In this document: in pieces, positions 1 to 64,000 of the stretch
How positions within the stretch are numbered: the first letter of the stretch is position 1
Layout: each line of letters opens with the position of its first letter
NCBI GenBank assembly: GCA_018902385.1
Contig: JABSSW010000036.1
Coordinates: 124,001-188,000, forward strand
Reading direction: 5' to 3'
DNA from: Physcia stellaris
Lineage: Eukaryota; Ascomycota; Lecanoromycetes; Caliciales; Physciaceae
DNA length: 64,000 bases
The notes under the pieces: model-generated
The model's database searches: none
Seen by the model: the letters and a program-made list of their open reading frames with translations, nothing else
What the model was told of the DNA's origin: nothing
Translations under genes and position numbers: made by a program

Positions 1-551
1 CTAGAGTACTATCGAGGGATTCTGTTCTTGACTTCGAACTGCGTTGCCAAATTTGACGAAGCAATCACCAATCGAATCTCTCTGGTGACTGAGTTCGTTA
101 ATTTAGACTCAGCCGGACGAGAAAAGCTTCGTATACGTCACAACAACCGCGTCATGAGCGATAAACATCAGCGATACGAGTTGTGGGACGACGCTCTCAA
201 TGCTTTGGAATCTATCGACACTTCGGAGACAGTCTATAACGGCCGAGAGATCAAGAACGGTAAACCTATTGTCAATCCACGATAGAGAAACCTTACGATA
301 GCTAAAGAGTCTTGGCAGTGTACCAGATGGCTCTTGCAATTGCCACGGAAGATGCAAGATCGCTCTCCGAGGCAAGATCCAAGAAAGCTCCGGAAAAGGA
401 CTCGAATTTTCGAGTGCCTATAAGAGCACACCACATACGGACGGTGATGAAGAACATGGACGAGTTCCAGAAATATCAGATTCGATCCAGCGGAGGCAAG
501 TCAAGGGATAAATTTGCTCAGGACCAAAATCGACGCTATCCAAGTGCGTAG
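1..551 (+). CDS. AAA+ ATPase, 3' end (partial)
   Basis: The frame is open from base 1 and begins within the AAA core: LEYYRGILFLTSN, then FDEAITNRISL, which correspond to the sensor-1 strand and the arginine-finger-like FDxAxxxRI stretch of the large fungal AAA ATPase family that carries an N-terminal DUF7025-type region. A 59-bp intron (260-318, GT..AG) splits the codon after NGREIKN, giving NGREIKNVYQMALAIATEDA, the helical lid after the core. The protein ends about 60 residues later at the TAG at 549-551. Walker A and B lie left of the window. Family members are nuclear or cytosolic ATPases of mostly unknown role. Family assignment is firm, substrate unknown. Confidence 0.8.
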
Positions 552-923
552 ATGTAAGTAATTTCCGAGGCTGTTAACGATCGATGTACGTCGGTATTCC
601 AACACTCAACAAACGGACTATCCGACACGAAGCTCGTAGGGTTGCCAACGCGTTATGTGGTGGGGACCTTGGCCTTCTACACTTGATCAGCTTTTGTGTA
701 ATAAATCTGACGGTTATTTTGATCAATTTCATCCAAGATTTCCCTCCAGAACCAGATTTAGAGTTTCCGGCGAAAGTAGGGTCCAAGATCGTCCAATTTG
801 AGAATCCTGCTTGAATTATATGTAGCTGTCCCCTAACTTCCAATCACACAGGACTCAGCCCTTAAGCAATGCCGCCTCCATAGTGAATCACTCACCCCGG
901 CAGACTTTCTCAGATGCAAGCAC
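552..923. other. Intergenic, no feature seen
   Basis: This stretch lies between the AAA ATPase 3' end and the kinase 3' end, which converge. Short open frames here (for example 584-814) have no recognisable sequence. I see no RNA gene. Confidence 0.5.
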
Positions 924-2710
924 TCAACTCGGAAACTCTAGCTCCTGTAGAGGTATCTCAGCTTTCTTGACCAGGAAATCAAAGCGATCGTCCGGTTTCA
1001 AAGTTCGCTCCAATCGCTCATCAATTCCTTCTGTAACGAAGAGAAATTTGGAACCGTGGACTGACTGAGCGTGCGAGAGTAGAATATCAAGGAAGTTCTG
1101 GACCAACGAGTGTCCCGTATCCTCACTCGGCCCAAGGTCTTGAAACCCATAGAAAACGCCATGGACAGTACAAGCGCTTTGGCGAAGCTGCTTCGAGAAT
1201 GCCTCTAGGCTGTCAAGACCTTCTAGCTGTGCGTCTGACAAGCCATTTATCGGTCGGAAGGAGCGCAGTTGCAAGACTGAGTTTTCGAGCATACCTTCAA
1301 AACTCGAGGTAGCTTCATCTTGCGCTCGATATGATATAAGCGGTAGGTGTTTGGTAAACGCTCGGTGGGTTAAATGGCAGCATAAATGTTTTGCAATCTC
1401 AATGAAACGGCACTTAGTAGGGATGACGATCCAAAGTACAGGCTCATTGGGGCTTTTCAGCCATTGATAGACTTTGAAATAGAGACTATTGGATATCTTC
1501 ACTTTCGGGCTATCTTCTAGGGGCACGTCCCAGTTGGGAATGATAGCTTGCTTGACACCAGCGGAGCTGGAAAGCGATAGTTTTGGACTAGGCGAAGTGA
1601 AAGTAGGAGGGGCGCTGTTCCTAGGATGGACAGTTGCAGTTTGTCGGGTCGTGGCATCTTGGCCTGCTTGTGCCTGAGAAATCTCGTTGAGCAATCTTCG
1701 AGGACTTGGCCGCTTGAGTGGCTCTCGTTCTAGCATTTGCGTGTATGTATTCTGCATGTCATGAAGTAAAGGCGGCCAGGAAGGTTTGCTGTAAGGGTAA
1801 CGGCCGAGCTCAGGCATGTCTTTTCCTTCGACAAGCTCTCTGGTAATCACTCCGCAAGCCCAGATATCTACCTCTAAGCCGTAGGACTCATCCATACGGT
1901 CTTTTGTTCAGGCGCTCGATATTGGCCAGTGCCGCCCGATGTATAGAGGCTCGTGTCGATAACGTGCTTTGCGAAGCCTTCATAGATCGGAGTTAACGGG
2001 ACAAGTCAACAGAAGGGTAGGTCAACATACCGAAGTCCGCGATCTTGATACGCCACTCAGGCCTTCCTTGTGCGAGTAAAATATTCTGTAATTCTCAGCC
2101 GCAGTCCCCAAGGACTGGTCTCCTTCAGCTTACCTGAGGCTTCAGATCCCGATGTGCAAATTGTTTGCTATGCAAATGCTTGATGGCTTCAAGGATTTGC
2201 CGCACTATGCGGAGGACTTCGTCATCTTCAAGTCGTCCTTGGAAATGTCGCCCGTTGGCGAGCGTATGTTGACTGAGATCTCCTAATTTCAGATGTTCCA
2301 TTGCTAGATAATAATGATAATCGTCCTGATATACGCCCAAAAGCTGCACAAAACATGACGTCGACTAATTAAAGCGTTTGTTATCATTACTAGTTGGAGG
2401 CGTGTGTATGGACTCGTACCTGGAAAATCTCGGCTATCTTGCTGTGATTCTTGATCTCTCGAATTTCCTCCTCGACAATCTTTTTACTATGTCTGTTTGG
2501 TTTGTCGGCAATCTTGACGGCTCGCTCTCTGTTCCCTATCGTAGATGTCTGTAGGTAGACTCTCCCATCCCGACCAACGCCTATTTTCGAGCTTTCGCTG
2601 TGTGACCATTCCCGTTCTTCACCTGACACAGATACGTGCGTAAGGGTTGTAATATCATCTCTTCTGTTGACTTGGACGTTGGAAATGAAAGAACTGTGAT
2701 TATCAGACAT
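924..2710 (-). CDS. Protein kinase fused to a degenerate NACHT-like domain; one-base frameshift
   Basis: There are four exons: 2710-2420, 2343-2134, 2085-2031 and 1977-924 (introns of 76, 48 and 53 bp, all GT-AG with matching phase). The kinase domain shows the glycine loop IGVGRDGRVY (about residues 43-52), lysine in RAVKIA (K66), HRDLKPQN (161-168), IADFG (182-186), YRAPE, and DIWACGVI in subdomain IX. After YRAPEQ the frame breaks: the T4 run at 1902-1905 (A4 on the coding strand) is one base short, and the downstream frame then stays open to the stop. The C-terminal ~240 residues align in layout with a fungal NACHT NTPase (VYQWLKSPNEPVLWI, then a P-loop position, then a Walker B position), but the GxxxxGK[ST] and DxxDE residues are absent. 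Without the indel the product would be 536 residues. Kinase-NACHT architectures occur among fungal NLR-like proteins; the NACHT call is inference. Confidence 0.7.
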
Positions 2711-3684
2711 CTTGATGAAAGGATATAAATGCCAATGCTTATCTATCTTGACTCAAGGTCACAAAGATCGGTCTGCAGCAAATTTTGCACACCTGCACCT
2801 ATGTAGAGGACGAAAGGAAAGGGCATTTATTGTTGCCCACAGCGTATGGAATCTGCCACCGTCGGAGTAACTACCAAGCACACTTCTACTCGCCACGAAG
2901 CATGTTTTATGAGGCTTAACAGCAGGATTGCTTACAGAGCTGAAGACCTGGTAGGGCCATGCTTTTTCAGGAGGTTACAAGGCTGGTTTGCGGGCGTCGG
3001 CGCCCGGAATTTTGAGTCGTGTGATTCAGGCAGAGCACCATCCTTGTAAGATGGGCATTGTTCTGCAAAGACTTGGCTCGCTGAAAAGGTCGTCTCTAAG
3101 AGATTTCGAGCCGAATACGATGCGGCCCGATCGCTTCGCCCCAAAATGTGTGGCCGTGTAAGGCATATCTTTGCTCACAAGTGGGCCATCTAGGATTGGT
3201 CTTTCATCATTTGCCAATAGAGGATACGGAAGGCTCCTCTGAAAAACACTGGCCTTATCCTGTCGCAAAGGGTTTTGTTGAGTGAATCATGCAATGATTT
3301 CATAAGCCAACGACGATTATCGTTCTTCGATTTCTCTCAACCTTCAGAAGTGTGCAGCCAAGCCTCTAGCGGGCTGACGGGCCGAGCCTATACAATCTTC
3401 GAACACAAAGGATTTACTTATGTGGTGCAGCCTCCTATTTTCTAAGTTCACCAGACGACACTTGAATCAGCAGTGGTCAGGCCGATTGATGCATCGAACG
3501 GTACGTCTCTGGAGATATAAATGATACAGGCGGACATCATGAGCATCGTAATCGTAAAGCCAAGATAAGTCCTGTGATCATTATCTATTGGTCTTCTTGA
3601 CTGTACCTTGGGTCGTCGAGTCATTAAGCTTTTTCTATCTATACCCCATAGGGTATGCCATCGTCTAAAGCCATTCTCCAGGTC
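2711..3684. other. Intergenic, nothing recognised
   Basis: This is the upstream region of the kinase plus the 3' flank of CYS3. Overlapping open frames on both strands (2846-3268) have no recognisable motifs and are probably chance. Confidence 0.4.
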
Positions 3685-5050
3685 TCAGGCTTTGCCGTTT
3701 GTCACAACGCCGTCTTCGTGCAAACCATTAATCTTGCCATGTACGATTGCCCTCTCTAATCCTCTCAGAACGTCTTTCCTCAAATCGTCTCCATCTTCAA
3801 CTCCACAGCTTATTCGTACAAGATCTTCATACACACCAGCAGCTTCTCGCTCCTCTTTGGGTATCCCTGCGTGGGTCATACTCCCGGGTACTTCAACCAA
3901 GCTTTCCACACCACCCAAACTTTCAGCCAGGGTGAAGATCTGTGTATTTTGGCAAAAGCGTTCTGCAGCGGCCATACCGCCCTTAATTCGAAAGGATAGC
4001 ATGCCACCGCCTAAGCCTGCCCGATGCTGTTTCAGAGCGATGTGGTGTTGCGGATGTGATGGCAGACCAGGATAATTAACGCTGATGACGTGTGGTGATG
4101 CGGATAGGGTCTGGGCAATGACAGCGGCGTTATTGGATGCTTCTCGTGCGCGAAGATGTAATGTTTTGAGTCCACGATGTGCAAGCCAACAATCAAACGG
4201 GCTTGGTACGGCACCAATGGCGTTTTGAAGGAAGGTAAGTCGTTCGTTGAGTTCTGGCGAGTTGAAGGCAGCAGCCCCCATCAGGACATCTGAGTGTCCG
4301 TTGATATACTTGGTAACGGAGTGAACCACGATGTCTGCGCCATGATCCAGCGGATTTTGGATGTAGGGGGAAAGGAAGGTATTGTCCACCACGACCATGA
4401 TACCATGCCGGTGAGCTATCGTTGCTACAGCACGAATGTCCACGAGTGATAGTGTAGGATTGGAGGGCGACTCGATCCAGATGAGCTTTGTCTCGTTTGG
4501 CCGTATCAGTTCTGCGACCGAGACTTCGATGCTGGGAGAAAATGTGACCTGGACGCCATGCGCGGCCGCGACCTTGGTGAAGTAGCGGTGGGTACCACCA
4601 TAGACATCAGATACGGAGACGACATGAGAGCCAGCGGCTAGAGATTGGAGTATTGTAGCGGTTGTTGCTGATCCTGAAGAAAAGGCGAGGGCGAAGCGGG
4701 CATGTTCCAGTGCTGCGATAGCTTTCTCAAAATTATCTCTGAACGGTAAGTCAGCAAACGAAGTATCACAATTCAAGCAGGGAACTAGCCTGTTGGGGTT
4801 CGAGCTTCTGCTGTATTCATATGCGCCTACTGGTTTTCCAACGCTGTGCTGTGCGAAAGTTGTAGAGAGCGATATCTGAAGACTATTAGGCTATCCTTCT
4901 GCATGGATACATGACTGTACTGACAGGCTCGATTACGGCACCGGTGACAGGATCGTGAGGACTGCCAGCATGGACAGCCAGAGTGCCAAAGTTATGCACT
5001 GGTGATGGCGCTCGCGGCGGTGTCTCGATTGAACCTTTGGAAAACGTCAT
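3685..5050 (-). CDS. CYS3: Cystathionine gamma-lyase (PLP enzyme)
   Basis: This enzyme cleaves cystathionine to cysteine, 2-oxobutyrate and ammonia in the transsulfuration pathway (cytosolic). Exons are 5050-4925, 4875-4790 and 4738-3685, giving 421 residues, usual for the family. The start MTFSKGSIETPP precedes HNFGTLAVHAG. Other family marks are YEYSRSSNPNR, FSSGSATTA, the PLP-ring stretch VVVDNTFLSPY, and the Schiff-base lysine in SVTKYINGHSD (about K214). It ends with the conserved SCGVED and a helical tail. Intron 1 (49 bp) is GT-AG. Intron 2 (4739-4789) fits the family only if it starts with GC (AACAG|gctagt); it is 51 nt, keeps frame and has no stop, so unspliced mRNA would add 17 residues within the conserved NPNR-DNFEKA junction. 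Cystathionine beta-lyase is related, but the sequence looks like the gamma-lyase branch. Confidence 0.92.
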
Positions 5051-5110
5051 CTTGGGACAATCGTATTCAATCGTGAGAAAGACGTCTGTAGCTATCGGAA
5101 AGCCATTCGC

Positions 5111-5120
5111 GCTTTATATA
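5111..5120 (-). promoter_or_regulatory. Possible TATA box of CYS3
   Basis: On the minus strand the bases read TATATAAAGC, 61-70 bp upstream of the CYS3 start codon. Match and spacing fit a fungal TATA element with a short leader. There is no transcript evidence. Confidence 0.4.
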
Positions 5121-5810
5121 GTCGCAAGTAAGGGTCTATTGAAGCAGACCAGACGATTGATAATCAACCATTAGTATCCGAACTTTCCCAACACGGGCGC
5201 GATCGTGGCTGTTCTCCAAATAGCGCGGCTCGCTCGGCAGCTCCCGCTGTGGGCCGAGCTAATCGGTAGATTCATCCGATATCACGACGTACTGTAGGAC
5301 ATCTTAAGTTAATCCTTCGTTAATCCTTGAATGCAGGCTATCAACGATCATGCGACGTAGCTCTGTAGGATTATGTATTGAGACTGGCCTCTGGTCCGAT
5401 CTGGGAAGGAAAATTATCTCGGTTGTTCCATGCGCGCCTACTCTGGAGCCAGTAATGGAGTAGTGAGTAGTGACCTACAGAAGCATCTTGAAAGGGCGGC
5501 ATCTGGGCTGTATCTGGAGGCAATAATGTAAGCTTGATTGCTGCAAGGTTATTACTCAGAAATACCTTTTGTAATCGATCATGGTGAGTTGTGCCATCAA
5601 GATCTCCTAGCGTAATCCTCAGTCTCGACAATAGTCTCATGTCTTGTACGTGAAAGAGTAAAATTGACTATCAAACAGAAGCACAGAATCAAATTGTGCT
5701 ACGAGTAGCTCCGAGAGTGGCGGAAGTGTTGTACATCCATGATCACATTGAGGACCCTGACTGACCATACCAAAAATGAACAAAACATACAGAAAATGAG
5801 CAAAAGTCTA
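5121..5810. other. Intergenic, nothing recognised
   Basis: This is upstream sequence of CYS3. The minus-strand open frame at 5371-5640 has no recognisable domain. Confidence 0.4.
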
Positions 5811-5849
5811 CTCCCACAGAGGAAGCCGGCGAGGCTTCCTCGGTGGGAG
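5811..5849. repeat. Near-perfect 17-bp stem hairpin
   Basis: Arm CTCCCAC-A-GAGGAAGCC (5811-5827) pairs with GGCTTCCTC-G-GTGGGAG (5833-5849) around a 5-base loop, with a single A/G mismatch. A second small inverted repeat (GAGCC..GGCTC) follows near 5864. The hairpin lies about 70 bp downstream, on the minus strand, of a tRNA-like stretch, so the two may belong to one short element. Confidence 0.7.
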
Positions 5850-5904
5850 GTACACAAACCCATGAGCCGAGGCTCTAGGATTTCAGTTCCGAATCATTGT
5901 CGAA

Positions 5905-6000
5905 ATGTGGCCACAGGGGGATTCGAACCGGGGGCGGTATGCGGCAGCACCATTGTCCACGAGCTCCGCTTACTGAAGCGCGCTAGAGCCGCCCGGTGCC
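5905..6000 (-). other. tRNA-like / SINE-like sequence (RNA polymerase III box B)
   Basis: The minus strand contains a perfect pol III box B, GGTTCGAATCC (5919-5929), followed by a CCCC run and TGTGGCCA. About 60 bases upstream is a weak box-A-like stretch, GGCTCTAGCGCG. The expected partner strand of the T stem does not pair, and no acceptor or anticodon stem forms properly, so it is not a functional tRNA. A decayed tRNA gene or the head of a tRNA-derived SINE is more likely. Confidence 0.4.
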
Positions 6001-6010
6001 CGTCGCAGCC

Positions 6011-6956
6011 GGGCGTCCTGGCTACGACGTAAGCCGACGTATCTGCTGTTCGAATTAGTGAAATAAAAATGCCTTATCTGAAGATATGAAGGTTGAATTC
6101 CGTGTGTTGTGTCGAAAGCCCCCTTTCTTTGTGTCTTGGCCCCTCGGAATTTCCAGTGCAACAACAAGCTTTCATGTTACTAGAATAGAAAGACCAGCTT
6201 TTGGCGTTGCTCATGTCTAATTATGGTTCAATGCTAAAGTACTAATTTATCCAGGTGGACTTATTAGAGCTGGAGGCTTAAACACATCGTCTCTCCTCTC
6301 AGTCTGGTTCTCCACAAGGTTTCTCGCCAATGCAGTATATGTCATCTCTTAAGAAGGACGAGTAGAGTCTGAAAGCGAGTGCAAAGCATGAGTTCAAGGC
6401 TGTACTACATCCGACCTTGATGCCATGCGGCATCAACCTCGCACCATCGAATGAGTTGACTGCCCTGACTTCTTTAGAAGTAGGGCCGTTTTGTCATCTT
6501 TGTATCATATTGCACTTGTTCTTCTTCTTACTTCTATTCTTGCTCAAACAGAATCTTGCAGCGACGAGCGCTGTTGAGTTCAGACATATCCCAGCACCGC
6601 ATAAGATAGGACGGACATGGACGGCTCTGAACGAGACTACCTTATGCATCTCAGTGCGAGACGATCTAATTCCTATAGCGCCACTATGTGGTGTTGCTGT
6701 CCGCGTGATGTGTGAGATCATGCGCAGTATATCATACCTACCGCGTATTTCAAACGCAGACTCCTTACTTGGACAGGACATGTGTTGAGTGAGAAGTGAC
6801 ATCTCTGATCATACCAATCGACGGGTATTCTAACATGCACTACTACATATTCCATCTATCAGTTGCGAAGCCTCTTAAAATCTTCAATTCTGTTCATCAT
6901 AGTAACCCTGCCTTAAAATAGATTTGATTCTCGACTGACCTTCACTAACACGAACC
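6011..6956. other. Intergenic, nothing recognised
   Basis: The overlapping open frames at 6417-6802 on opposite strands have no motif or signal that I recognise. This region is upstream of the F-box-like gene. Confidence 0.4.
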
Positions 6957-7535
6957 ATGACATCAATCTACCAACCAAAATCATCTCTCGAAACCCTCCC
7001 CTACGAGCTCAAACTCGTCGTCCTCAAAACCCTCCCCAATCTTTCCACCCTGCATTCATTCATCAACGCCTCTCTCACCTACAACGCCATCTACCTCTCC
7101 GCCAGCTCCAAGATCCTCATACACCACCCTTTCAACGCCATCAGTGCACATCCCAGACGCCACGACCTCCTGCGCAAGCCCAATTCCCGCGAAATCACCC
7201 ACAGGGCCTGCAAACACGCGCCCTCCTTCAACGCCGCCTTCGACTCCTACTACGCCCAACTCGAAGCCGGTATCCCACCAGCGCGCATGCGGCTCGGCGT
7301 CCGGCACTGCGATGCTCTACTCACGCTGCTAAGCGATCACGTCGGTATATACCACGGAGTGATCGAATCGGGAATGGAGAGGGACATGCGCGTGTACTGT
7401 GTGGCTGGGTGGTGTCGCCATACATGTATTGCAGAAACTAATTGGTCGCGCGTGGAACCCGAGGGATCGAAGGGCTGGGTGGCTGGGAGTCGGTGCGTCC
7501 CTTATGGGTGGCTTTGCGATATCTGCCGGCATTAG
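6957..7535 (+). CDS. F-box-like hypothetical protein
   Basis: This is a 192-residue frame with clear fungal coding character (C-rich third positions). Residues 9-45 read SLETLPYELKLVVLKTLPNLSTL and an alanine/leucine helix, the pattern of the F-box-like N terminus found in many fungal orphan proteins. The remainder (HDLLRK, GIYHGVIESGMERDMR) is not assigned. The C terminus ends in GWLCDICRH soon after a change in base character, and neighbouring frames stay open beyond 7535. An intron or frameshift near 7380-7540 could mean the true protein is longer. Confidence 0.5.
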   Translation: MTSIYQPKSSLETLPYELKLVVLKTLPNLSTLHSFINASLTYNAIYLSASSKILIHHPFNAISAHPRRHDLLRKPNSREITHRACKHAPSFNAAFDSYYAQLEAGIPPARMRLGVRHCDALLTLLSDHVGIYHGVIESGMERDMRVYCVAGWCRHTCIAETNWSRVEPEGSKGWVAGSRCVPYGWLCDICRH

Positions 7536-8200
7536 AGGTGAAATTATGAGGGAAGAGGCATCGAGTGGCTCTCTGCGGTCTTTAGATAGCAGAGCCATTT
7601 GACGGTCTCAGCAAAGATGCAATGGCTGTTCTGCCTTTCGGCGCCGGAGCGGGGCTGGCTTGATCAGATTGAGGGCGTTGATTGGAATTTTCTGAACTGG
7701 CGGTGGCTTCCCGTCCAGCTTTCGATTTTTGACGGCATCCACCATGGATGCAAAAACTCCGTAAACACGACTAGACATTTCGAATCTTCCTTGCTCGTAC
7801 CCAACTAACTCGCTGGAGGACTTGTAACTCGCATATGGTGCTTCCTGATAGACTACCCCATGCACTGCCACTATAGATATCTGGGCAAAGCGACGATGTG
7901 GCTATATTCAAGGTCTACGCTACAGCCTAGCAGACAGCACTTTAAGCGCCTGTTCAGGACCACATGAGGGGTTTCACGCTTTAAGAGAACGGCAAATGAC
8001 TTACGAGGAGGATAGATGCAAGAAGCCTACGTAGCTATTGAGAGGCAGGCAGGAATCTATCCTGGTCATCGTATGGTCTGGTTCTGCTTTACCACCATGA
8101 GAAGTTTAATATTCTCCCTCTTTAAATCTGAAGAGTATTTCATCTTATCATCCTCATGATCCTCTTCAAGGTTCAATGCCCCTCCACTCCTTTTCCGAGC
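7536..8200. other. Intergenic, or unresolved 3' part of the F-box-like gene
   Basis: Short frames at 7399-7602 and 7599-7808 could be later exons of the preceding gene, but I found no convincing splice set. From about 7810 to 8200 I see nothing. Confidence 0.3.
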
Positions 8201-9981
8201 TCATTCCCCATCCTCACCCTCTCCACCGTCGACCTCTCCATCCTCTTCAACATCTTCAAACGTACTCATAGGGACTTTGTACAGCCGCAGCAGCGTCTTA
8301 TTCGGATCCTTGACCAAAACGTACTTGCCCTCCTCCATACTGCGACACATGTCCACAATCGTCCTTACGATACCCCATCCATTGGCGAGGTTCAACCCCA
8401 TTTGTTCCGCAAACTTGCGTGGATCATAGCCCATGACGCCCAGGACGACATGGCGGTCATTGGATTTGGGGGAGGCGCGGGAGACAAAGCTGTAAGGATT
8501 AGAGATGTTGGAAATGAGGAAGGACAGGGTAAGGTGAAATGATAGACATACCCTAGTTTCATAATATCGGCTTTGGCCAGTATACTTTGCGTGGTCCATC
8601 TCGCGAGCTTGCACCCGTTGTTCTTCATCTCTGTAGCCATCACCGCGCCTCGCTGACTGGTCAGCTTAGTCCTCCAGTCCAAAGCCCCACCGCTGCCTTG
8701 CGCTTTAGCGTCGAACTCGTTGAGGGCTTTGACGGTCAGGAATTGATCTTCTCCGCTGACGTTGTTTTTCATTACAGCGTCGATCTCTGTCCTGACGATC
8801 AGATGTAACGGATCCTCATCTTTCTCCAGTGATAAGTCGAAGCGACGGTATTTGTAGGCCTTTGACGCGAGCGGTTCCGTTTCTTCGGCGGGGTTGTAGA
8901 AGGGATTTTCATGGGGCAATTCGAATTTCGAGGTCTCGGACTCCATGACTGTTTGGTTTGCGAAGTTGTGGTTGATAAAGGTAGCTTCTAGGGCGAGCGC
9001 GCCTGGGAAATTTATGGCGTCCTTGTTGCCTTCTGAAGCTTCCAGAGGGGCATCAGCGGCGTTCTCGTTCACGCTTACCATGTCAAGGGAGGAGCCTTCG
9101 CGTTTGTCGAGATATATCCTGTTACCGTGGCGCGTTATGACGATGTCCCAGGAGTAGACGGAGCGGTTGGCACACATGAGCATGGAGAGGATGTTGTCAG
9201 TGGCGAATATGGTGGCTTCATCTTTCTCGGCGAGCTCCTGGATGATGGGATCCGAGGAGGTGGTTACATTGTAAGCAACCCGATCGACAACATTAAGCTT
9301 GCGTTCTGTGTTCTTTATGGGTGCTTTATCGTAGCTTCGGTCGTAGTAGTAGAGGAAGCCGTAGCTGTCGATATCCTCGCCTGCGCTGGTTTCTAGGTTC
9401 AATTTTGCAAGGCGGTTGAAATCGATCTCCTCTAACATCTGCCAGTCCGGCTTGATAGTGACCGAGGAGTCTCTGTTCCGTTGTGGCTTGTCGTAATCTT
9501 TCCACCCAAACCTTCGGCCACGGCCACCTCTACCACCTCGCTGATCATAGTACCCTTGTTGACCTCCTCGCCCACCCACACGCTGGAATGTAGCACCACC
9601 TCTTCCGCCGCGCTGGTCTCGACCTCCCCGACCGCGGCCCCGGAAAGTAACGCCACCGCGACCGAATCCTCGTGTTTTGGTAGAGGTTCGGGTGTTATCG
9701 ACAACAGAAAAGGACGACTCGTCTTCAGCGACTTGAACAGCGAATAGGCTTGAAGTTCCAGCACCATAGACCTGCTGGTCTCTATAATTTCGGTTATATT
9801 GCTGACGGCCCCCTCGGCCTTCTCGATCCTTGCCCTCGGATGTCCAGTCGGCCATGCGCCCCAGTTTATCCCCCTTTGAATATGGGGCGTATGGTACGCC
9901 ATCGACGAGAGCATCGGTAGTTGTCGCTGGACCCCATATCTCATCGGAGGGAAGCGCTGAAACAATACTTGCAAGAGACAT
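8201..9981 (-). CDS. eif3d: Translation initiation factor eIF3 subunit d
   Basis: This is a subunit of the cytoplasmic eIF3 complex that binds the 40S ribosome and, in animals, contacts mRNA caps. Two exons, 9981-8552 and 8489-8201 (62-bp intron, phase 2), give 572 residues, close to the fission yeast homologue. The order is conserved: N-terminal EIWGP and [17 protein letters not shown], an RG-rich linker (about 105-155) typical of this subunit, [32 protein letters not shown], then the long cap-binding-type fold ending [21 protein letters not shown] and an acidic tail ([16 protein letters not shown]). The start [18 protein letters not shown] agrees with the family. There are no anomalies. Confidence 0.95.
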
Positions 9982-10840
9982 GATGAGGAGGTAATCGTTG
10001 AGAATTTATTCGGTTAGCAAGGAGAATCTTTTGAAATTTGGAGTCGTGGGAGGCTCTGCGGGCGGCAACGTCGCTTGCGCCTACCGGGTATCCCCGGCTT
10101 GGCGGTATCACCAGATGCTGGGCTTGCTTTTGAGGAATCGCTCACTTGCGTTCTTTTCTCACGCCGGCATGCGATGCTTTGCAGTCAAAACAAGGAACTC
10201 CGTATTTACCCTTTCACAGAGGCCAAGCGAAATATTGTCAACTCGGCCGAAATCAAGCTGGCGTTGCCCGAGCCAATTACAGCTGCCGTTCATCCTCGAG
10301 TCCACCGAACTTCCAAGCTTATTGACATGCCCTTTGTCGAACCCTTCTACACACGCAGCGTGTCATCTTCTGCATCAAGTCATCGAGATTAGATCTCATC
10401 TCCAGGACTACACATATCTAACCATATAATCTAACCGTCCACAAATGCGATTTCGAGTGTCACGCGCGTCGCGCGGCTCACCACTTTCCGTGGGGATAAG
10501 CCTGTCTCGTTGTGATCATCCACTAAATATGCTGACTCAAGTCTGGCCAGGAGTGTTGCAGGGCAGTGCTACTTCAGTCTTCGATCCTAAGGTATGCCTT
10601 GAGTTGTATGTGGACCGGAAAGAAAGATGTCATGCGACTTGCGATATGCCCCACAACGCCCACATATATTTCGCGGCAGCTGCAGAATCACCGCATAGCG
10701 ACAAGGTAGAGTACCGACAACTATGAAGCTTAAACACCTTTAATTCCGCTAAGGCTCTGGGATTTATATCTAGCGTGTGTAACATGAATGCCATTCTCCT
10801 ATTTCGTGTCAGATAGTAACGGTGATTGGCATACGTCAAA
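9982..10840. other. Intergenic (eIF3d 5' side)
   Basis: This is a divergent intergenic region between eIF3d and the secreted protein. Open frames at 9998-10726 have no recognisable content. Confidence 0.4.
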
Positions 10841-11392
10841 ATGTGGCTTTATCTATCTTCATATCACACAGCGTTCTGTCTTCTCGCCCTTTTCTTCTTA
10901 AGCATAGCGAAACCTGCAACAACACTTCCTAGAATACCTCTCTCAACCTCTAGCACTGTCTCATTAGCTTACGACTCATGGTTGACGTCCACCAACCCAA
11001 TCGCATCGGCGATTGAGATACGATCTGCCCACCGCCTCGCTATCGCAGACGCCAGCCGTCACACCCAGATAGTACCAGTACAGTATGCTGCCACCAGCCT
11101 TTGGCTATTTTACTCCGCCATCCAGAGGCAAGCACTTGGACCTTGGGCTTCCACGCCAATTAAAATTGACATGTGGATAACGCTTGGGAATCTTCGCATT
11201 TGCTTTGCATCTCTCCATGGAGTACCCTGGTCCTTTGTGGCTTGGTTCGCTGGCAAGATGCTCACGGCCACTTTACGGGGTTTTACGGGTACTTACGATC
11301 AGATGTATCTGGATCCGTATAACCCGGAACATGGAGGGGTCTATGTGTGGTTGAGAGTCATCGATCATATTACGGGAAATGACGTAGACTAG
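10841..11392 (+). CDS. Secreted hypothetical protein
   Basis: I take the start at MWLYLSSYHTAF because it gives a clean signal peptide (hydrophobic core FCLLALFFLSIA, about residues 11-22); an in-frame ATG lies 15 bases upstream. The mature part of about 160 residues has no catalytic motif. The C-terminal stretch VPWSFVAWFAGKML, then GFTGTYDQMYLDP and GGVYVWLRV, follows a pattern I associate with small secreted or membrane orphan proteins of filamentous ascomycetes (PWxFVxxFAxxML..GFTGTYD..VWVxLRV). Function is unknown. It could be an effector-like or cell-surface protein, but nothing in the sequence decides this. Confidence 0.6.
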   Translation: MWLYLSSYHTAFCLLALFFLSIAKPATTLPRIPLSTSSTVSLAYDSWLTSTNPIASAIEIRSAHRLAIADASRHTQIVPVQYAATSLWLFYSAIQRQALGPWASTPIKIDMWITLGNLRICFASLHGVPWSFVAWFAGKMLTATLRGFTGTYDQMYLDPYNPEHGGVYVWLRVIDHITGNDVD

Positions 11393-12044
11393 AGGGCGAT
11401 ACCGGCTGCACGAATAGGACTTTTCATCATATAACTGATACTGCCACAATGGTCTCGTCAGTATTCCCCATTCAGATCGAGCTAGCTTCAGACTAAAGGG
11501 ATAGCAGAGCCTTTGGAACACCGATCGAGGAACCCGTGTGAGTTGCTGAAAATACCATCTTCGAACATCAAACAACGTTCGCTTGTCTTTGGGTTCTGCA
11601 CAGAAGCGATTCTGGACAGTGTGTTCTATCATTTGTGCCTCCTACTGTACATACCAGCATTTGATGAGTTCAGCAAACCGAATCACCACAGAAAAACATC
11701 AGATTCAAGAGGCTCTTCTAGTTCAGATGAAAGCGTCATTGAATTGGTAACATCCGTATCACGTTTAACGAGACTAGCCGCCTCGTGCCTCATGTGCAAA
11801 GCCCTTCAATAATCTGTTTCTTATGATTCTCGGCGTTTACCTATCTCCGTATCGGATATAGCCCAAGCCAAGACATGTATTTGTCATACATTTAGGTAGG
11901 TTGCACTGTTTACCCGGGGATTGTTTAGAAACCACTCTGGAATTATATCCTTTGGTCTTACAGTCTGACTAGAAAGTTTCGTAAAGTTCTGCTCTGGGGA
12001 CAACGAAACCCCATCCTTTGTCAAGGCTCTGAACTCATCTCAAC
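11393..12044. other. Intergenic, nothing recognised
   Basis: No convincing gene or RNA is seen. The open frame at 11513-11812 looks like chance. Confidence 0.4.
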
Positions 12045-13006
12045 GTGACCGTTCTTGTTACTGGAGGCAATGGCAAAACCTCCTCTCGCCTAGCTACTCT
12101 GCTCAAGCAGGATAACTTTCCGGTCATAGTAGCCTCGCGTTCTGGTTCGGCGGCTGATGGAGTCAAAAGTTGCCGCTTCGACTGGAATGACGAGTCTACC
12201 TATGCGAATCCTTTTGAGGCTGCTTCAGACATATCTTCTCTCTACATCGTAGCGCCACAAGCATTCGATCTGCTCAAAACGACGAAACCGTTCATTGACT
12301 ACGCGTTGAAACAACGAGTGAAGCGTTTCGTGTTCCTCAGCGCCAGCAGCATTGAATGTGGCGACCCCGCCCATGGCAAGGTTCACGAATATATCAAATC
12401 TCTCGGTGTAGAGTATGGGGTGTTACGTCGTAAGTGTTCCCATGTCCCATAGCCTATCCAGGTGTCGAGAGTTTACCTGAACCCTACAGCAACATGGTTC
12501 ATGCAGAACTTTTCCGAGACGGAACTTCGTGCGCCTATTCGCGATGAAGGAAAAGTACGTTCGGCCACAGGAAACGGCATGATCCCATTTGTGTCGGCGG
12601 AAGACATCGCTCGCGTTGCCAAGCATCTGCTGTTAGATGAAAAGCCGCATAATACAGACTATGTCATTCTTGGGCCCGAATTGCTCTCGTACGATGATGT
12701 AAGATATACGTTGTTATCCCACTTTGAAAAAGATACATAAGTGAATCTTTAAAGGTCGCAAAAACCCTGACCGAAATCCTGGGAAAGCCAATCGAGCACC
12801 TAAAGCTATCTGGGGACGAATTGAGTAAATGGTACCAGAGCCAGAGGATTCCGGCGGAGGTAGCAGACTTTCTTGCCGGTTTGGATGTCGAGGTTGTAAG
12901 CAGCGGAAAGGAGCAAAGACTAAATACCGCTGTGAAGGACGTGACTGGAAAGGAACCGATCAGCTTCAGGGCTTTTGCCGAGGCGAACAAGCAAGTCTGG
13001 GTGTGA
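12045..13006 (+). CDS. NAD(P)-binding oxidoreductase, festuclavine dehydrogenase (EasG/FgaFS)-like; no ATG
   Basis: Exons 12045-12429, 12490-12698 and 12755-13006 (introns of 60 and 56 bp; phases 1 and 0) give 281 residues, the usual size for the family. The N terminus [16 protein letters not shown] is the Rossmann glycine motif. Later landmarks are [20 protein letters not shown] across the first splice, and [13 protein letters not shown]. These match the NmrA-like branch that contains ergot-alkaloid festuclavine/agroclavine dehydrogenases, but no alkaloid genes lie nearby, so the substrate is open. The first codon in place is GTG, and an in-frame TGA stands five codons upstream with no acceptor site between, so the expected ATG is missing or mutated. 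It may be a recently silenced gene or a base error. Confidence 0.75.
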
Positions 13007-13446
13007 TGGCGCTTTGCAAGTCTTCCTACTCTAACGGTCCCAAGAGGCTTCACTGTGAAGCTTAAAGGACTGAAAGCACGTTGGTAGCACGAAGAATAGC
13101 AGAACAGAAAGGTAGTGGCTGTGCGCTCCTTCGGCTTAAGGAGTAATTTAAAGATTGGACTCAACATTGCATCTTGAATTAGCCTTCATTTCTCTCGGCT
13201 CATGTTTGAAAAAGACTTTGAACAAATCCACCTGTGTCAAGTATTCCTGTGGCTCACCGTAGCAGACGCCCCACGGCGCAGCACTGCAACTCCAACCGGT
13301 GGGAGACCCCTCCCTACTAGTCTAAACGACGCCTTTCATATCTATTCCTTCGGACATTTCGGATTATCATTAGACATGATTGTGTTACGCTCGACCATCT
13401 TTTCAATCTTGGACTTTACGATCGCTTGTTGTTCGAGGGCTGAGGT
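13007..13446. other. Intergenic, nothing recognised
   Basis: This is the spacer between two same-strand genes. The frame at 13202-13459 overlaps the start of the next gene and has no recognised content. Confidence 0.4.
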
Positions 13447-14763
13447 ATGGCCAACTTGACCACTTTCCGAGGATGGGTTGACCAGCCTGACGGTCGCGGC
13501 ACTTTCGACATCATCTGGAGCAGCTTCTTGACCATTTTCCTATGCACATGGACCTGCCTTCATCTCAATGTCCCCGCACCAAAGGAAGGCATTTGGTGGC
13601 CAATCTTTCGGAAATTCAAATGGATGGTATTCACGATTTTCGCTCCCGAATTCTTGCTTGGTCTTGCCGCGGGGCAACGATTGAACGCGAGACGTACAAC
13701 AGACAATTTACATGCGATGGGCTTCACTACCTGGACCTCTCGTCACAGCTTTTACGCCAACATGGGCGGTTTTGTATTGCAGCCTCGGGAGAGCACACCG
13801 TTCCCCATTCATGGGATACATCTTGTCTGGCTTATCAAGGAAGGCTATTTGACGCTCCCTGAAATCACAGAAGAAGAGATTGCCGACAAAAGTAAAGCGA
13901 ATCTTCTCAACAAAAGCATTGTGTGCCTTCAGACTGGCTGGTTCGTGGTGCAATGCTTGGGTCGTTGGCATCAGAAAGTGCCACTGACGACATTAGAGCT
14001 TGCAACCATCACTTATGTCTGGTGCACCTGGGGTATCTACGCCAACTGGCTCAAGAAGCCTCTAGATGTCGAATCACCCACGGTCCTCAAGATTCAGTTT
14101 AGCACCGCTGATATCCTGACAAAAGCTGGCCCTGCAGCCTCGAAACCCTATCGATATACACCGCTTGATTTTGTCTGGGACTGGCACGTTTCGTGGACGA
14201 CCGACGTGCAACCGCACCTCCACTTTCGTGTTGATCCCAGGAAGAGACCCCTGCCTCGAATACTTAATGATGGCTTCCCGTGGATCGACCGAGCCACTGA
14301 ACTCGTTAACATCTCATTCATGATCACATTCTATGGCGCTATCCACATGTTTGGATGGAACTTCATTTTCCCCACAGCGATTGAGAAAACCCTCTGGCGT
14401 GTCTCCGCTCTTGTCGTGATGTGTACTGTAGCCGTCTTCGTAATTTGGGAGCTTGGATGGGGCGTCATCCGCGCATGGCATCTGCTCTACATTAACAAGC
14501 GACCGATAAGGCTAAAGTCCACTTACTATGTCTGGGCGAACAAAGTGGAGAAGATCCCAGGCGTGAACGGCTTGCCTATCCACGACGAACAGTTCGACGC
14601 CAACGTTATAACCGGGTGGCATTTGATCTTCATGATACCATTAGGAGTGCTTTATGTTCTGTCCAGGCTGTACGTCATGGGGGAAGCGCTCGCTTCGTTG
14701 AGGGCGTTGCCTTCGGAGACTTTCCAGGACGTCGACTGGACACGGTATATCCCCCATTCCTAA
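13447..14763 (+). CDS. Multi-span membrane protein, fungal orphan family
   Basis: This is a single-exon frame of 438 residues. It opens GWVDQPDGRGTFDIIWS followed by a membrane segment (about 20-38, FLTIFLCTWTCLHLNVP). Further hydrophobic segments lie near 55-73, 160-200, 288-308, 315-340 and 385-405. The pattern [RG]GT[FW]DI[LI]WS..FTIFLCTWT.LHLN[VI]P marks a large, uncharacterised integral membrane family common in filamentous ascomycetes and basidiomycetes. A charged loop with RPIRLKSTYYVWANKVEKIPG precedes the last segment. No transporter signature or catalytic motif is visible, and function is unknown. Confidence 0.75.
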   Translation: MANLTTFRGWVDQPDGRGTFDIIWSSFLTIFLCTWTCLHLNVPAPKEGIWWPIFRKFKWMVFTIFAPEFLLGLAAGQRLNARRTTDNLHAMGFTTWTSRHSFYANMGGFVLQPRESTPFPIHGIHLVWLIKEGYLTLPEITEEEIADKSKANLLNKSIVCLQTGWFVVQCLGRWHQKVPLTTLELATITYVWCTWGIYANWLKKPLDVESPTVLKIQFSTADILTKAGPAASKPYRYTPLDFVWDWHVSWTTDVQPHLHFRVDPRKRPLPRILNDGFPWIDRATELVNISFMITFYGAIHMFGWNFIFPTAIEKTLWRVSALVVMCTVAVFVIWELGWGVIRAWHLLYINKRPIRLKSTYYVWANKVEKIPGVNGLPIHDEQFDANVITGWHLIFMIPLGVLYVLSRLYVMGEALASLRALPSETFQDVDWTRYIPHS

Positions 14764-16030
14764 GTTTCGACGTCTTTGAGGGAAAGACGTTTGCGCTACT
14801 CAATAGAGTGACCAAGAAAATCGACATGAGACCCAAATCTTCCCCTCGCCGCGGCCGCATCCATCCGATGAGCCGTTCAGAGGGCCGTGTATCGCTGGGG
14901 AACTAGCAGTTTCCAAAACCAAGCACTTGCCAGAGATAAAGACACCATCAACCAGCGTCGATATCGTTGCTTCACCACTGAGAAGGCGGACGGCTGGCAG
15001 GACACGTTTACAGCTGACGTAGACAGCATCAACAAGTCGCAGGCGAAAGCGACACTCTGTCAATACCAATCGTCCTTTGACACGTCCCACAAAAGGACGT
15101 ATACGCACTCTCTTATCCTACCTCGACGACAACCACTTCATAGGAAATTAGTCACAGCTTGGCAGAACAAGCGTTTTTCCCGAACCATGCAATGGCGTCG
15201 CTCGATGATATACATGATATTTTGCTTCTCACACATCGCCACTAGTATATTCACGCAGACCCGTCCTTGGCTCCAAACTATATAAACAGGACATGAAGAA
15301 GACATCCCTTCTCGATTATTTCTACGTCGGGGAATAGCAGGTCTGGTGGTGTGTTCTAAACAGTTGCACCGGATCGTGGGATAGGTTCCAAATCCGTTTC
15401 ATCTGGTCGCGTCGGAAGGGGGCCCGAGTGGGATAGCTGAATATAGATAAGAGGGGAAAGAAAGGGAAGGGAGGGGAAGGGAAAGGAGAGAGTGTGTGTG
15501 TGTATGAAAGAGGGGAGGGATTTCCTCACGCTGTTGTTGAATGGAATATTTACACGAAAATTCCATAGAGAAGACGAGATAGAATACCAGAATTGGGAGA
15601 ACTTGTGTATATTAACTCGCACGAAGACTGCGTTCCCCTCTCTTCTTTTTCTCTTTCGCTCTCTTTCTTTTTATATCCCCCTCTTCTCTCTCTAGCTTTA
15701 CGCAAGCGGCAAAAATGCCCGCTCTCCAACTCCCAGCAAAGCCCTCCATTACCCAATCATATAAACTAGCACTTCTCGCATCTGACTGTCAAGCCCAACA
15801 ACAGTAACAACAATAAGAGTAGATTTCGAGACCCGCTCATCAATTCCCACACACTTAACACACAGATTCTCAGTGCCATTTGATATGCGATGTTACTTTT
15901 CCAGCTTTTCCAGTTCTCAAATCCTAAGTGCATGTTCTTCTTCCAATCTCCACTCTTCTCTTCTTTCTGTTTTTTCTCTCTTCTCACATCTCTCATCTCT
16001 CCGCTTACCCCAAACCGTTCTGATCTCACG
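14764..16030. other. Intergenic, with purine/pyrimidine-biased tracts
   Basis: The first part (to about 15300) shows nothing. From 15400 to 16030 there are long biased tracts: G/A-rich around 15445-15530 including a short GT repeat near 15493, then C/T-rich at 15635-15695 and 15930-16010. These flank the 3' end of the cytidine deaminase gene. I see no coding content. Confidence 0.5.
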
Positions 16031-17567
16031 TTACCGCCTCGGTAGATCCTCGGGACCGAAACTTAGGGGTAATAACTGTATGGAGATAAGGTTAGCTTGA
16101 GGGTCTTGCTCTATTTCAGGGCGAATTAGAAATATCCGGATTTCTGCTTTTGTATCGATATTTCACGTTTTTCTTTCTGGCGTTGTGTTCCATTCGTTCA
16201 AATAGTATATCCGCGATCTTGATCTCCGGAGAGGTAGGTAGGGGCGGTAAGCAAGGCCAGAGCCATGCAAAACGCGAAAATCGAGAACTGGGATTCGAAG
16301 TGAAAACTGGAAAAGAGGGAGAGGGGGGGACTTTACCTCCTCCAGCGTCTTCACGATGAATGAACCCTGGCTGTCATACATCAGGATCGGGATCGTAGGG
16401 GCGGCGAACTCGCGGATACTGCGCCGCTGTCAGATAAGGGTATCTAGCTTTAAGGAGGCTGGGGATGGAGGTTGCTTTCGTGGCGAGGGCGGGTAGCTTC
16501 AGAGATTGGAGGAAAAAGAGGAGAAGGAGAAAACCAAGGGAGGAAAGAACGTACAATTGTCTGCATTTCCCGCAGGGACTCGCTGGATCGTCGTCAGATG
16601 CGGATTTTTGCGTGGAAGGGAATAAGGGGATGAGCTGGGCGGGGGATAGACTTACCGGGGGACTTATATCTGTAGCTACGGCCACGCCTTTGATTCGCTT
16701 GTGGCCTTCTGTCTACACCTCTCACGCACATCAGCCTGTTCCCTGCATAGCTCAATGATCCCTTTTTCATCCCATCCCATTCCAAACCCAAGGAAGCAAA
16801 AAGCCGCCGCTATAGCCATCAATGCGCACAACAATCCACCTCTCCGCATCGAATCCCTCCCCCAAACAAAAAAGAAAGATATTCAACAACAACAGCAGAC
16901 CCCCAAAAACCTCTTTAAAGAAAATGGGAACTCACAACCGCCTTCCCAACCGTCGTCGTCTCGGCACAGGCCCCGACCGGATACGACGCGTTCTCGACAT
17001 TGGCGCCCGTGACGATGACGCCGTCCTCGGCCGAGAGCACCGCGCATCCGACTCGGAAGCTCGAATATGGACCTATTTTTTCTGGGACATTAGAATTTCG
17101 TTTTTGGGCTTTGATGGTTGTGGTACTTTGGGCTTTTTTTGGAGGGAGGGGGGAGCTGGGTGGGGATGTGCCAGAAGAGACTAAGGGAGCTGGAAAGATG
17201 ATGTGATAGGCTTCGATTCCCCATCGACGGGAAGGAGACGAGGGACTGGACAGGGGAGAGGGATGTAGTTGCAGGACGATAGATACAGATGCAATAAATC
17301 AAGAGGATGGATGCATTGCATTCAGGAGCAAAATTTGATATAAATCAGAAGGATTATAGATCAACTACAAAAAGAAAATTTTGATATCCAATGCAAAGGC
17401 AGACGCAAAAGAGACCTACAATACGCAAGATCCTTTGCTTTGATAGCCTGCTCACCCAGGGAGCCCAGGGTTTCTGGTGGGATATCGAACTTCTCGCCTA
17501 GGCTGGTGTAGACGCTTTCGCCGTTGTGGAGATAGATATCGGGGTTTGAGGGGAGGATGGGTGGCAT
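16031..17567 (-). CDS. CDD1: Cytidine deaminase; long introns and one base missing at a splice junction
   Basis: This is a zinc enzyme converting cytidine/deoxycytidine to uridine/deoxyuridine (pyrimidine salvage). Six exons: 17567-17420, 17072-16936, 16712-16656, 16582-16555, 16418-16337 and 16075-16031. Order of motifs: [52 protein letters not shown] (catalytic CAE), [29 protein letters not shown] (PCxxC zinc ligands), [15 protein letters not shown], stop. All junctions fit in phase except exon 3/4, where the coding sequence is one base short (CCCCCG|gtaagt joined to CGAGTCCC); otherwise 165 residues. If that intron is retained instead, the frame stays open with a 24-codon insert before the zinc motif. 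Introns of 347, 223, 73, 136 and 261 bp are far longer than elsewhere in the window. Confidence 0.85.
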
Positions 17568-17945
17568 GTTTGGAAGGATGCGGTAGGTTGGAGCTGGAGC
17601 ACTGAGACTGAGGGTAAGAAGAGGTGGATATGATATCAGGGTTGAAGCGGGCTTGACGCTGGATGCTGATTCCACACTTGCTGTACTTATTAAACTAAGG
17701 TAGGTAGTATGCTCAGCGATCAAGACCGAAGATACAAGAAATGTTGATTGAATAATGAATGGTACAGTATCTACCCCTCCACGAGCAGTTTTCCACGCAG
17801 GCCTTAACCACAAGAGTTCCCCACCGAGCCCACTCGCTCCCCAGGAAACGCCCTGCTTCCCCTCAATTCTGCGAACACTAGCAAAACATCACCTCCCTCC
17901 CTCACTTTGAGCTTTCTGCCGCTCTCCTGTCTCTCCACCTTCAAC
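17568..17945. other. Intergenic between CDD1 and VPS10
   Basis: This 378-bp stretch holds the cytidine deaminase promoter and the VPS10 3' flank (both genes on the minus strand). No specific site is recognised. Confidence 0.4.
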
Positions 17946-20900
17946 TCAAGTCCTCTCATCCTCCTCTTCATCCTCCCCCAATAATTCATCCTCATCGGGA
18001 TCAACAACCGCATACTCGCCCCTTCCCCTTGCAAAGCTATTCCGAGTCGTATACGCCCTCCCATCACCCAAACCGTTGTACCTCCCCCTTCCACCGCCCC
18101 AGAGCCCACTAACGCTCCTCCATAAACTCCGCACCAGCAACGGCACCGCCGCCGCGACCGCCACCAGGCCCGCTAGCGCCGCAACGGGGTATTTGATCCA
18201 CGGCTGGTCGCTGTGGAACGCCCCTCCGCTGTCGGCACCACCACCGAGACGGATACTGCCCACTTTCATGCCACCGTCCCAGTGGTTGTAGACCCAGTAG
18301 CCGACGCTGCCGGCGATGGCGCAGGGGAGGAGCACGACGAGGACGAAGAGCCAGAAGCCGCCGAGGCCACGAGAGGCTTTTTCTTTTTCGAATTCTGCTT
18401 CGTGGCCGGGGCAAGCTTTGGCTTGGGATGTGAGCTCGAGCTCGCGTCCGCCCTTGCAGGTACTTAGGGGGATGCGGCGGTAGCCGGTCGGGAGGTAGTA
18501 GTGGGTTTGGGCGGGGTTTTTCTTGCATTCGAGGGAATGATCAGGGGGCGAGAGGCCAGCGACGAGTTGGCAGGAGCCGTCGGTTTGGCGTTCGTAATTA
18601 TAGTCGCTGAAAAGGGGTTGTTAGTCTCGAATGTAAGCTGGCGGAGGGAAAGGTGATTGGCTTACCATTCAAAGTCCCGCCGGGTACAGGAGCAATTCGA
18701 CTTGACGGGGTCGAGCTTTGGCAATTTACGGCCGTTGTAGCATTCTGATTCAGGGTTCTTGCGTAGGTATTGGGTTACATGGCCAAACAGGCAGTCATCT
18801 TCTGAAAGAGGGTGCTTGGGAAACCAAAGATGATAATCATCGCCAGGATTTTCCGGGTTTTCGCTATCGAATTTGCACTGCTTCGATCGTTCTTTCAGTC
18901 CGGTAAAGTCGATGTTGACGGTGGATATCTCGTTGCTGCTACTTGCAACACGGCCCCACAACAGGAAATTCCGAGAATTGTCGGAGGGAACAGTGGTTAG
19001 GCTCTCAATCTCCATCTTGGAATTCGTGAATTTGTAAGGGCTCCATGTAATGCCCTCATCAAGAGAGTAATAGATCACATCGGTCGCAGCCTTCTCTTGC
19101 ACAATCACGATGATGGAGCCTTGGTCGCCGTACTCCCACATGTAGTTGCCTTTCCGGACAGCACGCCATGTGATACCTCCATCTGATGTAAGGAAGGTGT
19201 AGATATTATCCTCATCAACCTTTTTCCCAAGATACTCACCCACATTACCAACTCCCATTATAAAACCGACAGCTGTAGGGGAGGAAAATGTATCACGAGG
19301 GTCCTTACGCTCGGTATACCCGTGCAGATGGATCGAGCATTCCTCAGGACGTTCCACGTCACAATCCCAAGCATTTCCTTCAGAGTCTTCTTTTGGGGCT
19401 TGAAGGGGCATCCACTCCGCACCGTCGTTGTGAGAAATCAACGTTTTCAGTTTCTTTGTTTGACCCTTGTCAGCTGCTTGGATATTGTCGACAACGTTGG
19501 CAAGTGCTACGCCTTCGAGTCCGAGGGCTTTCTCGAAGTCGACGTAACCTGGAGTGTTCCTGTTGACACCGTCAAGGCTGAGGACATACGAAGTACCGTT
19601 ACTGTTACTTTTTACAATCGAACCGTACTCGAAATTCTCGCGGCTGCCAACAGTGACGTGAAGGAAAACAGCATGTGTTGAACTGTCTAGAACAGTGTAC
19701 GCTTTCTGCACCGGAACGTGGAAGTTGTTAGGAAACTCGGCGTCGGCGAAAGTTTTTCCATCCACACTGGCGTCAACCTTGAGAGACTTCTCATCTTGCT
19801 GATCTTTTGTGGCAACAATGATGAATTCGGACATAGTTGCAAAATCGATAACACTGGAAAACTGGACCTTTGAATCAGCAAACCAATTGTCGCTCGATAC
19901 CAACTGCAACGGTTTGTCAAGACTCTCATCCTTGTATTGCTCGCAGTAAACCAACTTCTCGCTGTCACCGCGCCCTTCTTTTTTGATGAATTCACACTTA
20001 CGCACATAGCGAAGCAAATCGTTCCAGTCGAGGTCTCCTCGATCCGTGGTATAATAAGCTACAGAATGACAATCGCCATTTTTCTTCTCACAATCTTTTG
20101 CTCCAGTCCAGATGAACCAATTAGGGTAGTCTGGATGGAATGATAACACTTGTAATCGATCATGTGTAGGCTCCGTCGGGGCTTCGAAATGTTCGATGCG
20201 CTCGCCTCGGTCTCGTGAATAAAATACCTTCTTGCCACTAGTGAGGAAGAATACCCAGTCGTTGAAGTAGTGGTTGGGATATATCGCCGTGATCTCTTCC
20301 CCTTTCAGTATATGCTCCCAATTTTTGCCGTGATCTACGGATCTGTATATCTTCTGCTCGCTGGTGCGCATGATGATAGTCTCGTCATTACCAGTAGCTG
20401 TCTCAGCCCTCTCAAAATAGAAAGATTCGCGGAACTTTTCAGCCTTGAAAGAAGAAAGCTCGTGTGATATTTCACCACTGATGGGAGTTTCCTTAGCTTG
20501 ATCACAAGGTCGTTTCTCTTCTTTATCGAGATTAGCCCCCTCTTTGGGATCGCAATCGTTTCCTGGAATGAGTCTGAAGCCAGAACTACCCATGAATGTT
20601 TCGTCGCCTTCCTTACAAGCGCCTTTTGGTACGGGTAGCACACCAGCAGGCTTACACTTATCGCCATCCTTTTTGAAATTGTAATCGCACTCGTAGTCCT
20701 CCTTGGTGCAGGTGCAAGGTTCAAACTTGGCCTCGGGCTCACGGAACTTGTCCTTCACAAAGCAATCCGCATCAGCTTTGCGCCTATTGAAATATTGTTT
20801 ATGGCCCATCAAGCAGTCCGGCTTGCCATTTTCGTCTAGTCGAGCATACCATTTCTCAAAGTCCTTTTCACCACATTCTCTTTCATGCAGCTCATTGAAA

Positions 20901-22479
20901 TCGATAGAGAGAAGCACATGCTCGGTGTCGGACCCTTTACCGGTGGTAGCCAACAGAATGAACTTCAAAGTGGTAGAGTCAGGTACAGTGGTCAATACCT
21001 TGGCGCGGACTTCGACATATAGCTTGACTGTCTTCCATTCTGTACCATGGTCCAATGAGTACTTGAGCTCATCTGTAGGACCCTCATCGTAAATTGCAAT
21101 AAGTATGGATCCTTGATCGCCGAACTCATATTTATGAGCCTCCTTCTGCGCCCGTGACCAGCTGACTCCAGCGTCGTTGGAAACCCAGAGATCTCCTTCT
21201 TCGTATGCTTTCAAATAGTCTCCAGTGTTGCCAATTCCCATGGCCAGGCCAGGCGCAGGACTGGAGAACACGCGACCGACATTAGACATTTCGGTGACGG
21301 AGTGCAGATGCAGCTCTTCTTTGCCGTCCTTACCGGCCTTGAGTGGATTATATGTTCTGCCATCATCGAAACTGATCTTGCTTTGCAGTTTTTATCTTGG
21401 CGAAGCTTTTCGACTTTCTCCCAATTTTCCACCTGATTGATCAATGCGATACCCTGTATGCCTTGAATTTTCTCGAAATCCACCAAACCCTTACGGTTAC
21501 GATTTGTATGCTCAATGTTGCGAGTGAAATATGTACCGTTGGAGTTACTGGTGAAGAGAACCCCCATGGGATGGCTTGGTGCCGTCGTCATGACGTCGAC
21601 CTGGATGCTGTAATTTGTGGATTCCAGGATGGTGTACGCATCTTCTTCAAGCTTGTGATCACTAGGAAACACAGCTCTGTGCCATGTTGAAGCATCTTTC
21701 GTGACATACATGGCCAATTCTCTTGTACCCTCTGCTTTTGCAGCAGCGACAATAAACCCTTTGACAGGTGCTATGTTGATAATCCCTGGTACTGTTCGAT
21801 CCCCTTCCAGCTGAGGTTCTGTTTCCTTTTCGAAGTAATTATCCGATACCACCAGCCGTTGATCCGCTGGCCAGGGTGAGTGCCTACCCAAGACAACACA
21901 AAGAACGGTGTCGTCCTTGCTTCCTTCAAAAAGTGGAGTCGAACGCGCATATGTACATCCTTTTGTATCCTTGCGCAGCTCCTTGGTGCTTTTGAAGCCG
22001 TCGGTGGTATAGTAGCTGATTTGCTGGCAGTTGAACAAGCCTCTGCATTTCTGTCCGTGGAAGAGAACTCGATCGCTGTCGTCGGCGTGCCAGCTCAGGG
22101 GAGGGTGAAACAGGGAGGGAGGAGCTTTGGTTTCGAATTCCCTCCAGCTCTCGCCTCTGTCGTGTGTCACCCAATGCTTTGTTTCTCCTCCAAGGACGTA
22201 TGCCACCTTGTGATCGTAAGGGTGTTGCAACAAGTCCCACGCGGCCCCTTTCGCGATATCATCGACATCTTCCCATTTAGCCCCAGCGTTAGCTGTGCGT
22301 AGGATCTTTCCATCCTCCCGATCGTGTATCAAGGCGACATCGCTATCCTCGAAATAAAACAGGTTGGATACCGGGTGCTTGAGCGGGGTTTGGGATATCT
22401 TAGGACCCTTTTCTCTTTCCTCCCGAGCATTAATCAAAGCACCGAAGAAGAGTAACTTGAGATATAGTGAAATCAGCAT
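17946..22479 (-). CDS. VPS10: Vacuolar protein sorting receptor VPS10 (sortilin family); one-base frameshift
   Basis: This is a type I receptor that carries vacuolar hydrolases such as carboxypeptidase Y from late Golgi to endosome. The start MLISLYLKLLFFGALINA gives a signal peptide. Two sortilin ten-bladed propellers follow, with repeated Asp-box-like elements (HDRGESWREFE, NDAGVSWSRAQ, DHGKNWEHI, SDGGITWRAV, DEGITWSPY). Each is followed by a 10CC cysteine module (CLMGHKQYFNRRK.. and CLFGHVTQYLRKN..). A 59-bp intron (18607-18665) splits the second module. Two hydrophobic segments (FWLFVLVVLLPCAIAGSVGY, then YPVAALAGLVAVAAAVPLLV) and an acidic cytosolic tail end the protein. One base is missing in an A run (T5 on the plus strand, 21389-21393) in EKLRQDKK/LQSKISFDDGRTY; with it the product is 1491 residues, normal for fungi. 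As the gene is conserved, assembly error is the likelier cause. Confidence 0.93.
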
Positions 22480-23193
22480 CTTTGATAAGAGTGTCGAAAT
22501 GGCATCGTTGACGATGGCTTGAGATAAAGTGAAGGCCAGCCCTCGAATCGAACAGATGTCCAGCGGAGATGTTCCGTAAGGCTGATTTCTTGGCAATCCA
22601 GTCCACCAATGACACAGAACCTTGACGACGATGAGGTAGCGAAGCCTAAGCTCTAGTAATTGTTCAATGTTGAATCACTACTGTCACTTGCAAAGGACTA
22701 TTTGCTTCACTTGCTAGCATCGTTCACCAATTCAAGCTTGTACAATGAACACGTCCTTCAATCGTAGATTATAATGTGCGATATGACTCTCATAGTAATT
22801 ACGGTACATTCGCAGCTGCAAGACGGTTCATATATACTGCAAAGTATAAGGTAAGGAGATTCGTGACGCGTGACCGACAGAGACAAATTATGATCCATCT
22901 GTTGCCCCCCTTACCAGCGCGTTTTATTCCAGTGAAGGAGTCCATTCTAGGTCCTGACAGTGCCTCAACCACGACGTGAGCCACGCCTCCGATCCGAAAA
23001 GCCAACGAATCCATTTATGCCAGAAAAGGGTATCTGTAACATGTAACGCTACCAAAGGAGAGTCCACACCACCTAACGAAGAAACTGGGCACCTGTGCAC
23101 AGATCGAAAGGAAAATGTCGCTGCGTAATTCGTTATATTGATGATTGACGGTCCTGGAAAACCTATTGGTGTGGTCCTGAGATCAACCGAGCC
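22480..23193. other. VPS10 upstream / HAP2 3' flank
   Basis: The region contains the VPS10 promoter. Open frames at 22776-23014 on both strands have no recognisable content. Confidence 0.4.
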
Positions 23194-24321
23194 CTACTCA
23201 TCGTCTTCGTCGTCATCCTCCGGGTCTTCGCTCCCTTCACCACTGGTGCTTCGCCGAGGGGTCTCGTTCTTCACCTTCTTTGTTGCTGGGGATCCGTTTC
23301 TTCCAAGATCACCAGCCTTCCGTTTAGTTCCAGAGCTACGAGATCCACTCAGACTACCCTTTGCCGGTGTATCAGGACTTTTGCTCTCACCAAGATCATC
23401 GCCCAATTCCCCTCCCTTGCCTGATTCAATAGCAGCGACCTCATCCGCTGTAAGGAAGCGCCCTCCTGGTCCTCGAGGTCTGCGCATCGCGTGTTTATGT
23501 CGTGATTCGTGTAGGTACGGCTTGCGTCCTTTGGAGGTGAGCCGCAAGGCTTCTTCTAATTTTTGCCTGGCAACACGACGCTTAAGTATCCGATGGAATT
23601 GTTTGGCGTTGACATATAGCGGGGCTTCTTCAGCGCCGCTCGGGGCAACCTCAGGCGATGGCTGGTGTTGGTGTTGGTGTTGTTGGGGCGGTGGGGGCAT
23701 TTGCGGCGGTACGGAGTTTCTTGGTGGGGCGTGGTTCATCATAACCGTTTGCGCATTCTGTGTATGTGGGCTGCTGACGTTGTGGCCAATATGATTTTGA
23801 GACATGCCATGACCTTGATGGACTTGGACCTGAGATGGGAGAGGCGGCATTCGGTTTGGAACTTGTGGTGGCGATCGAGGGGGACGTTCGTTTTTGACAA
23901 TGCCCATTCGTGGAGAGTCTCGCATTCCTTCTGCCATTGAGGCTTGTGGTAAAGGATAGCCGTACCCTTGGCCTGACGCGGCTGCTGTGGCCATAGCTGC
24001 CGCTTGATTTGCGGACATTCCGTATGGTGGATGCATGGCTGATGCGTTTACTCCGTAGGATTGCGGATAATTGAGGCTTGGATGGACAGCGTGGGTAGGT
24101 TGAGATGGAGCCTGTTGCTGGTACGTGTGACCTTGAGAAGGCAATATGGGAGATGCTTGGGTAGGATGTTGTTGGTGCATTTGAGGTGGAGGATTCGGGG
24201 ATGGTGTTATCGATGGTCCCGGGCCAGGATTCTGTTGCGCGTTATGGTATCCGCCTTGCATGTGCGGCGCGTGTGGATGTTGCCCATGAGAGGGAGCTTG
24301 GTATTGCGCGTAGTCCATCAT
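23194..24321 (-). CDS. HAP2: CCAAT-binding factor subunit HAP2 / HapB (NF-YA)
   Basis: This is the DNA-contacting subunit of the heterotrimeric CCAAT-binding complex (HAP2/3/5, HapB/C/E), which regulates respiration, nitrogen, iron and redox genes. I chose the start [10 protein letters not shown], about 375 residues; the frame continues upstream without better support. A Pro/Gln/His-rich activation-type N terminus (about 1-225) precedes the NF-YA core: [19 protein letters not shown] (subunit association, about 231-249), a short linker, and [23 protein letters not shown] (DNA binding, about 267-289). The tail contains basic KRKAG and KKVKNE patches, possible nuclear localisation signals, and ends in an acidic [11 protein letters not shown]. 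The core is intact. Confidence 0.95.
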
Positions 24322-27300
24322 GAGAGGGCACGAATGGGGCAGCGAGCGACTTTTCGTAGCAGGGAGGACCACAGCACACAACTGACAGCTACCTGCCTTT
24401 GCACGCGCAGGCTTGCGGGTGTGGGATGGCTGGAGGGGATGGTGGAAGCCAACTAGACTCGGATTAGTCAGAAGCCGGTGGACTTATGGGTACCCCAAGG
24501 CACAGTAAATTCGGGAGAATCTGGGGCGTTGATTGGAAGAATCAATATCCAGTGACAGGAGGAAGATGCAGGCGCGAACCTGAAGTGGTCGAGGATTGGA
24601 TAGGCTCTTGTACGTGCTGCTGCAGCCCTGTTGGAAAATTTAGTCTGAGAAATGATCGACAAGAAAATTATTGGAGAGCGCAACGGGTGGCTCACCTCTG
24701 ATAGTACTCAACAATTTTCCGAAGTGTTGATGATCTGGAGACTCTTTGAACCTTTACACTCCGTCAAAATCCACTAGTCTGTTGACGTTGCCCGTTGAAG
24801 CTTGAGAACGGCTTAGGCCTCTGTGCAGAAAGTCTGGCGTCACCCGCGTGCGTTGTCAACGGCGAGGTGCGAGGGCGAGGCGGTGGCCGTGATGAGCTTT
24901 GAGACAACGCGGTTCTAAAGTGACTGTCTTGGAGATGACCCCACCAAAACTTTCCTCGATCTCCTCGCGCTTATGCTATCTGGGTCAAGGACAATTGATG
25001 TGCGGCGGTGCTTCAGCTTGCAGGATGCAATTGACAGATGTTTATTTTTCTAGCCTCTTTCAGTAGGCCCAACCTAATCAAGGTGACTTTGATGCCCGAG
25101 CAGAGGAAGGGCGAGATGGAAGCAACCGGGCCTAGAAAGACACCGCTATTAGCATTGGTTGCCCTCATCGACGCCGAAGACGATTGGGAGGTTGGACTGC
25201 AATGTAAGACGCTGCGGCGATTGGGGGATGATGCGTTGGCAATGCATAGCGTGCGATTACCCATGCAAGCGGGCACTCACCTTGACGATCCGGCCGGTGT
25301 GGATGTTCTCCAAACTGTCAGACAGAAGTCTCTCCAGACAATGACGTCTTAAGCGACGGTATCAATGGGCGATAGGGTAGGTATATGTACAAGGTGCCCC
25401 CGCTGGTCAATGGGCGCGTCGGCGGGGTTTATCAGCTGAATACAAGCGCTTGTAACGCGGTCGGGTATGGAAATCCTAATAATGTCTGCGTGCGTATGCG
25501 ACAGCCGTCTTGGGATTGGATTACTCGAGTGGGTGATACAGACACTTTTGCCTTATTCGCCTCGGGTTAATTGCAGCTACGCGAAGAGGCTGTTAGCTGC
25601 GTCGTCCATCGTCCTCGCGGAGTTGTGACCGTTGACCCACGGCGCAAACCGATCGAATTGAAAGAAGGGAAAGGGATACTAACGGTGAAACACACGCTGA
25701 GGCTCTAGACAGCCTATCAACTGGCTCGATCTGGAAGCCTCAGGAGTGTCGCGGAAGGTGGTGCTTGGTCGGAGATGATCACCTGTTCTGGGACGCTGTA
25801 GGAACCCTGAAATTAATTCTAGGATAGAGGATAAATTTGGTGGACGGCGATAGGTCGCAATTGCAGCGCAGTCGATCTGCCGTCGGCGACTGGCGGACTG
25901 AAGACGGCGAGCTTTGTTTGATAATTGATGGAATAATTGGTTTCCAGCAAGGTGATTGGGGAGGAGAGCGAGCCAGTTATGATGTTGTGTTCCCACCCAA
26001 GCCTGCGGAGCTTAAGAAGTTTAGTCTGGTGTGGGGAACGAATGAGAGGGAAGTGGGAGGGAGTGGATGTGACTGTGATTGGAAGACAACCGCTCTGGGA
26101 AGATTGCCCTCCTGGGAACTCTTTTGATTGCCGTGGCACGACGAATCAATGCGAATGATAATAATGGATCGAAATCTTCGACGATAAAAGCGAAGAAAAA
26201 GGTCGAGGTGCTCGAATGAGGAGAAAGTCGGTGAGAGGAAAAAGAAAAAGCTGACTAGGTAATTTAATCCGAGCTAGGAAAAGCCAGGGGTCTTGATTTC
26301 TCGTGGACGGGAGTTGCCCTCAAAAAAAAGCTTCTCTTTTTATTTGATCGTACTTGCACCATCACCAGTTCAGTCAAATATCAACATGTCTCTTATATCA
26401 ACGCTCAAGCTCTCCGTTATTAATCTTCCCCATCATGTGCTCGAAAATGTGGAGATTTGCTGTGCTTGCCTGTGATAGATGCACAGGGGTGGTTTGGGTG
26501 ATGAGCCCAATTCAACATGCCGATCTCCACCCAAATCCTTTGCTTTTCCCTCCATAGCCGCCAGCCTGGCTTGTCCATCTCACATGTGCCGACGTCACAG
26601 AGATACGGAACAGCAGGCACTGTTTCCTTCTGTCACCTGTAACGGCTCAAGCACGATCCAGACGTTGTCATAAGCACTAAGGCAAAGCGCCAGGAGATCC
26701 TGCAGCACAATAATGTTCCGCTCGCTCTCGCATCAATCATGCTCTTCTAGCATCCAATTGAGAATTTCACAGTGAGATATCAGCATCTCCATGCAGTCCC
26801 TCAATTCCAATTTGCTCAAGCGGAACCGAAAGGAATACTGTGTGAGTTTCTCACAATTCAATGATTTCGCGACACATTTGTGGCTGGGGTTTGCGGTGCG
26901 ATTACATTATGATCGAGTCTGGACCAGTCGAAATTGATGGCTGAAACGTGCTTGGACCTCGACCAATGGCAATGCAGATCTACAATGCATCAGCAGGTCA
27001 TTCTGTCCCCTAGTGCCATTAATCTTATTGGCTTTCGCCATCAAACTTTTGCTGCCCTTCCGACACATAATTCCCCGAAACGGATGCTTGGAGAAATGAA
27101 TACAAAATGCACTGGGATTAAGAGCTTCCTTCTTCTATGCCAGACATCTACCTCTTAATCCTTGACCCATGTTTTCCGTCTTCTGGTCGATAGTGTGGTC
27201 GGTGCTGCTGCTGTTCGTCGTGCTAACCAGCATGCGACTTGCCCGCTTGTATGTCCTGGTCTATGAAAAGCGGTGATCGGGCAGGCTTCAGTAAATGATA

Positions 27301-29151
27301 ATATCAGTCCCCATCATTTCCTACAACTTCTACTTTTGATTCGTCTTGGAGACGTCGATTTCCTCTGTGAAGTCTAGTAGGAACTATTAAACATCAACAT
27401 ACATAACTTGGATCCTCCTGTTTGCTATTGGTTTCTGTCTCATGGCTACTAACAGTAACGTCTGTTTCAATGTATCATGTACGGACTAGCTCTTTTGTGT
27501 CCTTTTACAAGTCTCCCTAAGCAAGGGTCACGAGGTCCGTCTGCAGTACCAGAGAGATTCTGCTTCCTACCATTATAAATTGGCCAGCCAAGCTCATACG
27601 CAGCTTGGCATGATAACCTATCTTCGTTGGGGTGATGGCAGAACAAATGAAAGGCACACCGGCATCGTGGCAAGCCACGTTCCGTGCGAGAGACATTTGT
27701 CACCTTCGGAGCATATGCGACAGACCTTGAAACACTTTTCATCAATAACTCCACACTCGGTTGACGGTTTTCCGTTTCGTTCCTCAGGTCGGTTTCCGTA
27801 TCTCCAAAAGACCAAAAGACATCACGTTTCTATGTGATAGAATGAGATATTCATAGACCCTGCGAAGTGTATCATTTGGTAGCAAGGAATCTTCTCTGCT
27901 TACGACGTAGACCTGCCAGCCCGCTTGTTGCAGTTTTGATTGCACTAGCTCGGGGAGAGCTCTACTAATCCATAAGCCATTGGCCTTATTCACAGTATAC
28001 GATCACCGATTGCAGTAAACAAAGAGACTGAAACGTTGTCCTATGACTGCCCTCAAAATACAAGTTAGAGGCCAAATCGAGAAAAGGGGCAAAATTGAAG
28101 TCTCCCCAATTTTCAAACCGCGAACTTCCAAGCGTATGCTTCAAGGCTAGAGCTCCCCAGGGCACCACGCATCGGGATTCAACGTCCTTTTTATAACTCC
28201 AAGAGGCGCGACAATGACCGAGCTCTCTCCAGTTACGACGACTGGTATACAGCGAAGAATACCCGGCGGCTGCGCATAGATCTCGCTACAGCGCGACTTT
28301 GATCTCCTCCTATATGCACTGTGATCATCGGGAAACATTACTTAGTGGCTTCGATTACTGCACCGAGTAGACGCAGCAGTTCCAACGGCGTCTCTTTCGA
28401 CAGGCGCCATCCCAATTTCCATCAATCCTCATCTGCTCGCCACCTAGCGATATAGAAGCCCGAGGAAAAGGTCTCTGAGACCTAGCCTGTAGGACTTATG
28501 TCTTTTGGATCTCCTTAGGAACTCGAAATCGAGTACTTGGTTGGCAAATCATACGGCGTTCTTCTGATATTGAATTGTATGCAGAAGGAGGTCTTTGCTA
28601 TGCAAGGACCATTCTCGACAATGGACTAGTCAGTGCGCTAGCCTACGGTCGATATTCCTGATAATTAGGCCTAAGGTACTGATAATGGCTACACAACAAA
28701 AGCGGTCGTCACCATCAGCGTCAGATTTGGCAATTGATGCCTGGCCGTCGGCATCAGTGATGTAATGTCACGGATGACTGGTCGAAAGTGGACAAGACAG
28801 AGTCAAAATGTTAAAAACAGGAGAATGATAGGCTCGGTTAGCACGTCAGGCGTCCTCGCTAACACCCTACGATCAAATCTTCACGCGGTCTACTACCTTG
28901 CTAAGGTGAGTACTTTCACTAAATGGGATTACTTGCATCGGGGCTGAAAACATAGATCGCCTTGGCAAAATGCCCAAATATGTCAAGAGGAATTCGTGCT
29001 TCTTCAACGATAAACTTTACCCTCCTCTGTCGCTACCTTTCATTCCATTCGCTTAGTCATTATTAGGCTTTGGAGTTGATACCGCTCGTTATTATTTCTA
29101 TATCCATTTCTCTGCTGTATTGCAATATTACCATCATTCGTTCGTTGCGCG
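24322..29151. other. 4.8-kb gene-poor region
   Basis: No gene could be supported. Minus-strand frames at 27467-28338 (for example one with CRICSEGDKC, and another with PRCRCAFHLFCHHPNED) do not join into a recognisable protein. Frames at 25038-25352 and 25837-26158 overlap each other on opposite strands. It may hold HAP2 upstream regulatory sequence, decayed genes or unrecognised RNAs. I saw no CRISPR-like, tRNA or rRNA sequence. Confidence 0.4.
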
Positions 29152-32020
29152 ATGTATTTGAAATCCTGGGCATACTTTGCAAGCAGTGGGCTTGTGTTCG
29201 TGGAGGCTTCAGTTAGTGAGTTGCGTCCCCGGCCCATCTACGACGATGCCATGGCTAATACTAGCCAGATAACATCTCACAAACCATTGGACACGCTATT
29301 ACCAGCCGTCCTTTGGTTACTCCTGAACCGACAGCAAGCAGCTGTTGGGGTTGCACTTATAATCGCAAGGTCCTTAGAGGGTTTTGGGACACTAATGAGA
29401 TCTATACCCAGACCGCTGCTCTTGTGGAGCTCATCATTGACGATTCGACGAATACCACTAGCACATCGACAATCAGGAATGCCAGTCTCCCGTCGCCTAC
29501 CTATACGATCGATAATAGCGTAGTCAATGGAAGCGTGGCCACACTTACTCTAGGCTCTTTGACAACGTACATGTAAGTCATCCTTAACATCGATGAACTA
29601 CCAAATCGCAAAGCCTCCTTGGTGGGACAGCTTGTTTCTCCGACAAGTTCTCTCTACAAGACACGGAGATGTATGGTACAACCGAATCTAATTAGAATTG
29701 CAGGACTTACCCTACGTGGTACGACATATTCTACAACTTCTCGGCGACCTTTCAATCGTTGGCTACGATTACCGGTAATGGCACATCGAGCGTGATATGC
29801 ACGGGTGAATGGAAACACTATTCCGAAGCCTTTGCCAACACGACGGAGGGGCCAAATGGCGACTACTCTCCCAGTACAGTCGTCGACGCATTAAATGCCT
29901 TCACATCTTCGGCTTTTCCAGGATGCACTCTAGAGGCTAGAGCCATAGTTGCGGCACCATCGACAAAGGTTCGCGTTTCTCAAGTGACGGCCACATCAAC
30001 CAGACATGTAGCTACTGGGGTCAAACCATTGCCGGATGCTGGCATAGGATTCTCAGTCGAGTCCGAGGGATCTGATGTCTCAGATTCATCCGCCTCCGGG
30101 GCCAGCTGTGGGGATCATGGTGTGACTTACACTCATACGTCAGGCCTGGACGTGACCATTGGGTGTTTTGGTGCGTCGAGTGGACCTGTTGTGCATGCTA
30201 CCGTGACTGATGGGCTTCATCCAACACCTTCAGAAACCCAACAGCAGATTGGGGTCGAAAGCGAAACCAAGAAACCTGGCTATAGCGATATTAACCTCCC
30301 TTTCTTTGGTCCGATCGAAATTCACCCAACAGAGCGGCCCTCACCACTCCCCACTCCATCTCCAGGGTCTGGTGGTGATTCTGGAAGCCAGCCTGTCGTA
30401 GCTTTACCAGTCACTCAATCTCCAAGCGAAGGGCAAGGCGGTTACAACAGTCAAGATGGATCAAATGGTCGAGTGGGTCAAATCGGAGCCAACGACCAAG
30501 GCGAATCCAGCGGCCAAGACGGTCTTAGTGGCCAAATTGGATCTAGTGGTCAGAGTGAGTCTAATGGCCAAGGCGGTTCCGGTGATCAAAATCAATCTAG
30601 TGGTCCAGATGAGTCAAATGGTCAAAACGGATCCAATGGCCAAATTGCATCTAACAGTCAAAATGGATACAACGACCAAGGCGCATCCGACGGTCAAGGC
30701 GAATCCAACGGCCAAGACTATTCCAATGGCCAAAGTGGATCTAACAGTCAAAATGGAGCCAATGATCAAGGCGGATCCAATGGTCAAAATGGATCCAATG
30801 GTCAAGATGTATCCAATCTACCTTCACCTACGGTCATTACGCCGCCTGCTCAGATCACTGTTGGTAGTCAAACCTATACCGCGAACCCATCTTCTCAATT
30901 TGTTGTTGGATCACAAACATTGGAGGCAGGAGGAGACGCAGTCACCCACGAAGGGCATACTATATCTCTGGGGCCGTCCGCGTCTAATATTGTTATCGAC
31001 AGCAGCACGGGGGTCATCTCTTACCCAATAGACACTACATTGTTGCCCACCGCCCTACCAGTACTTACCATTGACAATCAGCCGGTCACGGCAAACGACG
31101 CTTCCGAGTACATAATAGGAAGCCAAACTCTTATTCCAGGTGGTTCAGCTATCACAATCAGCGGTACGCCGGTGTCACTCGCCCCATCAGAGTCAGCGAT
31201 TGTCATCGGAAGCAAGACTGAAACCATCTCGCACCTACCCATCACTACCCCTAAACCTACCTCCGCAGCAATTCTTACCATCAACAACCAACTCATCACT
31301 GCAAATGGTGCATCCGAATATATAATTGGCAGCCAGACCCTCATTCCAGGCGGCCCCGCCATCACCGTCAGCGGAACGCTGATTTCGTTGGCTCCATCAG
31401 CCTCAGCTATTGTCATCGATGGCAGCACAAAATCCATCCCTACTCCATCTGTGACATCCGCGCCAGTACTCACCATCAACAACCAGCCCGTCACGGCCAA
31501 CAGTGCTTCGGAGTACATAATTGGGAGCCAAACCCTCATTCCGGGCGGCCCCGCAATCACCGTCAGCGGTACGCTGATTTCGTTGGCTCCATCAGCGTCA
31601 GCTGTTGTCATCGGTGACAGCACAGAAATTCTTTCTTCTCCATCTGTCACCGCCGCACCGGTTCTCACCATCAACAACCAGCCCGTCACGGCCAATAGTG
31701 CGTCGGAGTACATAATCCAAGGCCAAACCCTCATTCCGGGCGGTCCAGCGATCACAGTCAGTGGTACTCCAATCTCTTTGGCCCCATCGGCATCAGATGT
31801 CGTTGTAGGCAGCAGCACGGAAGCGCTGGGCTCAATCATCATGGGCGGCTTTGGGCCGAGCGACGCAACTGCTGGCTCGATAGGGAGTGGGAGCGCAAAC
31901 TCGACGACTACAACCCCTGAGGCGTTTACAGGCGGTGCGGGATTGATGAGGAAGATCAAGGTTTCGAGGGTTGTGGCTGTGGGGCTGGGCATTGGGATGG
32001 TCATGGCCTTCACGGGTTGA
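29152..32020 (+). CDS. Secreted repeat-rich surface protein A, probable GPI-anchored
   Basis: Exons 29152-29215, 29269-29572 and 29704-32020 (introns of 53 and 131 bp; phases 1 and 2) give 894 residues. The first exon encodes a signal peptide (MYLKSWAYFASSGLVFVEASV). An N-terminal domain has CWGC, many NxT/S sites, TYPTWYDIFYNFSATFQS and CTGEWKHYSE. Next are a Pro/Ser linker, a Ser/Asn/Gly/Gln hexapeptide array (30428-30825) and five ~65-residue repeats with the core TLIPGGPAITVSGTPISLAPS. The C terminus has LGSIIMGGFG, a Ser/Thr spacer, FTGGAG and a final hydrophobic segment (VVAVGLGIGMVMAFTG), fitting a GPI signal. It is paralogous to proteins B and C downstream, which share the repeat and C-terminal layout. 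It is probably a cell-wall or adhesin-like protein; role unknown. Confidence 0.75.
30428..30825 (+). repeat. Coding minisatellite, 18-bp period, in protein A
   Basis: Around 20 imperfect copies of an 18-bp unit encode (S/A)NGQ(N/D)G hexapeptides, for example GGATCCAATGGTCAAAAT. The period is a multiple of three, so length changes keep frame. This region is the likeliest to vary between strains. Confidence 0.85.
30850..31830 (+). repeat. Five tandem ~195-205-bp repeats in protein A
   Basis: The units begin near ITVGSQTY or LTI(D/N)NQ(P/L)(V/I)TAN and run through SEYIIGSQTLIPGGPAITVSG and SLAPSAS.VVIG. Copies 3-5 are nearly identical at the DNA level over much of the unit (for example the stretch encoding TINNQPVTANSASEYII occurs twice), which suggests recent duplication or gene conversion. 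Confidence 0.8.
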
Positions 32021-33647
32021 AATCGATGTAAGGACCGAAAACGTAAAGTATTCACGAGCCCGATGTGATACGAGACAGACCCCAGAGTCGAGTCACCCAC
32101 CGCCGTCGTAGCTGGTGCAGATCCGTGCGGCTGAGACAAAGCCAAATACCATCTACACATAACGATCTCTGATCCTGGCAAAGGCTCGGGGATTCCCCTT
32201 CCAGGAATTACATCGCCAGTCTGTTATCATCACCACTCCAGTAATTGTGTAACAGCAAACGCACTGGATAACAGGGCTATTTCTCACGATGTCCATCACT
32301 GCATGATTGAGAGAAAGACATTACAATAATACCACATCAACAAAAACGCCCTGTCTCATAAGCTATATACCTCCATACCTTCTCTTCTCCGAATCTCAGT
32401 TTCTACTAGCTCGTCTTTTCTGGACGCAGTTCTCTATGTTGTAGTCTAAAGATTCCGTGCAAACAAAGCCCAGGGGAAGGAGGGAGGGGGAAAGAGGGAA
32501 AGAAAACCGCAATCCACAATTTCAGAGAAAGATAAGAACAACAGAAGCCCCCATTCTTTTCGATTCCACATCACCAGCTTCATCAAGTACAACACCCGAT
32601 CAGCTTTTCTCTCTCCTCTTTCTTTTCGTGTTCATCGTCTATTTTCCAAGATCGGTCACGTTCTTTTTCTCTCTTTGTCGGGTTAGGGAGCGTGTGTTAT
32701 TTCGGTGAACATTGAGTCTTCATCCTCGTTTCTCGTTTTCGTTCTTCTTCTTTCTTGTTTCGGTAATCCATTTCTTTTCATTTTCCAATCCACATCTCCA
32801 AGCGCAGAAACAGAGGATGCTAATCCCCATTAATCGATTTAATACCATCAGAGACTCGATGAATGAAGAATGGCAGAAGAGAGTTGAGGACGACTGTTTG
32901 TCAGGTGCGTTCCGGAGTAGAGATAGAGATAGAGACGCGCGAGGAAGGGTGATGGGGGAGTTACTGTAATTGAGAACACAGGGCTGGGGAAGTGGGAAAT
33001 GAGTAGAGGAAAAGGAAGGGATTGATGAAAGCATGATGATAATAGTGATGAACCGAGTTTCCCAAACCAAAAAAAACGTTGGAGGTCTTTGCGATTCGAC
33101 ACGCGGGCTCAGGAAAAGTTGATTGATGGAGGTGCACTTTCCCTTTTGTTACGCGGATGGAAAGAGGGAGGAGAGAGATTGGGGATTTGGATATTGGTAA
33201 GAGCTTGTGAAAAGTGCGATCTATCATCACGTTGAGCGAACCCAAATGTCTAGTATAGTATATTCATAGGAGCTCTAAATGGCTTTCGTTGGGAGAATTT
33301 GAAGAGATAGACGGGGTATGAGGGAGGAAAAATAGGAAAGGAAAGAGGACTGAGGACGAAGCTGAGGAAATATTCATCGCTAGAATCAAATGCTCGAGTC
33401 GCCAAAAGATCAACGTATATGGCATCTAATCATTTTAATTTCCATTCCGTTCTCATATTAATCTTCACATGCCACCACGGATGGCAAAAAGCGGTGTGGT
33501 ATCCTGATCGATAGTGCAGGACAAACTCTCTCGCCCTTTCCTGTTCTCGAACTTGCCTGCATACTGGCTAATCGACAGAGCATCAATGCCTTAATGCCAA
33601 GTGGATCAAAGTCCAATCTATCTATTCTCCAACTCTCGAGCCTGGCT
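32021..33647. other. Intergenic, purine/pyrimidine-biased
   Basis: Opposing open frames at 32457-33245 are low in complexity (Ser/Phe/Leu or Arg/Lys-rich) and look like by-products of C/T-rich (32570-32780) and G/A-rich (32465-32530, 33290-33360) tracts. No gene is supported. Confidence 0.5.
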
Positions 33648-34607
33648 TCAGCCCGCTTTCTTCTTTTTGTCTTCGATCATGTCCACGTTATCTTCGGGGA
33701 CGTTGCCGACTTCGGTGACCCAGTCGAAGATCTCGTCGCTGTTGTCGCCTTGGACTACTATTTCGTCTGTGCCGCCTGATTTCAGATGTAGATCAGCAAA
33801 CGGATTCCGAGTAGATGCCTGACATTTGCTTTCAACTACCACCACCACCCCACCTCCCCATCCCCTCCTCACCACCATCCCACCCCAATAAACCCCAAAA
33901 AAACCAAAAGAAACAGCAAAACTCACCCGCACTCTTAGTAACACTACTCCCCGTCGCGAACTTCTTCCCCCACTCCTTAGCCACCTTCTTCAAATCCAGC
34001 CCATGCGCCTCCAGCCCGCTGACCGCGGTCACATACTTCCTCTTATTGCGCTCCACGCGCTTGATGAGCACCTTGGCGCCGGCCTTTTCTTCCGCGGCGC
34101 GCTTCTCCTGCTGCAGCGCTTTGGCTTCCTTCTTCGCCGAGTCCTTCTGGGCGCGTTTTTGCGCGTCCACGGAGAGGGTCGAGAGGTGTGCTGAGATGGC
34201 TTCTGTTGGGGGAACGCGGGCGGGGGTCAGCTGTTGGGAAGGGGGGGGGGAGCGATGAAAGGTAGGAAGGGAGGAGAAAGAGCAGACCTTCGCTATACAG
34301 CTTCTCATGCATTTCCGGATATTCCGCCTCGAGCCATTCGCGACACTTCTTCGCCGTGCCGCCGAACTCGCAGTACTGAGGCGTTGCTATGCGCATCAGC
34401 CTGGTGGTTCTTAGCTCCGGGATTCTATGGCTTCTGGTGGGGGAGGAGGGAGAGTGTACCTCTGGGGGTAATGTGCAGACTGCAGGACGTGTCAGTGTTT
34501 GGACACGGGAAGAGATTGAGAGCGACGATGGACTCACCTCCACAGTAAAGGACCTTCCGAGCTTGTGGCTCTGTTGAGGGGGCTTCTGCGGTGGAGGGCT
34601 CGGCCAT
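33648..34607 (-). CDS. TMA22: Density-regulated protein DENR / Tma22 (SUI1 domain)
   Basis: With its MCT-1/Tma20 partner, this factor recycles 40S subunits and promotes re-initiation. Five exons (34607-34538, 34479-34460, 34375-34288, 34202-33927, 33775-33648) in consistent phase give 193 residues. The start MAEPSTAEAPSTEP leads into the zinc-binding YCGVCTLPPEYCEFGG, where exon 2 is only 20 nt long. Next come KKCREWLEAEYPEMHEKLYSE, a Lys/Glu/Ala coiled region, and the SUI1 domain VLIKRVERNKRKYVTAVSGLEAHGLDLKKVAKEWGKKFATGSSV, GGTDEIVVQGD. The tail is IEDKKKKAG. The last intron (151 bp) is very G-rich on the coding strand. Confidence 0.93.
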
Positions 34608-35891
34608 GGTGGGTCAACGGATTAGGTGGACTGCAAGAAACGCGAATTATAGTCCTTGAACAACTGATACACGAGGATGACGAACAACTTGACGAAATCA
34701 AGTGCGATATTTGTACGAGTACTTGTGGGGTTCATCGAGGGGCAAGGGTCCAAGAAAATGTAATTGGGCCGCGGGGTTGGGGTGGGGTGCTGAGGTGTAC
34801 CCCCTGGGTCGCTTGGCAATATCACGGGCTACTCATACTTACTATCTGAACTCTACATTGTCTAGATTGATGAACGGCGTGGATAGGTTCGAAATTAGGT
34901 TGTGTAGAAGCATGACTTGACGACATCTAAGAGCCTTCGTCCAACAACCAACATTAGCAACGGGGTTGGCGAGATATGCCCAAGGTATCGTGAATATTGG
35001 AGGTGCGCAGCTGCGAAGTGTGACCTCGTTCCTCCATACCCGCTCTGCTTTCCACACGGAGAAAACTTCGAAGCTATCTTGGCTTGGAAGGGCGCAATCT
35101 TCCAAGGGATTGGCATGAACTACTGGAATAGTGATAGGCGTCTGCCTAGCGGTGCGAGCTACTGATTGACACTGGCAACGAAGTCTGGCCGTACGAGTCG
35201 ATGGAATCCTCCTAACCGTTCAAACCTGACGTCTGAAATATATCAGTTGGCTGCGCTGAAGCCCTTATTCTCTGCACGGCCTACCTGACTGATGCACGCC
35301 TTCACACGCTATCAAGCGCGGCCACCTGGAGACAATGGCCGGCGCTCAAGGAACTGCCCCATACGCCGATTTTAGATACGTCGACTTCATCTCTTGTCTA
35401 TGCGTACGTAATAGCATCCTGCATGTCTGCAATCTGCACGTACGGAACAATCTCATGTCGGGTTTGTTTGAAACCACAGTCGCTTGAGCCAAACCTACGG
35501 TTGTCGTATAACAGTGAGGCAATTTGCGAGCTCAGGGTAGAATCAAAATTTTGCCTCCGTCGCCCTCTGCTCTGCCATACTCCATACCGTAATTTCTTAC
35601 CTCGCCGTGTAAAAAGCCCAGCGACTAGGGTGCTAATTAATAAGTAGACTGAAGCAAAGATATATCCTACCACTTGAAGGCCATGTCCCAAGCAATCGTA
35701 TGAACATTGTGTCCTGCGGGTTACTAATTCTTCAATAAACCCTCATTTGGTAACATGAATGGCTCTGTAGAGCAAGACACTGTCGGCTTCTGCAGATTGG
35801 ACACGTAGATTTAGCTTGCAAATTTTATTACTCGCAGAAAACTCAGGATTTTCTGCATGTGGATTGCAGCCAGATAGCGGTCATGGTCAGG
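34608..35891. other. Intergenic, nothing recognised
   Basis: This is the upstream region of TMA22 and the 3' flank of the GRF gene. Opposing frames around 34840-35165 and 35398-35691 have no recognisable content. Confidence 0.4.
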
Positions 35892-37046
35892 TCATCTATC
35901 GTTCGATTTGATGACGCCTAGTTCTCTTCTCAGATGTCTAATGACAGCTCTGCTTGTCTCACGCTCCGACTGTAGAGCCTCGATGCTAGTCTGGAGTTCG
36001 ACGATCTTCTCGTCCTTCTTTGAGATTAAAGAACGGGAAATGTCCCGTCCCTTGACGACGCCATGAGTGAAAAGGCTTTGTTTATTGCAAATCTCCCTGA
36101 CTTCATCGCGGGTATTGGCCGGAAGCGACACTTGAGCGTTCCGGAGAACCTTCAAGATCTCCTCGGCAAGCGAAGAGTCGGATTTTGTAGTAGGTGCGAT
36201 ATCCTTGAAACGGACAGGCGTAGGCGTATTCTCGGGACCCGTGGTTGAAAAGAGCCTCTTGCCTCCTGTAATTGTGGCTGGTGTAGTGAAAACATCGTCT
36301 CCCTTTCGGTCAGAGATAGGAGTTGGTAAGGCCGCTGCGGCATTGTTGTGCATTTCATCGAATTTTCGCTTGCCTGGTGTGGAGAAACTATCCGTTTTGA
36401 TTGTCTTACGTGGAGTATCCGGAGGTGGCATGACATTCTGACTTTGGGAAGATGCTTGGTCCACGGCTTTTGAGATTTCTTCGTCATCGCTCAAAGGCCA
36501 GTCATAGTATTCTTCTTGCGATTCCTCCTGTGTCGTACTGTCAGACTGCGTGGCTTGGGCCACAGCTTGAGCAGTCCTAGATGATTTTGAGGGGGTGTAA
36601 GGTGTTGTAATATCTGGGCTGCGCAATCCTGTTCTATTGCCTGTCGGAGGAGTCATGTATCCGTTGCCACTGAGTGTCTTTAGAGGTGTTTGCGGTGCAG
36701 GCTCGGGCTCCGAGCGGGAATTGTTCAAGACCACAGCTGCTTCTCGACCTTTTGCCTCGTCACCCCATATGAAGAAGTCACATCTTGCTGGCTGAGGTTT
36801 CTGACAAGTGTAGACTGCAGAAGGGCAAGGTTAGCGAAATACCCCTGTGAGAGGCTGATCGAAAGGCGTACACCATCTTCCGTGATTCTTGCCACCGTTC
36901 TTCGTCTGGAAATGCTGTGCGGGTAGACGTGGATCGCAATTGCAGTGCCATACTCCATCGGTAAAAAGACCTTTGAGTGGGACTTTTTTGACAGCTCCAG
37001 GACCACTTCGGCTTCGAAACTGACTCTTACTGCGGCCTTTGAACAT
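35892..37046 (-). CDS. GRF-type zinc-finger protein
   Basis: Two exons, 37046-36872 and 36814-35892 (57-bp intron, phase 1), give 365 residues. The N-terminal GRF zinc finger reads GVWHCNCDPRLPAQHFQTKN, HGRWFYTCQKPQ, CDFFIWGDEAKGRE across the splice; the Cys/His ligands and the G-R-(F/W)-F-Y core are present. This domain binds single-stranded nucleic acid in APE2, NEIL3 and topoisomerase III. The rest is Ser/Pro-rich with many TP/SP sites (ITTPYTPSKSS, TPRKTIKTDSFSTPGKRKFDEM), probably phosphorylated, and ends with a helical coiled coil (about the last 45 residues, KKDEKIVELQTSIEALQSE). It belongs to a common uncharacterised ascomycete family. A nuclear DNA-repair or chromatin role is inference from the domain. 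Confidence 0.8.
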
Positions 37047-38077
37047 TAGGTATTCTCAGTGGTTGCATGCCGCGAACCATCAGATACCGTGAGAGGGCTT
37101 TGTGGTGGACGATCTGTGACTTCAAGACTGTCAGGTGATAAGTTTCATGGTCCGAGTAGAGAGTAAGCATGATACGAGTAAGATAGTTGCTATGACACCC
37201 CGCCAAAAGCGCTAGTTCTAACAGTTCGGGACAAGCCCCGGCTTTTCCGGGTAGCGAACCGATAAATCATCATCGTCTTGTAGAAATCTGAGAAAAACTC
37301 ACTTCCTTCTCTTTCGTACGCTCCGATGCTGTTGTATTGTTGTCTCCTCTCGTTCTTCTCTCATTTTAGTTGCCCCTTGTCTCTGGATGAGTACCCTTAA
37401 AGCAATGACGGGACGTCCTTTCTTCACTGCAACCGTCCAATGACCCAAACTCTGTGCATCCTCGGAATACGATAGGACATCACTTATCACACAATGTACG
37501 AGAGTATGCGAATACTTCTACTAGCTGGTCTGATTTTGATTCTGACGAAACGCTGTCAGAGTCACTGTCATTCGGGGTCAGATTGTTCGAACTTATGAGA
37601 ATACAGATGGGAGACCTGGACTCCGCTCTGAACTTTTACAGTTCCAGTTCTGATGAAGAGCTTCTGTCAATCGATTGGTCTCTCGAATCGAGGGGTTTAT
37701 TCATTGCGGCACAGGTACCGTGCCTGAAACAAAGGCTGAGCTATTATTATGTGCCCGAATCCTTCTGTGGAACTGGGATGCACGCACTGCGCACTGCCCT
37801 TACCGAGCGAAGCTAGACCTCCAGTAGCTGGGCTGCCACAGTGAGCACTTATATGCAGCCGGTTTCTGCAGGGTAATAGTAGGAACAATAATAGTCATTA
37901 GCCCTCCTCCAGGAATCGCAATATCGTAGGTCAGGTACTCAGGAAATGAGGTATAATGCGGTACCGCCTCTCTTTTCTGTCAAAATTTCTACCTCCGTCT
38001 ACCTCTACTATTCAGGTGGTTTCTTTTGCTGCCTAGTAACCTCTGTCATCCATCTACTAGGTTGATATCGCATCAAC
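37047..38077. other. Intergenic, nothing recognised
   Basis: This is a divergent spacer between the GRF gene and surface gene B. The frame at 37454-37816 has no recognised domain. Confidence 0.4.
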
Positions 38078-41000
38078 ATGACTTCTCAAGTACTCATTGT
38101 TGGAATCCTCCTTTTGCGTCTTTGCCAAGGGAGCCCATGGCCACAACATGGTGGGCCTTAATCCATTCGCTATTTCACTAATCTACATGTACTTACACAA
38201 CGTAGCGTATCCCTTCAGCCTCAACAATAGCACCCGCAGTATTGTTGCCACAGCATCTGGCGGCCAAGTAGCGGGCTCAGCATCCAACGCAAATGCAAGT
38301 CAGCCGCAGGGACATTGTTGTTTTGTTGTTCAAGACACTTTTAATGTCAACTACTGGGCTAGTATGATGGATCTTTTCGTTATTAGGTGATCTGTACTCA
38401 TTCCACTAGATCAATACACTTCCACCTTCTATGGTCTACGGAGAATAACATCAGTTGTTGCTTTCAAAACGCAGTACGAGGACACGATCATCACCAGATA
38501 TGCCACATCGACGACGATCAAAAACACGACCTACCTCAGCACCTACCAGAACGCTAAAGACGGTGTTTATGCCTCCAACGGATTGGTCGGCCCACAGCTG
38601 GCTGAGACCCTAATCAACGGCACCATAACCACATTCCACCGTACAGCTATGTAAGTACTCTATCATCAACGACCCAAGCGGATCAATGATCAAGATCTAA
38701 TCTATTTCAGAGCTTCGCCGACAGGTTTCTTTGCATATCCGTCAGTGAAGATTATTAATGTACCTGCTGTTAAGGACGCTGGTGGACAACTCGCATGTGC
38801 TACCTCTTCTATCTATACGACATGCTTAGATTCTAAACACTTCGTCACTTTTGAGAGTGTCAACTCGGCGGCAGAAGCATACTTTGGTACCCTTCAACAG
38901 TCTAAGATTTCAACAACGTATATGTATACACAATCTACATGGTATTCCATAATCTCTCTAGGCGTTGGATCTTACACACAAGAAACATTTACGGGCTTGA
39001 CCACAAGGCTCGTCACAGGCCAAAACATAGTTCCTTATACTGCTCACAACACGTCTTATTCGACTGCGGAGATAACATTTTCATCTCCATTTTTGTACTT
39101 TCCTACTCGGGCTTCGACCGAGAGGACAGTTCCAAAGGGCGAACTCCCAGGTATCGCAGACGTCTCAACGCCTCGAGTAGCTGGTCGTGCAGTAACGAGT
39201 AGAGACGCTCAAGATTTTGACAGCGACAAAGCTGTCTATGGCTATGTTCCGTCAGAATTAATTAAGTGGATTTTGCAAAATACTGATTACGTGGCGCAAT
39301 ACCCATCCCTAGGCTCCTGTATACCTGGCGGTCCAAGTCTACTTCCACTTCCTAGTATTCCAGGTCGTCAGGATATTCTCACAGCAAGTGATGGCAGCAA
39401 TTACTGCCAATATGCAGCTCCAGAGGTTGCAAATGCTGTACCGGATTTAACTACAACGGCGGAAGTCATGGTTCAGAGTACAGGTTGCTTCCATCCAGGC
39501 AATTGCCAATCCAAACAGACGCCAACTGCAGCGCCAGCTTCACCGATTTCTTCCGAATTTCCACGAAGCACAAATCCATCTAGCACGGAGAAAGAAAGTC
39601 ATAGCAAGACGTCGACTGAGACAAAAAGAGAGACGCAGTCGTCAAAAGTGTCCAAGGTTGGCTCAAATCCATCCCCGGCGGTTCCATTGCCGGTGATTGT
39701 ACCGATTGCAAGCCCACCAGTGCAAACTCCGTCGAAACCTTTAATAACGCCCGAGCAAACTGCAACCCTGTTACCAGTGAACAATGACGAATCGGGTGGA
39801 CCCGCGCAGACCCCGGTTGAGCATCAAACCGGGAGCTCAGTCCCCAGTAGTCCCTTGGTCGTTGGTCCTGAAGGCAGCTCCGATCCGCGATTTTCCAACG
39901 ATGTTCTCGCGGGAAGTGCGGTGGTCACTGTAGCTAGCCTTGCTAGTCAAACCATTTCTCGAGGCTTGACACCTATTGCAACGGTGGGTAGCCATAGAAT
40001 CAGTGCTTCAAATGGAGTCGTTGTTGTTGCTGGGTCTACTCTCTCGCCCGGAGGACCTGCGATAACCCTTGCCAGCACTCCAGTCTCTCGAGATGGCTCA
40101 GGAAATCTAGTAGTGGGATCAACCAGCATACCAATCCCACCGTCCAGTCCAGATAGCATCTTCACGGACGCTGGGCAGGTGTTCACGATGGGTACGTCAG
40201 GGGTTGTTGTGGGGGTGAGACGGTTTCTCCTGATGGTCCTGCAATAATAGTTTCCGGAACACCTATTTCCCTGGGCTCATCACAGCTTATCGTCGGCAGC
40301 TCCACAGTTCGATTACCGGAACCGTCTCCTTCCACTATATCTAGTAACATTGTCGTCGCTGGCCAGACCTTTGCGCAGCTTCCTGACGGTATCTCCGTAG
40401 CAGGTACTACTCTAAGATCTCAAGGACCTGCCGTCACGATCTCAGGCACACCGATCTCTCTAGGTAACTCTGGAGTTGTAATTGGTGCCACCACCTTTCC
40501 TTTGCCGACAGCTTTCCCAGATAGCCCATCTCAGACCTTGACTCTGAACGGCCAAACCCTCACGGCCGGCCCCGATGCTGTGGCTATAGCGGGCAATACT
40601 CTTACACCGAATGGGCCCGCTGTCACTATCTCGGGTACGCCAATATCCGTTGACAACTCTGGTATCGTCATCGGCTCTTCTACCTTTTCGCTACCAACAC
40701 CCTTGCCCACATCCGCACCGCAAACTTTCACCCTCGGCGGTCAAACCTTCACTGTCGAATCAGGTGGCGTGGCAGTCGCAGGAACTACACTCGGCCCTCA
40801 CGCTCCCGGGCTTACTATATCTGGCACTTCAATTTCCCTCGGCCTCTCAAGTATCATCATCGGTTCCAGTACCTTTGCTCTCCCAACGCCCTTTACTCCA
40901 AGCTCGGAGCAGACATTCACCATAGGCGGCCAAGTCTTCACCGCCACGTCAGGCGTTGTAGCCATTGCAGGATCAACTCTCTCACCTAACGGCCCTGGCA

Positions 41001-41482
41001 TCACTGTCTCAGGAACCCCCATCTCCCTCGCTGCCTCAGACATCATCATCGGCTCAAGCTCATACTCCATCCCTCTCCTATCCATCCTCCCATCTCCAAG
41101 CACCATAACCTTCAACGGTGAAACACTCACCCTCGCCCCCAGCGCCGTCGCCGTGGGTGAACACACCCTCTCCGCAGGTCAGGCCATCACGATCAACGGC
41201 ACCGAGATCTCGCTGGGCACCGCCGGGCTGGTTGTAGGTAGTAGTACACTGACTCTGAGCTCTCCGACGCAAGGTTTGGGCGAGGTCATCATGGGGGGTC
41301 TTGGGGCTCATAGCACCGCTACGGCTTCTGGGACTGGTGCCATTGGAAGCGGTGGCAACGGCACTAGTACCGCGCCGTTGGGGGCTTTCACTGGGGATGC
41401 AAAGCGGCTTGCGGGTGGATGGAGAGGGATCCTTGGAGGGGCCTTTGGGCTGCTTTGGGTGGTTCGCTGGTGGATTGGGTGA
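38078..41482 (+). CDS. Secreted repeat-rich surface protein B; one-base frameshift
   Basis: Exons 38078-38150, 38206-38361, 38410-38650 and 38711-41482 have matching phases. The signal peptide is MTSQVLIVGILLLRLCQGS. The N-terminal domain contains HCCFVVQDTFNVNYWA, TSTFYGLRRITSVVAFKTQY, KNTTYLSTY and FFAYPSVKIINVPAVKDAGG, shared closely with protein C, as are introns 2 and 3. A CQYAAPE..AVPDLTTT and CFHPGNC segment follows, then a Ser/Thr/Pro-rich linker and seven ~60-residue repeats (core LSPxGPxITVSGTPISL). The end has GLGEVIMGGLG, GAFTGDAKR and a hydrophobic tail, consistent with a GPI signal. At the G5 run 40211-40215 (inside repeat 2) one base is missing; upstream and downstream frames otherwise continue the same repeat series. 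With it the product would be 1080 residues. Function unknown, cell surface inferred. Confidence 0.75.
39990..41260 (+). repeat. Seven tandem ~180-190-bp repeats in protein B
   Basis: Units run (T/V)F(T/A)xxGQ.F.A...VAIAG(T/S)TLSPxGPAITISGTPISLxxSxIVIGSSTFxLP. They are more diverged from each other than the copies in protein A. The frameshift at 40211-40215 lies in the second unit. Confidence 0.8.
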
Positions 41483-42146
41483 TGGCTGAGGAGTGCGGAT
41501 TGTGGAAATGAGTTATACTGAAAGGGTTCCAATTCAGCGTCTGTGGGAATCTAGATACCGCCGATGGGTTTCGAAAGGGTCTGTACTCGAGTGTCTGGAG
41601 ACCCCAAAAAGGAAAGCGACGTCAGGCCAAAGCTATTGCGAACTGTGAGACGCGAAGCTCGAAGCTTGAAGCAGTTTCGATGACGAGTGACGGGTCATAT
41701 GAGAGCGCACCGTGACATGCTCGGCGATTCCGTTCGTCATCACGAGTCAGGGGCTTTCCGGGGAGCCAGAGCGTGTGCGAACGATGAAAAAAGCCGATGA
41801 GAGGGCTGACATGGGGATTTTCGAGGTAGAGTTGGAGCGAACTTTGGGGCGGCCTTGGAAAGCATTCAGGGGCAGGTGGGCGTGTTTATCGAACACAAAT
41901 GGTTGTTTGTCAACTGGATGGAGCTATATACGGTGCAATGGCCGCTGATCTAGATCGCTATCTGCAGAAAGGTACGGTGGATGACAATGAAGATGAAGAC
42001 TTAGAAGACCAACAAAATTCTCAACAAACACTATCAATACTCTAAATCTGCCCTTCTGCCCCTGTCTACATACCAAATCGGAACTCACGCGGCCCCCTTG
42101 ACTAAATCCCTCCCCTGCCCTCCCCTCCCTCCCCTCTCCCCCAATC
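41483..42146. other. Intergenic, nothing recognised
   Basis: This lies between the 3' ends of surface gene B and the monooxygenase (convergent). A C/T-rich tract is at 42060-42150. No gene is seen. Confidence 0.4.
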
Positions 42147-43797
42147 TCACAAACTCTCCCCAAAAAGCACCCCCGCCTCCCTAACCTGATCAACCATATC
42201 CCTCTGCCAAATCCAATGCATCTTCCTCTCCAACGCCTCCCTCATCTTGCCCACATCCGCCCCCACACCCTCCATCTGCATCCCAATCAACCTGCCCACC
42301 TCCCGACTCGTCTCGACCACCCTCTGCGCCCGCGGCCGACGGACTTGGTTGTAGGCTAGGAGGGCCTTGGGGATTGCGGCGAGGGTATTTGAAGGGGAAG
42401 CCAGCAAGGAGGAGAGCACGAGCGCGTCTTCGATCGCTTGGCCTGCGCCGGCGCCTTGGTAGGGTGTTGTTGCGTGCGCGGCGTCGCCGAGGATGGCGAC
42501 GCGGTTGCGGACGTAGGTTGGGGCGGCGGATGTGTCCCATACGGACCAGGAGGCGAGGTTGGGGGCGTTGAGGAGCTGGGGGTGGGGGTGTTAGTTGGAA
42601 TTGTGGGGTGGGGGGTTTTGGGGGATGGGGGATGGGGGATGGGCGGAGGACAAGGGAGGAATAGGGGGAAGGAAGGCATGGATGAGGTGAAGGGGAGGGA
42701 AATGAAAAGAGGAAAAGAGCGGAACGAGGCTTACATCGATAAGAGCCCGCGTTTGGGGACTCCAGCCTTCGAAGCGTGCGGAAAGGTCATCCCATTTGAG
42801 AGGGACGATGGTTTTCTCGTGGTTCCAGGTTGGCTGCTCGAAGTCCATGGCTGCTATGTTCAAGAGGGCGCCGTGATCGATTGGGTAGCTGAGGATTGCG
42901 CGGCCTAGGAGTGATGAGACGGTTAGTTTGGTCTCTCAAATTGGTGATCTTCTACGGCGTATGGTGACACGGCAGAGGTTGATCCGAAAAAAATCTCAAT
43001 TCTGGATTTGCTTACCAGGTCCGCACAGCAGCATCGAGTTTTGTGCGTACTCAGCACCTAATTTCTCCACCGCGGCATCCATACTCGTGATCCCCCTGTA
43101 AGCTACAGATCCCGAAAAGACTGGCGCGGCAGCTTCGGGGCCCAATAAGTATGATCGGACTGCGCTGTGGATACCATCAGCTCCAATGACCACGTCGGCA
43201 GTGGCGTTGGTGCCATCCTTGAAGCTGAGGAGTACTGGGCTACCAGCTTTGTCTTCGATCGCCACAAGTCGTTTGCTGAAGTGTGCACGCTGAGCAGGGA
43301 CGGCCTTCACTAGTTCATCGAGGAAGTGAGCGCGGTGAACGCTTTGCATGCCTGTTGCGTTCTTCAGCTCGATGATAGGCTCTCCTGCGTGTTCACCTTT
43401 GCCCTGTCAAGGAATTACGCTCGTCAGCTCATCTGAACCTTGATGTTACGTTTCCCTCTTGTACGTCCTAGACGGCGCTCTTTAGACTTACGACACGGTA
43501 TTCTGCGAAGTTGTTGGCTTTCGAAGGCCACATGTTCGGGGTGACATGCTTGTCGAATGCTGCTTTGGCCGCAGGTCCAATCATCTCTAGTGCGCGTTGA
43601 GCATTTGGGCCGAGTGCGACTCCAGCGCCGATTTCGCCGAATGTAGGTGCGGACTCGTAAACATGCACATCTATATGTGGGTACTTGAGAAGACCTAGAG
43701 CAAGCACCAGGCCACCAATACCGCCGCCAACAATGGCCACGCTGAAAGCTGTTGGTACTGGAGATACTTCGGACGTGGTATTTGGCACTGAGGACAT
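42147..43797 (-). CDS. FAD-dependent monooxygenase, salicylate hydroxylase-like
   Basis: Exons 43797-43492, 43403-43016, 42904-42735 and 42575-42147 (introns of 88, 111 and 159 bp, phases consistent) give 430 residues, normal for class A flavin monooxygenases. Motifs: N-terminal Rossmann GGGIGGLVLALGLL (about 25-38) with E at the end of strand 2 (VYESAP); the middle VVIGADGIHSAVR (the DG motif binding FAD and NAD(P)H); and VAILGDAAHATTPYQGAGAGQAIEDA (the GD motif). The family hydroxylates small aromatics such as salicylate or 3-hydroxybenzoate with NAD(P)H and O2. No catabolic cluster surrounds it, so the exact substrate is unknown. It has no signal peptide and is probably cytosolic. No anomaly is seen. 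Confidence 0.88.
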
Positions 43798-45287
43798 TTT
43801 GGGATGCGTGGAGTAAGAGAGACGGAGTATAGGTAATAAAAAATCAAGGAAGGCTCTGAAAGTTAAGAAGATGTCTCTTGTCTACTATGTAGCGTGTATC
43901 GAAGCTGTGTTGAACAGGATTCCTGATCCATTATATATCACTTCGGATTATACTCTCTGCCCATGCATCCTTAGGCCCGGGTCACGTTGCCGGAATATGC
44001 AAGTTGCTTGCTCAGCATCCCAACCTCTGCCCGAGAATTTGTTTAAGGCGCTATGCCGCCCTCAGAAGCACCTCACTCTCGAGTCCTCCTTTTCGGGGTT
44101 TGGTTGATGCGGGGTACATCAAAGGCAAAGTATCGACGCCAAGTAGCGTTCAGTGATAGGATACTCTAATTATGGCTCATGGACAAATAAATAGCGCGGT
44201 GTTTGTAAACTCCTAAAGTACTCGGATTCGGCCTCTGCGGTTCTCTTTTGTCCGTGTGGGGTCTCGTGACTCCTGCAGCTCGGATGCTGCAGGTAGGGTG
44301 TTGGAAAAGGAAACAATCGGCTAACGCACCATTGCGATCTGTCCGCACTCCTAGGTGGAAGATACTGGCGCTTTTCATGACCAAACTGAAAGAAAAGATA
44401 GGAGGACGAGATACCTGACGTAGGAATGCATACAAACTCCATGTCGACCCTCAAAGCCTTGGCTTCAGCCAGATGTTTGGGATAAGGGGGATGTCTTAGT
44501 CGCATTTTCGAGCGCATCTTCGGCTTTTTTCATACAACGAAGGCAAGGAATGCGACATTAGAGGCACCATACGGAGTACATTGATCAAGAAACAATACAC
44601 CGAACAAATGTGGAGAGAGGCAAAACAGGAGTCGTCTCCGCGGCATGACGAGAAAGGAGACAGCAGGTCGCATGGTTCGGTACTCAGGCTAGTAAACACG
44701 GTTCAAAAACGATAGATTAATCCAATGAGGACTCATCTGACATACTTACAATGCCGAGAGTACGAAGGCATGGCCTTGGAGGAGACATGCTCGCCAATCC
44801 AGTCAGCAAATGGATGGAGCAAGGGTTCGACCAGCCCGGACGATGGATATGAGAATTGATACAAGATCCTTCGAAGGACTGAGGGACAATATTCCCGCCT
44901 CCTGAAGATAAAAGCATCGCGCGGCTTGGCGGCAACGTCACCCGAAGATTCGCGACCGTGCGGAAAACTACTCGAGTGTTTAATGCAACCTCAATCGCCA
45001 TCTATCTGCTGGCAGTATCATGCATTGATTCCGAGCGATTACTACAACACTATCCGTATCTGTATGAGATTTCCATGTTGTGCAGCTGGCTGCGGTTCAC
45101 AAGCAGTGGCTGAAGACGGCCAATTAGTGCAGTACTATATTTGGAGGATTGTGCATTCTGCGATCCTTCAGCCTTGTACCCATCTTTCATGGGTCTCTCA
45201 TCCCAATTCCCTATTCCTCTCCATCTCTTTCACTTCTCACATCTCTTCTACTACTCACATCTCTGAGCGTCTTGTCGACTGCGAGTG
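43798..45287. other. Intergenic, nothing recognised
   Basis: This is a divergent spacer between the monooxygenase and surface gene C. Several short minus-strand frames (44166-45001) have no recognisable content. Confidence 0.4.
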
Positions 45288-47704
45288 ATGCTCTCATGCT
45301 TCTTCGTGCTTGCCATAGAAGTATCCACCCGGTAACCGGACAAACCCAGTAACCGGACAACCTAGGGTTGACCACGTAGCCTCTCACCCTAACCCTAGAA
45401 GTGCAGTCGTCAACTCTAGGCTGTCCGGTTACTGGGTTTGTCCGGTTACCGGGTGGATTCTTCTAACACTTTCTCTTATCAACGCCCTTCATCCCCATGA
45501 TGTTACAGATCTTGCGCCCAGGGCCAAACCCACCATTACCTCCGGCGCAGATGATCAATGCTGTTTTGTTATTCAAGATCATCTCAGTGTCAACTACTGG
45601 GCCCGTACGCATCTCAAATCCCTCATGCCCAATATCTGCTTGACCGTCTGCAGATTACTTCACCTCCACATGGTATGGGCTTCGAAAGGTGACGACTGTC
45701 ATCTCGACTGTCACGCAGTACCAAGACACTGCTATCACCAATTATGAAACCAAGACGACTGTCAAGAACACGACATACGCCACCACCATCGAGGTCGCCG
45801 AAAATTGGGTCTATGCATCTAATGCCGCCCCTGGTCCCACTTTACACGAAACGAAGATTAACGCCACCCAGATATCGATTGCTGATAGAGTCGTGTAAGT
45901 CTCAGCGTCTCTCTTTACTATTCCGTCACCCAACACAATATTGTGTTCAGGCGACTTTAGGCTTTTCATAACGGTTGAAGCCACATTAGTTCTATTCTAG
46001 AGTATATGAAATGGTCGAATCTAAGTCCCTCCGTGCTTAAGCTCTATTTCACATCACATTCCTTTTGCTGTAAACTGCTGAAATGCTTGTTTTTCGAATG
46101 AAATGTGAGAGGACGTCGGCCATTGACAGTGTCATAGGACTTCACCGATAGGTTTTTTCGTGTATCCTTCGGTGAAGATCATCAATGTGCCTGCTGTCAC
46201 CGACACCAATGGAAATTTAGCATGCACGACAGCCTCCACCTACCATCTCAAATGCCCTGAGCCGATTGATAGTGCGACCTTCAGTGGCGTCAACTCTCAC
46301 GTCCAAGCATACTATGGCGGTCTCAGCTCGTCAGTTGAAACTTCTACAAACACTTATACAGCCTCCAGGTGGTCGAAGCTTCCAGGTCCGACCCTCATCC
46401 AAATACCCATCACAAATCAGTCAACGTTTACTATGACGGGAACTGCTACCGTCACCAATACCACTCAGGCTGCAACCTCTTTCTTCACAACGGAACTTAG
46501 CTTTGCCACACCATTTTTGTATTTTCCATCACGAGGCGCGACTGAAGTACAGAATACTGGAGACCTCCCGCAACTCGTGGGACAGTCTACTTCAGGTGCG
46601 AATTTGGACGCAAGAGCGTTATCATCAACAACTTCCCACACCAGAACAGTCTACGATCCGCTTCTTGCAGACTATGGTTATGTTCCACAGGAAGTGATCG
46701 ATTCTATTGCCCAGATTCCGGAATATATAAAGCAGTACCCGACTTTGGTATCATGCCTTCCTGGCGGTCCTAGCATACTCCCAATCAAAGATCACGAGCC
46801 ATGGATAAACGTCATAGCTGACGGTTGTGCTGCGGCAGCACCAGAAGCCCTGTCGCCAGTGCCTGATCTCACTACTTCGTTAGGAGCGACCATCCAAGCT
46901 GAAGGATGCTTTCACCCTGGCGCCTGCGCTGCGACGGTGACCTCCGTCCCAGCACCAGCTTCCACGCCTGTTTTAACTCTTCCCGCCATTATCACACACC
47001 CTTTCTCGGTACTTAAGCAAACAGCAACGTCTTCTTCTAAACAGGAGGAATCGGGAGTTGGATCATCAAAAGGTTTTCCTAATCCCATGTCCATCCTTGC
47101 GCCAATAGTTGGATCAGTGGATCAGAGTTCCAGCAAGACATTCAATCCCGCGGAGACAGCCAAGCCAGCAACTAATTCGGAAGCGGAGGAGGTCACCGCT
47201 GGAGCTGTCACAGAGTCTCTTGCTTCGTCTTTTAGTCTTCCCGTGATAGTCATGGTATCACCAACCGACATCCTGCCATCCGGAGGATACGGTAACGTCA
47301 TCACTAGTGCAGGTTACACACTTACTTTCATACCATCTACATCCGCCGTCGTTGTAGCAGGTCAGACCCTCGATCTCGGCTCTTCTGCTGTTCTGATCTC
47401 GGGCACTCCTGTGGCTCTGGGTTCTTCAGGCTTGATTATAGGAACCTCTACCGTGCCTCTTTCCAATTCGGACAAGACTATGAGCGCAACTGGGTCAACG
47501 CAAGGCCTTGGAGGTATCATCATTGGAGCTTTCGGACCGCACCAGACATCAACAGAGCCTGCATCGACCGGGGGCTCACCTACTGTTGCAAATGGAAACG
47601 CAACATCTCCAATAGCTTTCCTGGGGGGTACACGGAAACAAGAGAGGGGGCTCGTGAAGGTTTTAGGAGTTATAGCGATAATGGCTAGTTGGCAATACTT
47701 GTGA
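45288..47704 (+). CDS. Secreted surface protein C, signal-peptide exon interrupted by a MITE
   Basis: Exons are 45288-45604 (containing the 146-bp element 45318-45463), 45654-45894 and 46138-47704. Ten codons, MLSCFFVLAI, precede the element, and the frame resumes TLSLINALHPHDV right after it; leaving out the element and one TA copy gives a continuous signal peptide, and all later phases fit (658 residues). As it stands, frame 1 stops six codons into the element. The N-terminal domain matches protein B (QCCFVIQDHLSVNYWA, TWYGLRKVTTVIS, FFVYPSVKIINVPAVTD, PDLTTS, CFHPGAC). Only about one copy of the surface repeat is present (VAGQTLDLGSSAVLISGTPVALG). The end has GLGGIIIGAFG, IAFLGG and a hydrophobic tail. 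Intron 3 (243 bp) is unusually long for this cluster. It may be silenced, or kept alive by splicing within the element. Confidence 0.7.
45318..45463. mobile_element. 146-bp MITE, 55-bp terminal inverted repeats, TA target duplication
   Basis: The left arm 45318-45372 and right arm 45409-45463 are inverted copies (55 bp, 52 matching), starting GAAG(T/A)ATCCACCCGG. Each arm holds two copies of GTAACCGGACAA. The 36-bp loop contains CCCTAACCCTAG, resembling two telomere-type repeats. TA flanks both ends (45316-45317 and 45464-45465), which fits a Tc1/mariner-type non-autonomous element. There is no coding capacity. Confidence 0.88.
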
Positions 47705-48172
47705 ACTTCTAGGTGAATCTGTACATAATGTTCTTTTCTGCAATGTCAATCTGACGATAACACTAGTAGTACTGAGGGATATCGAGGCGTTGATGGATTT
47801 AGTGATACGTTGGGGCGGCAACCCTTTACGAAAAGATTGGTTTATTGTGTTGCTTGGAGGCATCAAACACGGAAAGTGCAATTATGTGTATTAGATAGCT
47901 TGATCGAAACCAAATATTGATGAAGGAGCATGATAATACCTTACATACTTTGATCTTCATCTGTGCTTGTCCCCGATCAATAATCGGCCAATTCCTGAAA
48001 AATGAGGCTGAAAGCGAAGGCGGAATCTCCTCCGCAGAGCCCGAATATTTGGGACATACCAGACGCGAATTCTCGTAATTCAACAGATGGCTCCGCTCAC
48101 TGGCCTACGCCACTGTCATTTTCAACATATTCCCACATTAAATCGGAAAATGCCTGGGACTCTGATCGCAAG
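47705..48172. other. Intergenic, or 5' part of the NUFIP1-like gene
   Basis: The next gene's frame is open from an ATG at 48002, so 48002-48172 may be an extra 57-codon N terminus. The rest is 3' flank of gene C. Confidence 0.4.
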
Positions 48173-50695
48173 ATGAGCAATCCGCATTTCACCTTCCCTC
48201 CACCTCCCCCCCCTCCCCCTCAGCCATCTGGTAATTACAACAGAGTTCCTCAATTCTCTTCAGGACAGCGCGGGTCGCACGATCGAGGTCGAGGAGCAGG
48301 TCGCGGACATGGCGATAGAGGTCGAGGCTTCAGTAGGGGAGGGGCGAGAGGTGGACATACTTCAAATTACGGTGGCTATCCACCCGTAGACCACAGACAA
48401 ACAGCTGGACAATACGGCCAATCGAATATGTATGGGAGCAGCTACCCTCCACCTAATTATCCGCCTGTACAACAACCTCACTATCCTGCAAATTCGCATA
48501 ATACCTACAATCAGCCTCATCCACAACGTTCCCAGCAATACCCCTATCCAAATCCTACTCAACCTTCTTATTCGGGCTATTCTGGCAGTGGCCCACAGTT
48601 TACACCTGTTCATGGAGCTCAGCCTCCAAACCAAGGTTATGGACACAGCTCTCCCTCTCCAAGACCACACCAACCGCGCCAAACCTCCTCTCAAGGACAA
48701 GTCGGCCAACCTATAGTGATGCCACCCATTCGCGTAGGACGTGATGGTCGAGGAGGTATACTCCGCACACAGGCAGCACCGTCTAATACACCGGCGCATT
48801 TCAATCAAGGACCACCCGTATACAACTCGTACCAACAGCCTCCACCTACTTCCTTCCAACAGAAACGATACGACGCACCGAATCCCTACCAAAATACGCG
48901 TGGCCGAGGTCACAATCGAGGACAGTCGGACGCTTTCAAGAATCAACGCCACCAGCGACCTTCAGGGCAAGTTGCGCCAGCCGTACCAAGCTTCGGAAAC
49001 CCCCTTCCAGGCGATTTATCAAACAAACCTCCACCCCAAGGATCCCCTGGGGATGTTATAAAGAAGCCAAAAAAGAAGAAGCGACGGCGTCACAATCAAT
49101 TGGGGTTGACGCCTAAGACAGAGGAACATGAGTCCTCTAGCGAAGAGGAGGACGATCAAGATGAGGAGATGAAGCTAGCAGCTGCCGCCAACGCAGCTTC
49201 TCAACAGTAGGTGAATTCTTCAACATGCTGTCACATTTGCTAATTGTCGTCTTTGTAGGATCCAGTTCGAATATAAAGGGCAGACTTCGACTTTGAATTC
49301 ATCTTCGGAGATTGCCGCATGGATTGCAGAACGAAAGAAGCGTTTTCCAACGAAAGCGCGTGCTGAAGAAGCAGCAGAGCGTAAAAAGCAAAACGATGAA
49401 GCTCGAAGAGTAGCAAGGCAAGCTGCGAAGGATTCACAAGAAAAGCGGCGGATTGAAGCGAGAGAGAGGCAAGAGAAGCAAAAGGTCGAAGCAAAGCAAA
49501 AGCAAGAAAAGCAGAAGGCGGCGGCTAAACTGAAGCAAGAGAAATCGAACGGGACAGAAGAAACTTCAGCAAGGAGTGGGGACAAGGACGCAGCAGCACT
49601 GAAAGCTAGACTCAAGGTTGAGAAACTGCGAAAGAGACTTGAGAAAGAAGAAAAGCGCATTGCCAAAGCCGAAGCTAAAACTTCTCGAAAAAATGGTGAA
49701 ACTAAAGCATCTAAGGATTCGTCGATCCAAGACCAAGCACCAACCAGCAAGAAGCGGAAACGAACCGATAGCCTTGCAAGCTCTGCCAATGGTGGTGAAA
49801 AGCCTGGAGATGCGATTGCTGGAGTGTATCCAACCGAGTCAGCACAAAATATTGACACGCCTACACTTCGGATCGAGGTTGACATGCTAAGTAATGACGA
49901 ATCTAGAATGGCGAAAGATGCAGCTATTGGTCCAATAAGCACTGACAAGCAGGCTTCAGATACTGCTCATAACCCACTAACGCCCACTTCGCAACCATCA
50001 ATCCCAGACATTGGTCGATCGACGCCACAACTCGAGCTTTTGGAAGACTCTATCGAAGTCTCAGTAGTTAACGCAGATACACCCAGCGACAGGGCAGTTG
50101 AAGAAGCAAACATATCGGATAATCAGTCTAGCCTTTCCTCATCCGATACATCGTCAGATATCTCATCAGACTCTGAATCAGACCTTGACTCTACGTCTTC
50201 ATCAGGCTCCTCCTCATCGTCCTCTTCAGACTCAGATGCCGCTCCCGAGATAGCGCCCTCGAAACCTCTCAATCCGCCCCGGGTGCCACCCCCGAAACGC
50301 CAAAAAGCCAAGAGCGACAAGGACATCTGCCGCCAATATCTTAAAAGCGGACGCTGTCCCCGTGGCGAGCAATGCAACTACCGTCACGAGCTCCCTGAAA
50401 AGGGAAGTATGTCAAGATCGGAGAGAAAGGCGGAACGAGAGGCGAAGGCTCAGGCTACGGGAGGGAAGAAGCGGGAGAGAAAAGGGCTTTATCAGAGGGT
50501 AAGTGATGCAGTGTTATAGTATTAATTTTCCTGTTGTTCCTCCTTTTTGGGCGAACTAGGATGAGGGTTGATGAGGTATAGCTTGTAGAACAAGAGAAGG
50601 AAGAAGAAGACCGGCGAATCTTGACGACTATCATCCAGATGGGCGAGAAGGGGCTGCTCTCCGATCCGAACGAGAAGAAAGACGGCGGCGAGTGA
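48173..50695 (+). CDS. NUFIP1/Rsa1-like protein with CCCH zinc finger
   Basis: Exons 48173-49206, 49259-50498 and 50582-50695 (introns of 52 and 83 bp, phases 2 and 0) give 795 residues; an in-frame ATG at 48002 would add 57. The start MSNPHFTFPPPPPPPP is followed by an RG-rich region (DRGRGAGRGHGDRGRG), a long Tyr/Pro/Gln-rich disordered region and a basic KKKKRRRH signal. The conserved NUFIP1 motif is SSSEIAAWIAERKKRFPTKARAEE at the start of exon 2. A highly charged coiled region, acidic Ser/Asp repeats and a CCCH finger follow (C-x8-C-x5-C-x3-H in DICRQYLKSGRCPRGEQCNYRH). The last exon gives LVEQEKEEED, RRILTTIIQMGEKGLL. NUFIP1/Rsa1 assists assembly of box C/D snoRNPs with the R2TP complex; the same role here is inferred. 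Confidence 0.85.
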
Positions 50696-52622
50696 CCGGT
50701 CTGAGGAGCCAGTCCAGCGTTTTCGGACAAGGCATTTCCGCTGAGAGCCATCGGCTGAAAGAGAACTATCGTTTTTCGTGACATTTGACTCACTAAGAGA
50801 TCTTCATTTGCATTCGCGTGTGCATTTTCACTAGCTTTGCATCAACGGAGTAAGATAGATTACCTCTATAGCTATGTCGAGCAAGACTTACAGCTTTCTA
50901 CAAGTATATCAAGATCAAGCCTCTTTAAATTAGATGGCTTCAGCCCGCGTGTCCAAGCATCTGAAGTGACCGCTTCGCACAACCTATTTATATGGTTTTC
51001 GTCAAGCTTTGCCAACCCGACGGTCAATGGAGCTTCTCCTTTGGACGGTCGTCTGGCGCCATGATGCGCTTAGATGACCATTCACTTATTGGTTCTCCCT
51101 ATTCTTTCAATACCATCAGTCATCGCTCAACGCAAGCCCAAATTCAAGCAAGACCCGTATGTCATATATTTCCATTTCCTCTGTATCTCCGCTTTTATCC
51201 CTGATCTGCGATCGAAATCTTGTCGCATGATTGCCATGTTTCAGGAAAATCAGAATCAGAATCCCTCATCTCTCTCTACCTCCTAAATTTGAAGTTAAGC
51301 TTCAGCTACGTCGTGACTCGGATCCTTTCTAGCATCTCCAACAACCTATATTCAAGGAAAAAGTAATAGTGGAGAATAAAACAACACGGCATCTCAAAAC
51401 TATTTTTCATGAATCCGCCTGGATTGCTACAGCATCTCGGGAGATTATCTACCTACATCTTCCGCTTCCCATCTAATCGTTGATGGCTAGGAGTAGGGAG
51501 GGCTGCCAGTACAGTGATCCCAGCCTAAAGGACCAAATCATCGACTCAGTCTGACCGTCCCAGAATGACCCCTCGGAGCGCCAATTCCTTATTATTGTCT
51601 TTAGCCTGCTTTACGCCTCTCGCTGCGGTTCCGTGGTATGGTGAGAACAGTAAGCTTAACATATAAGCCACTCTCTCTATATATATTGAACAGATCAAGT
51701 TGAGAAACGGTGATCGTTTGAATACATGCGCCTCACAATCACCATGTATCTAAATCTTTCAGCACGCAGGAAGACTCGGAAGTCGCTGGAAGTCAATGTG
51801 GAGGGGGAGGATAAAATTGAAACCCCGTTATTGATGAAGGTCGACCGTGAGTTGAAGCTGACAGGGTTTTTAGGGCTATTTCGCGGAATTGAATGTTCGT
51901 GCTCATTTGCGCCTCCGCTCGCCTTCCGCATTTTAATGAAGAAGCACTCAAATGCACTTGTATATTGCTCGAGAGATTCATTGTGAATTTGGATGGGTTT
52001 GCGAGCCCTAAAGGTTGCCCGTCTTAGGAGCCACTAAAGCCAACGAGATACTACATGCTCCTCTCATGTTCGATGCATCTTCTAAATCCTTAAACGTTCA
52101 TTCGGCGGCCGTCTTCCATTACTGAACCTCCCTGATCGGATCTCGCGTAGAAAAGAACAGGTCACCGTATCCAAGAATGCAGATTTTGTCGTGTGAATCG
52201 ACAACTCGGAAGAACAAAAACGGAAAAAGGAAAAAGTCGGTCATAATAGGTACTAATTGAATCTTTTGCTTCCTAAAGAGCTTGAAGTTCATTCGATTTG
52301 TACTATTCGCTCATTTTTGATCGTCGATGTCTTCACTACATTGAATTTAATTATATATACGTCTTCATCCTGCAAATCTTCAATATCTACAAGTTTTCAT
52401 TACCTATGCAAGTCTCCACTAACTATGCAAGTCTACACTATATAAATCCTCTCTAAATAAACCTCAACTACACATGTACGAGGCAAAATCGGTTCAAGTA
52501 ATCTCCGTAAGCAGTCTGGGTACCGTTATATACGTTACGTAATATAGGACTACAAGCTACGAGACTATGTGTACGCAATACCACTACGTCTACGCAGTAC
52601 GACTACGCGGGTGAAGTACGGC
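50696..52622. other. Intergenic, nothing recognised; AT-rich at 52200-52480
   Basis: This nearly 2-kb spacer has no supported gene. Opposing frames at 51695-51986 have no recognisable content. The stretch 52380-52445 has a short direct repeat (CTATGCAAGTCT twice). The end grades into the minisatellite. Confidence 0.4.
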
Positions 52623-52812
52623 GACGTGAACGAGGCACGGCGACGTGAACGAGCTGCGACGACGTGAACGAGCTGCGACGACGTGAACGAGCTGCGACGA
52701 CGTGAACGAGCTGCGACGACGTGAACGAGCTGCGACGACGTGAACGAGCTGCGACGACGTGAACGAGCTGCGACGACGTGAACAAGGTACGACAACGTGA
52801 ACGAGATACAAC
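52623..52812. repeat. 19-bp minisatellite, about 10 copies (7 identical)
   Basis: Unit GACGTGAACGAGCTGCGAC repeats exactly at 52642, 52661, 52680, 52699, 52718, 52737 and 52756, with degenerate copies on both sides. Because 19 is not a multiple of three and the unit contains no stop codon on the minus strand, all three minus frames read through as the same 19-residue cycle. These are not genes. Confidence 0.95.
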
Positions 52813-52988
52813 TACGCGGGTGAAGCTACGACTACGTATATATAACCAACGGGAACCCAGCTTGCCTCAAGACAGAGACGCCCTTACCACAGAAGCAAGC
52901 CCGTACCTTGATAACCCAGCACCGCCCATCCACAAAGCCCCAAGATCCAACCCCATCACCAACGCCTCCATCCCTCCCAGAACGCAAA

Positions 52989-53802
52989 ATGCAATCCTGG
53001 GCGCAATCCGAAGCCGCCTCCTCCGAATCCAAACCCCGAGATATCCCCCCCTCGCAGCACTCGAAAGTCTTCTCATGGGACGACGTCAAGGAGATCGTCG
53101 GTATGTATTCGAAAATTCTCAGAGCAGTATTCCCCGGCTCCAATACCCTTTTCTAGAATTCTGGTTCCTTATAACGTGGTAGACAGCAACCGTCTAGACG
53201 TTATTCGACGCAAACCCTCGCAGCGCGTCATCTACAAATCCTGGTGCAAAGCCACCATCGCAGTGCACGGCTCCATAACAGCCTACATGTGTTCCTCTCG
53301 CCTCCATTGGGAGCCTCTCGCCAGCTCGAGCGCTGAAACCGGACCGGTCTTTGAAGTCAAAGACCCGATCCCCTTCCAGCATCCAGCCGATTACCGGATC
53401 CTGCGGAATGATTGGCCCTACGGATCTTTCGGGACGGAAATCACGCACCTGATCGTGTGGTCCAAGTGCCGGATCGCGACGGAGCCGGAGAGCGGGCTCG
53501 TGACGCCGGAATCGAGGGCGCTGATCGATGATTTTGTGGAAGCGATCTTCATCAATAGGCTCGCGCGGGATGAGGCCGAGACTCCAGCGCGGGAGAGGGT
53601 GCTGTGGTTTAAGAATTGGGGCGCGCTGCAGAGCGTGCCTGGATTGGAACATATTCACGTCCTGGTGAGAGATGTCGCGGATACGATCATCGAGGAGTGG
53701 ACTGGTGAGCCTGGGAGAGATGGGGGGGATGGTGGTGGTTTGGGGGAGCATTCATGTAGCGAGGAGAAGGAGCTGGATTGCCCGGTCGGTGGGGGCTTGT
53801 AG
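52989..53802 (+). CDS. DUF3605 protein (N-acetylglucosamine-induced protein 1-like)
   Basis: Exons 52989-53100 and 53183-53802 (82-bp intron, phase 1). The start MQSWAQSEAAS is preferred; an in-frame ATG at 52908 would add 27 residues. About 244 residues. Family landmarks: FSWDDVKEIV, SNRLDVIRRKPSQRVIYKSW, YRILRNDWPYGSFGTEITHLIVWSK, and WFKNWGALQSVPGLEHIHVLVRDV. Members are small cytosolic fungal proteins, one of which is induced by GlcNAc in yeast-like fungi; biochemical function is unknown. The glycine-rich end (GRDGGDGGGLGEHSCSEE) looks less conserved. The 19-bp minisatellite lies less than 200 bp upstream of the start and could affect its promoter. Confidence 0.8.
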
Positions 53803-54125
53803 CTACTTCGCTCAAAGCTTTGGGCGGGTATCGATGAGTAGCATTTTGGGATGTTTGGGGTGGTTAAGTGGGTCATAGTAGCTTTCTACTAGTTCCCAGC
53901 AATGTGTAGAATTATGTACTTTAAGCATACCAGATTTAGAAACATGTTTAGGAAGGAAAGTTTTCCGGAGGTCAAGCATGACCGTCGATGCGGCTCTTTA
54001 ATGATGAGAAGTATGAGAGACCATACGGTGTGAAGATACGTAAAACATGTACTTATCCTAGGAACAAACGCATCAAAGACAGCAGCAACAACAACAACAA
54101 CAACAACAACAACTAACGTGGCCTC
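53803..54125. other. Intergenic between convergent genes
   Basis: This holds the 3' flanks of the DUF3605 gene and NBL1. It contains a (CAA)n tract but no other feature. Confidence 0.5.
54085..54113. repeat. (CAA)n microsatellite
   Basis: About ten CAA/ACA triplets lie just downstream of the NBL1 stop codon, probably in its 3' untranslated region. Confidence 0.9.
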
Positions 54126-55311
54126 TTACGCCCTCTTCCTCAAGACTCTCCTCCCCGCAGGCGGCGCATCCGCAACCTTCTTTCCAGCAGCACTAACACC
54201 CACATTCAGAGCCTTCTTCTTCTGAGCTGCCGCGGTCGTAGCATTTTGCGCTCTCCCGCCTTTCTTCACCACCGTCGTAGCATTTGAGGTTGTAGACACC
54301 GTACTCTGGCTGCTGACTGTACGCGACTCCGGCATAGGAGCGGGGTCCATACCACGCTTCGGGCGAGTCGAAGCTGCTTTGGTAGCTGGTGCAGCCTTCC
54401 GACCTGGCGCAGCTTTCCCTCGCATGGCCTTAGGTTTCTCGGCAAGTACATCTACGTGCTGGGTCGTGGCTGCTATGGCAGCGGATTTGGCGGGTGAGAC
54501 TGGTCTCGCGAATGTGAACTGCTTTGAAGGACTCATGGGTTTCAGAGGAGAGACGGGTCGCGAGAGATGAGATTTCTGCGGTGAGCCTAGCGTTGGGCGA
54601 ATGGGCGATTGGGGTAGGGTTCGAGAATTCGATGATTTGGGGGAGAGTACGGTGGATGGGTTTGTGACTTGGCGTGAGGGAGCATTGGCAGCTGTTTTCG
54701 GCCTTTTCTTTGGATTTGGTAGAGTTTGTGCTGGATCTGGAGTATTCTCCTTATCCTCATTTTCCATGTGTTCGCTGGCACAGTGTTAGCTGTGAGCCTC
54801 AGAAAGTCCGAGGAAAGAATGTTCACCTCATTCGCTTTACACCTCTGGGCCTAGGAGACGGCGCATTTTCTGTAAATTGTGATTTTGATACTACCTTTAA
54901 ATGTTCTGTGTGCTGTTTCGAGGGCTTCTCAGGCTCCAATTCAGTTGAGACCACTTCAGGCACTGATTGCTTCTTTGGCTCTTGGTACTTTTTATATAAT
55001 TCACCCATGTTTGCCTTTCGCAGAGAGTGCGGTATACGATTGATGCGAAGCTCTATGCGCGTACGGAGACTTTGGGCTTGTAATGCATACTGAGCACGCA
55101 GTTTGCGGGCCCGCTCGGTGACTATGCCTCGATCAGATCCACAAACGTGCCACGGGTTTTCAATTGGTTTACCTTCTAGCTGTAAGTTATATATGAGCGC
55201 TTGTTTCTGGTTCTCTGTAATTGTCATGGTTTTCTTCGTTGGGCTTTGTGTCGGTGTTCGGGCAGGCGACTTGACTGCAACCTGCTGCTGCATGGGAGGC
55301 ATTTCAAACAA
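54126..55311 (-). CDS. NBL1: Borealin/Nbl1 homologue, chromosomal passenger complex
   Basis: This subunit of the Aurora B-INCENP-survivin complex acts at centromere and spindle midzone. Exons 55311-55173, 55121-54827 and 54774-54126 give 360 residues. The N-terminal borealin helix is continuous only after splicing: NLQLE|VTERARKLRAQYALQAQSLR, then RIELRINRIPHSLRKANMGELYKKY, the segment that joins the three-helix bundle with INCENP and survivin. The long C-terminal part is Ser/Pro/Lys-rich with many SP/TP sites (TLPQSPIRPTLGSPQKS, RPVSPLKPMSPSK), likely Cdk1 targets, and ends RRVLRKRA. Intron 1 (55122-55172) is 51 nt, keeps frame and has no stop, so retention would insert 17 residues in the borealin helix. 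The start could instead be the next ATG (MPPMQQQVAV). Confidence 0.85.
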
Positions 55312-55661
55312 TGGACTTTGAGAACACCGGATGATTTATCTGCTCGGGCTGAGACGGGATGGCGATTCAATGAAAGTGAAAAGTGATCAATGACAAGTCT
55401 TAAATTCAAGAAAGTGATGTCGTCGAGTCCTCGTATCAAAATGTAAACAAACATGTCGGGCGGAAAATAGCCGCGGGCTTGGCAGCGTAACCTGCCCCAA
55501 AGCGAGAGCTTTCCTAACTGGTCTTTAGCCCTTGTACCTCACTCAGCAGATCTAACAAGCTACTTCCTATATTGATAAAGGCAATACATTCCTCTGTACT
55601 TGCGCTCCAATTCCATCAACTCACCCTCATCCCCTTTAGTCATCTCGAAACCCTTTCCAAA
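55312..55661. other. Divergent promoter region NBL1 / RPN10
   Basis: These 350 bp separate two divergently read genes. I did not find a convincing proteasome-type control element (GGTGGCAAA) for RPN10. Confidence 0.5.
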
Positions 55662-56730
55662 ATGGTGCTTGAGGCGACGATGATAGTGTAGGTTCACTAG
55701 ACGGCTTGTCCAAACTCAAGCTAATCCCTTCATTTAGGGTGGACAACAGTGAAAGTAGTAGGAATGGCGACTATGTGTATGTCTCCAAAGTTCTGGAGGG
55801 GTATTTGTTAGATTAAATTATTGGACAGTCCGTCAAGATGGGATGCCCAGGCCGACGCCGTCAACCTAATATTCTCCGTGAAGACAAATGCAAACCCCGA
55901 GTCATCCGTTGGTCTCATGAGTATGGGTGGTAAAGGACCAGAGGTTCTCGTCACCCTAACGACGGACTTTGGGAAGGTCTTAGATGGCATACATCGGACA
56001 AAGATAAGAGGTGGCACACATCTCGCTACTGGTATACAAATCGCCGGCGTATGTACTTGTTATCTACAAGGAACAGGGAAATCATGGTCAGCTGATACGT
56101 TCCCAGCTCGCGCTCAAGCATCGCCAGAACAAATCCCAACGACAACGCATCATCGTCTTCACCTGCTCACCTATCGACGAGGATGAGAAAAGCTTAGTTA
56201 AGCTTGCAAAGCGAATGAAGAAGAACAACATCTCAATAGACTTTGTTGCCTTCGGTGACCTAGAACCAGAGAACACCAAGAAGCTCGAAGCCTTCAATGA
56301 GAGCATCAAGGGTGGTGACGGGTCGCATCTAGTCGTAATTCCACCAGGGCCAAGTCTGCTCAGCGACCATCTTGTTTCTTGTCCCATACTAGCAGGCGAC
56401 GGAGTAGCACCCCGAGGAGAGCCTGGTATGGATGGCGGCGCAGGTGGAGGTGGAGGCGACTTCGACTTTGGCGTCGACCCAAGCACCGATCCAGAGCTGG
56501 CTCTTGCTCTGAGAATGAGTATGGAGGAAGAGAAAGCACGGCAAGAAAAGGAAGGCAAGAAGGAGGGTGAAACTTCCGAGCCGCTAGAGGGAATACCTGA
56601 GGAGCAACCATTGTTGAATGAGAGTGGAGAGGCTAGCGGTAGTGGCGAGGCAACAAATTCGGAGAAACCTAAGAAGGACGACGAGGATCCGAAGAAGGAC
56701 GAAGATGGGGACAAGATGGATACGGCATAG
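55662..56730 (+). CDS. RPN10: 26S proteasome regulatory subunit RPN10
   Basis: This is a ubiquitin receptor at the base-lid hinge of the 19S particle. Exons 55662-55687, 55738-55776, 55829-56048 and 56107-56730 (introns of 50, 52 and 58 bp) give 302 residues. The VWA domain opens [21 protein letters not shown], then [47 protein letters not shown], and [16 protein letters not shown]. The ubiquitin-interacting motif is [19 protein letters not shown] (about 227-245, with the LALAL core and Ser). The C terminus is Glu/Lys-rich and ends KMDTA. The first two exons are 26 and 39 nt, a split 5' end usual for the fungal gene. No anomaly. Confidence 0.96.
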
Positions 56731-57004
56731 CGTCAGCGTGATTCCAGCATAGCGAGGCGTTAGTGCGTACCATGACATGTAGCGAATAGGTTAAAGTTCA
56801 ACTGAAGATCCGGAAGACGCCTTGAAGCGAATCTCACAAAATTGCAAGCCTGGTGCTGTACATGCTTAGACAGTAAGAAATTACAACGCAGGCAACGCTC
56901 GATAGGCGGCAGAAGAAGTTTGAAATGTAATTGATTGTGCTATCTGTAGCGAAAGCTCCTTCGATCGCTCAAATAGCACACCCCGATCAGATCTTCACTC
57001 AAAC

Positions 57005-57753
57005 CTAGGTCCTTGCTGGCCTATCCCCGAAGCGCCTCGGACGCTCCACAGCCTGCTGCTGAGAAACCGCAACCACATTGACAGGTATCGAATCGAACTG
57101 CGGCCCAAGTCAGCATGTTTCACAGACGGCTACTCTCCTCGAACAATTTCCGGAATTTGACTCCAGCTCCCAGAGGCTCACACTTGAAATTTCCCCTGTC
57201 AATCGTATCCCAGAGTGGAAAAGTAAAGAGGGGTAAAACAAGGATCGAACGTACCCCAAGGCTCTTCATCATATCCTTGGTCTCCTGATCCACATCCAGT
57301 GTCCCATTCTCCGTATTACTAACATCCAGCGCCGACACCTCAGGAACGTATTGATCCTTCCGCTCACGCTCTTCTTCCTGAAGCTTGAAAGAGATACCCC
57401 GAACAGGGCCGCGTTGGATACGTTTCATTAAATGGGTCGTGTAGCCTGCGATCTGTGCGAGGTCAGTCTCGGCGTTTCCTTGGGAAGATCGGCTGTGACC
57501 GTGAAGGGAAATGGGAAGGCAGTTGAGTGGAGGGAGGCAGACTTTGTTGCGTAAACGCTTCGAGGCAATAATGGCCACTTCATCGCAGGTACGTTTGTTG
57601 ACTTCGAAGTCGAGGGTTAGGCGGGGGTAGTAGCGTTCGACGAGGACTTTGGCGGACTTCTTGACGGTCTGCATTGGAAATTGGTATTAGTGGATTGTCT
57701 TCGAGCTGAATCTCCATATTACAGGGCAGTACCTTTGTTCTAACGCGACCCAT
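57005..57753 (-). CDS. RPS17: 40S ribosomal protein eS17
   Basis: Exons 57753-57733, 57668-57543, 57452-57255 and 57097-57005 (introns of 64, 90 and 157 bp; all phase 0) give 145 residues. The protein reads [99 protein letters not shown], and ends [10 protein letters not shown]. Length and every conserved block fit eS17. Intron 1 starts seven codons after the ATG, typical of ribosomal protein genes. I looked for box C/D or H/ACA snoRNA signatures in the introns and saw no convincing one. Confidence 0.97.
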
Positions 57754-58431
57754 GATTGCGGTTGTGGAGAAATCGAAGTTGACGTTGAATGTTTGGTGCT
57801 GCTTCCAGTAGAAGTCAGATTGTGTGCAGGCTTGGCAAGGCGATAAGCGAGGGGAAAACGCTTTACCCGAACGGGGGACCAGTGACTTCCATCCACATTA
57901 TTTTTTGGTCTGCTTGCTACTAGTACAAAAACACTTCAACATAGCCCCGCGTAACGTCCAATCGGGCGTTATAGTTGGGGCCTGACAACCTTTGAACCCT
58001 CGACGTAAATCCTCTTACATTGAGCATCTACCAGCTCGGCCAGCAACTCCCAGCCAGGCGTTAGTTCCTCTACCAAACAGCGATTATGGCGGCAATTTCC
58101 ATTTAACATCGGGCATGAAACCTCGAGCAAGTTAGACAAGCTTCCCTGTAGCAGTGAGGACGGTAATCTGTCCAACTGAAAATAGGCATTCGGTTCTGTG
58201 AATGCATCAGAGCCAGTATGCTTCCCTCATCTCTAACCCTCCTGTCTCGGCATTTCCTTCCAGCAGTGCATCTTGATTCTGTGCGAGCTTCCCCTTCCGA
58301 CACGCTGTGAACCACCAACAGAATTGCGATGAGCGCTCGATCTATCTTCACCTCGGGTCGCGATAAGCTCGCCGTCTGGTTCGTGGGAAATAGAGACAGA
58401 TCCTGATACTTCCAAATTTGTCTTTGTTCGT
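57754..58431. other. RPS17 upstream / TRS23 3' flank
   Basis: This holds the promoter of RPS17. Minus-strand frames at 57969-58175 and 58103-58435 (ELTPGWELLAELVDAQCKRIY) have some coding look but no recognised domain or splice set. A stretch at 57970-58050 superficially resembles a tRNA but does not fold. Confidence 0.4.
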
Positions 58432-58917
58432 TCATCGACCTCCTACAAAAGCCCGCAGACCCCTGTCAAAGGCTTCACATCTAATCGGCATCTCCAACTG
58501 GTAAAAAGGATTTTTTGTGACATAGTCCGCATAGAGCTCGTAGATTCTCCTCATGATGCTATCGACATTGGGCTGCAGAGGCTCTGTGAACAGCAGAAAC
58601 TTAGTACCAGTCACGGTCTGAAAGCATGAAAGCCGGAAGTTCGTTGACTCAAGGACCTCAATGCCTGTGCGATGGGAAACAGGGAGACCAAGTGCCGACG
58701 GAGTCAATGATTTTGTTATGGCATGGACTCTGTTCACATGATGAGACGGTGAAATCCTCTAAGGAACAGTGAAGGAGATGTACCCATGAAAGGTACCAGC
58801 AAGCACAAGGTAATCGTTTGTCGAAAGCTTGTTGAGGGGAGAATTGAAGTCTTTCTGAAAGACGAGGCCACCAGCCTTGTTTATGATTATCAGAGAGTAG
58901 ACGACCCTACGATTCAT
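58432..58917 (-). CDS. TRS23: TRAPP complex subunit Trs23 (TRAPPC4)
   Basis: This is a longin-fold core subunit of TRAPP, the Rab1/Ypt1 exchange factor in ER-Golgi transport. Exons 58917-58784 and 58729-58432 (54-bp intron, phase 2) give 143 residues. It starts MNRRVVYSLIIINKAGGLVF and continues LSTNDYLVLAGTFHG|VHAITKSLTP, STNFRLSCFQTVTGTKFLLF, TEPLQPNVDSIMRRIYELYADYV, NPFYQLEMPIRCEAFDRGL. These blocks are diagnostic of Trs23. The conserved core is intact, with a short C-terminal end (RAFVGGR). Confidence 0.95.
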
Positions 58918-59397
58918 TTATTCAGCTGAGGATTGCCATAAAGTTGACAAAGCCTACATGATGGGTAGATCATAGAACGTTTCCAGCAATTGTTATTTCA
59001 GAAACATACTTCAACAGCCAACAGGCTTGTGGTATTGTACTCGGAATCCAAAGTACGGCATGTCTGACTCACGGATTTTACGGATTTTAGAGAGAAGCCG
59101 CTAACGGAACGAGGTCCGGAGACAAGTACCAGTACACGGTACCTGCATCAGGCTCCGAACAAAGTGCTCTATCTGCATGCTGCGAATTTACTCGAGGCTT
59201 CCGCTGCGAGTCAACCACACTTACAATACAGTCACTACCTTAGACACAGTCTCCCGTGGCTGAAGTTTGATTCGTATGCTAGCGCGATCAGCATCTTACC
59301 TCAACCTCCAAAGCCTCTCTATTGTTGCTGCAACCACTCTACAGCAGGAGAGGTGTTCGAAAGAACCTTCTCAGCCTTCTAGCAAGTGCTACACGCA
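58918..59397. other. Divergent promoter region TRS23 / RPB4
   Basis: These 480 bp lie between two divergent housekeeping genes. No specific site was identified. Small plus frames at 59164-59382 lie in the RPB4 leader. Confidence 0.5.
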
Positions 59398-60010
59398 ATG
59401 TCGACCCATATCGCATCCCGTACTCGCGAGAAGCCCACCGGCGACGAAGAAGTAGCCCAGCAACTTAAGCTCGGCGAATTTGCGAATGTCCCTACACTCA
59501 CCCTCTCCGAAGCGCGCCTGCTCATCAACGCTGTGATGAGTCATCGTAAGACGCCTCCTAAGTCATCAGAGGGCGAGTAAGTCCATCTACGTTTCAGTGT
59601 TCAGCTGTGATGCGCTGGGCAGTTGTTCGCAAACACACGAGGAGGGAGTTTGAGGCCTGGGCTAACGTAGAATGCTCAGCATTTTCGACAAGACCTCTGT
59701 CTACCTTGACATCTTCGCTCGTTTCAAAGCAAAAGAGAACATTGAGGCTGTAGAACAGATGCTGGCATCGAGGACTGAGCTGGTCTACTTTGAGCGATCC
59801 CAGCTTGGTATACATCCCTTGACGCTAGCGTTTTGCAGGCATGATGCTTTAGCGATACCAAATGCTGATGGCGCCTTAACAGGGAGCCTTTGCTGCGAGA
59901 CTGCCGAAGAAGCAAAACTTCTAATACCAAGCCTTCAGGACAAAATTGCTGATGAGGATCTGCAAGATTTATTGGACAACATTATGAGGCTGCGGGTAGA
60001 TGAGAATTAA
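59398..60010 (+). CDS. RPB4: RNA polymerase II subunit RPB4
   Basis: With RPB7, this forms the dissociable stalk of RNA polymerase II. Exons 59398-59576, 59680-59807 and 59883-60010 (introns of 103 and 75 bp; phases 2 and 1) give 144 residues. The protein shows EEVAQQLKLGEFANVPTLTLSEARLLI (tip-associated N terminus), then VYLDIFARFKAKENIEAVEQML, YFERSQLG|SLCCETAEEAKLLIPSLQDKIADEDLQDLLDNI, the HRDC-like four-helix domain typical of RPB4. It ends RLRVDEN. Length is short-normal for filamentous ascomycetes. It converges with TRM5. Confidence 0.95.
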
Positions 60011-60684
60011 ATATCAGTCTGACTTACGGAACTACTAAGTAGGATGATAGAAACAAGACGAGTAGCTTCATATGTAGGGCGTGTTTTTCCCAGACAACTG
60101 GGGACGTGAAGGAAATGGTAACTCGTCAGTGAGCTGTGTCGGTCATGGGAGAATGTCTATCCTTAGCCCAAAGAGTGCATGGAGGAGGGATCAGGTGGCT
60201 TTATCACGGCAAATGAGATGTTACATGCTGACATGAATTTCTTAGTCAAGGGTCGTTGTGAAGCTTTCGGAAATTTCGTTTTCTAATCATCCTTCAGGCA
60301 AAGACTGGGTTCACGAGCAGTTATCCCTGACGACGTCCAAATACTACGTCGAGAAGTCTTGACAATGATCGAAAGCTGCCTTAAGCCTACAATACAACTG
60401 CATTTTGAGCCGCGCATTGGTGGATCTCTATCTACTCCAAGCGCACGGCTCACTGTTTTGAACCATTCAACGTCTAGAGAATTAGATTCATATCTGGGGA
60501 CGATGTGTCAAGCACCATTCAGGCTTACCTCATTGTATCAATCGCAAACATTAAGCACCATCGTTCGAAGCGCAAAGAAAGTAGCTCCACGTGCAACCAA
60601 TCCATGAGTAATGACGCTGATAGACAGACTTTTTCTACGAAATTTGAATCATACTGATACATTGACCAACTCTACCTCATCCTC
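60011..60684. other. Convergent intergenic RPB4 / TRM5
   Basis: Nothing is recognised. The small frame at 60359-60607 has no conserved content. Confidence 0.4.
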
Positions 60685-62284
60685 CTATCGAAACGCCACG
60701 CTTGCAGGCAGTCTAAAGCTCGTACAAAAATATCTCTTCTGCGGCGACACATCCCTGACATCCCAGATAGTAACTTCTTCATCCCCTGGCTTGATCTCAT
60801 AACCCAGCTCCTCACTAATCTCCCGACAAATCTCCATTTCTGCAGCTTTATTGTCATCACTCTTGGTATTAAAGCAGTACACGTGAATCATTGGGAGTTT
60901 AGTGCCGGTATGCGGCGTGAACAGCCCCTCATGACCTCGGTACAGGCCAATGAAATTTGGCAAGAAGATGATCGCCGAGGCGGGCAGGTTCATGATATAG
61001 TGAGCGAAGGTCTTCGGCTGGGTATGGATCGTTGCCTGTGGTGCTGAAGCAGCCGACGTTTTTCGGGAGACTTTGGCAGGGATGATAGCTTTGTAATTGG
61101 TGGAGAGTAGACTCTTAGTAGATTTCCGTATGAAATCATGGCCGTCCTCGCAGAAGGATCGGACGAATCGTGAGACCTGTTACATGTGAGCATATCAGAT
61201 CTCTGATTAATTGAATCTAATCAGCGAAAGACAGATTGAACGCGCTCATACCTTATTCTTTTCGATCGCCCACTTCAATCCCTGATGACATTCCGGATTC
61301 AGATCATTCGCCCACACAAAAACCTTCTTCTTCGCCGCCGGCACCGCAAACGGCCCCACGCCCGCCATGACATCGCATACCGCCTCCCCAGGCTTAAACA
61401 GCTCTACAAGCCGCTTGTGCTCCGTATGCAGCCTACTGTTCCAGTACACTTTAGAGTAATCAAAGCGGAACACACAGCCCTCTTCTGAAACTTCGACATT
61501 GAGATCGGGAACGCCGGCGAGGAGCTCGTAGGTGAAGGTGCGGAAGGGGTCGAGGAGCCGACCATGTCGGTTTTGTTGATTACGGTCCTGATGGTGGGGT
61601 TTTTATCAAGGAGGACGGTGGCCAGGAGGTGTCGATGGTGGAGGTAGGAGTCGCGCAGGTTGAGGTGTGCTGGTTGATGTCAGGTTTCTTACTCTGATGG
61701 CATGGACTGTTGGAATCAATACCGACATGGCCGACTATGGTGAAGCCGGTTGGGATTTCATCTAGTTCTTCTTCCGGAAGGATGGCGGACATTATATCAT
61801 CTGTAGATGTCAAATCGCGAGTGACTACGTACATGGTTTGGACAAACATACATACAGTAGGTCCAGTCATCGTAGGTCAATTCGAGGTCGTAGTTCGTTA
61901 TATCGACTTGTTTCTCGCGGACCAAAGCTCGGAGTTTCTCGCTCCATGTTGAATCGTCTAATCCACGCTTTTAGTAACGATCATCAGTTTGTTCAACTAC
62001 CATGGAAGAAAAGAACCCAAACAATAGATTGTAGACCAGTAGAAATTTTACGCACCATCCGACTTGATTTCAGGTCTCAAAAGCAAAGCCTTGATCTCCC
62101 GATCGAAAGGGTCGACCCTCACAGCAGGCTTCCGCTCAAGCTTAAGCATATCGTTCGCCAGCTCTTGTCTACATTTCGCGATCTGCTTCTTTTGCAGGAC
62201 TCTAGCTGCTGCTAATGGGACTTTTTTCTGGAAATAGGAGCGGTCTAATATTCTCATCGTTCGGTTGACTGGAGGACGAAACAT
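60685..62284 (-). CDS. TRM5: tRNA (guanine-37-N1)-methyltransferase; one-base frameshift
   Basis: This enzyme makes m1G37 next to the anticodon, in cytosol and mitochondria, preventing +1 frameshifts. Exons: 62284-62056, 61957-61856, 61800-61723, 61669-61252 and 61176-60685. The start [18 protein letters not shown] is preferred over the ATG at 62308. Landmarks: [99 protein letters not shown] (SAM site), and [18 protein letters not shown], with catalytic NLP. After KTDMVGSS the frame moves by one base at about 61551; the downstream frame [17 protein letters not shown] continues the enzyme. With one base more, 439 residues, normal. All splice phases agree only with this correction, so a sequence error is likely. 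Confidence 0.92.
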
Positions 62285-62308
62285 GTCTGCGACTTCTGAT
62301 TCTTTCAT

Positions 62309-63291
62309 GATGACATGTCTTTCTATGTATTGGCGATTTGTTTCATCTTTTCTCGAGGCTAATACTCGTTTACACTTGACTGAGACATATTCGTTTTGTA
62401 GACGTTACATGTCGTGGCACTAGAGCTTTTTCCTCACCGAGATTGGAGAGCCCCTGAGTCTTGGCACTTAAACCCGTAGGGTTGTGTCTAGCTAAGTTTA
62501 TCTTTCTTGTCTCCAACTTCTGGCTGGACCCCCTGCATTACAACAAATGGGGACATTTTTCTTGAATGTATTTTCAGGGATAGCTCCTGGATAAATGCTA
62601 TATCATAACAGTGGTGCCGAAGCTCAGAGTCTCACTGCGGAAACACATTGACGCAATCTACCAAGCCGATCCTTGTTTAGACACCAAGTGTCCAGTGAGC
62701 TCCAAGCTTGCGTGTCTATAGTAAAGAGCTTCTTGGATCATATACCATTGGACATTGGGTCTAGATCCAGATTTAAGAGACGAAATCGTTGTGCCTTGTT
62801 CCTTCGACCGCAATCCTCGTATTCCCTTCTCTTGGTTCAAGTAACAGTAACTCCATATTTTACCAGTTTCAACACACTCTGATTGAGTCGAATTGTGCTT
62901 CGGCTGCACCATGTCTGGGGGAAGATCTATCTTGAGGACTTCCCATTCTAGATGTTCGAGTTTCACATAATGCTTCTGAGGGTCTGCACGCCCGATAGCT
63001 GTCAGGACTAGCAAAGTCATCTTTGTAGAACGCAAGCAGCCAGACGTCAACAGCATGCGAGGGTCTGCAAGTAGCCATCTCTTGCTGTTAGGGAAGGTGG
63101 CAATTCTTGAGTTGTTACAGGTATATGACCGTTCAAGAGCGACCAGTAGCGAAGATGTCGGATGTACAGAGTCCACTGCAGAAGCTCAAAATATCTACTC
63201 GGACGCCATTCAAAAAGACCCAGGGGTATCGAGTCACTCTGCAGATAGTCTATGGGAACATGACGGAGACTTATGAAATAGAGCAGCTCTT
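62309..63291. other. Intergenic, possible orphan frame at 62658-63176 (minus)
   Basis: A 172-codon minus-strand frame (62658-63176) overlaps other open frames and has no recognised domain; I cannot support it as a gene. The rest is TRM5 upstream sequence. Confidence 0.3.
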
Positions 63292-64000
63292 TCACAGATC
63301 TTTATCCTCCTCATTGACGTACTTTGAGCTTCCTTTTGCCGCTGGGGTTTTTCTGACCTCCTTATCAGCCATATTCCAATCGTTGAGATAGCCAGTGCCG
63401 GCCTAGTACGCGGTTAGCCTGACCACTTTCGAGACTATGGAAATACTCACACTAAGGTAAGTGGCAAAGCCTAACCAGCCCAGATAAGGTGCAATACCCC
63501 AAGCGGCAACTGGATCAACCTGCGACCAAATGTATGTCAAATACCCAGTCACACCGGTCAGAGCTACTATGTCAACCGTCGCCTCAATTGGGCGTTTGAG
63601 GCCAAAGAATAACGGCATCCATATGAGATTCAACCCAAGCTGGATAGTGTAAAGAGTTGCACCTTGCTGTATGCAATTTCAGCATGGCATCATCTCATGC
63701 AGGGAGCTCCCAGTGACAATCGTCTCGACAATTAGGCCAGTACCTTTGTCAGCTCAATTGTATTGGGATTCAGAGAAGACATCCCAGTATTCCAGGCACG
63801 ATACGCAGAGTACCCCATAAGAGCGTAAAGCGTCGTCCATACAGGACCAAAGACCTTAGGAGGTGGTCGGTAAGGTGGTTGCTTGAGAGCTAGGTACGTC
63901 TTTTGCGTTTCTTTCGCTGAAGCCACGTAGACTTGATTAGCTAATGAGGCGGAAATTTGAACTGTAGAGGCCTGTACGGCTAACGCTGAACCCAATTCCT
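63292..64000 (-). CDS. TspO/MBR (peripheral benzodiazepine receptor) family protein, N terminus off window
   Basis: This is a five-helix membrane protein that binds porphyrins and sterols, in mitochondrial outer membrane or ER in eukaryotes. Exons visible: 64000-63978 (partial, GIGFSVS), 63916-63744, 63666-63451 and 63402-63292. After the first visible splice the protein reads PKETQKTYLALKQPPYRPP, PKVFGPVWTTLYALMGYSAYRAW, then TLYTIQLGLNLIWMPLFFGLKRP, VAAWGIAPYLGWLGFATYLS|AGTGYLNDWN. These are the WxPPxxVFGPVW-type loop and the conserved W/N/P residues of TspO. The cytosolic tail is charged (KYVNEEDKDL). The first splice (63917-63977) is inferred from the family pattern PKETQKTY. Confidence 0.9.

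What the first reader, a model, noticed from the sequence alone, without database searches (positions are those of the whole stretch)
45288..45604. A MITE sits exactly inside the signal-peptide codons of surface gene C
The 146-bp element with 55-bp inverted repeats is flanked by TA on both sides. The codons before it (MLSCFFVLAI) and after it (TLSLINALHPHDV) join in frame if the element and one TA are left out, giving a proper signal peptide, and all downstream splice phases then agree. The insertion is therefore recent relative to the gene and disrupts secretion or expression of one member of a three-gene family.
Basis: seen in the sequence. Interest (0 to 1): 0.8.

Follow-up and report, generated by a model that had tools for sequence, protein, structure and literature searches.

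The report
Short transposon interrupts fungal surface-protein gene
In a fungal genome a short, non-coding jumping element of a known kind sits inside the opening (secretion-signal) part of what looks like a cell-surface protein gene and stops it from being read there, which is ordinary for such elements; on the way the genome's long transposon copies showed an unusual pattern of mutation.

Summary
A 146-bp element (45318-45463) with 55-bp inverted arms and TA on both sides follows codon 10 of a probable surface-protein gene. Element plus one TA is 148 bp, so both sides share a frame; downstream exons and intron phases match paralog B. The genome has 11 complete copies of 145-146 bp; 15 of 16 complete copies of all sizes have TA on both sides. 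A 2,468-bp relative with similar ends encodes a DDE_1 transposase (in two frames, so broken): a MITE of the Fot1/pogo kind. Translation from the gene's ATG now stops after 15 residues; of 15 introns tried, two keep the frame, from a weak donor. Loss of the product is the best reading, inferred without RNA. 'Recent' is not shown: no relatives are held and the assembly holds no empty allele. The three genes share their C-terminal repeat region; only B matches C throughout. Side finding: a long AT-rich copy was C-to-T mutated at CpC (80%) and CpT (61%) but hardly at CpA (7%) or CpG (6%), and other AT-rich stretches have matching composition. That reverses the RIP preferences in the passages read.

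The parts
45318..45463 (.). 146-bp MITE (Fot1/pogo-type, non-autonomous)
45316..45317 (.). left TA of the target-site duplication
45464..45465 (.). right TA of the target-site duplication
45318..45372 (.). left 55-bp arm; holds two head-to-tail copies of a 17-bp motif (45327-45343, 45344-45360)
   Evidence: 3 mismatches of 55 between the arms
45409..45463 (.). right 55-bp arm with the same motif twice on the other strand
45288..45317 (+). start codon and first 10 codons of gene C (hydrophobic start of a signal peptide)
45333..45335 (+). in-frame TAA inside the element that ends translation after 15 residues
45466..45604 (+). rest of exon 1 of gene C (end of signal peptide, start of mature protein)
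45654..45894 (+). exon 2 of gene C
   Evidence: 57% over 70 residues to exon 2 of B
46138..47704 (+). exon 3 of gene C with GPI-anchor-like hydrophobic tail and stop
38078..38150 (+). signal exon of paralog B, 24 codons + 1 nt, followed by an intron (placed by eye)
29152..29215 (+). signal exon of gene A, 21 codons + 1 nt, followed by an intron (placed by eye); A shares only its C-terminal repeat region with B and C

Best explanation
A non-autonomous Fot1/pogo-type MITE was inserted by a transposase supplied in trans into a TA in codon 10 of a gene for a secreted, probably GPI-anchored surface protein, duplicating the TA. The gene's ATG now leads into the element and stops after 15 residues; any transcript carries a long hairpin. 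The gene is therefore most likely an interrupted (null) allele, probably young. Shown: the element, its kin, the TA, the frames, the early stop. Inferred: mobilisation by the long relative, surface location, loss of product, age.
For: 16 complete TIR pairs examined: 11 of 145-146 bp, 3 of 187 bp, 2 of 2.46 kb; TA on both sides in 15 of 16 (places on C2, C7, C10, C18, C21, C31 where the pattern gave only one end, or a split copy, were set aside before this count). C12 long copy: DDE_1 E 1.3e-31; its ends are 83-98% identical to those of the short copies. 148-bp offset in frame; gene body open for 648 codons with matching phases and homologous to B exon by exon; leader length 24 codons + 1 nt as in two paralogs. 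Early stop; first in-frame Met of the downstream part at residue 226. Chance: of 2 x 2,924 TA sites in the window read as they stand, 5 follow an ATG by 3-25 codons in an open, hydrophobic start.
Against: No RNA, no second strain, no empty allele. By eye B, A and the C5 paralog all have a phase-1 intron after the signal exon and C has none there, so the first exon of C rests on reading frame, not on transcripts. Private changes in the element sit uneasily with a very recent insertion: if the 4 unanimous private changes came after insertion, a neutral gene of this size would stay undamaged with probability 0.14 (no indels) to 0.004 (indels at 0.1 per substitution, assumed). Two in-frame introns are possible in principle (45332-45521, 45332-45587), with a poor donor GTAACC; introns with a donor upstream of the ATG were not enumerated.
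Confidence: 0.8

Rival explanations
1. The gene is still expressed: the element is spliced out as part of a new intron or is bypassed by an alternative first exon.
For: Gene body intact; the right junction happens to create CTAAC, a branch-point-like word, 45463-45467; two GT-AG pairs keep the frame.
Against: Only 2 of 15 donor-acceptor pairs tested keep the frame, both with the weak donor GTAACC inside the hairpin stem; the nearer acceptor (45508) is out of frame for it; much of the signal peptide would be lost. None of the 5 ATGs between 44900 and 45287 reads, unspliced, into gene C; upstream exons with introns were not tested.
Confidence: 0.12
2. The hairpin transcribed from the MITE feeds small-RNA silencing, so that the insertion silences gene C, and other MITE-bearing transcripts, in trans.
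For: Very stable stem of about 55 bp; the idea is voiced for fungal Tc1-mariner elements and MITEs in PMC4188875 (passages).
Against: No small-RNA data; Dicer and Argonaute genes were not looked for.
Confidence: 0.08
3. A reversible switch: excision of the MITE in some cells restores a surface protein.
For: Cut-and-paste transposons can excise (established knowledge).
Against: No intact transposase of this family was found: the C12 copy is split over two frames, the C43 copy has many TGA stops; the other 9 of 10 DDE_1 matches hold stops (a lower bound).
Confidence: 0.03

Closest known systems
Fot1/pogo-type transposons and Tc1-mariner MITEs of filamentous ascomycetes
   Same: TIRs of the 40-60-bp class seen in most Fot elements (PMC7386202 passages); [quoted passage not shown]
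   Different: Here 146 and 187 bp against 481-813 nt for the six Sclerotinia MITEs, none of which was assigned to its TcMar-Pogo family; TA duplication, while most Fot elements have TAA and TA occurs in the FotC and FotD clades.
mimp elements of Fusarium (recalled; seen only in search listings)
   Same: Short non-autonomous Tc1-mariner-group elements near genes for secreted proteins (recalled).
   Different: mimps belong to impala and lie in promoters (recalled); this one is Fot1/pogo-type and inside coding sequence.
Repeat-induced point mutation (for the side finding)
   Same: C-to-T and G-to-A changes on both strands in a long transposon copy; DNA methyltransferase genes present.
   Different: Preference CpC > CpT >> CpA, CpG; the orders seen in print are CpA>CpT>CpG>CpC for N. 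crassa and CpA~CpG, CpT>CpC for T. reesei (PMC5496416 passage).

Membership tests
MITE | Short, non-coding, terminal inverted repeats | tested here: met
   146 bp, arms 55 bp with 3 mismatches
MITE | Many copies of uniform length | tested here: met
   11 complete copies of 145-146 bp and 3 of 187 bp
MITE | Fixed-size target-site duplication | tested here: met
   TA on both sides in 15 of 16 complete copies
Fot1/pogo transposons | Related long element with similar ends and a DDE_1 transposase | tested here: met
   C12:387223-389690, DDE_1 E 1.3e-31
Fot1/pogo transposons | HTH_Tnp_Tc5 / CENP-B type DNA-binding domain | tested here: inconclusive
   HTH_Tnp_Tc5 16.5 bits and HTH_psq 17.1 bits, both below Pfam's cut-offs
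Fot1/pogo transposons | Mobilised by that transposase | not testable with these tools
   needs an excision assay
Canonical RIP (side finding) | CpA as the favoured target | tested here: not met
   one aligned pair: CpA 20 of 293, CpC 222 of 278; composition of other AT-rich stretches agrees
Canonical RIP (side finding) | Acts before meiosis and needs a RID-type methyltransferase | not testable with these tools
   methyltransferase genes found by family search only

The most novel reading that the evidence does not exclude
This fungus has a RIP-like defence with inverted dinucleotide choice (CpC > CpT, sparing CpA and CpG). It makes stops mainly at Trp codons (TGG to TGA). It degraded most of the long DDE_1 copies, among them one of the two long copies of this family, but not the short MITEs, which are therefore the part of the family that survives and interrupts genes such as C.
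Probability: 0.65. Interest if true: 0.75.

Novelty: new member of a known kind. Interest (0 to 1): 0.4.

Why it matters
The insertion itself is a clean example of a fungal MITE breaking a probable surface-protein gene at its secretion signal, useful as a strain marker if it is polymorphic. The larger interest is the side finding: if the mutation pattern is a true RIP-like process, the target choice of the pathway is more flexible than the CpA-, CpT- and CpG-led signatures in the passages read, the usual TpA/ApT index would miss it, and a comparison of this fungus's methyltransferases with those of CpA-type species could show what sets the target.

Tried and rejected
Empty allele within the assembly: each flank matches only its own place. 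Introner-like splicing: 15 GT-AG pairs listed, donors from 45289 to 45463 only, 2 in frame, poor sites. An original intron across the site: paralogs have, by eye, a phase-1 intron after the signal exon, and TTACAG at 45508 has the right phase, but the only GT between the ATG and the insertion point, 45306, is in phase 0, so I take the intron as absent from C. Canonical RIP in the C43 copy: rejected by the TpA/ApT index (0.46) and by the aligned contexts. Pfam for the bodies of B (two ORFs) and C: no family; A: one Pfam match below its cut-off. NCBIfam for C, the first ORF of B, and A: only A matched, far below the cut-offs, to repeat-rich bacterial adhesins and a wall-binding protein, taken as compositional. 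Papers: a search for a 13-base word of the arm found none; no paper held all five of the terms for MITE, coding sequence, signal peptide, fungus and gene disruption.

Full report
What is there. The window is positions 124001-188000 of contig C36 of a 44-Mb genome in 147 contigs, by its genes and short introns a filamentous ascomycete (inference; no name is given). At 45318-45463 lies a 146-bp element with 55-bp inverted arms (3 mismatches), flanked by TA on both sides. Each arm carries a 17-bp motif twice in tandem. As RNA the stretch 45270-45520 folds at -123.7 kcal/mol, z -12.35. Of 11 inverted pairs listed in the window it alone has its arms close together.

It is a transposon. The search with the element gave 50 matches, many of them one place read on both strands; the arm pattern gave 61 places with up to 3 mismatches against 16 for the reversed control pattern, and 36 of the 61 have 0 or 1 mismatch. 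I examined 16 copies with both ends: 11 of 145-146 bp, 3 of 187 bp, 2 of 2,462 and 2,468 bp. TA stands on both sides in 15 of 16; in the copy C8:323234-323420 the right TA is gone. Places where the pattern gave one end only, or a copy split by other DNA (on C2, C7, C10, C18, C21, C31), were set aside before that count. [quoted passage not shown] the two frames part, so this copy looks broken. Its ends are 83-98% identical to those of the short copies. In a paper on pogo elements, most Fot elements have TAA duplications, TA occurs in clades FotC and FotD, and TIRs are mostly 40-60 bp (PMC7386202, passages); the present family fits the TA kind. No tree was built.

What it does to the gene. The ATG at 45288 and ten codons (MLSCFFVLAI) precede the element; from 45466 the frame reads TLSLINALHPHDV and on. 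The right-hand frame does not depend on the finding: the end of exon 1, exon 2 and exon 3 of C match gene B (73% over 15 residues, 57% over 70, 35% over 510; exon 3 in the whole genome 40% over 465, E 7.8e-57) with the same two intron phases, and together give 648 open codons and a hydrophobic tail like that of a GPI-anchored protein. Element plus one TA is 148 bp, and 45466 minus 148 falls in frame with 45288. A further check: counted that way, the leader up to 45508 has 24 codons + 1 nt, the length of the first exon of B and of the paralog on C5; that of A has 21 + 1. Those exon ends were placed by eye. All three have an intron there and C has none, so C appears to have lost it. With the element in place the reading from the ATG ends after 15 residues, and the first Met of the downstream part is its residue 226. 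Of 15 GT-AG pairs listed that could remove the element, 2 keep the frame, both from a weak donor GTAACC. So the product is most likely lost; RNA was not available.

The family. C and B match throughout. A shares the C-terminal repeat region with the second half of B (41% over 403 residues) and more weakly with C (32% over 117; pairwise E-values on a handful of sequences); it is not among the 15 genome matches of C's exon 3. A further paralog of C lies on C5 (E 2e-16).

Age. Against the three nearest sister copies the present one has 8 private differences, 4 of them where the others agree, 2 of those within the 110 arm bases. If the 4 arose after insertion, a neutral gene of 1,947 bases would have stayed free of stops and frameshifts with probability 0.14 without indels and 0.004 with indels at a tenth of the substitution rate (assumed); for 2 in 110 the values are 0.28 and 0.03. 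Either the private changes came with the source copy and the insertion is young, or the gene is still selected. I favour the first. No relative is held, and neither flank has a second copy in the assembly, so an empty site could not be sought.

Another gene-interrupting copy. The 187-bp copy on C8 (L055) ends an open frame of repeats that look like ankyrin repeats by eye, a second, more decayed case.

Side finding: an unusual mutation pattern. The long copy on C43 is 78% identical to C12, and 445 of 540 substitutions are C to T or G to A. Sorted by the 3' neighbour in C12, C became T at CpC in 222 of 278, CpT in 185 of 301, CpA in 20 of 293 and CpG in 18 of 310 sites; in the reverse direction, as control, 1 of 36, 8 of 123, 12 of 296 and 12 of 304. 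The base before matters little. Fourteen AT-rich stretches, picked after a scan of the fetched loci and including C43 itself (29 kb pooled), show observed/expected CpC 0.10, CpT 0.30, CpA 1.27, CpG 3.04, against 0.97, 1.05, 1.07, 0.90 in the window. Of 10 DDE_1 matches in the genome, 9 hold stops: 44 TGA, 3 TAA, no TAG (two of the matches, on C14, overlap), as expected if TGG becomes TGA and CAA, CAG and CGA are spared.

Against a simple RIP reading. Only one pair of copies was aligned; the rest is composition. The C12 copy, long as it is, shows no such pattern (CpC 0.98); at 78% identity the two may be too unlike now, but RIP is expected to strike both copies. L057:1001-1500 is AT-rich without the pattern (CpG 0.62), L012:2001-3000 shows a milder form (CpT 0.7, CpG 1.9-2.0), and C25 (L069) only a weak one; these were left out of the pool.

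Literature on the pattern. In the passages I read, N. crassa is given as CpA>CpT>CpG>CpC and T. reesei as CpA~CpG, CpT>CpC (PMC5496416); a comparison of fungi names CpA, CpT and CpG (PMC4352252); CpT is strong in some N. crassa, S. nodorum and M. grisea repeats, and S. nodorum repeats are also depleted in CpC (PMC2621366); Monilinia shows CpA and some CpC-to-TpT double changes (PMC8959702). CpC as first target with CpA spared was in none of the passages that I read; the searches were made, and the survey by Clutterbuck that these papers cite was not seen. The usual TpA/ApT index is low here (0.46) and would miss it. Four methyltransferase matches lie in three places; from recall, those on C6 and C5 look like RID and that on C3 like DIM-2. 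The short copies keep their CC words, as expected if short repeats escape; in Mycosphaerella graminicola ten MITE families showed no specific dinucleotide bias (PMC4522978, passage).

Verdict. The finding is real and its main reading right: a Fot1/pogo-type MITE in the signal-peptide codons of a probable surface gene. As a kind of event it is ordinary. The mutation pattern of its long relatives is the part worth a specialist's time.

Noticed in passing
L046:1751-4212 against L045:1724-4191; composition of L047, L048, L049, L050, L053, L064, L067, L068, L070, L071: RIP-like C-to-T mutation with inverted preference: CpC 80%, CpT 61%, CpA 7%, CpG 6% in the aligned pair; CpG observed/expected about 3 in pooled AT-rich stretches; stops in DDE_1 relatives 44 TGA, 3 TAA, 0 TAG.
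   Followed up: partly
L072, L073, L074 (contigs C6, C3, C5): Three places with C5-methyltransferase matches; by recall two RID-like and one DIM-2-like. Two RID-like genes could bear on the unusual target choice.
   Followed up: partly
L055:1535-1721 (C8:323234-323420): A 187-bp copy of the same family interrupts a frame that looks like ankyrin repeats by eye; its right TA is lost.
   Followed up: partly
C7:430011-440487 (L048, L049): A MITE of this family is split by about 10.3 kb of AT-rich DNA with the CpC-poor pattern and a frame that looks like reverse transcriptase by eye: a nested insertion.
   Followed up: partly
45318-45463 and sister copies: Positions 5-7 of the arms (after GAAG) vary between copies while both sides are conserved; the centre carries the telomere-like word TTAGGG in 10 of 11 copies aligned, and similar words stand near the ends of the C12 long element.
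   Followed up: no
45895-46137: Intron 2 of gene C is 243 nt, that of B 60 nt (38651-38710).
   Followed up: no
38078-38150, 29152-29215, L066:160-232: Phase-1 intron directly after the signal-peptide exon in B, A and the C5 paralog (placed by eye), absent from C.
   Followed up: partly
30512-31800: Gene A holds tandem repeats of 18, 54, 90 and 195 bp in coding sequence.
   Followed up: no
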